Assembly: GCA_016937155.1 (NCBI GenBank)
Contig: JAFGWM010000073.1
Coordinates: 1 to 34,718 of the forward strand
DNA length: 34,718 nt
Direction: 5' to 3'
From: Deltaproteobacteria bacterium
GTDB lineage: Bacteria > Myxococcota_A > Polyangia > HGW-17
Shown here: piece after piece, positions 1 through 34,718 of the stretch
How the letters are laid out: every line of letters starts with the position of its first letter
Position numbering within the stretch: position 1 is the stretch's first letter
Notes under the pieces: generated by a model
Databases searched by the model: none
What the model saw: only the letters and a program-made list of their open reading frames with translations
What the model was told of the DNA's origin: nothing
Translations under genes and position numbers: made by a program

Positions 1-99
1 CATAAACAACAAAATACAAAAAATCAGGCCAGGGAGTAAAACCCAAAGGAATTTATACACCATTTTATAAACTTAACCCAGGAGGGTGGAAGAATTGGG

Positions 100-173
100 G
101 GAGAGTAATGGGATTCGAACCCACGGCACCCAGGACCACAACCTAGTACTCTACCAACTGAGCTATACTCTCC
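100..173 (-). tRNA. tRNA-His (anticodon GTG)
   Basis: The reverse strand folds as a full cloverleaf. The acceptor 5' strand GAGAGTA pairs with TACTCTC, the D arm contains GCTC..GAGT, and the anticodon stem is CTAGG/CCTGG. The seven-base loop TTGTGGT carries anticodon GTG at 137-139. The T arm contains the usual TTCGAAT loop. The gene encodes the extra G at -1 and C at 73, which pair and are the identity elements of bacterial tRNA-His. The bases after C73 are CCC, so the CCA tail is not encoded and must be added after transcription. The gene is transcribed away from the protein gene at 294. Confidence 0.95.
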
Positions 174-206
174 GCATATTGAATCCACAGATCCAACTGA
201 GCACCA

Positions 207-233
207 ATTATCATATTCAAAATTTGTTTGCAA
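207..233 (-). promoter_or_regulatory. Candidate sigma-70 promoter of tRNA-His
   Basis: Read on the minus strand, TTGCAA (228-233) is followed after 15 bases by GATAAT (207-212). GATAAT lies about 34 bases upstream of the tRNA 5' end. The -10 is good (5 of 6), the -35 is weak (4 of 6) and the spacer is short, so this is a tentative call. Confidence 0.3.
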
Positions 234-293
234 CATTTTTTTGAAGTGCATATTTGTTTTGCAGGTTCTTTTTCTCATGGTAAAAAACACTCT

Positions 294-1196
294 ATGAAAT
301 TGCTGACTCTAATACTGATGTTAATTGTTTCCAGTCAGGCCACTGCACAAACTACTGGCCGCGAAAAACCTGTTTCTTTGAAAAAAGAATTTCTGGTTTA
401 CACACCAAAATGGGAAAACATTAAAAGAATTCCATTGTTTGTACAAAACAAGATTGAAAAGAAGTTGATGGAATCTGATACAAAATTTGGCTGGGAGCCT
501 AAACAGGTTGGGTTACTTCAGTACTCTATGAGATCATTTCTTAAAAAAGTTGAAAACACATATTTTTTTCAACTGAAAATATATACACTTTCCGGTGTAG
601 AGATTGCCACCGAAACCGGAAGATGTGAAATATGCACAATTACGGAAACAGTTGACTCAATTTCAGAGTACCGAGAAAAACTTCTGGCCAAGCTTGAAAA
701 TCACTACAATCTTAATATGAAAGCATACATTGATGCAGAGAAAAAACAAAAAGCCAAAGAGCTTGCCAGAAAAGAAGAAACCGACAGGAAACGAAGGGAA
801 TATGAGAAAAAATTGAAGGAAGCATCCATTCCTCTGATAAAGGGTGAAATTCAGTCTCCTGATAATCTTAAGTTCCCAGCATGGAACCATCCACCGCCTC
901 CATTTAAACTATGGTTCTGGTCTACTTCCGTTTTAGGGACAGCAGCTCTCATTACCGGAGTTACTCTGCTAGCTATTGATAACGGAGCTACCTGCTCCGC
1001 AGATTATACCCAAAGATGTCCAGAAAGATATGCAACTGGTGCAGCGGGTGCAGGTTTTTTAATTACAGGAGCGGCATTAGGAGGAGTTGCCACCTGGCTC
1101 TTTTTTAAAATCACTGAAAAGGGAGACACTCCTTTTTCAATTGTTCCATCAGTATCAAAAGACAACGCGGGAATTAATTTTGGTTTTTCTTTTTAG
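294..1196 (+). CDS. Exported CxxC protein with C-terminal two-TM segment, unknown function
   Basis: 300 aa. The ATG at 294 is chosen because it begins a clean signal peptide (MKLLTLILML.. cleaving near ATAQ, residue 19); upstream in-frame codons add an unlikely leader. The ribosome site is weak. The mature part has a small domain ending in RCEIC (C111, C114), then a Lys/Glu-rich coiled-coil stretch (about 145-177) and a proline run. Two hydrophobic helices follow (about 206-228 and 249-271), joined by a loop with C234 and C242 and a Tyr/Arg before the Gly/Ala-rich second helix. This order resembles the C-terminal part of PEGA-type membrane proteins of myxobacteria, but I see no PEGA motif. 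The next gene is a Cys-rich lipoprotein 19 bases downstream, so the two may work together at the envelope. Function unknown. Confidence 0.8.
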   Translation: MKLLTLILMLIVSSQATAQTTGREKPVSLKKEFLVYTPKWENIKRIPLFVQNKIEKKLMESDTKFGWEPKQVGLLQYSMRSFLKKVENTYFFQLKIYTLSGVEIATETGRCEICTITETVDSISEYREKLLAKLENHYNLNMKAYIDAEKKQKAKELARKEETDRKRREYEKKLKEASIPLIKGEIQSPDNLKFPAWNHPPPPFKLWFWSTSVLGTAALITGVTLLAIDNGATCSADYTQRCPERYATGAAGAGFLITGAALGGVATWLFFKITEKGDTPFSIVPSVSKDNAGINFGFSF

Positions 1197-1215
1197 CATT
1201 ATTACGGAAATGACT

Positions 1216-1755
1216 ATGGTAAAAATATCTTTGATTATACTTACTTTGGCTGGGTTCATCTCCTGTACAGAGCCGAATCCAGATTATGATCCCAATTATG
1301 AGCCTCCATGCAAAGCCGGCACCCTCTCATGTAACGATGAATCAACAGAAATCACTGTCTGCATTAAAGATGACACTAATACCATGACGTGGCAGACAGA
1401 CCGAACATGCTGGGAAGATACTCTATGCTCTGATGGCTTTTGTGCTCCTGAAAGCTCAATTTCCACCTGTGAAACTCAATCCGAATGTCCACCTACATAC
1501 ATTTGCACAGCTCTGGCTGATTCGAAGACTTCTATTAACAGTTATTGTATAAAAAATGTCAATCCCGAAGGAAGAGATGGAGGATATGCCTGTTCATCAC
1601 ATGATTCATGCAAAAGCGGGTGGTGCTTCAGAAACACATGTTTCACTCCCTGTATGACATCTGATGACTGCCCTCTTGATACTGAATGTACTACCCTGAA
1701 TATCACAATCGACAATATCCAGGATTCAGTTTTGGGATGTACTATCCAGAAATAA
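1216..1755 (+). CDS. Cys-rich lipoprotein, unknown function
   Basis: 179 aa. The start at 1216 gives a short lipoprotein signal MVKISLIILTLAGFIS with the lipid-carrying Cys at residue 17 and a GGAA ribosome site six bases upstream. A second ATG six bases earlier (1210) is possible. An open frame extends further upstream but overlaps the previous gene and has no signal. After the lipobox I count 18 cysteines in about 160 residues, an even number. They are spaced in short CxxxxC and CxxxxxC runs, as expected for a disulfide-stabilised secreted domain. No catalytic motif is visible. It is probably co-transcribed with the exported protein at 294 and the SpoT-like gene at 1773. Confidence 0.85.
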   Translation: MVKISLIILTLAGFISCTEPNPDYDPNYEPPCKAGTLSCNDESTEITVCIKDDTNTMTWQTDRTCWEDTLCSDGFCAPESSISTCETQSECPPTYICTALADSKTSINSYCIKNVNPEGRDGGYACSSHDSCKSGWCFRNTCFTPCMTSDDCPLDTECTTLNITIDNIQDSVLGCTIQK

Positions 1756-1772
1756 ATCACTAAAGGTGAAGA

Positions 1773-4049
1773 ATGAACTTTTTCAGCCCCACAGCCAGAG
1801 CAAATGCACTTAAACCTGAAATCAAAAAGCTGGTTTGGGAACCGTGGAAACAATGGTGGGAGGATGAATCCATTAGAGAGCGGCACATCAACTCGATTGT
1901 TCGCTCCTGTTCTAATCTGTTGAACTTCATATGGCGCCACTGGGGAAATCAGGAAGATGTGTTTAATGACATAGAGAAGGCTCTCCTTTTTGCAATTAAA
2001 GCCCATGCCCGACAGAGCCCGCGAAAAACTGGTGAGCCATATGTAAGCCATCCAATCAGTGTTGCTACGAATTGTGCAGAACACGGAATTGATCGTGAAG
2101 GAATAATCAGTGCTCTTTTGCATGATGTAATTGAAGATACCGAGTACTCTGAAGAAGAAATTATCAGAACATTCGGCACTGATGTTGGAGAAATTGTAAA
2201 CGGTCTCAGCAAAGTCAAAAGTCACGATAAACATCTCATGGACAAAGACAAGGTGCAGACATTTTTTAAAATTATGGGGGCATCAGGACAGGATAATCTA
2301 ATTAGAACGGTACTCATTAAACTGCTGGATCGCCTTGATAATATGAAAACAGTTGAAGTATTCAGAGTTGAAAAAAGGCAAAGATACGCACGGGAAACTA
2401 TTTATATTTATTCATCTCTTGCAACTATACTTGGAATGAGAGAAATTGCCACTGAGTTGACCACCAAAAGTATGAAACCTTTTTTTACCAATGATTATGC
2501 TAGAGTGGCAGCTAAAAGCACCGAACGTCAAAACAGATATATAGCAGACAGAAATGAAATACAGGATCTTCTTAAAAATATCATAGGTGAAAGGGTAAAT
2601 GTAAAATTTCATCCACTGTATCCAACCATGGCGGATTTTCTTGACCCTTTGACAAAATCTCTGAAATTTGATGGAATTCCGCTTAAATTAAGGGTAAGAG
2701 TTCCTACCATACCAGACATGTACGTTGTTTTAGGAATGATTCATGGGGCCAATGCGATACAGGATTCACCTCAAAATTCAGGGCATCTCCATGTCATCCC
2801 CGACAGCTGGAAAGACTACGTTGTAAGTCCTCTGGCTAATGGATATAAAGCATTGACAACTCAGATATTTTTTAAAAATCATCCATGGCTCCTTGAGATT
2901 GTTTCGATGGAGACAGAGGGAACAATTGACTGGGGCATATTAAGTGACTTTAAAAATCCTGAACTTCGAAAGTTCTACTTCAAAAGTTTAAACGCATTTC
3001 TCAATAATATCATTGATATTGAAAATATGAGATACAGTGATCTGCAAAATGAAGCAGCAAACGCAATAAGCGATATCCAGGTGAGATGCAGGAATAATTT
3101 ATTCATGCGAATTCCAGTGGGTTCAACTGTCCTTGACGTTGCCTATATTCTTGATGGGGATCTGGGACTTTACTGCAAAGGAGCCAATCTTAACGGTCGC
3201 GAAGTAGACAGACTTCATAAGTTAAGACATGGCGATAATGTTGAAATTATCACCCAGACTGAACCGGTTATAAGCGAAAAATTCCTCACTGTTATGAAGA
3301 GCAGAAATGCTATTGACAACTATAGAAAAACAGTTCGTCTTTACTACATTGGTAAAGCCTATGAACTAGGTAAAGGGGTTTGTCTGAGGTTCCTTGAAGT
3401 TAATCAGATGAATGAATTAGATATATTTGATGAATCCGGTGAGCCGTCAATCCTCTCAATCGATGAAATAATTGATATCGGTCTTGGAAAAATCACTGCA
3501 TCCGAGGTTTTTGAATCTCACGGAATTTATATTCCATATCAGGGTCTTTTTAAAAAAGTGGTCAAAAAACTGCCGCGAAAGATAGACAGTTTTCACGACC
3601 TGATGTATCAGTACCCCGATTGCTGCAACATCGTTCCTTTGGTGGATGAAAATGCTGTTATGCAGCACATGAAAAGTACTGATGACCTTAACCATCTGGG
3701 TCTTATTCAGGTTCATTCTTCAAGTTGTCCTGTTCTGACTGAGGATTTACCTCAGATTCCAGTGGAATGGGATCTGGAATTTCCACCCAGGGTTATCCTT
3801 GAAGTTTATGTAAATGATACAATCGGGTTAGTTGGGAAAATCACCAGCCTGATTGGAAAGTATCATCTTAATATTACAGCTCTTAAGGCTGACAGCACAC
3901 CGGTTAAAAACGACTGGGTCAAAATTTTTATCACCCTTCACCTCAGAGAGGGTGAACAGGCGGAAATTGATCATAAGCGTTTTACCACCTGTATCAGGAC
4001 TTTGAAGAAAATAAAGGAAGTACGCAGTATTTCTTTGGCAAGGGAGTAG
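1773..4049 (+). CDS. SpoT/Rel-like (p)ppGpp hydrolase with degenerate synthetase domain
   Basis: 758 aa, long RSH architecture. Residues 1-60 are an unusual Trp-rich extension. The HD hydrolase domain (about 70-235) has H93 in YVSHPISVA, the catalytic HDVIED (H117, D118, E121, D122), and LLDRLDNMKT around 184-193. The metal-binding Asp and the following Asn of that last motif are kept, while the usual His is Asp. The synthetase region (about 272-385) is recognisable from YVVLGMIHG, WKDYVVSP and NGYKALTTQ, but it lacks the RxKxxYS, catalytic Asp and YQSLHT signatures. Then come TGS (443-495), a helical region, a conserved-cysteine domain (PDCCNIVP ... SSCP, 615-655) and ACT (673-755). It should degrade (p)ppGpp and probably cannot make it. 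AAAGGTG precedes the ATG. cysS starts 3 bases after the stop. Confidence 0.93.
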   Translation: MNFFSPTARANALKPEIKKLVWEPWKQWWEDESIRERHINSIVRSCSNLLNFIWRHWGNQEDVFNDIEKALLFAIKAHARQSPRKTGEPYVSHPISVATNCAEHGIDREGIISALLHDVIEDTEYSEEEIIRTFGTDVGEIVNGLSKVKSHDKHLMDKDKVQTFFKIMGASGQDNLIRTVLIKLLDRLDNMKTVEVFRVEKRQRYARETIYIYSSLATILGMREIATELTTKSMKPFFTNDYARVAAKSTERQNRYIADRNEIQDLLKNIIGERVNVKFHPLYPTMADFLDPLTKSLKFDGIPLKLRVRVPTIPDMYVVLGMIHGANAIQDSPQNSGHLHVIPDSWKDYVVSPLANGYKALTTQIFFKNHPWLLEIVSMETEGTIDWGILSDFKNPELRKFYFKSLNAFLNNIIDIENMRYSDLQNEAANAISDIQVRCRNNLFMRIPVGSTVLDVAYILDGDLGLYCKGANLNGREVDRLHKLRHGDNVEIITQTEPVISEKFLTVMKSRNAIDNYRKTVRLYYIGKAYELGKGVCLRFLEVNQMNELDIFDESGEPSILSIDEIIDIGLGKITASEVFESHGIYIPYQGLFKKVVKKLPRKIDSFHDLMYQYPDCCNIVPLVDENAVMQHMKSTDDLNHLGLIQVHSSSCPVLTEDLPQIPVEWDLEFPPRVILEVYVNDTIGLVGKITSLIGKYHLNITALKADSTPVKNDWVKIFITLHLREGEQAEIDHKRFTTCIRTLKKIKEVRSISLARE

Positions 4050-4052
4050 ATA

Positions 4053-5690
4053 ATGCCAGTAAATATTAGTGATGTAATGTCCGGAAAGAAAATTGAGTTA
4101 ATACCGAGAGATCCTGGTAAAATAGGCATTTATGTCTGTGGCGTCACTGTTTATGATCGTTGTCACATAGGACATCTACGCAGTATGCTTTCATTTGATT
4201 CAATAATCCGGCATCTGGAATACAGGGGTTATATTGTTAACTATGTAAGAAATTTCACTGATATTGATGATAAAATTTTAAATCGGGCAGAAGAAATTAT
4301 TGAAGGAGAGAATGGTGACTGGCGAAAACACGAAAGATATTTGACTTATACAGAAAATGAATGGAATCAGAGACTTGATGATGATAGAAAAATCAGAGAA
4401 ATAAATAAATCCTCTGGAAACCCTCTGGCTCTTGATGTTTCTGATTACTTTATCAGCCAGTTTGAAGCAGATATATCACCATACGGAATGCGTGCACCGG
4501 ATGTACAGCCTCGGGTCTCAACCCACATGGATGACATCATAGACTTAATCCGGAAAATCATTGCAAACGGATTTGGCTATGAAAGCGGAGGTGATGTCTA
4601 TTTTGATGTGGAAGCCTATCACTCCGAAACCGGGAATTATGGTGTGCTCAGCCGGAGAGATTACAGTCAACTGCGTGAAGGAGCACGAGTTTCTCCAGGA
4701 GACCTCAAAAAGAATGGGGTGGATTTCGCCTTATGGAAAGCGGCCAGAGCGGGAGAAGTATCCTGGGACAGTCCCTGGGGAAAGGGACGACCCGGATGGC
4801 ATATTGAATGCAGTGCGATGAGTTGTAATTACCTTGGAACATCCTTTGATATTCATGGTGGTGGTAAGGATCTAATCTTCCCTCATCACGAGAATGAGAT
4901 TGCTCAGAGTGAAGCAGGATACAGAGAAAAATTTGCCAGGAACTGGATGCATAATGGATTTGTCACTGTTGATGGCGTGAAAATGTCCAAAAGCCTCGGT
5001 AATTTTCTCAGTCTGGATGACGCCGCCCAGTTAGCTCAGCCGGAAACATGGAGATTTCTTGTCCTTAGCGTGCATTATTCAAGTCCCATTGATTTTTCAA
5101 GAACCAGAAAAAATGCTGAAGGAGAAATCATACGGGGTTCAGTAGATGTTGCTGCAGAAAGAGTACAGTATTTTTACCAGACCATAGCCCGAGTTAATGA
5201 GTTACTGGAAAACATTGAAATAATGAGTGATGTGCCTTCCATCAAGCCCGAAATCGCAGGCAGACTCGTGGAAAAGTTCAATAATGCAATGGATGATGAT
5301 ATCAATACAGCAGTTGCCATAACTTATCTTGGGGAAGCAGCAAAAGCTATAAATGAGCTGGCCTCGATGAAGAAAAAGGAAGTTCGCAAAATTGGAGAAG
5401 AATCATACTACTTCACCCTGAGTGAACTGAGAAGAGAATTAATGATATGTGCTTCAGTCCTCGGAATTTTTCAGCGTAATCCAAATGAATTTCTGGAAGA
5501 AATGAAAAATTTTGAAATAAAAAGAAGGGGCCTCACCCATAATGAAATTCAGTCTGTCATCGATCTTAGAAAAGAAGCTAAGGATAACAGAAATTTCAAT
5601 AAGGCAGATGAACTTAGAGATTCACTTCTGGAAAAAGGTATTATGATAAAAGACATGCCCGGATTTACAACCTGGGATATTCGTTTCTAG
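4053..5690 (+). CDS. cysS: Cysteinyl-tRNA synthetase
   Basis: 545 aa class I synthetase that charges tRNA-Cys in the cytosol. The Rossmann core has YVCGVTVYD with Zn ligand C29, HIGH at 38-41, the remaining Zn ligands C253 (WHIECS), H278 and E282 (FPHHENE), and KMSKS at 310-314. The C-terminal helical part ends in RKEAKDNRNFNKADELRD, typical of the family. The protein is longer than the 461-residue E. coli enzyme. Comparing ligand positions (Cys209 against C253, KMSKS 266 against 310) places an extra 44 residues between HIGH and the second Zn ligand, mostly around residues 82-145; the rest of the excess is C-terminal. It is tightly coupled to the SpoT-like gene (3-base gap), and AGGGAG lies six bases before the ATG. 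Confidence 0.97.
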   Translation: MPVNISDVMSGKKIELIPRDPGKIGIYVCGVTVYDRCHIGHLRSMLSFDSIIRHLEYRGYIVNYVRNFTDIDDKILNRAEEIIEGENGDWRKHERYLTYTENEWNQRLDDDRKIREINKSSGNPLALDVSDYFISQFEADISPYGMRAPDVQPRVSTHMDDIIDLIRKIIANGFGYESGGDVYFDVEAYHSETGNYGVLSRRDYSQLREGARVSPGDLKKNGVDFALWKAARAGEVSWDSPWGKGRPGWHIECSAMSCNYLGTSFDIHGGGKDLIFPHHENEIAQSEAGYREKFARNWMHNGFVTVDGVKMSKSLGNFLSLDDAAQLAQPETWRFLVLSVHYSSPIDFSRTRKNAEGEIIRGSVDVAAERVQYFYQTIARVNELLENIEIMSDVPSIKPEIAGRLVEKFNNAMDDDINTAVAITYLGEAAKAINELASMKKKEVRKIGEESYYFTLSELRRELMICASVLGIFQRNPNEFLEEMKNFEIKRRGLTHNEIQSVIDLRKEAKDNRNFNKADELRDSLLEKGIMIKDMPGFTTWDIRF

Positions 5691-5717
5691 AACTTCCCCC
5701 TCCCATTCAGTGGTTTA

Positions 5718-6347
5718 ATGAAATATAAAGCAATAGCCGGTTTATTAACTTTGACACTTTTGATTCTAACCGGAATCATTTTTAGAGATAATTTGACTGT
5801 TTTCTTTTCCAAAAGGCCCATCACCTTTATTTTCATTGCTTTTTTGTCTGAGTGCCTTTTTCTTCCAAGAATATCAATTCTTATTGCCGCTGGTCTGTTT
5901 TTTTCAACTCTCAGTGGCACCTTCTTTACAATTATTTCTGATATCCTTGCTGGAGTTTTTCTCTGGTGGATCGGAAAATCATCCTTTTCTGAGTTCATTA
6001 ATAAATTCTCCAGAGGTAAAATTGAAACTTTCAGGCAATCCTTGATAATTTCCAAACCGGCAACTTTCATCGCTCTGATGAGAATAATGCCTTTAGCCCA
6101 CTACAGTACTGTCAGTGTCATCAGTGGAAGTGCAGATGTACCATTTATCCCTTATCTTGTTGGCACTTTTCTTGGATTGATCCCAACAGCACTGATATAC
6201 ACATATTTAGCAGATTCTGCTCTGAGGGGAAATCACTGGCGTATAATGATTGCCATAACGATACTTGTTCTATTTGTTATTTCAGCATTTTTTTTTACTG
6301 CCAGTAAAAAATTCAGAACTGAAGGAAAACACTGTGAAAAAAAATAG
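5718..6347 (+). CDS. VTT/TVP38 (DedA-like) family membrane protein
   Basis: 209 aa, almost entirely hydrophobic, with about five to six membrane segments. Family features of TVP38/TMEM64 (VTT domain) proteins are present: FLPRISILIAAGLFF (matching the P..P..aaGllFG element, about 49-63), a Trp-containing helix, then ALMRIMPLAHYSTVSVISG (about 119-137) and GTFLGLIPTALIYTYLAD (about 149-166). Members act in lipid movement or membrane homeostasis; the substrate here cannot be told. No clear ribosome site precedes the ATG at 5718, so translation may depend on the upstream genes. The last 14 bases overlap the GTG start of uvrA. Confidence 0.85.
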   Translation: MKYKAIAGLLTLTLLILTGIIFRDNLTVFFSKRPITFIFIAFLSECLFLPRISILIAAGLFFSTLSGTFFTIISDILAGVFLWWIGKSSFSEFINKFSRGKIETFRQSLIISKPATFIALMRIMPLAHYSTVSVISGSADVPFIPYLVGTFLGLIPTALIYTYLADSALRGNHWRIMIAITILVLFVISAFFFTASKKFRTEGKHCEKK

Positions 6348-9102
6348 ACGTTTTATAAATATAATCAATGCAACACACCATAATCTAAAGGGATTTGATT
6401 TACTTATTCCCAGAGAAGAATTAACTGTTGTATGTGGCCCCAGTGGAAGCGGCAAAAGTACTCTGGCGTTTGATATTGTCTATGCAGAAGGACAAAGAAG
6501 ATACGTGGAATCACTAAGTGCATACGCAAGACAATTTCTACCACAACTGGACAAACCAAGAGTTGAAAAAATTGAGGGTTTATCACCCGCAATAAGCATT
6601 GAACAGCATACTCTCAGTAAAAATCCCAGATCAACTGTTGCTACTGTAACTGAAATTTATGATTTTTTGAGAGTTTTATGGGCCAGACTGGGAACTGCAC
6701 ATTGCATTGTATGTAACAAGCCCCTCATATCACTTACTCCGGATGCAATAATTTCCGGAATTGTAGAAAAATATTCCGGTGAAACCATTACTCTGCTTGC
6801 TGTTTTAAGTGTAAACCAGAAAGGAACCCACAGGGCACTTTTTGAGTCTCTTCTGTCAAAGGGTTTTTCAAGGGTAAGAATCAATAACGAAATTTTTCAT
6901 ATTGAAGATGCTCCTGCACTTGATAAAAAGAAAAAGCACTATATCGAACTGGTAATTGACAGGATAAAAGTCACAGATAAAAACCGCAGCAGACTTGCTG
7001 ATGGAGTCAGTCAGGCCCTTAAGGAAGGAAATGAAACTTTTCAAGTACTTGCTGACAACAAAATAGATACATTCACCACATCAGGAGGATGCGCTGAACA
7101 TAATTTTTCTGTTGAAAATGCCGCACCATCCCTGTTTTCTTTCAATACACCAGTAGGATTCTGCCCGGAATGTTTCGGCATTGGAAGTGTTAATTTTTAC
7201 GACGAGGAATTACTGTTTGAAAACGATTCCCTGTCAATTGAAACCGGTGCTCTTGATTTTTTGGATACCAGTGTAGTAAGAGGAATAAAACCAAAACTTG
7301 ATTTACTCGGAAAAAAGTACTCATTCTCACTGGATACACCAATAAAAAATTTTACTCCCGCCGCAAGGGAAACACTTTTCTCGGGTGACCCAAAACTCAA
7401 ATGGCATGGACTGAATAAAATTCTGAAAACAAGTGAAAGGTTTGGAGGAATTTTTCAGGATAAAATGGCAAAATACAGAAAAAAAATGGTTTGTCCGGTT
7501 TGTCATGGTAGCCGTCTCAATAAAAAAGCGTTGAGCATAAAAATTAATGATCTCAATATTTTTCAATTTACAAACCTGAGTGTAATTAGAGCGATTAACT
7601 GGGTTGATGAATTGAAATTTCCTGAATATCTTCAATCCATAAGTACTCCCCTCCTCACCGAGCTTACTCACAGGCTGTCTTTTCTGAATCGTGTTGGACT
7701 CGGATATATTACTCTTTCCAGAGAAATGGCAACTTTAAGTGGTGGGGAAGCCCAAAGGATCAGACTTGCAAGCCAACTGGGCACTGGTCTCACAGGAGTC
7801 ACTTATGTTCTTGATGAACCATCCATTGGACTCCACCAGATGGATAACAAGCGTCTTATTGAGACATTGGTAGAACTCAGAGACCGTGGAAACACAGTGA
7901 TAGTTGTGGAACATGATGAACAGACTATTTTAAGTGCCGATAACATAGTTGAACTTGGACCCGGAAGTGGAAGTATGGGCGGTGAAGTGGTGTTTAAGGG
8001 AACAGTGGAAAAACTGAAATCAGATAGATCTTCTCTCACAGCAAAATACCTGAGGGGAGAAATGTATATTGAGAAACCAGAATCCAGAAGAAAACATGAA
8101 GAATATATATTACTTAAAGGTGTAAAAACGAACAATATTCAAAATCTTGATGTTGCATTCCCAACGGGATGCATCACATGCGTAACAGGTGTAAGTGGAA
8201 GTGGCAAAAGCTCTCTGGTGGTTGATACACTGCATCGCGAGCTACAGGCAAGATTGAGAAAAAATAACGATCATTGCCCTACTGTTGATGATATATTTTT
8301 TCCTGAAAAACTGAACCGGGTGGTTATTATCGATCAGAGCCCAATAGGCAGAACGCCCAGATCCAATCCGGCTACTTACACGAAGGTTCTTGATGACATA
8401 AGGGATATCTTTGCTGGTTTACCGGAAAGTAAAGTTAATGGGTTTAAAAAGGGCAGGTTCAGTTTCAATGTGCCTGGCGGAAGATGTGAAAAATGCGCCG
8501 GTGATGGTGAAATAAGGGTGGAAATGCTGTTTCTGCCTGATGTATTTATTCAGTGTGATGAATGTAATGGGGACAGATATAATAAAGAAACTCTAAAAGT
8601 GAAATACAGGAATAAAAATATCAGTGATGTTTTAAAGATGACCGTTCAGGAAGCATATGATTTTTTTGAACCATGGGCATCTCTCAGGAGGAAAATCGGC
8701 ATTCTCATGGATGTTGGTCTGGACTACATTCAATTAGGCCAGAGCGCAACAACACTCAGCGGCGGTGAAGCTCAGAGGATAAAAATATCAAGAGAACTGG
8801 GAAAAACCCATCTTCCTGGAACTGTCTATATTCTCGATGAACCAACAACCGGTCTGCACATGCATGAAGTAGGAAAGCTTATTGATGTTCTTAATTCACT
8901 TGTTGAGAGGGGTGCCACTGTAATTCTCATCGAACACAATCTGGATGTGATAAAAGCAAGTGATTATGTTATTGATATGGGGCCTGGAGGGGGCGAAAAC
9001 GGTGGTCTGATAGTCAGTTCAGGCACCCCTGAGGATATAATCAATGATCCTAAAAGTGTAACTGGTGAATTTTTACAAAATATTCATGATAAATTTCAAT
9101 AA
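6334..9102 (+). CDS. uvrA: Excinuclease ABC subunit A
   Basis: 922 aa, the damage-recognition ATPase of nucleotide excision repair. The GTG at 6334 is chosen because GAAGGA lies seven bases upstream and the product starts like other UvrA proteins; the longer frame from 6265 adds a hydrophobic tail read from the previous gene. Two ABC ATPase modules are present: Walker A GPSGSGKST (35-43) and GVSGSGKSS (619-627), signature LSGGEAQRI at about 468 and 808, and Walker B VLDEPSIGLH and ILDEPTTGLH. The first zinc site has a CAEH half followed by CPECFG, so one ligand pair is C-x-x-H like rather than CxxC. The zinc knuckle CEKC ... CDEC lies before the second signature. The 14-base overlap suggests coupling to the VTT gene. 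Confidence 0.98.
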   Translation: MKKNRRFINIINATHHNLKGFDLLIPREELTVVCGPSGSGKSTLAFDIVYAEGQRRYVESLSAYARQFLPQLDKPRVEKIEGLSPAISIEQHTLSKNPRSTVATVTEIYDFLRVLWARLGTAHCIVCNKPLISLTPDAIISGIVEKYSGETITLLAVLSVNQKGTHRALFESLLSKGFSRVRINNEIFHIEDAPALDKKKKHYIELVIDRIKVTDKNRSRLADGVSQALKEGNETFQVLADNKIDTFTTSGGCAEHNFSVENAAPSLFSFNTPVGFCPECFGIGSVNFYDEELLFENDSLSIETGALDFLDTSVVRGIKPKLDLLGKKYSFSLDTPIKNFTPAARETLFSGDPKLKWHGLNKILKTSERFGGIFQDKMAKYRKKMVCPVCHGSRLNKKALSIKINDLNIFQFTNLSVIRAINWVDELKFPEYLQSISTPLLTELTHRLSFLNRVGLGYITLSREMATLSGGEAQRIRLASQLGTGLTGVTYVLDEPSIGLHQMDNKRLIETLVELRDRGNTVIVVEHDEQTILSADNIVELGPGSGSMGGEVVFKGTVEKLKSDRSSLTAKYLRGEMYIEKPESRRKHEEYILLKGVKTNNIQNLDVAFPTGCITCVTGVSGSGKSSLVVDTLHRELQARLRKNNDHCPTVDDIFFPEKLNRVVIIDQSPIGRTPRSNPATYTKVLDDIRDIFAGLPESKVNGFKKGRFSFNVPGGRCEKCAGDGEIRVEMLFLPDVFIQCDECNGDRYNKETLKVKYRNKNISDVLKMTVQEAYDFFEPWASLRRKIGILMDVGLDYIQLGQSATTLSGGEAQRIKISRELGKTHLPGTVYILDEPTTGLHMHEVGKLIDVLNSLVERGATVILIEHNLDVIKASDYVIDMGPGGGENGGLIVSSGTPEDIINDPKSVTGEFLQNIHDKFQ

Positions 9103-9176
9103 GTCTCAGTAAACAATGAAACATATTTATAACTATTTACTTCTAAACCGTATTTATCAAAAGGATTTCTGTAAAC

Positions 9177-9923
9177 ATGAAAAAAGAGGTTAGACAAAAC
9201 AAAGCTGTTTCGAAATTTTTTGCAGGTTTTTTTCCTGAACTTGAATTCAGAGAAGTTTTCCTTACGGTAAGCGCTAGTATTTTACTGATCCTGTTTCTTT
9301 ATCAGGGAAAAGCTGCGGGATTTTTTAAATATATGCCTGCTATGGCTGAATCTCTTAGTCGTCCACATGCAGGACTTGCATCCTGGGCGTGGTCACATAT
9401 AGCAAGTTTTCTGCTGCTTTTTATTACTCCACTTGTAATTATAACTGCCGTTTTTAAAGAAAAACCATCCGATTACGGTTTAAATATAAAAGGTACCATA
9501 AAGGAATTTAAGATTGTTCTGATTCTTTTTCTACTGTTCCTCCCGTTACTCATCTGGGTTTCCACAACACCTTCTTTTCAGGCAAAATACCCTAAACTAA
9601 AGATAATTAAAGATAACCTCGGCTACTTTACGATTTATCAGATGCTGTATCTGATAAAATGGATCAGTTGGGAATTCTTTTTCAGGGGGTTTTTACTTTT
9701 TGGTTTTAAAAAGAAATACGGCGAAGGGGCAGTCCTTTTTTCTACTATGCCGTTTGTTATTGTTCATCTTGGAAAACCTCAGGGTGAAATCTTCGGTGCA
9801 ATTCTGGCGGGTTTTATTCTTTGTCGCCTTGCTCTTAACGGACGTTCAATATTTCCCGGGGTCTGGCTTCACTTCATGGTAGCGGGAACCATGGATTTCC
9901 TGACCTGCACCTTTTGGAAATGA
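9177..9923 (+). CDS. CPBP family intramembrane metalloprotease
   Basis: 248 aa membrane protein of the CPBP (Abi/CAAX-protease-like) family. Hydrophobic segments lie at about 26-44, 73-92, 112-128, 185-197 and 205-220. The catalytic elements are in the C-terminal half: WEFFFRG (E166, R170), the membrane helix FVIVHLGKP (H197), and LHFMVAG (H232). The family's first motif is normally EExxxR; here the first Glu is Trp, leaving one Glu. The HLGKPxGE stretch suits a subfamily common in deltaproteobacteria. Substrate unknown. AAGGAT lies ten bases before the ATG, and 74 bases separate it from uvrA, so it may be last in the run or have its own promoter. It converges on the lipoprotein gene at 9943 with a 19-base gap. 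Confidence 0.85.
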   Translation: MKKEVRQNKAVSKFFAGFFPELEFREVFLTVSASILLILFLYQGKAAGFFKYMPAMAESLSRPHAGLASWAWSHIASFLLLFITPLVIITAVFKEKPSDYGLNIKGTIKEFKIVLILFLLFLPLLIWVSTTPSFQAKYPKLKIIKDNLGYFTIYQMLYLIKWISWEFFFRGFLLFGFKKKYGEGAVLFSTMPFVIVHLGKPQGEIFGAILAGFILCRLALNGRSIFPGVWLHFMVAGTMDFLTCTFWK

Positions 9924-9942
9924 GCTCAGTCTTCAGTGCTTT

Positions 9943-10932
9943 TTAGAGTTCGGGAGAAGAAAAATCTAAAAAATTATCAGGACAACTGCTTGATTCACCC
10001 CATAAAACATTCTGATAATCTGTTCCATCACCAAAACTTACAGCCTCTTCCATATATACAGAGGAGAATGTATCATTCCAGCATTCAGTCTTGGTATAAT
10101 CTGTAATATCCAGAGTTTCAAGATCACCCTCGGTAACCATTACATCACATCTGCCATCGCCAGAATCATTCCAGCGACTTCTCAGTTCAAGATGCTCTAT
10201 CGCTGTGTATTCGCTGTACTCTACTGAATCAGCATGTACATCCCCCCATGTCTCGAAATCGAAATATCCTTCTCCTGAAGACTCAGCTACATAATGGTAC
10301 TCCGCTGTGGTTGGGCCATTTCCATTTTCATCGGTGAATTCATCAAATGAAACACGATTGTTTTTTCCACCATTGCTATAGTCATAAATCACACTGATGC
10401 TTCCTCTTTGAGTGATTGCAGGATCAACTGCACCGGCTGCATCAAAATTAAATTCCATAGTCCCACTGTTAAAAAGAGATGTGCTTCCACCGTCAATATG
10501 GCCGGTATATACATCAACATATTCTCCAACCGGATTTCTGGTCCTCATTTGAAGTCTGTAGTTAAAACCTGAATCGTCATCCTTATTCACCACAAAACGG
10601 TACTCAGTGTAACTGAGTCCATCATCCGGAAGCCACGGACCCCAAATTGCTTCGGATTCATCCGCCTGTGTAGGCTTAAATGAAATAATAGTTTTTACAA
10701 CCAGTAGCCAGTTCAGTACTGCGTAATTGATATCTCGGGTTACTTTCAGAGTCATTGAATAATGTTCAGACAGATCATTCAGATCCTTTTTTGTTTCAGA
10801 TGGAATATCCAGACTTATCATATCAGATTCTGGAAGAGCCTCTCTAAATTCTCCTGAAATATCACCTGTTTCACAACCAGAAACGATTCCCAAGCTAACC
10901 AGTATAAATATCGATAACATTATTTTTTTCAT
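9943..10932 (-). CDS. Lipoprotein, unknown function
   Basis: 329 aa. It starts MKKIMLSIFILVSLGIVSGC, a textbook lipoprotein signal with lipobox VSGC and modified Cys at residue 20. AAAGGAG lies seven bases before the ATG. The mature protein is acidic and rich in Tyr, Ser, Asp and aromatic residues in alternating patterns, suggesting mostly beta structure. Short repeats of the kind MRTRNPVGEYVDVYTG and HIDGGSTSLFNSG look like strands and turns. Only four Cys occur after the lipobox, all in the C-terminal quarter. No known domain is recognised. Its position behind the radical SAM gene on the same strand (148-base gap) does not prove an operon. Confidence 0.85.
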   Translation of the reverse strand: MKKIMLSIFILVSLGIVSGCETGDISGEFREALPESDMISLDIPSETKKDLNDLSEHYSMTLKVTRDINYAVLNWLLVVKTIISFKPTQADESEAIWGPWLPDDGLSYTEYRFVVNKDDDSGFNYRLQMRTRNPVGEYVDVYTGHIDGGSTSLFNSGTMEFNFDAAGAVDPAITQRGSISVIYDYSNGGKNNRVSFDEFTDENGNGPTTAEYHYVAESSGEGYFDFETWGDVHADSVEYSEYTAIEHLELRSRWNDSGDGRCDVMVTEGDLETLDITDYTKTECWNDTFSSVYMEEAVSFGDGTDYQNVLWGESSSCPDNFLDFSSPEL

Positions 10933-11080
10933 AGTTCTTCTCCTTTAAGAATTCAGCCTGTTAATCCTAAGATTGCTGTTTTAAACACTTATAAACCAGG
11001 ACAATCAATTGGACATATAATTGCACTGTACCCCATTTTTTTTAATTTACCTGTTTTTTCATAGAGGAACAATTGAAAAC

Positions 11081-12565
11081 TTATGTTTTTATGTGTTTTT
11101 TTTGCCTCTGAAAAAAATTTGACTTTGAGTTTATACTTTTATCAAGAACAGACTCTCTGAAAATATGGTTCAGTCTGCTGTAATCAGCTTTTATTAACAG
11201 TTCAGCATTCTGAATTTTCCTTTGTTCCTTCAGATACCTGAATATCCACGATGCCAGAGAATCCCTTGAAAATTTATGCGTCTGGCCTGATTCCTTCCAC
11301 AGCCATTCGGAAAAATCCCACAATCCTGAGAAAGGATTCTCTCCGAATATTTCAGATGCACAAATGAGAAAATTACCCGAGTTGCCAATGAGATCTAAAT
11401 ATCTGGCGAATCGTTTTAATGCCTGAACAGTTTTGAAACTCAATGTATCATTCTGCAGAATTTCATATGGAGGATTCTCGCTGTAAACCATTTTAAATTC
11501 ATCGGTATGTGCTGAAATCAATGTTCCATTAAGTCTTTTGAGTATTCCGAACTGAATTTCTTCCACTCCAGTAGAATGGAGCATATTGAAACTTTCACCT
11601 ATACTTTCAAGAGTTTCACCTGGCAGTCCTGCAATAAGATCAGCATGAATGTGAATATGCTCCATACCAACGAGCAGCTTCAGATTTTCCAGAACTTTAA
11701 CATTTTGCTGCTTTCTTCCGATTCTTTTATTCACTTCCTCATTGAAAGTTTGAACACCCAGTTCCAGTTGAATCTTTGCCGGTGCAAGATCCTTTAAACA
11801 CATGATGAAACTCTCTGGAATTCTGTCAGGATTCAATTCAAAATGTATCGAAATACCAGAAGTTTTTCTTTCAAGAAACCATGCATATAAACTTTTCCAA
11901 GGACCATACAGAATTGATCTATCCAAAAATTTAAAATGTCTGACTCCCTTTGCGTAAAGAAAATCGAGATATTCGATTACCCTTTCAACAGGAAATTTCC
12001 TGATTGAATTGTCAATTCCACTTGAACAAAAATGGCACTCAAACGGGCACCCTCTTGAAGTTTCGATGTAAATTAACTTTGTTGCAAAATCGTTTTCTGA
12101 GTAGGATGAAACCGGATACAAAATCCTGTCAAGAGAAGTAATTTCACCTTTGATAATTTTTTCAATAGGAAAATCACCAACTGTTATGGAATCCAGCAGA
12201 TTGTAAAAACTGGTTTCACCCTCTCCAGTTATCAGATAGTCAATGTTACTGAAAAGTTCGGTTTTCTGATACTCCCATGATACTTCAGGACCTCCAGCTA
12301 TCAGGATAATCTTCGGAAAAAGATCATGAAGAGTTTTAACAACTCTCGAAATAATTTCCACGTTCCAGATATAGACACTGAATCCTGCAACATCACAACC
12401 GGTATCAACAATCTTCTCTACTATGTCTGAAACTCGTTCATCAAGAGTAAATTCCAGGATTGTAATATCATCCTTGTACTGACGGGCATTTTCTCTAAGG
12501 CTTCTCAGAGCTGCACTTGAGTGGTAGTATCTTGCATTGACGGAAATTAAAGCAAACCTAGACAT
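11081..12565 (-). CDS. B12-binding domain radical SAM protein (DUF4080-like)
   Basis: 494 aa. The ATG at 12565 has AGGA five bases upstream; a TTG 21 bases earlier is in frame but less likely. The N-terminal 150 residues look like a cobalamin-binding domain (ISVNARYYHSSAALRSL, GFSVYIWN, IAGGPEVS at 89-96, LITGEGE at 111-117), though the DxHxxG motif of base-off B12 binding is not seen. The radical SAM core follows with the 4Fe-4S site RGCPFECHFC (C173, C177, C180) and later strands KFLDRS, HFELNPDRIP, QLELGVQTF and HADLIAGLPGET. The C-terminal 150 residues resemble DUF4080. Reaction unknown; relatives are anaerobic-type methylases or oxidoreductases. Confidence 0.9.
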   Translation of the reverse strand: MSRFALISVNARYYHSSAALRSLRENARQYKDDITILEFTLDERVSDIVEKIVDTGCDVAGFSVYIWNVEIISRVVKTLHDLFPKIILIAGGPEVSWEYQKTELFSNIDYLITGEGETSFYNLLDSITVGDFPIEKIIKGEITSLDRILYPVSSYSENDFATKLIYIETSRGCPFECHFCSSGIDNSIRKFPVERVIEYLDFLYAKGVRHFKFLDRSILYGPWKSLYAWFLERKTSGISIHFELNPDRIPESFIMCLKDLAPAKIQLELGVQTFNEEVNKRIGRKQQNVKVLENLKLLVGMEHIHIHADLIAGLPGETLESIGESFNMLHSTGVEEIQFGILKRLNGTLISAHTDEFKMVYSENPPYEILQNDTLSFKTVQALKRFARYLDLIGNSGNFLICASEIFGENPFSGLWDFSEWLWKESGQTHKFSRDSLASWIFRYLKEQRKIQNAELLIKADYSRLNHIFRESVLDKSINSKSNFFQRQKKHIKT

Positions 12566-12622
12566 ATTAATCCTGAAATTAGTCAACTTGAATAAAATAC
12601 AGCAATATATTATCTTGTCACC

Positions 12623-13417
12623 ATGAATAGTTTCAAAAGCCTTATTGCAGCAACCGTAGTTTTATCCTGCTTTCCATTAATAGCACATGCCCAAATTGTT
12701 AATGTTCAGGATTTGTTCATTAACCAGACTGGAGAAGGCCTTAGACTCGGAATGACAACAAAGGGTGAATTTAAATCCGGAAATGTCGACTATGCATATC
12801 TTTACGCATCCCTGCTTGGAAGATATCTCAAAGGGAAGCATACCCTTCTTGCAACAGCCAACATTGAATATGCTGAAAAATCAAAGGATTCTTTCACCAA
12901 CAGGCATTTTGAGCATTTCAGATACCGGTATGCAGTGTTGAATCCAATTGGATTTGAGATTTTCACACAGCATGAATTCAATGAATTCAGAAGAATAAGC
13001 AACAGAATTCTTCTTGGAACCGGTGTGACCTGGAGGATTCTGAAAACAAGAATGTTCTATCTTTTTGCTGGTTCTGACTACATGTATGAATATAATCGAC
13101 TGAGTGATGGCGAGTTTGCAGACTCAGGCGAACTGTGGAAATTTCATCGCTGGGATAATTACCTTACTTTTCAGTTCATTCCGAAAAAAGGCATGAAGTT
13201 TTTAACAACCATTTATTATCAGCCTGATCTGGAGAATTTCTCTGACTACAATCTTCTGGCGGACACCGACCTTAGTATATCCCTGAATAAATGGCTCAGT
13301 CTTGTAGTAAGTTATAATTTTTCCAGGCAGAATAATCCACCTGAAGGAGTCAAAAAAACCGATAACGTCCTTCTTGTGGGATTTGCATTTAAACTTGGTC
13401 CATATCTAAAAAATTGA
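12623..13417 (+). CDS. DUF481-like outer-membrane protein
   Basis: 264 aa with a signal peptide (MNSFKSLIAATVVLSCFPLIAHAQ, cleaving after residue 23). The rest consists of alternating beta-strand segments with aromatic belts, e.g. FRYRYAVLNPIGFEIFTQHE and RNRILLGTGVTWRIL-like stretches. The C-terminus, SYNFSRQNNPPEGVKKTDN followed by a strand, matches the last hairpin of the DUF481 (YdiY-type) barrel family, where the TDN turn is typical. No Shine-Dalgarno is visible before the ATG. The gene diverges from the radical SAM gene with 57 bases between starts; TATATT/TATTAT at 12606-12613 could be a -10 giving a very short leader. It probably forms a barrel of unknown role. Confidence 0.78.
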   Translation: MNSFKSLIAATVVLSCFPLIAHAQIVNVQDLFINQTGEGLRLGMTTKGEFKSGNVDYAYLYASLLGRYLKGKHTLLATANIEYAEKSKDSFTNRHFEHFRYRYAVLNPIGFEIFTQHEFNEFRRISNRILLGTGVTWRILKTRMFYLFAGSDYMYEYNRLSDGEFADSGELWKFHRWDNYLTFQFIPKKGMKFLTTIYYQPDLENFSDYNLLADTDLSISLNKWLSLVVSYNFSRQNNPPEGVKKTDNVLLVGFAFKLGPYLKN

Positions 13418-13596
13418 GATCCAATTGAATCAAAAAACCGGAGGGTGAAAAAAAAGTCGTTATTTTGCTTTGCGCTGTGACAATTTTTACACAAATCGGT
13501 TGCACTATTCTGAGAATTTACATTCATAATTTTTTATTTTTTTTAAAAGACTAAATTTTTTCCATGAAATATCGATACTTTTAAACTATATTAAGT

Positions 13597-13610
13597 ACTG
13601 TTCAAACAGT
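13597..13610. promoter_or_regulatory. Palindrome ACTGTT-CA-AACAGT, candidate operator
   Basis: A perfect inverted repeat with six-base arms and a two-base centre. It ends 11 bases upstream of the sigma-54 -24 element. It could be an operator or a regulator site. It is closer to the promoter than typical enhancer sites, so repression or co-activation is as likely as enhancer binding. A chance palindrome of this size is possible in AT-rich DNA. Confidence 0.35.
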
Positions 13611-13621
13611 AATCTTGGTTC

Positions 13622-13637
13622 TGGCACTAAAATTGCT
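13622..13637 (+). promoter_or_regulatory. Sigma-54 promoter (-24/-12)
   Basis: TGGCACTAAAATTGCT matches the sigma-54 consensus TGGCACG-N4-TTGCW at every position but one (T for the seventh G). The invariant GG (-24) and GC (-12) are correctly spaced. The predicted start, about 12 bases downstream near 13648, leaves a leader of about 16 bases that contains the ribosome site GGAGG (13654-13658) and leads to the ATG at 13664. Transcription would need sigma-54 and an enhancer-binding activator, neither of which is encoded in this window. Confidence 0.7.
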
Positions 13638-13663
13638 TTTTCTAAACTCCATTGGAGGTTGCC

Positions 13664-14392
13664 ATGAAGAAATTATCTTTAATCACTGCTGTTATAGTTT
13701 CCACGTTATTCTACTCAGGAGCAGCAAGTTCTCAGGTACTCATTATTATCGAAGACGACCCGGGATACAGAGCTCCCGAAAAAAAACCATGTCCACCCCC
13801 GCCTGTTGTCAGAAGAGTCAGGCGTGTTGCACCTCCTGTTGAGGTTCAGGCTCCTATTTATCCGGCTGTTCCTTCTAATCTGGCAAATCAGTCGGCGAAT
13901 AATTATTCGAACAATTCTTGGGCTCTGGGTATTTTCAGAGCAGCCAGTGCATCCGATGACCCATACGAAGGTGGCGGTGTTTTTCTCCAGTATATGTTTG
14001 ATCATAAAATAGGACTTGAAGGAAGTGTTTACGGACTTGCAGGTAACTATGACTATGATTATTACAAGGAAAGCACAAGAGTTACCCTCAGTGGTCTCTA
14101 TTTTCTGGGAAGTGGAGCCAAACAAACAGGCGTATCTTGGTATCTCAAAGGTGGCCTTCTCTGGAATACAGTGACTGAATATTCTGATTATGATTATTAT
14201 GAATACTCCGACTCCACCACACATTTTGAAGGTGGTATAGGATTTCAGTGGAGAATTTTTGGAGGATGGTTAAGTCTGGGTATGGAATCCACATTGTCCA
14301 TTCCAATGGATGAAGATGGTGAAGATGATACATTAAAAATGAGTGCTTCACCTTCTCTCAACTTCAGATTCTTTACTGCCATCCATTTTTAA
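13664..14392 (+). CDS. Outer-membrane beta-barrel protein
   Basis: 242 aa. The ATG at 13664 follows GGAGG by five bases; an in-frame TTG at 13652 is less likely. The signal peptide MKKLSLITAVIVSTLFYSGAASSQ is followed by a proline-rich segment (PCPPPPVVRRVRRVAPPVEVQ, about residues 42-62) that could be periplasmic and flexible. From about residue 86 the sequence alternates Gly/aromatic strands (WALGIFRA, GGVFLQYMFDHKIGLEGSVYG, VSWYLKGGLLW, HFEGGIGFQWRIFGGWLSLGM) and ends in Phe, as barrel proteins recognised by BamA do. Tyr/Asp-rich loops (YDYDYYKES, YSDYDYYEYSDS) probably face outwards. It appears monocistronic and sigma-54 dependent. Size suggests an eight-stranded barrel. Confidence 0.85.
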   Translation: MKKLSLITAVIVSTLFYSGAASSQVLIIIEDDPGYRAPEKKPCPPPPVVRRVRRVAPPVEVQAPIYPAVPSNLANQSANNYSNNSWALGIFRAASASDDPYEGGGVFLQYMFDHKIGLEGSVYGLAGNYDYDYYKESTRVTLSGLYFLGSGAKQTGVSWYLKGGLLWNTVTEYSDYDYYEYSDSTTHFEGGIGFQWRIFGGWLSLGMESTLSIPMDEDGEDDTLKMSASPSLNFRFFTAIHF

Positions 14393-14433
14393 TTCAACTA
14401 TTAAGATTCCCTTTCACCAACTTTATATCAATA

Positions 14434-15207
14434 CTAAAAATCAATCATTGCAGTACACTGCAGCAGGTGCTCCTCGGGAGATACTGACAGCTCTCTTGCG
14501 TAACCATAAGCAACACTCTGCCATACTTTATCTCCGATCCTGGCTCTGAACTGCCTGTGCAGGTGACCTGAAAAAACATGTTTAACCTTGTCGTGTTTCA
14601 TAATCACGTTACCCAAAACATCACTTCCCTGATATCCCAGAATATTTTCCTCAATACTATCAGCTATTTTTGCAGGAAAGGGCACAGTATGAACTGTTAC
14701 TGCAATACGGTCCACATGGGTTTCCAAATCATAAAGCTGCCTTTCAAGATCCTCAGCCATCTTCTCCACGACATCAGATGGAGATGCCAGTCCGGGGAAA
14801 AAACACAATTTTTCATCCGGCGTTTTTTGGCCGCTGGCTGGAAAAGCATCATACCACCCCGTTGTTCCTGCAAAGCCAATACCATTGATAATTACCCCAC
14901 CCGATGGCAGATAATCACATCCGCTTCTCAAAACAGTGCCTCTGATATATTTTCTATACATTTCAGTTGTGTCGACTGCACCTAGGGTATCTGAGTGCCA
15001 CAGATCATGATTACCGGGAACAAATAAAAGTCTTGAAGTATGCTCCTTCAGAATTTTTAGAAGCCCCCCAAGACGTGAGGAGCCATTAAAAAGATCACCA
15101 CCAACCACTAAAACTTCTGGTTTGTGTTTTTTAAGAAAATCAACAAAAACGTTAAGAAGTCCCGGATTATGATCAAAATGCAGGTCACTGATAAAAAACA
15201 CTTTCAT
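14434..15207 (-). CDS. Calcineurin-like metallophosphoesterase
   Basis: 257 aa. The ATG at 15207 has AGGAGA six bases upstream and begins directly with the first strand MKVFFISDLHFDHN; an open frame 15 residues longer lacks a ribosome site. All five family blocks are present: D8xH10, GGD (D38), GNHD (N66, H67), the His in TVHTVP (H173) and GHLH (H215, H217). They bind two metal ions for hydrolysis of phosphoester bonds. There is no signal peptide, so the enzyme is cytosolic. Its substrate (nucleotide, cyclic nucleotide, phosphoprotein) cannot be inferred. It converges on the beta-barrel gene with a 41-base gap and diverges from the repeat lipoprotein gene. Confidence 0.9.
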   Translation of the reverse strand: MKVFFISDLHFDHNPGLLNVFVDFLKKHKPEVLVVGGDLFNGSSRLGGLLKILKEHTSRLLFVPGNHDLWHSDTLGAVDTTEMYRKYIRGTVLRSGCDYLPSGGVIINGIGFAGTTGWYDAFPASGQKTPDEKLCFFPGLASPSDVVEKMAEDLERQLYDLETHVDRIAVTVHTVPFPAKIADSIEENILGYQGSDVLGNVIMKHDKVKHVFSGHLHRQFRARIGDKVWQSVAYGYARELSVSPEEHLLQCTAMIDF

Positions 15208-15314
15208 AGACTTCTCCTGACTTGGATCAGACAAAGGTTTCGAAAAACGCAATATTGTCCTAAACAGGGATATTAGTTAAAAACAAATAAAATTCAAAAA
15301 ACGTGTGCAGGTAT

Positions 15315-15342
15315 TTGCATCTGTATCTTTTAATAGTATAAT
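15315..15342 (+). promoter_or_regulatory. Candidate sigma-70 promoter of the acidic-repeat lipoprotein gene
   Basis: A perfect TATAAT (15337-15342) lies 16 bases after TTGCAT (15315-15320), a weak -35 (3 of 6). Transcription would start near 15349, giving a leader of about 19 bases with the strong site GGAGGAGG at 15353-15360 before the ATG at 15368. Confidence 0.45.
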
Positions 15343-15367
15343 GTCACAAATTGGAGGAGGAACCATA

Positions 15368-16792
15368 ATGAGAACACTTACTTTAACTTTTCTTTTATTT
15401 TTTTCCGCACTTATAATTGCAGGTTGTGATGATACTTCATCAAGTAATAATGTTGTATCAGAAATTTGTGACAACGGCGAAGATGATGATGGTGACGGTT
15501 ATATTGATTGTCAGGATCAAAACTGCTTCACGGATCCCGCATGCGAAGAAGGTGTGGAAATCTGTGACAATGGCGAAGACGACGATGGCGATGGCTACAC
15601 TGACTGTGATGATTATGATTGCGCTGATTCATGTACCTTTCTTGAAATCTGTGACAATGATGAGGATGACGATGGCGATGGTTTTACCGACTGCGATGAT
15701 CAGGATTGCTGGTCCAAACAAATCTGCAATGTTACGGATGAAATCTGCAACAATGATAAGGATGATGATCTCGATGGACTGATCGACTGTGAGGACGACG
15801 ACTGCACTGATTATCCCGGATGTGAAGTCGTTACAGACGAGATCTGTGACAATGGTGAAGATGACGATGGTGATGGTTATACTGACTGCGATGATTATGA
15901 TTGTGCTGATTCATGCATCTATCTTGAAATCTGTGACAATGACGAGGACGACGATGGCGATGGTTTCATTGACTGCGATGATCAGGATTGCTGGGAAAAT
16001 CAGATTTGCAACATCTCAGATGAAGTCTGCAACAATGATAAAGATGACGATCTCGACGGTCTCGTTGACTGTGATGATGACGACTGCTTTGAGCATCCTT
16101 CCTGTATAACTCAGGTAGAACATTGTGGAAACGGTGTTGATGATGACGGCGATGAGTATGTTGACTGCGATGATCCCGACTGTTCTGATGACTGGGAATT
16201 TTGTGGTGGTGGATCTGAAAATTGCTACAACGGTGAAGATGATAATGATAATGGTCTGATTGACTGCGAAGATCCAGAGTGTTTTGAAGCTCCAGGCTGC
16301 ACTGTGGTATTCCCTGAAATTTGTGACAACGGTGAAGATGATGATAATGACGGCCTCATTGACTGTGAAGATTCAGATTGTTTCTTTGATCCGATATGTT
16401 TGGGTACAGAAACAGAAACAGACTGTTCAAACTGGACCGACGACGATGGCGACGGTTATGGCGACTGCAAGGATATGGACTGCATCGGTGATGTGGATTG
16501 TGGTGAATGTAATGCCATGGACAACTCGGGATGTGCTGATACAGAAACATGTTATTTCGACAGGGGTTCAGAATATCAGGGAATGTGTTACTCTGAGCAG
16601 GGTACTTCGGACATCAATGAAAACTGTTCCACAGAGACTGACTGTATGCCGGGACTATTCTGTAATCGTCAGAACAACAGATGCACCCAGCTTTGCCTGC
16701 TTCAGGAAGGATGTGCACTACCCAATGGAACTACAACAACATGTTCGGAAGTTTACACCTGGAACAATTCCCCATACGGATACTGCCAGTAA
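15368..16792 (+). CDS. Acidic repeat lipoprotein (TSP3-like Cys/Asp repeats)
   Basis: 474 aa. The start at 15368 follows GGAGGAGG and gives a lipoprotein signal MRTLTLTFLLFFSALIIAGC with lipidated Cys at residue 20. Residues 32-378 are eleven tandem units of about 29-33 aa with the core EICDNGEDDDGDGYxDCxDxDC. The DxDxDG element resembles the calcium loop of EF-hand, dockerin and thrombospondin type 3 repeats, and paired cysteines flank it, so calcium-stabilised, disulfide-linked repeats are likely. The C-terminal ~95 residues are a separate Cys-rich domain (CNAMDNSGCADTETCYFD ... CTQLCLLQEGC). A surface or spacer role is an inference. It converges on the gene at 16914. Confidence 0.9.
   Translation: MRTLTLTFLLFFSALIIAGCDDTSSSNNVVSEICDNGEDDDGDGYIDCQDQNCFTDPACEEGVEICDNGEDDDGDGYTDCDDYDCADSCTFLEICDNDEDDDGDGFTDCDDQDCWSKQICNVTDEICNNDKDDDLDGLIDCEDDDCTDYPGCEVVTDEICDNGEDDDGDGYTDCDDYDCADSCIYLEICDNDEDDDGDGFIDCDDQDCWENQICNISDEVCNNDKDDDLDGLVDCDDDDCFEHPSCITQVEHCGNGVDDDGDEYVDCDDPDCSDDWEFCGGGSENCYNGEDDNDNGLIDCEDPECFEAPGCTVVFPEICDNGEDDDNDGLIDCEDSDCFFDPICLGTETETDCSNWTDDDGDGYGDCKDMDCIGDVDCGECNAMDNSGCADTETCYFDRGSEYQGMCYSEQGTSDINENCSTETDCMPGLFCNRQNNRCTQLCLLQEGCALPNGTTTTCSEVYTWNNSPYGYCQ
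15557..15838 (+). repeat. First copy of three-unit duplicated block
   Basis: 94 codons: a unit with ADSC, then one with CWSKQIC, then one with the DDDLDG core. It pairs with 15839-16117. Many differences between the copies are at third codon positions, so the duplication is old enough for silent divergence while the protein was kept. Confidence 0.85.
15839..16117 (+). repeat. Second copy of three-unit duplicated block
   Basis: 93 codons matching 15557-15838 unit by unit: ADSC unit, CWENQIC unit, DDDLDG unit. The tail after the third unit differs (FEHPSC against TDYPGC). Confidence 0.85.
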
Positions 16793-16913
16793 TTTCTGAA
16801 TTTCCCCTTTTTAAATCTATTAAAAATTCAACTTTGGAAGACAGCGGTGCAGGAACTGCACAGTCCCTGTACATAAAATACACACCCTGATTAATTTATT
16901 GATGAGTTTATTA
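16793..16913. other. Convergent intergenic gap, nothing convincing
   Basis: Lies between two converging genes. It contains a small hairpin GTGCAG-GAA-CTGCAC (16847-16861) with no T run next to it on either strand, so it is not called a terminator. Confidence 0.4.
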
Positions 16914-17636
16914 CTAAAAATATTTTTTAAGATGCTCAAGGGCTCTGTCCAGATCCCCAAAACTGCATATTCTTACATACTGATGACTGCCGAAAACAGG
17001 ACCACTCATTGACCTACCTTCTTCATCCACCATTTCTGTAAAGGTGAAATCCTCAAGCCCCAGAGTTTCATGGTATGTACCAATATAAAATGTCCCTGTG
17101 GCATCTTCATACTGAACACCGTATTTATATCCTGCCAGATAACATCCCTGAAGCCCCTGTTTTACTATGGAAAATGGTATTCCATCCACAAGCCTGAAAT
17201 TGTTCTTCAGTTTTATAAACATCTCATTAGCCACATCTCTTCGTAAAACGGGCTCTTCACGAAGAATCTCGAAATCATTCAACTGCTGCAAAAACTCTTC
17301 TGCAGTGACACCGCCATCAACCCTAAGGTTTGATGCAGCCAGCCACCAGCAGGTTTCCGAATTAAAATGCATATCTTCAGATTCACTTATTATCTGTTCA
17401 ACACCTTCAACAGTGTAGGCGGCGTGAAGGATACTTATAAGATGCTGCTTATCACGGGGAATTAAATCAAGGGCTGCTGCTATTCCTGCATCAAAGCCGG
17501 ATGCCCGATGTCCTATAACCGGAATCCGCCCAAGCATTGAGGCTTCAACATCAATCTCATCTGACCATCCACCCTGCCGGGCAACTCTATACATATTAGA
17601 ACTTACTACCTGTCGAATACTTTCCAATTCAAACAT
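16914..17636 (-). CDS. Hypothetical cytosolic protein
   Basis: 240 aa, not recognised. The ATG has GAGAGG five bases upstream. There is no signal peptide or membrane helix and the composition is that of a soluble globular protein. A first half with Ala/Gly-rich helices (GRIPVIGHRASGFDAGIAAAL, ISILHAAYTVEGVEQII) is followed by WWLAASNLRVDGG and a second half with several strands (GVQYEDATGTFYIGTYHE, SHQYVRICSFGDLDRALEHL). No metal-binding cluster, P-loop or DNA-binding motif is evident. It stands alone, divergent from mfd with 150 bases between starts and convergent with the repeat lipoprotein gene. Normal base use and a good ribosome site support a real gene. Confidence 0.8.
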   Translation of the reverse strand: MFELESIRQVVSSNMYRVARQGGWSDEIDVEASMLGRIPVIGHRASGFDAGIAAALDLIPRDKQHLISILHAAYTVEGVEQIISESEDMHFNSETCWWLAASNLRVDGGVTAEEFLQQLNDFEILREEPVLRRDVANEMFIKLKNNFRLVDGIPFSIVKQGLQGCYLAGYKYGVQYEDATGTFYIGTYHETLGLEDFTFTEMVDEEGRSMSGPVFGSHQYVRICSFGDLDRALEHLKKYF

Positions 17637-17786
17637 ATGCGCCTCTCAGGTATCAACTCGGTTATTTTTCAACTTAACTGTCTTATAGCACTCCAGTCGC
17701 AATTTGTACATACCCCTATGAAATGAAATTTTTAAGCTTCGAACAGGTCTCCTTGACAACATTACATATGGTGTTATTCCCCCTGA

Positions 17787-20700
17787 ATGAAAAATTTTTA
17801 TACTGGTTCCCGGTTTCCACTCACAGGCAATGATAGAAGTATAGTCAACGTTTTTTCCAGTCCCAGTTTTTTAGCCTGGCGGCTGGCATCTGAAATCACC
17901 GACCCTACTGTAGTTATTTTGCCGGATGAGGAAAGTGCCTTTTCTTTTTCGGATTCTCTTGAATTTTTTCTTGGAAAACCCCAAGCCGATAATAAACAGC
18001 ATGTAATAACTATCCCGGATACCCAGGAAAGTGTTTATACAGATATTCTTCCTGATACTCTCACCACTGCGAGAAAAATTGGAACCCTTTCCCATCTTTT
18101 TTTTCAGCAGGAGTATAAATTTCTGATTGGCAGTATAAGTTCTTTTGGAAAAAAGACTATCTCTAAATTACAGATGAATAAACTCAGTGTAATGCTGGCT
18201 GAAGGATTGAACCTTCCTCAGGAAGAACTTTCAGGCATCTGCATAAGTGGAGGGTATGAACATGTCGAAACTGTTGAAGATGAAGGCACTTACTCTATTC
18301 GTGGTCAGGTAGCTGATATTTTTGTTCCTATGTTTCCATATCCATTCAGACTGGTTTATGATGATGAAATTATAGAAAGTATCTACTGGTTTGATCCTGA
18401 AACACAAAAAAGACTTAGAATAGCTGATGTGGATGAAGAAATCTATATTCACCCTGTTACTGAATCAGTACTTTCTGAACCTGAAGGTTTCAGAGAACGT
18501 CTTTTTCATTTAGCTGACAGTCAGATGATTCCAGCAACCAAAACCAAATTTATTCAGGAAAGAGTTGAAGAGCATCAGGATTTCTTTGGAAAACAGGCGC
18601 TTTTACCAATTATTAACAACCAAATGGACTCTCCTCTGAATTTTCTCGAAAATTGCCGGATAATCATAATAGAAGAGGATTTATGCAGACTGAATTACAC
18701 CACCAGATTAAGTTCTGAATACAAAGCGATGGAGGAACGGCTAAAATCAAACGAATTAAGTGTTCCTGTGGACTGGTGGTATCAGGATTCCGAGCATCTT
18801 TTCAACAGCATAAAAAAATATCAGGGGTTCGCCATAAGCTCTGGGGAAACTTCCAGCAACACTTGTATAGAAGTTACTGATCACTTCCAACTATCACTTC
18901 AATTAAAAAACATGAGAGCCAGAGGAGAAAGCACAGGAGAGTTTCTTAAAAACAAACTCAGAGAGCTGGAGAAATCCGGTCAACTCATTGTAATTTCAGT
19001 TTCCACTGAACCACCAGAATCAGTTCTTGTAAAAACGCTGACTGATCACGGCCTTAAATTGAATTTTCTTGAGGAAAACAAGCAAATTGGACAATACCCG
19101 GAGACCTCAGGAATCTACTCAAAACGAGGATATATCAGAAATGGGTTTACCTCTGAAACTCATCATCTGTCACTGTTCACTGAAAGTGAGTTATTCGGTG
19201 AAAAAATTACCAGAAGGAAGAAAAGAAAAAAAGCCATCAATGAACAGTTCAATATTCAGGACATAAAAGATGGGGATTATGTTGTTCATGAATTTCATGG
19301 TATTGGCCTCTATCGCGGACTTTTCAGAATGTCTCCAGGAAATATTGAAGGGGATTACGTATGTATTGAGTATGAATCAGGGGATAAACTTTATCTTCCG
19401 GCACACAGGATATCTACTGTCACCCCATACAGAGGAGGTGAAAAGACTTCTGTAAAACTCGATAAACTGGGGGGTAAAACCTGGGCAAAAACCAGATCCA
19501 AAGCCGCAGAGAAAATAGTTGATCTGGCTGACAAACTTCTGGAAGTGGCAACCGAACGGAATAGTGTAACTGGAATTTCCATGAAAGGAGACAATGAGCT
19601 TTTAAATGAACTCGAAATCACCTTCCCTTGGGAAGAAACTGAAGATCAGATGAAAGCCATAAACTCAGTTCTTAAGGATCTTTCAGAGTCACATCCCATG
19701 GATCGACTAATCTGTGGTGATGTTGGGTTCGGAAAAACCGAGGTTGCTATGAGAGCGGCTTTTGCAGCAGCTACCAGTGGATATCAGGTTGCAGTTCTTG
19801 CTCCTACCACTCTTTTATGTGAACAGCATTACAGAACATTCTCAGAAAGATTTTCTGCCTTCCCCGTAACAATAAGAAAACTCAGTCGTTTCAATTCAAA
19901 AAATGAAAGAAAAAGTGTACTTGATGAATCTGCTAATGGCAAACTGGACATCCTTATTGCAACACATAGACTGCTTTCCCCGGATATTCATTTTAAAAAT
20001 CTTGGCCTGCTTATAGTCGATGAGGAGCAAAAATTTGGAGTTGCTCAGAAAGAGAAACTCCGATTTAATAACACTGCCCTGAATGTTCTGTATCTTAGCG
20101 CAACTCCCATACCGAGAACACTCAATATGGGATTGACCGGTTTGAAGGATATCAGCCTGATTACTACACCACCGAGGGAGAGACAGCCTATAAAAACCAA
20201 TATTGGTGTGATTTCTGGAAATGTTATCACCAGTGCAGTGTTGAAAGAACTCAACCGGGGTGGTCAGGTGTTTTTTGTGACACCAAGGATCAGTTCAACC
20301 CAGTTGACTAAAACTATACATGAATGGGAAGAATACCTGCATGAACTTATCCCAGAGATAAAAACCGGTGTAATCCACGGCAAAATGAAACCATCAGATA
20401 TTGAATCTGTAATGTTTAATTTTCTTGAGGGAAAGATAAATACCCTTGTAAGTACAGGGATTATTGAATCTGGACTTGATATTTCTCGTGCCAACACATT
20501 AATTGTAACTGATGCCCACCTTTTCGGGCTTTCTCAACTTTATCAGTTAAGAGGACGGGTTGGCAGAGGCACTGTAAAAGCTAATGCCTGGTTTCTTGTT
20601 CCTCAGAATATTTCCCTTACGGATAACGCAAGGCTACGCCTGATGGCCTTACAAAGATATTCACATCTTGGAAGTGGGTTCAATCTTGCCAGTGAGGATC

Positions 20701-21281
20701 TTGAAATAAGAGGAAGCGGCGATTTACTCGGGTCGAAACAGAGTGGCACCATTGCAGCAGTCGGATTTAACACTTATATTCAACTGATAGAGGAAGCCAG
20801 GCAGAAGTTATCAGGTCTGAAACCAATTCCAGTAAACGATCCTGATCTGAATCTGGATTTTGATTTTTATATTGATGACAGCTACATAAGTGATCCCACT
20901 GACCGTTTGGTAGTATACAGAACCATGACCAGCTTTGGAAATGAAACTGAACTTGCAGATTATCTTGAAGTACTGCAGGACAGATATGGCGTAATGCCCG
21001 AAGAGATGAAAAACCTTACTGTGGCTATGAGAATGAAAATTCCACTCAGAAGAATAAATGCCGTTGGAATAAATCTTAAAGGAAACAGGTTGATATTGAC
21101 CCTGAATGAGAGTGCCAACATCAACGTTACAACTCTCCTGGAAATTATAAATTCCAGACCGATGTTTTCATTCATGGGTGAAAACAAAATTCTGGTGAAA
21201 CTTTCTACAGATGGAACTGAAAACGGCAGATTTGACGAGATTATATCTGTCTTGCGATCTTTTTCTACATGTGCTAGTTAG
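17787..21281 (+). CDS. mfd: Transcription-repair coupling factor
   Basis: 1164 aa, close to the usual family length. Mfd removes RNA polymerase stalled at DNA damage and recruits the UvrA-containing repair complex. The N-terminal UvrB-like region (about 1-330) is followed by the RNA-polymerase-binding CarD-like domain beginning at DGDYVVHEFHGIGLYRG (from residue 495). Next comes the translocase: Walker A GDVGFGKT (644-651), APTTLLCEQH, DEEQ (745-748), LYLSATPIPRT, STGIIESGLDI and QLYQLRGRVGRG. The C-terminal TRCF domain closes the protein (YIDDSYISDPTDRLVVYR onward). The ribosome site before the ATG is poor. It heads a plus-strand run with three periplasmic chaperone genes, and its partner uvrA is also in this window. 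Confidence 0.97.
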   Translation: MKNFYTGSRFPLTGNDRSIVNVFSSPSFLAWRLASEITDPTVVILPDEESAFSFSDSLEFFLGKPQADNKQHVITIPDTQESVYTDILPDTLTTARKIGTLSHLFFQQEYKFLIGSISSFGKKTISKLQMNKLSVMLAEGLNLPQEELSGICISGGYEHVETVEDEGTYSIRGQVADIFVPMFPYPFRLVYDDEIIESIYWFDPETQKRLRIADVDEEIYIHPVTESVLSEPEGFRERLFHLADSQMIPATKTKFIQERVEEHQDFFGKQALLPIINNQMDSPLNFLENCRIIIIEEDLCRLNYTTRLSSEYKAMEERLKSNELSVPVDWWYQDSEHLFNSIKKYQGFAISSGETSSNTCIEVTDHFQLSLQLKNMRARGESTGEFLKNKLRELEKSGQLIVISVSTEPPESVLVKTLTDHGLKLNFLEENKQIGQYPETSGIYSKRGYIRNGFTSETHHLSLFTESELFGEKITRRKKRKKAINEQFNIQDIKDGDYVVHEFHGIGLYRGLFRMSPGNIEGDYVCIEYESGDKLYLPAHRISTVTPYRGGEKTSVKLDKLGGKTWAKTRSKAAEKIVDLADKLLEVATERNSVTGISMKGDNELLNELEITFPWEETEDQMKAINSVLKDLSESHPMDRLICGDVGFGKTEVAMRAAFAAATSGYQVAVLAPTTLLCEQHYRTFSERFSAFPVTIRKLSRFNSKNERKSVLDESANGKLDILIATHRLLSPDIHFKNLGLLIVDEEQKFGVAQKEKLRFNNTALNVLYLSATPIPRTLNMGLTGLKDISLITTPPRERQPIKTNIGVISGNVITSAVLKELNRGGQVFFVTPRISSTQLTKTIHEWEEYLHELIPEIKTGVIHGKMKPSDIESVMFNFLEGKINTLVSTGIIESGLDISRANTLIVTDAHLFGLSQLYQLRGRVGRGTVKANAWFLVPQNISLTDNARLRLMALQRYSHLGSGFNLASEDLEIRGSGDLLGSKQSGTIAAVGFNTYIQLIEEARQKLSGLKPIPVNDPDLNLDFDFYIDDSYISDPTDRLVVYRTMTSFGNETELADYLEVLQDRYGVMPEEMKNLTVAMRMKIPLRRINAVGINLKGNRLILTLNESANINVTTLLEIINSRPMFSFMGENKILVKLSTDGTENGRFDEIISVLRSFSTCAS

Positions 21282-21327
21282 TGCGCTTATAAGGCATATT
21301 ATTTTGTGTCCGAAAAGGAGTTTTTTC

Positions 21328-22596
21328 ATGTCAACAAGAATAACCAGAACTGGTATTTTACTGATTGCAGCAGTGATTATCACCGCCTGCAGCCCCAAAA
21401 AGGAAGCACCCTCATTTTATGTTGAACCTACCGCTGAACAGGAAAAAGCTAAATTAGTCAAAGGCGAAGCCTACCGTGGTAAAGATGGTAAACTTTATAT
21501 GCCCGTAAAGACAGGTCAGGCTGCTCCAAAACCAGCAGCAGGTCAGGCTGAAAACAAAAAAAATGGAAAGCCTTTCCAGGCAGTGGACGGCAAAAACTAC
21601 TACTTTGTGGACAAGGCCCATTCTGAACTGGGTATTAAATCCACCGCAAAAACTTCAGTTGCAAAAAAAAACCCGGTTAAGCCTGCGGGGCTTACTCCCG
21701 AACAAAGAGCCCAGGTAATAGCAGAAGTTGACGGTGAAAAAATAACTGTTGGAGAACTTTTCGACAAAATCAACAGCCGTCCCCCTGCATGGAGAAGAAT
21801 GTTTGCGACAAATGATAAAAAAGAGGCTTTTCTGGAGAACAACATTATTAATGAAATCCTTCTTTACAAAGCAGCATCCAAGGCCGGCCTTGATAAGGAT
21901 CCCACCGTTGATGAAGCCAGAAAGAAAAGAATGGTTGATATTCTCAGAAGAGAAAAATTTTCAGAACTCAAAAAGAATATCAAGGTTGAAGAAGCTGATC
22001 TTAAGAAATTTTACGATGAAAACATTGCCCAGTTTAAACAGCCTGAAGGAATCATTGGAGCCCACATTCTTGTGAAAACTGAAAAAGAGGCTCAGGATAT
22101 ATACAAACAGCTGGTTGAAATTGAAAAGAAGAATGATCCTAAAAAAGGAAAGATATGGAGAGAACTGGTTAAAAAGCATTCCCTTGATCTCGCATCAAAG
22201 GATAAAGGCGGCCTTCTTGGTGACAAAAAAACCAGAGTTATTATAAAAGACGACAAAAATCATGATAAAGCCATTGTTGATGGAGTATGGGCCATCAAAG
22301 AAAACGGTTTTGTTGGCGCCCCGGTAAAAACAGCAAAAGGCTGGCATGTACTGAAAAGATATAACAAAAGAAAAGCGCTTAACATCGATTATGGAATGGC
22401 AAAAAAAAGACTTCGCAGACTTGTGGAACGACAGAAAGTAACTGAAGCTTTCACCAAGTGGATGGAAGGTCTGAGAAAAAAATATAATGCCAAAATAATT
22501 GAGGAGAATTTCAAGCTGGTTACTGTCAATCTTGAGATTCCTAAAAAAGAAACTGAAGCAGTGGCAGCTCCTGCTGATAATAAAGAAAAGAAATAA
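21328..22596 (+). CDS. PrsA/SurA-like parvulin peptidyl-prolyl isomerase lipoprotein
   Basis: 422 aa. The start at 21328 follows AAGGAG by seven bases and gives a lipoprotein signal ending IITAC (Cys 21); the longer frame overlaps mfd. A Lys/Ala/Pro-rich linker (about 25-120) leads to a SurA/PrsA-type N-terminal chaperone domain (AEVDGEKITVGELFDKINS onward), then a parvulin domain with GAHILVK (H246), KHSLDLASKDKGGLLG (about 283-298) and GWHVLK (H340). The two His-bearing motifs and GGLLG are those expected of an active PpiC domain. A charged C-terminal helix follows and the protein ends Lys-rich. It should assist folding of exported proteins at the membrane, and is the first of three related genes. 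Confidence 0.9.
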   Translation: MSTRITRTGILLIAAVIITACSPKKEAPSFYVEPTAEQEKAKLVKGEAYRGKDGKLYMPVKTGQAAPKPAAGQAENKKNGKPFQAVDGKNYYFVDKAHSELGIKSTAKTSVAKKNPVKPAGLTPEQRAQVIAEVDGEKITVGELFDKINSRPPAWRRMFATNDKKEAFLENNIINEILLYKAASKAGLDKDPTVDEARKKRMVDILRREKFSELKKNIKVEEADLKKFYDENIAQFKQPEGIIGAHILVKTEKEAQDIYKQLVEIEKKNDPKKGKIWRELVKKHSLDLASKDKGGLLGDKKTRVIIKDDKNHDKAIVDGVWAIKENGFVGAPVKTAKGWHVLKRYNKRKALNIDYGMAKKRLRRLVERQKVTEAFTKWMEGLRKKYNAKIIEENFKLVTVNLEIPKKETEAVAAPADNKEKK

Positions 22597-22617
22597 GAAA
22601 GATATAAAGGTGTAATT

Positions 22618-23682
22618 ATGAAAAATACGGTTAAATATATCGTCACTGCAGTACTTTCAATTTCAGTTCTTACGGGCCTCTCTGTGATGGTTGGCCATGC
22701 GGAAACTGCAAACAAAAAACCAGTGCCAGCAGTCACCGGTGATAAAGCAAAACCTGTTGCCACAATAGGAACAAATATCATTACTGTTTCAGATGTTGAA
22801 AATAAAATAAATGCACAAATTCCATTCATCAGAAAACGATTTGCGCAGGATGCCGAAAAGAAAAAATTCATAGAGTCTCTGATTGATCAGGAAGTACTTG
22901 CTCTTGAAGCGGCTGCAATGGGCATTGACAAGAAAAAAGAAGTAATTGACTCACTGAAACGTGTCATGATCCACAGACAGCGTCAGATTATTCTGGAATC
23001 CAGGGTTAAAATCACAGACATCACTGATGAAGAAGTTAAGAATTATTACGATAAGCATATAACCGAGTTCAAACGACCTGAAAGAAGACGGGCTGCAGTA
23101 ATATACTTCAAGGATGAAGCTGCTGCCAAACCCGTAATTGATGAACTCAAAAAAAATAAAAACGATCTTCGCAGTTTCCAGGCCCTTGTTAAGAAACATT
23201 CAATTGACGCTGATTCTAAAAAACGCGGTGGACTACTGCCTCTTTTTGATCAGGAATCGAAAGCAGTGGATGCAGAACTGGTGAAAGCAACTTTTGCAAT
23301 TGCAAAAACAGGGGATCTTAGTTCTCTTGTCAAAACTGCAAAGGGTCAGGCTCTTATCAGACTCTCCGGAATCAGTCCAAAACTCGAAAAAGACGTCAAA
23401 GAGGTTTCAGATCTTATTAAGAAACGTATTCTTAAAGAGAAACAGCAAAAAGCTTACGCCGAGTATCTGGCTGAACTCAAGAAGAGCAGTACCGTAAAAG
23501 TCTATAAAGAAAAATTTGATATGGTAAAAATCGACACTTCGAGAAAAAGTCCCCTTGGGAAGGATTTTCATAAACCGGGAAAAAGAAACTTCAGAGTTCC
23601 TGGGAAACAGGGACAAGGCAGGGGTCGAAAACACATAATGGGAATGCCACATGGCAAAAAACATGGAAACCACAATCACTAA
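22618..23682 (+). CDS. SurA-like periplasmic chaperone with His-rich tail
   Basis: 354 aa. AAAGGTG lies five bases before the ATG, 21 bases after the previous stop. The signal peptide cleaves after GHAE-like residues near 28. A SurA-type N-domain (ATIGTNIITVSDVENKIN, about 48-65, then helices) precedes a parvulin-like region: the usual HILV is AAVIYFK (159-165), the KHSID...KRGGLLP block is kept, and GYHII is replaced by GQALIRL (243-249). Both conserved His positions are missing, so isomerase activity is doubtful and a chaperone role more likely. The C-terminal 16 residues contain five His (HIMGMPHGKKHGNHNH), a possible metal-binding tail. Confidence 0.87.
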   Translation: MKNTVKYIVTAVLSISVLTGLSVMVGHAETANKKPVPAVTGDKAKPVATIGTNIITVSDVENKINAQIPFIRKRFAQDAEKKKFIESLIDQEVLALEAAAMGIDKKKEVIDSLKRVMIHRQRQIILESRVKITDITDEEVKNYYDKHITEFKRPERRRAAVIYFKDEAAAKPVIDELKKNKNDLRSFQALVKKHSIDADSKKRGGLLPLFDQESKAVDAELVKATFAIAKTGDLSSLVKTAKGQALIRLSGISPKLEKDVKEVSDLIKKRILKEKQQKAYAEYLAELKKSSTVKVYKEKFDMVKIDTSRKSPLGKDFHKPGKRNFRVPGKQGQGRGRKHIMGMPHGKKHGNHNH

Positions 23683-23733
23683 TTCTTTCCATTACTATTT
23701 CTAAGTGCTATTAGATACCTGCAGGAGGACCTG

Positions 23734-24684
23734 ATGAAGTATCTGTTTATTTTAATGCTTTTAGCCCCCAAACCTGTACTGGTTGAAGGTGTTGCAGCTG
23801 TTGTAGGAAAGAAAATAATTCTGGTTTCCGAGATTAAGGAAAAACTTGCACTTCAGAAAAACCAGATCTGCAGTATTGCTGATAAAAAAGCACAAAAAAG
23901 TACGATTGACGCTTTGTGGAAAAGTGCTCTTGAGGAAGAAATAAGTCAGGTTTTAATGCAAATTGAGGGGCAGAGCCATAACATTTACATCGGCTCTGAA
24001 CAGATTGACAGAGCTATCAGATTGATTCTGCAACAGAATAAGTTTACAAGTGTTGAACAACTGAAAGCAAAATTGGCTGAAAAAAACTACCCGTTTCTTC
24101 TCTGGAGAAAAGATGTGAAGAGACACCTTCTGATGACTGAACTTGCATCTAATCTTGTTTATACGAAAGTACACATTGATGATGAAGCAGTAAAAAGTTT
24201 TTACAGACAAAAGGTCAGGGAAGCCAATGCAGAAGCAAAAGTCAAGGTTATGGAAATTCGGATTCCTTCCTCCAGATATATAAAACTTAAGGAACAGATA
24301 AAAAAAGATCTTTCATCTGGAAATGATTTTTCTATCATAATGGAAAAATACAAAAAACTTGGATTTGTGGCAGCTGTTCGTGAAAATGTAAGTCCTGGAT
24401 ACTTTCCACCTGTTGTAGATCAGTTACTCTTCAAAACAAAATCACTGAAAGCAGGCTCAATTGCCGGCCCTGTTCTGACAGAGGAATCTGCTTATATTAT
24501 TAAAATAATAGAAAAAAATGAAAGTGGTTTTGTGAGTTTCAAGAATGTCAAAGCAAAACTGAAGAGAGAACTCACAGCACGGATGAAAAGAAAAAAAATG
24601 AATGAATGGGTTAAATCACTAAGAACAAAACATCTGGTGGATATCAGAATAAGTTCGCCACCTGTATCCTTAATCTGTAAATGA
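23734..24684 (+). CDS. SurA-like periplasmic chaperone
   Basis: 316 aa. AGGAGG lies five bases before the ATG. A short signal peptide (MKYLFILMLLAPKPVLVEG) is directly followed by the SurA start AAVVGKKIILVSEIKEKL, as in SurA where the mature protein begins with this strand and helix. The N-domain continues through WKSALEEEISQVLMQIEGQ and FTSVEQLKAKL. The parvulin-like part (about 165-285) begins KVKVMEIRIP, without the HILV His, and has LLFKTKSLKAGSIAGPVLTEESAYIIKI in place of the GyHii ending, so it looks catalytically silent. It may escort outer-membrane proteins to the Bam machinery. A surA symbol is not assigned because three similar genes lie side by side. Confidence 0.87.
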   Translation: MKYLFILMLLAPKPVLVEGVAAVVGKKIILVSEIKEKLALQKNQICSIADKKAQKSTIDALWKSALEEEISQVLMQIEGQSHNIYIGSEQIDRAIRLILQQNKFTSVEQLKAKLAEKNYPFLLWRKDVKRHLLMTELASNLVYTKVHIDDEAVKSFYRQKVREANAEAKVKVMEIRIPSSRYIKLKEQIKKDLSSGNDFSIIMEKYKKLGFVAAVRENVSPGYFPPVVDQLLFKTKSLKAGSIAGPVLTEESAYIIKIIEKNESGFVSFKNVKAKLKRELTARMKRKKMNEWVKSLRTKHLVDIRISSPPVSLICK

Positions 24685-24698
24685 TGCGTATACTCTTA

Positions 24699-24726
24699 TT
24701 GCCAACAAAAAAAGAATAACTATAAT
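24699..24726 (+). promoter_or_regulatory. Sigma-70 promoter of the Bax-inhibitor-1-like gene
   Basis: TTGCCA (24699-24704, 5 of 6 to TTGACA) is followed after 16 bases by a perfect TATAAT (24721-24726). The predicted start near 24733 leaves a leader of about 31 bases with AAAGGAG at 24748-24754. This separates the folding-factor run from the next transcription unit. Confidence 0.6.
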
Positions 24727-24763
24727 AAGTTTCAACGGGGTAATTCGAAAGGAGTACTAAAAC

Positions 24764-25447
24764 ATGGCTTATGCTAAATTTGAAAAAGTAACTAACTCAG
24801 TGGCAAGATCAAGTGGAGAAACCAAAGCTGCTTTTATTGCAAAGGTTTATCAACTTCTTTTTGCAAATATCATGGCTGCAATAATTTTTGGATTTATTGC
24901 ATACTTCACAATGCCCATTTCCAGAGGCCTGTTTTATGGCTTCAGTTTTGGAGCTCTGGGTATACTGCTTCTCGCACCATTTGTTGCTAAAACACAGGGT
25001 GCCAATCTTGTAATGTTCTTCATTTATGCACTACTGGAAGGTGGCGTTCTTGGAATTGCAGCAAAAATTTATGCAGCAGCCGGATTAAGTTACATATTCC
25101 TTCAGGCCGCTATTTTAACCACACTTGTATTTGGTGGACTTACAGCATATGCACACATTTCCAAAAAGGATTTCAGTTTCCTGGGCGGTTTCCTTTTTGT
25201 AGCTGTTTTATTGCTTTTCGGCGCTGGAATAATGTCCATCTTCTTCAAAAGTTATCTGTTCCACCTGATAGTATCAAGTGCGGGTGTTGCAATTTTCTCT
25301 CTGTACATACTTTTTGATACATCCAGAATTATTCATCGTTCAGAGGAGGGTGAAGAAGTCTTCGCCGCGTGGATGCTGTTTATTGATGTAGTGGGACTTT
25401 TCTGGTACATACTCTGGCTACTCACAATACTCAGCGGTGATAACTAG
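24764..25447 (+). CDS. Bax inhibitor-1 / YccA family membrane protein
   Basis: 227 aa with seven predicted membrane helices after a 28-residue polar N-terminus. Family features are visible: FIAKVYQLLFANIMAAI in the first helix, ALLEGGVLG (about 86-94), FLQAAILTTLVFGGLTAYA (about 112-130) and the C-terminal SLYILFDTSRIIHR (about 179-192), where the Asp is the conserved pH-sensing/ion-path residue of the family. The last helix ends WYILWLLTILSGDN. Bacterial relatives such as YccA and BsYetJ interact with FtsH or leak calcium; which applies here is unknown. It has its own promoter and a strong AAAGGAG site, and the OmpA lipoprotein gene follows after 48 bases. Confidence 0.92.
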   Translation: MAYAKFEKVTNSVARSSGETKAAFIAKVYQLLFANIMAAIIFGFIAYFTMPISRGLFYGFSFGALGILLLAPFVAKTQGANLVMFFIYALLEGGVLGIAAKIYAAAGLSYIFLQAAILTTLVFGGLTAYAHISKKDFSFLGGFLFVAVLLLFGAGIMSIFFKSYLFHLIVSSAGVAIFSLYILFDTSRIIHRSEEGEEVFAAWMLFIDVVGLFWYILWLLTILSGDN

Positions 25448-25495
25448 ACCTCCACGCTCATCTTTGGATACATCTCTCCCAACAAGGAGTATTAA

Positions 25496-26296
25496 ATGAG
25501 AATTTTATTTGTAATAGCCATGGGTTCGGTGTTTTTGAGCGGTTCCTGCGTAACGAAATCAAAATACACCACTCAAGTTGAAAAATACAAGCAGTTGAAA
25601 ATGAATTACTCTTCTCTTGAGCAGGAAAAAGAGGGTATTCGGAAAAAACTAGACCTGAAAACAGCTGAACTGAAAAGGCTTTTAAAACAGTACAACGAGG
25701 TTACAGCAAGTATCAAGACGGTTAAATCAAAATTAAAAGGTGCTAAAGGACTAGCAGGAGAACTGGAAAATAAACTTAAAGCAACCAAACTTGAGCTTGA
25801 AGAACTTCGAAAAGCCCGTGAAGAAGCTGAAGAACGTGCCCAGACACTTAAAAAGCTTACGGAACAGTTCAAGTCTCTAATAAAAGCAGGAAACCTTGAA
25901 GTCATCAATCGTAACGGACGACTTATTATCAAACTGAAAGCCGCTGTTCTTTTTTCCCCAGGTCAGGTTAAGGTCAAATCTGAGGGGAAAAAAGCCCTCA
26001 AGGATATCGCTGTTTTCCTGGCCCGCATAAAGGGAAAACATTTCCAGGTTGCCGGTCATACTGATAATGACCCCATTAAAAAAAGTCGCTACAAGGATAA
26101 CTGGCTGCTCAGTTCTTATCGAGCTGTAAATGTTGTCAGAACCCTCGAAGAGGCAGGCGTTCCTGGTAAAATGCTAAGTGCTGCAGGTTATAGCGAATAC
26201 CAGCAGCTTAAACCGAATGACAGCGATGAAAATAAAAAGTTCAACAGACGAATTGAAATCCAGATCATTCCTGAAATTCCATCTTTCATGCAATAG
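25496..26296 (+). CDS. OmpA-family lipoprotein with coiled coil
   Basis: 266 aa. AAGGAG lies six bases before the ATG. The signal ends LSGSC with lipidated Cys 18. Residues 25-128 form a long charged coiled coil ([20 protein letters not shown] through [20 protein letters not shown]). An OmpA C-terminal domain follows (about 135-260): [64 protein letters not shown] and NRRIEI, with the Asp and Arg used to hold diaminopimelate of peptidoglycan. The protein would tie the outer membrane to the cell wall, with the coiled coil as spacer or oligomerisation part. It resembles Pal-like proteins but is longer. dnaJ starts 17 bases downstream. Confidence 0.92.
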
Positions 26297-26313
26297 GTCA
26301 ACCGGGGAATATC

Positions 26314-27426
26314 ATGTCAAAAAGGGATTATTATGAAATACTTGGCGTAGCTAAAAATGCTACGTCAGCAGAAATTAAAAAAGCATACCGTAAACTCGCC
26401 ACCGCCTATCATCCTGACAGAAACCCTGATGATCCGGAATCTGAAGAAAAATTCAAGGAAGCAGCTGAAGCATATGCTGTTCTGAGTGATAATGAAAAAC
26501 GGCAGATGTATGACACTTATGGCCATGACGCTCCGGGTGGGGGAAGTCCATTTGGAGGATTTTCCAGTATGGACGATATTTTCAGCAGTCTCGGCGATAT
26601 TTTTGGTGATTTTTTCAACTTTGGTGGTGGGGGCCGGCAAAGAAGAAGACGTGGTGAAAATATTGGAATTTCCCAGCAACTTTCGTTTCGGGAATCACTT
26701 TTTGGATGCACTAAATCAGTTTCAGTTGAGAAATTTGATATTTGTGAATCATGCAAGGGCTCCGGAGCAAAAACTCCAGACGCATTTTCCGAGTGCAAAA
26801 CATGTCAGGGACAGGGTCAGGTTGTCCATAGACAGGGATTTTTTGCTTTTGCCACAACATGTCCTGACTGCTCCGGTCAGGGAAGGATCATCAGAGAAAA
26901 GTGTCCTGACTGTAAAGGTTCAGGTAAAATAAAAAGAAAAGAAAATATTAAGGTCAAAATACCCGCTGGTGTGATGTCAGGTCAGAGAATCAAACTTACC
27001 GGAAAAGGTCAGAGTGCTCCGGATGCAATCCCTGGAGACCTCTATATAGAGCTTCTTGTGAAAGAGGATGAACTTTTCGAAAGACATGGCTACGACCTTG
27101 TTGCTCCACTTCCGGTTTCATTTCCTCAGGCTGCCCTTGGAGTAAAAATCCCCTTTAAAATTCCTTTATCCATTGAAGATGATGAAGAAATTGAGATTAA
27201 TATTGCTAAAGGTACTCAGCCAAACGAAATAATCACAATTCCTGGAAAAGGGGTCACGATACTCAGTGAAAACACTAAAGGAGATCTTCATCTTCAGGTT
27301 ATACTTGTGATTCCTGAATCTCTATCCAAAGAGGAAGAAGATCTGATTCGCAAACTAGCTGATGTATCCAAGTCACCTGTCGCATCCAAAAAGAATATAT
27401 TTAAAAAGATTTTCGGAAACGATTAA
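26314..27426 (+). CDS. dnaJ: Chaperone protein DnaJ
   Basis: 370 aa, type I DnaJ that delivers unfolded proteins to DnaK and stimulates its ATPase. The J domain (1-70) has the HPD tripeptide at 33-35. A Gly/Phe-rich segment follows ([10 protein letters not shown] ... FNFGGGG, about 74-107). All four zinc motifs are intact: CESCKGSG (144), CKTCQGQG (161), CPDCSGQG (183) and CPDCKGSG (197). The substrate-binding C-terminal domains follow ([20 protein letters not shown] onward). The tail beyond residue 345 is Lys-rich. GGGGAA precedes the ATG. dnaK and grpE are not in the window, so the gene is separated from its usual partners and sits with envelope genes. Confidence 0.96.
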
Positions 27427-27489
27427 ACAATCTTTATACCATATCTGCTTTTTTTTATTAACAGATCCTAATATTTACTGTACAATTTA

Positions 27490-27517
27490 TGGACTTGAAT
27501 TATCGTTGTGGTACAAT
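27490..27517 (+). promoter_or_regulatory. Candidate sigma-70 promoter of the kinase-STAND gene
   Basis: TGGACT (27490-27495) and TACAAT (27512-27517) are 16 bases apart. The -10 matches 5 of 6 and the -35 4 of 6. The start near 27524 would leave a leader of about 63 bases. The 160-base gap is AT-rich, so alternatives exist, including TTTACT (27475-27480) with AATTAT (27498-27503). Confidence 0.3.
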
Positions 27518-27586
27518 TCACTACAACTGGTAAAAATGTGTGCGATTTATAATTAAATTGACCCACACGTTGACGGGGATTTTTAT

Positions 27587-30500
27587 ATGTCAGAAGATAA
27601 GAGAACTCCTAAGAAAAAAACACCTAAGTACACTAAAACCATCACCAATGGAACGCCAATCAGACCTGCTCCTGTTGTTCCTATGGAAGAACAGGAAACC
27701 CAGCTTCAGCCGAGCGTTGACGATGCGGAAGCCCAGGACAATGACTGGGTTATTTCATTCAGTGGAGATGCGGCTTCGAAATCTGATAGCCGGGTAAGCG
27801 TCACTCAGCCGATTATTGCTGACTCAAGACTTGGAAACAAAGTTATTGAGGGTGGAAAGGCTAAATTTGGAGGGAACAGAGGCAAACAGGGTTCCACTGC
27901 AACCGGATTTCCCAGAAATGAAGATGTATTTGCACCGGGAACAATGGTTTTCAAATATGAAATAATCAAGCTACTCGGAAGAGGTGGTATGGGCGCAGTC
28001 TATGTTGCACACGATACCAAACTCGGCCGAAAAGTAGCTATCAAATTTCTCTCGAAGAAAATTTCCGGCAAAGAAAAATTCAGAAAAAGATTTATGATAG
28101 AGGCTCAGGTCACGGCAAAACTGAACCATGAAAATGTCGTTACCATATATGATGCCGGTGAATTTCAGGGAAGTTCATATCTTGTTCTTGAGTTTCTCGA
28201 GGGAGACCCGCTGACTAAAATCATGAAAGGAAGAAAACTTCCAGCTGCACAGGCTTTACATTATGCAATTCCTGTGGTGAAAGCACTGCAGGCAGCTCAC
28301 ACTAAAGGTATTATTCACCGGGATCTGAAACCGGATAATATTTTTGTAATGAAGGATGGTGGTGTTAAGGTTCTTGACTTCGGACTGGCGAAAATGCTCG
28401 ATACAGAAGAGGAAGCCAGCGGAAAAGACGCAATTGCCAAGCAACTTGCCTCCGAGACAGGAAGTGGACGGCAGGATCTCACAAAAGCCGGTGCCATTAT
28501 GGGTACTTACGCTTACATGTCCCCTGAGCAATGGGGAATGGACAAGGTGGATGCTCTCAGTGATATATATGCGTTTGGTGTTATTCTTTTTGAAATGCTG
28601 ACTGGAGAACACCCCGTGGGAACCAGAGCTGCCCAGACTCTGGCGGAAAGCGCATCCCGTCTGGACAACCAGCTTCGTGGAGTTCGTGAAATTGACCCAA
28701 CCATTTCGGGAGAAATTTCTGAAATTGTTTCCAAGTGTCTCCAGAAGAGAAAAGTCCACCGCTATCAGAATCTTCAGGAAATCCTTGTGGATCTTGAAAA
28801 TGCTGATCCCAACAGACAAGCGGGAAGACGACTCAGTGAGTCGGAGTCACCATATCCCGGTCTCTCCTCATTTCAGGAAAGAGATGCTGATAAATTCTTT
28901 GGTAGGGATGCTGAAATAAATCGTTTTGTAATAAAATTGAGAGAAAACAGTATTCTTGCAGTCATCGGACCTTCAGGGGCTGGAAAGAGCTCCTTCATCA
29001 GAGCAGGTGTTATTCCTCAGATAAAGCGAACAGGTCGAAAGCCCTGGGATATGATTGTAATCCGTCCGGGACGTGATCCGTTTGCCGGTCTGGCTGGAAG
29101 CCTGCTAAAGGGTGGCTCATCCACTGCCACTTCCAGTGCGGTACATGAGGAACATGCTCTGGCAAAACAACTGAGAAATGAACCGGGACAGCTTGGGACT
29201 CTTCTTAGAGCCAGAGCTCGAACAACCGGTCATCCTGTAATGCTCTTTGTTGATCAGTTTGAAGAAACATTCACTCTTGTTGCCAGTGATGATGCAATGA
29301 AGTTTACAACTGCACTTGCGGGTGCTGCAGAGGATCCTGAGGTTCCCGTTCGCGTGGTTGTAGCCATGAGAAGTGATTTTCTTGATCGCGTGGCGGAATA
29401 TGAAGAACTGATGGAAGCCATAACGAAGGATGTAACAATCCTTCAGTCTCCTGGACCAACAGGGCTGCATGAAGCTATCATCCGACCGGCAAGTCTTATG
29501 GGCTACAGTTTTGAAGACCCACAAATGGTCGAAGAAATGGTTGGAAGCCTCAAGGATGAACCGGCTGCACTGCCACTTTTGCAGTTCACCGCTTCGAAAT
29601 TGTGGGAAAGTCGTGACAAATCCAGAAAAATCCTCCCCCGACGGGTATATGAGGAAATGGGTGGTGTTGGAGGCGCCCTTGCGAGACATGCTGACAGTGT
29701 TCTGTCAGGAATGACCAGCGCTGATCAGCATTCATGTAAGAGACTGTTCCAAAGACTTGTCACCAGTGACGGCACCAGAACAGTAATAACGGTCAGTGAA
29801 ATCAGCAGTTTCATGGGACCTGAAGTTGCTGCACGTATATTGAGAACTCTCGCTGCCGCAAGATTGCTGACAATTAGCACAATTGGTGAACACAGTGAGG
29901 ATGCACAGGTTGAAATTGTTCATGAAAGCCTGATTTCAAGATGGGCTACATTAAAAAGATGGCTTGAAGAAGACAATGAAAATATTGCCATGCTTCAGAG
30001 TCTCAGGGAGGCCTCCAAGCAATGGGATCTCAAAGGCCGACCCAATGGACTTTTATGGACAGGTGACACACTCGAAGAAGCACGATTGTGGCGTAAAAAA
30101 TATCAGGGAGAGCTGACAACACTCGAAACTGTCTATCTGGAAGCAGCATTGAGACTTGCTGACAGAAGCGCCAGAAGAAAAAAATACCTGATCATTACGG
30201 CAATAACAATTATGGCTTTTGTCACCATAGGAGCCATTGCCGCACTGTTTGCCATTAGAGGCGCAGAAAAAAATGCAAGAATTGCAGCTAAAAACGCAAA
30301 ACTTGAAGCGAGAAAAGCAGAGGCCGCAGAAAAAGAAGTTAAGCAGAAAATGGTTCTGCTGGCAGAAGAAACTAAGAAGGCAAAAAGAGCCGAAAATCTT
30401 GCATCACAACGACTTCAGGAAGTCGTAAATGCCCGTGAGCAGGAAAAGAAGGCTCAGAAAAAACTCGAGGAATCCAATTCAAAGCTACTTGTTGCATTGC

Positions 30501-30727
30501 AGAATGCTGAACTGGCAACCAAACGTGCTGAAGCTGCAACAAGAAGAGCACGAAGGGCGGCATATCTTGTTCGCCTGAGTGCAACGAGTGAGCGAAAAGC
30601 TAGAATTGAGGCGGAAAACGCAAAAAAACAGGTTCAGGAGATGTTGCAGAAGGAAAGAGAGACTGTACGCAGACTTCAGGCTCTCAGATCAAAAATTATA
30701 CAAAAACTTCCTGAACGTTTGAATTAA
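27587..30727 (+). CDS. Ser/Thr protein kinase - nSTAND1 NTPase - TM - coiled-coil protein
   Basis: 1046 aa. After a disordered N-terminus (1-120) comes a Hanks-type kinase domain (about 123-405): GRGGMGAV loop (131-138), K153, HRDLKPDN (244-251), DFG (264-266) and MSPEQ (311-315), all catalytic residues intact. Next is an nSTAND1-type NTPase (about 422-800) beginning YPGLSSFQERDADKFFGRD with Walker A GPSGAGKSS (461-469), Walker B MLFVDQFEE (552-560) and AMRSDFLDR (593-601). One membrane helix follows (about 866-888), then a 150-residue Ala/Lys/Glu-rich coiled coil to the end. Relatives usually end in WD40 repeats; none are here. Kinase and NTPase should be cytosolic, and the coiled coil lies on the other face of the membrane if the single helix spans it. 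Substrate and signal unknown. Confidence 0.92.
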   Translation: MSEDKRTPKKKTPKYTKTITNGTPIRPAPVVPMEEQETQLQPSVDDAEAQDNDWVISFSGDAASKSDSRVSVTQPIIADSRLGNKVIEGGKAKFGGNRGKQGSTATGFPRNEDVFAPGTMVFKYEIIKLLGRGGMGAVYVAHDTKLGRKVAIKFLSKKISGKEKFRKRFMIEAQVTAKLNHENVVTIYDAGEFQGSSYLVLEFLEGDPLTKIMKGRKLPAAQALHYAIPVVKALQAAHTKGIIHRDLKPDNIFVMKDGGVKVLDFGLAKMLDTEEEASGKDAIAKQLASETGSGRQDLTKAGAIMGTYAYMSPEQWGMDKVDALSDIYAFGVILFEMLTGEHPVGTRAAQTLAESASRLDNQLRGVREIDPTISGEISEIVSKCLQKRKVHRYQNLQEILVDLENADPNRQAGRRLSESESPYPGLSSFQERDADKFFGRDAEINRFVIKLRENSILAVIGPSGAGKSSFIRAGVIPQIKRTGRKPWDMIVIRPGRDPFAGLAGSLLKGGSSTATSSAVHEEHALAKQLRNEPGQLGTLLRARARTTGHPVMLFVDQFEETFTLVASDDAMKFTTALAGAAEDPEVPVRVVVAMRSDFLDRVAEYEELMEAITKDVTILQSPGPTGLHEAIIRPASLMGYSFEDPQMVEEMVGSLKDEPAALPLLQFTASKLWESRDKSRKILPRRVYEEMGGVGGALARHADSVLSGMTSADQHSCKRLFQRLVTSDGTRTVITVSEISSFMGPEVAARILRTLAAARLLTISTIGEHSEDAQVEIVHESLISRWATLKRWLEEDNENIAMLQSLREASKQWDLKGRPNGLLWTGDTLEEARLWRKKYQGELTTLETVYLEAALRLADRSARRKKYLIITAITIMAFVTIGAIAALFAIRGAEKNARIAAKNAKLEARKAEAAEKEVKQKMVLLAEETKKAKRAENLASQRLQEVVNAREQEKKAQKKLEESNSKLLVALQNAELATKRAEAATRRARRAAYLVRLSATSERKARIEAENAKKQVQEMLQKERETVRRLQALRSKIIQKLPERLN

Positions 30728-30747
30728 TTTACAGCGTTGAATAAAAA

Positions 30748-30777
30748 TTCAGATATACTAGATTGACGGCATATAAT
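30748..30777 (+). promoter_or_regulatory. Candidate internal promoter before the TPR-PEGA gene
   Basis: A perfect TATAAT (30772-30777) lies 18 bases after TTCAGA (30748-30753, 4 of 6). Its start, near 30784, falls after the first in-frame ATG (30780) but before the ATG at 30798. If real, it favours 30798 as the translation start and allows separate expression from the kinase gene. Confidence 0.4.
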
Positions 30778-30797
30778 TTATGGATGGTATACTCAAT

Positions 30798-31838
30798 ATG
30801 AAAGCGACTATTTTTGTACTTTTGTTCCCAATACTGATTCCTGCACATGCTTCTGCTCAGGATCTGCCAATTGCTCTTGACGAAAAAGGCCCGAAGAAAG
30901 CACAGGGAGTTAAGGTTGTTTCAACTAAAATAGAAGCTCCTCTCCAAAGCAAAACATATGCAGAAAAAACTGAATCATCTCAGGCGGAAAAAGCGAGAGC
31001 TATCTTTAAGCGCGCCAACAAATATTTTGAGGACAGAAATCTTCCAGTAGCACTTAGTCTTTATAAAAAAGCCTATAATTTATGGCCCCATCCAAGGATT
31101 ATCTTCAATATGGGTGTAACTCTCGGAATGATGAGTAAACCCCTGGAAGCCGCGTTGATGTTCAAGGCTGTTCTTGAACTGGGGCCTGAACCGGTGGAAG
31201 CTCATCGGTATAAAGAAGCGAAGGAACGTTATCTTGAGCTTATGGGTACTCTGGCAATTCTTAGAATTTCTTCTCAGCAATCTGGTACTAAAGTGTACGT
31301 TGACGGTAACCTTGTTGCAACCGCGCCTTTTACAAAAGAGATTCTACTGACTGGTGGACGACACCTGGTAACAGCAAATCTTACTGGTCATATTGCATTC
31401 AACAGGGACATATTCCTGCCGTCAGGGATAATAGCTGAAAAAATAGTTACCCTTAACAAATTTGAACCCATTGTTAAATTCAAAAAAGTTAAAAGATACG
31501 GAAATATATGGCCGATTGTTGCAGCTGGAGCCAGTGCTGTACTTCTAGGTTCAGGAGGCTTTCTGGTGTATCAGGGAAGATCGGAAATAGATGATCTTCA
31601 GGCAGAGGTCAACCTGATTGCGGGACAGAGCATTGAGCAGGGAACCATACTTGCTTTTGACTATGATCTTTCAAAACAGGATGGCCCTTTACTCAAACAG
31701 AATGTTGGAAGTGCAATGATTGGTGTGGGAATTACAGGTGCAATTACCGCTGCTGTACTTTATTTTTTCCAGGAAAAACAGGTTCAGTACACGGTTACAC
31801 CAGACTCAAATGTGGAAAAAACACATACACTTGAATAG
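30798..31838 (+). CDS. TPR and PEGA-domain exported membrane protein
   Basis: 346 aa from the ATG at 30798, which begins a clean signal peptide (MKATIFVLLFPILIPAHASA, cleaving at residue 20); an ATG six codons upstream (30780) is also in frame. Residues about 64-140 are TPR-like (RAIFKRANKYFEDRNLPVALSLYKKAYNLWP, IIFNMGVTLGMMSKPLEAALMFKAVL). A PEGA domain follows (about 165-200: TKVYVDGNLVATAPFTKEILLTGG, RHLVTANLTGH). The C-terminus has two hydrophobic segments (about 235-255 and 294-315) with an acidic loop between. PEGA domains are extracytoplasmic and often accompany Ser/Thr kinases. It lies between the kinase-STAND gene and the giant lipoprotein (14-base gap), so the three probably form one envelope module. 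Confidence 0.88.
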   Translation: MKATIFVLLFPILIPAHASAQDLPIALDEKGPKKAQGVKVVSTKIEAPLQSKTYAEKTESSQAEKARAIFKRANKYFEDRNLPVALSLYKKAYNLWPHPRIIFNMGVTLGMMSKPLEAALMFKAVLELGPEPVEAHRYKEAKERYLELMGTLAILRISSQQSGTKVYVDGNLVATAPFTKEILLTGGRHLVTANLTGHIAFNRDIFLPSGIIAEKIVTLNKFEPIVKFKKVKRYGNIWPIVAAGASAVLLGSGGFLVYQGRSEIDDLQAEVNLIAGQSIEQGTILAFDYDLSKQDGPLLKQNVGSAMIGVGITGAITAAVLYFFQEKQVQYTVTPDSNVEKTHTLE

Positions 31839-31852
31839 CCGGAGAGAGAATT

Positions 31853-34718
31853 ATGAATCGCATCTTATTTTTCATTTTATTACTTGCTTTTTCTTTTTCT
31901 AATTCATGCAGCAAGGAGCTGGCTATTGTCGAGTGCCCCAATGGGACATTCTGTCCGGACGGTACAAAATGTCTTGAAAGCGGAGTTGATGAAAATGGCG
32001 ATCCTTCGTTTACCTGTACAAACGCCGGTTGCGGAAACAACGTCGTGGAAGTCACAAATGACGAAGCCACATCGGAAGATTGCGATCTTGGAAGTTTTAA
32101 CTCCAATGCCGCCAACGCTGATTGCCGTGAAAACTGTAAATTTCAGGACTGCGGTGATGGAATCATTGATGACGAAAAGGGTGAAGCCTGTGACCTTGGC
32201 AGTGATATAAACACTGTTCACAATGCCACACCGGAGGATCCCATCCCTGATGTTTGCAGAGCTTTTCCAAATCCCGACTTCAATCCGGACAGACCTCAGG
32301 ATGCCCCGGAGCATGTTTGTGCCTTACCCGAGTGCGGTGATGGGATCAGGGATCTTGCATCCAACACTGGTCCTCAGGGAGCTGCAGCTGAAGAGTGCGA
32401 TGAAGGGGATCCCGACAATCCTCTTATAGATGGTGGTCTTAATGGAATAGGACCTGAAGCTACATGTACATCAGACTGTGCGCTGGCAAAATGTGGCGAT
32501 GAAATAATAAATTCCAGTATAAGAGATGGCTACATTGATCCAACAGTGGAAGAATGCGATCTTGGTGAAGCAAATTCAGATACTGCAGATACATGCCGTA
32601 CAAACTGTCTCAATCCTTACTGCGGTGATGGAATCCGTGATTATAACTCAGGTACAGGACCCGATGGCGGAGCCGAAGAATGTGATGAGGGAAATGGAAA
32701 CTCGGATGATCCCAACTCCGTATGCAGAACGGATTGTTCTCTTGCCACATGTGGTGATCATATCACTGATACAAATACTGAAGAATGTGATGAGGGAGAA
32801 GACAATGCCAATGAGCGCAACCAGTGCCGTACAGACTGTACCCTGCCCTATTGTGGTGATGGTATCCTGGACATAAATTACGGTGAAGAATGTGACACCG
32901 GAGTTTTGGGCACCGTGGATGGATGCAGTGACAACTGTGAAGTTGAATCCGGATGGACTTGTGACCCTGACACCGATCCTTCCTTCTGTCAGGAGGGCTG
33001 CGGTGATGGACTGATTCGTGGTATTGAAGCACTTGAGGGCCATTGTGATGACGGTAATGAGTTGTCATCTGATGGCTGCAGTGCAACATGTATTATTGAA
33101 ACAGGGTGGCTCTGTGATACATCAAACACTGAAGTCCCCAGCCCATGTGTTCCTGATTGCGGTGACACCATCAGAGTCGGACCTGAAGACGATCCGGGAA
33201 GATGTGATGATGGAAATACAACTCCTGGTGATGGATGCAACGGAGCATGTTATGTAGAAGTTGGCTGGATTTGTAACTCAGCAGAGCCAACGGTCTGTCT
33301 TCCTGACTGCGGTGACGGAAGATCCCGGGGATTTGAGCAGACTGCAGGTTTCTGTGATGACGGAAACAACATTCCCGGCGACGGATGCGATGAAAACTGT
33401 GTGGTTGAAACCGGCTGGGGTTGCACTACCGGTAACTATGATCTCCCATCAAGCTGCAACCCAACCTGTGGAGACGGGCTGATAGTACATCCATACGAGG
33501 AATGTGACGGTACAAATCTTGATTCAAAGACATGCAGCAGTGACTGGAATTTCACTCACGGAACACTTCAGTGTACTGGATGTATGTTTGACTTCACTCT
33601 ATGCGTGGGTACCTGCGGAAATGGAACAAAGGAAGACAGTGAAATATGTGATGACGGTTACACAGATGCATGTGGTACCTGCAACGGAAGCTGCACCGAC
33701 TGGGGCTCCGGCTCTATACCCGGAGATGGTCAGAGATGTCCGGAAACTGAAGAGTGTGATACAGGTGTTCAAGGCACAGTTGATGGTTGCAGTGATACCG
33801 GTACAATAGATCCAGGCTGGGAATGCAACACTGCTGTTACCCCCAATGTGTGTAATCCAATTTGTGGGGATGGTCAGGTTCTGGGTGGTGAGGTCTGCGA
33901 TACCGGTAATCTGAATGGACGCACATGTACATCAGAGTACGGTTATACCAATCCAGCCGGTCTTCTCTGCAACTCCACATGTGATGGTTTTGAAAACCCG
34001 GGAAACTGTGACAATACTTGTCCGGACGGCAAACTGGAACCTGGTGAAACATGCGATGATGGTGGTACTGTGCCTTCTGATGGTTGCAGTGCAGTGTGTC
34101 AGATAGAGGATTACTGGCAATGCAATACAGCAGTAAGTCCCAATGTCTGTACTCCGATATGCGGGGATGGTCATATCAGAGGAGCAGAAGCCAGTTCTAC
34201 AGGCTGTGATGATGGCAATTTAATCGATAATGACGGGTGTACCAATTGCCATGTTGACCCTGGTTATGAATGCACAGGTGAACCCTCAATCTGTAATGAG
34301 AAATGTGGGGATGGTCTTAAAGTTGGAAGTGAATTCTGTGATTTGGGTGTACTGAATCAGCCTGGAGATACATGCTCAACAGTATATGGATACTCAAACC
34401 CTGCGGGACTTGCCTGCAACGCAACATGTACCGGCTATACAGATTCAGGATGTAACTACACCTGTCCCGATGGCCATCGTGAGCCTGGAGAACAGTGTGA
34501 TGATAATAATCTGTTAAACACTGATGGTTGTACCCAGTTCTGCGCAACTGAACCCGGTTGGACGTGTACCGAGAATGTCTTGGGGTTATCCACTTGCACC
34601 CCTGATTGTGGTGACAGTCTCAGGGTTGGTTCGGAAACCTGTGATGATGGAAACACAACATCTTCAGATGGTTGCAGCAACACATGTCAGGAAGAAACCG
34701 GCTGGACTTGTACTGGTA
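31853..34718 (+). CDS. Very large Cys-rich lipoprotein with DUF4215 repeats (3' end beyond window)
   Basis: At least 955 codons, open to the window edge, so the C-terminus is not seen. GGAGAGAG (31841-31848) precedes the ATG. The signal MNRILFFILLLAFSFSNSC gives lipidated Cys 19. The rest is continuous Cys/Asp/Gly-rich repeats. The first third uses CGDGIxD ... EECDEGxxN ... CRTDCxLPYC units. From about residue 365 on, most units are the DUF4215 / 'myxococcus Cys-rich' form: PDCGDGxRxGxExCDDGN ... DGCxxxC ... ETGWxC. Such proteins are secreted or surface-exposed and often carry a C-terminal sorting signal, which would lie outside. No enzyme motif is seen. It is the last visible gene of the kinase-PEGA unit. 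Other-frame ORFs in this stretch are shadows. Confidence 0.92.
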   Translation, partial: MNRILFFILLLAFSFSNSCSKELAIVECPNGTFCPDGTKCLESGVDENGDPSFTCTNAGCGNNVVEVTNDEATSEDCDLGSFNSNAANADCRENCKFQDCGDGIIDDEKGEACDLGSDINTVHNATPEDPIPDVCRAFPNPDFNPDRPQDAPEHVCALPECGDGIRDLASNTGPQGAAAEECDEGDPDNPLIDGGLNGIGPEATCTSDCALAKCGDEIINSSIRDGYIDPTVEECDLGEANSDTADTCRTNCLNPYCGDGIRDYNSGTGPDGGAEECDEGNGNSDDPNSVCRTDCSLATCGDHITDTNTEECDEGEDNANERNQCRTDCTLPYCGDGILDINYGEECDTGVLGTVDGCSDNCEVESGWTCDPDTDPSFCQEGCGDGLIRGIEALEGHCDDGNELSSDGCSATCIIETGWLCDTSNTEVPSPCVPDCGDTIRVGPEDDPGRCDDGNTTPGDGCNGACYVEVGWICNSAEPTVCLPDCGDGRSRGFEQTAGFCDDGNNIPGDGCDENCVVETGWGCTTGNYDLPSSCNPTCGDGLIVHPYEECDGTNLDSKTCSSDWNFTHGTLQCTGCMFDFTLCVGTCGNGTKEDSEICDDGYTDACGTCNGSCTDWGSGSIPGDGQRCPETEECDTGVQGTVDGCSDTGTIDPGWECNTAVTPNVCNPICGDGQVLGGEVCDTGNLNGRTCTSEYGYTNPAGLLCNSTCDGFENPGNCDNTCPDGKLEPGETCDDGGTVPSDGCSAVCQIEDYWQCNTAVSPNVCTPICGDGHIRGAEASSTGCDDGNLIDNDGCTNCHVDPGYECTGEPSICNEKCGDGLKVGSEFCDLGVLNQPGDTCSTVYGYSNPAGLACNATCTGYTDSGCNYTCPDGHREPGEQCDDNNLLNTDGCTQFCATEPGWTCTENVLGLSTCTPDCGDSLRVGSETCDDGNTTSSDGCSNTCQEETGWTCTG
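32030..34718 (+). repeat. Coding array of Cys-rich DUF4215-type repeats
   Basis: Repeated protein units centred on CGDG and ExCD(D/E)G(N), one every 35-60 residues. They are diverged at the DNA level, so they are not a slippage array. Two forms are distinguishable: CRTDC-type units to about 32940 and ETGWxC-type units after that. The GTVDGCSDN/T motif occurs in both parts (near 32910 and 33776). Confidence 0.85.

Follow-up and report, generated by a model that had tools for sequence, protein, structure and literature searches.

The long RSH gene near the start of a 34,718-nucleotide stretch of Deltaproteobacteria DNA (the window) raises the question of what a protein does that combines an apparently intact (p)ppGpp hydrolase domain with a synthetase domain whose catalytic residues are replaced, and which enzyme would then make (p)ppGpp in this cell. 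We analysed the encoded protein, P0001, together with its orthologues, its gene neighbourhood and the other long RSHs of its relatives. The most probable answer, to which we assign a probability of roughly 80% based on sequence comparison, is that P0001 is a monofunctional (p)ppGpp hydrolase and one half of a reciprocally specialised pair of long RSHs.

Domain layout and catalytic sites of P0001

P0001 is encoded by a single open frame with an ATG start. HD, synthetase-fold, TGS, zinc-finger and ACT/RRM domains are found in a single chain, which is the architecture of a long RSH. The features of the gene are as follows.

1763-1769, + strand: AAGGTGA, read from the sequence as a probable ribosome-binding site for the RSH gene
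1773-4049, + strand: predicted hydrolase-only long RSH (P0001), 758 aa (ORF, Pfam, NCBIfam, alignment)
1773-1952, + strand: N-terminal extension rich in Trp (residues 1-60) and conserved across family f1
1953-2477, + strand: HD (p)ppGpp hydrolase domain, residues 61-235, tested catalytic residues all present (Pfam, alignment)
2121-2138, + strand: HDVIED motif, residues 117-122 (sequence, alignment)
2490-2957, + strand: pseudo-synthetase domain, residues 240-395 (HHalign, MAFFT, dN/dS, fold)
2676-2678, + strand: Ile302 occupying the catalytic Asp position, D264 in RelSeq (MAFFT, HHalign)
2847-2861, + strand: KALTT instead of QSLHT, residues 359-363 (sequence, alignment)
2889-2894, + strand: Leu373/Leu374 occupying the catalytic Glu position, E323 in RelSeq (assigned to within one residue)
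3087-3263, + strand: TGS domain, residues 439-497 (Pfam)
3153-3155, + strand: Asp461 at the place of the tRNA-CCA-reading TGS His, which we take to be H432 in E. coli RelA (alignment)
3573-3752, + strand: zinc-finger-like domain, Cys/Cys/His/Cys present (alignment)
3786-4046, + strand: ACT/RRM-type domain (Pfam, structure comparison)

Pfam searches identified HD_4 (6e-29) and TGS (1e-10), with ACT_4 and ACT under their cut-offs. The RelA_SpoT synthetase match reached 15.4 bits and thus stayed under its 27-bit cut-off, the domain being recovered by profile and fold comparison. The NCBIfam spoT_relA subfamily model covered residues 70-731 with 266 of the 499 required bits. Residues 1-60 gave no Pfam match above cut-off. 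The first-pass annotation of this locus had pointed to this N-terminal extension as Trp-rich and unusual; it is indeed present, with 6 Trp in 60 aa, and is a conserved trait of its family. The nearest named relative found was the Myxococcota MAG Old_saline.mb.39 (74% identity in P0001), and divergence from bifunctional Rels is high (about 22-27% identity).

Residue positions were read in RelSeq numbering from a MAFFT alignment of P0001 with the long RSHs of its relatives. The class Rels used here are those that matched best in a sample of 59 related genomes and do not represent the class in full. The residue table omits the class Rels G025, G038, G039 and G041, two G018 fragments and the fragmentary G005 partner described below, and RelSeq, as numbering reference, is not counted in the residue and RLDNM tallies. 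All 12 tested hydrolase residues are present in P0001 (RelSeq=P0001: R44=R84, K45=K85, Y50=Y90, H53=H93, H77=H117, D78=D118, E81=E121, D82=D122, D144=D186, R145=R187, N148=N190, T151=T193). They are unchanged in 7/7 orthologues, or 8/8 where the truncated eighth copy covers the position. Judged by these residues, the hydrolase site is complete, as had been claimed before. A further remark of the first-pass annotation, that the Asp in the RLDNM motif is unusual, did not hold up, since Asp is ordinary at this position (25/35 class Rels and 4/4 in the order).

At the synthetase site, Y308 (Y358 in P0001) is the sole residue retained out of 11 tested. The substitutions are R241→K278, K243→H280, S247→T285, K251→F289, D264→I302, S310→A360, H312→T362, E323→L373, Q325→E375 and R327→V377. 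Among the hydrolase-only orthologues, D264, H312, E323, Q325, R327, R241, K251 and S310 are kept in 0/8 and K243 and S247 in 1/8; in the class Rels these positions are conserved in 31 to 35 of the 35 sequences. We additionally aligned the orthologue profile to 21 bifunctional Rel/SpoT sequences using HHalign (660 columns, probability 100). This placed Ile302 at the catalytic Asp, as did MAFFT, and Leu374 at the catalytic Glu, one residue off the MAFFT assignment (L373). The register of the Glu strand is thus uncertain by one, with a non-acidic residue at this place in both registers. Neither method puts a catalytic Asp or Glu in place, and their agreement, together with losses common to 8/8 orthologues, supports the earlier proposal of a catalytically dead synthetase. 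The replaced loop and QSLHT element that it had named were found as well (G-loop R241/K243/S247/K251 changed, KALTT in P0001). The combination of G-loop Arg/Lys, Asp, Glu and His that marks a bifunctional Rel/SpoT[HS] is absent from P0001.

An AlphaFold model of P0001 built with 21 sequences had a mean pLDDT of 79.5, with large parts of the HD domain at about 90-97; an earlier model with two sequences (pLDDT 38) was discarded. The top four Foldseek matches were chains of A. baumannii SpoT (7qpr; E 1e-25 to 2e-24) at 20-21% identity and a whole-chain rmsd of about 25 Å. The whole-chain pose is unreliable, and no compact state is claimed from the whole-chain superpositions (rmsd about 15-25 Å). 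The catalytic half could be matched to RelSeq (1vj7) using VIA-align with a Z of 31.5 and 2.2 Å over 309 residues, which argues that the domain fold is kept. According to the model, the pseudo-synthetase domain of P0001 retains a Rel-like fold.

This raises the possibility that P0001 is still bifunctional and uses a rearranged synthetase site misread by the alignments. The kept fold, Tyr358, the invariance of Glu375 and a position-278 Lys shared by 7/8 orthologues would be compatible with such a site. However, 10/11 tested positions are changed by MAFFT (Asp, Glu, G-loop Arg/Lys and His among them), HHalign agrees at Asp and Glu, neither strand register supplies a Glu, and an intact synthetase is encoded elsewhere in the genome, so that we consider residual bifunctionality very unlikely.

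Selection on the gene was read from dN/dS in two orthologue pairs only, G003/G005 and G004/G006, because dS was saturated for G000/G001. The pseudo-synthetase domain has a dN/dS of 0.074 in the first pair (dS about 1.6, near saturation) and no amino-acid change at a dS of 0.117 in the second (dN/dS about 0). These low values indicate that the domain is maintained, and from its sequence we regard it as a maintained pseudo-enzyme. The earlier description of the domain as worn-out is thus right for the lost catalytic residues but not for the domain itself, which is under purifying selection and Rel-like in fold. An alternative in which the whole gene is decaying and heading for loss is hardly credible: the long branch of P0001 and its orthologues in every tree would fit decay, but the frame is open in all orthologues found, the hydrolase residues are invariant, whole-gene dN/dS is 0.07 and 0.03 in the two readable pairs, and linkage to cysS is kept in 7/7.

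An intact synthetase in the same genome

The draft genome that contains the window (G000) comprises 85 contigs totalling 4.11 Mb and is 95% complete. A RelA_SpoT profile search of it found one other place, on contig C47 (140.7 bits). The long RSH encoded there has kept its synthetase residues, and its gene probably starts within the end of gmk. The first-pass annotation had predicted a separate (p)ppGpp synthetase, either a RelA or a small synthetase, elsewhere in the genome, and this gmk-linked partner fits that prediction. No small alarmone synthetase was seen in the 95%-complete G000 (RelA_SpoT matches up to E 1 were the two long RSHs only), nor did HD_4 give any other match over cut-off that would indicate a small hydrolase; two further weak HD_4 places were below threshold (E 0.0018 and 0.6). 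At about 95% completeness, the G000 draft may have missed a short synthetase or hydrolase. In two other assemblies, HD-domain ORFs of 155 aa (L095, G005) and 221 aa (L093, G011) carry HDxxED and are possibly small alarmone hydrolases or contaminating contigs.

The partner orthologues keep 11/11 synthetase positions in 7/7 copies. What the first-pass annotation did not foresee is that they have lost the matching hydrolase Glu: E81 of HDxxED is kept in 0/7 (A, A, G, G, L, N, D). The G005 genome has an eighth partner that is broken across two contig ends, with HDVDIT on L094 and an intact synthetase on L092. Alanine at A. baumannii SpoT Y51, E82, D83 or N147, the equivalents of RelSeq Y50, E81, D82 and N148, abolishes hydrolysis according to excerpts of Tamman et al. 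2022 (PMC9974481). By analogy, the loss of E81 should inactivate hydrolysis in the partner. D82 is kept in 5/7 copies and, apart from K45, the remaining hydrolase positions are largely retained, so that weak residual hydrolysis is possible.

Among 13 genomes of the order, 8 carry the hydrolase-only gene and all 8 also carry the partner (one in two fragments). Four genomes, belonging to two sister families, encode a Rel with the bifunctional pattern, one of which is truncated before the end of the synthetase domain. The remaining genome is 70% complete and neither RSH type was seen in it. In a phylum sample of 282 genomes, strong matches to the hydrolase-only type (E up to 1e-100) were found in G000 and G002 only; the type therefore looks confined to the order, of which this sample had few members.

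The survival of most partner hydrolase residues besides E81 also bears on the substrate of P0001. If the partner retained some (p)ppGpp hydrolysis, P0001 might cleave another nucleotide such as pppApp or NADPH, and the HD-type PDB relatives do include human Mesh1 with NADPH and a Bacteroides (p)ppApp hydrolase. For A. baumannii SpoT, the excerpted text lists R45, K46, K140, R144, N147 and T150 as guanine and pyrophosphate contacts (PMC9974481). P0001 keeps the equivalents of R45, K46, R144, N147 and T150 and has a Lys equivalent to K140 at position 183, which speaks against a different substrate and makes this alternative unlikely.

TGS histidine, linkers and gene neighbourhood

The TGS His, which is described as reading the tRNA CCA end and as lost in A. 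baumannii SpoT (PMC9974481, in excerpt), is replaced by Asp, Glu or Ala in 8/8 hydrolase-only copies. It is present in 7/7 partners and in 35/35 covered class rows; the TGS and spacing table holds 36 class rows including RelSeq, which has no residue at this position. The hydrolase-only copies have a Core spacing of 65-67 (66 in P0001) compared with a class median of 72, and a HEL-to-ZFD spacing of 101-105 (105 in P0001) compared with a median of 126. Shorter linkers are also reported for SpoT[Hs] in the excerpted source (PMC9974481). The alpha6-alpha7 spacing is unshortened, being 21 in nearly all sequences of every group and 30 in the f3 orthologue, and a shorter alpha6-alpha7 loop, reported for A. 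baumannii SpoT, is a correlate rather than a defining feature of SpoT[Hs].

Two neighbouring genes of P0001 recur beside its orthologues.

1087-1755, + strand: Cys-rich ORF upstream of the RSH gene, with a homologue upstream in 6/7 testable orthologues
4053-5690, + strand: cysS, cysteinyl-tRNA synthetase (named from sequence), starting 3 bases past the RSH stop

The Cys-rich ORF (window 1087-1755) had no Pfam match. cysS lies 3' of the hydrolase-only gene in 7/7 testable orthologues, an adjacency that possibly links cysteine charging to alarmone removal. gmk is found directly upstream of the partner in 7/7 and of the bifunctional order Rels in 2/4; beside hydrolase-only copies it was seen in 0/8, within available flanks of often 1-1.5 kb. 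In E. coli, spoT is located behind gmk and rpoZ, and this gmk-linked copy is the one keeping hydrolysis. Here gmk adjoins the partner, so it is the gmk-linked copy that turned into the synthetase, opposite to E. coli.

We propose reciprocal subfunctionalisation, in which each long RSH would have lost the other's activity. The partner, gmk-linked and equipped with its TGS His, would sense uncharged tRNA on the ribosome and make (p)ppGpp. P0001 would neither read tRNA nor synthesise alarmone and would continuously remove (p)ppGpp via its Mn-dependent HD site. Its pseudo-synthetase and C-terminal domains may act as a scaffold, keeping the hydrolase active and relaying other signals; candidate sources of these are the N-terminal extension, which is conserved, and the cysS operon. 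A scaffold role is described for the same domains of A. baumannii SpoT in the excerpted source (PMC9974481).

Origin of the pair and comparison with known systems

The partner copies formed one clade (100) inside the class Rels (SH-aLRT 97 and 99 in two trees), and joining them with the RelA clade was disfavoured at a borderline AU p of 0.0467. The hydrolase-only copies also formed one clade, with a very long branch in every tree. Joining this clade with the partner gave a lnL 6.2 above the free tree (p-AU 0.676), and joins with E. coli SpoT (p-AU 0.567) and with the f10 hydrolase copy (p-AU 0.701) were likewise not rejected. With the join to the partner allowed among others, we infer that the hydrolase-only gene may have arisen by duplication inside this lineage.

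Family f10 of the same class has what appears to be another divided pair. Its gmk-linked RSH (gmk in 5/5; L042, L045, L047, L049, L051) keeps HDxxED and has R241, K243 and K251 in 0/5. It retains D264, H312 and the TGS His, so this copy may still be weakly active. In the second long RSH (gmk in 0/6) the synthetase is intact and the hydrolase heavily degraded. It groups with E. coli RelA (100/100) and with RelA-like proteins encoded on contigs classed as viral (99), and a tree constrained to keep it with the class was rejected (p-AU 0.0163). This placement points to transfer of a RelA-type gene with subsequent degradation of the native copy, a split apparently separate from that of the order studied here. 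The f10 loci also include L043, L046, L048, L050, L052 and L054. The RelA-like genes on viral contigs (L114, L117, L120, L123-L125) are complete, lie at or near contig ends and presumably represent prophage host flanks. In family f20, L041 (G049; genome 70% complete) keeps HDxxED and the TGS His and has lost most synthetase residues (Asp264→Glu, Glu323→Thr). It could well be that one Myxococcota class split its bifunctional Rel into hydrolase-only and synthetase-only long RSHs twice and by opposite routes, the native gmk-linked copy turning into the synthetase and a cysS-linked, tRNA-blind copy into the sole hydrolase in this order, and the native gmk-linked copy losing its synthetase G-loop after gain of a beta/gammaproteobacterial-type RelA gene in f10.

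The closest known parallel to P0001 is Moraxellaceae SpoT[Hs], represented by A. baumannii SpoT (7qpr), which is likewise a long RSH with an active hydrolase and a pseudo-synthetase and is characterised as hydrolase-only in the excerpts of Tamman et al. 2022 (PMC9974481). There too the TGS His is lost, the Core and HEL/ZFD linkers are shorter and a synthetase-only RSH is encoded elsewhere. In contrast, P0001 belongs to another phylum, has a conserved Trp-rich N-terminal extension, cysS downstream and an unshortened alpha6-alpha7 spacing, and the partition maps the other way onto the gmk locus than in the Moraxellaceae SpoT[Hs]/RelA[hS] pair. The catalytic Asp and Gln, Ser and Thr in A. baumannii SpoT by the same excerpts (PMC9974481), are Ile and Glu in P0001. 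In expected function the partner resembles RelA[hS] of beta/gammaproteobacteria (synthetase intact, HDxxED broken, TGS His kept), but its hydrolase domain is barely degraded, it is gmk-linked and its place in the trees is among its own class's Rels rather than with RelA. Hydrolysis without synthetase activity is also a trait of small alarmone hydrolases (SAH, Mesh1), but these are single-domain, whereas P0001 keeps every long RSH domain. RshB, RshC and RshD are likewise divergent second Rel copies, the last found in four genera and placed in delta-proteobacteria; in the excerpted text of Atkinson et al. 2011 (PMC3153485) they are listed with both domains ([HS]) and no reciprocal split is described. 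Our search of the open-access literature turned up no report of a Myxococcota long RSH that is hydrolase-only or split. In the sources as excerpted, only Moraxellaceae are described as partitioning (p)ppGpp synthesis and hydrolysis completely between two long RSHs, and the Myxococcota split is best read as a new, separate case of a known kind.

As a separate case, the Myxococcota split allows the changes that accompany specialisation to be tested a second time. The missing TGS His and the shortened Core and HEL-ZFD linkers recur here; the shortened alpha6-alpha7 loop does not. Atkinson et al. 2011 (PMC3153485) argued that duplication-degeneration-complementation does not account for the common pattern of RelA and SpoT; reciprocal loss as in the present pair does fit this model. 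The seven intact partners, with their early and light hydrolase loss (mainly one Glu), may show the first step towards RelA. If the class did split its Rel twice, complete subfunctionalisation of the stringent-response enzyme would be a repeatable outcome and not a Moraxellaceae oddity.
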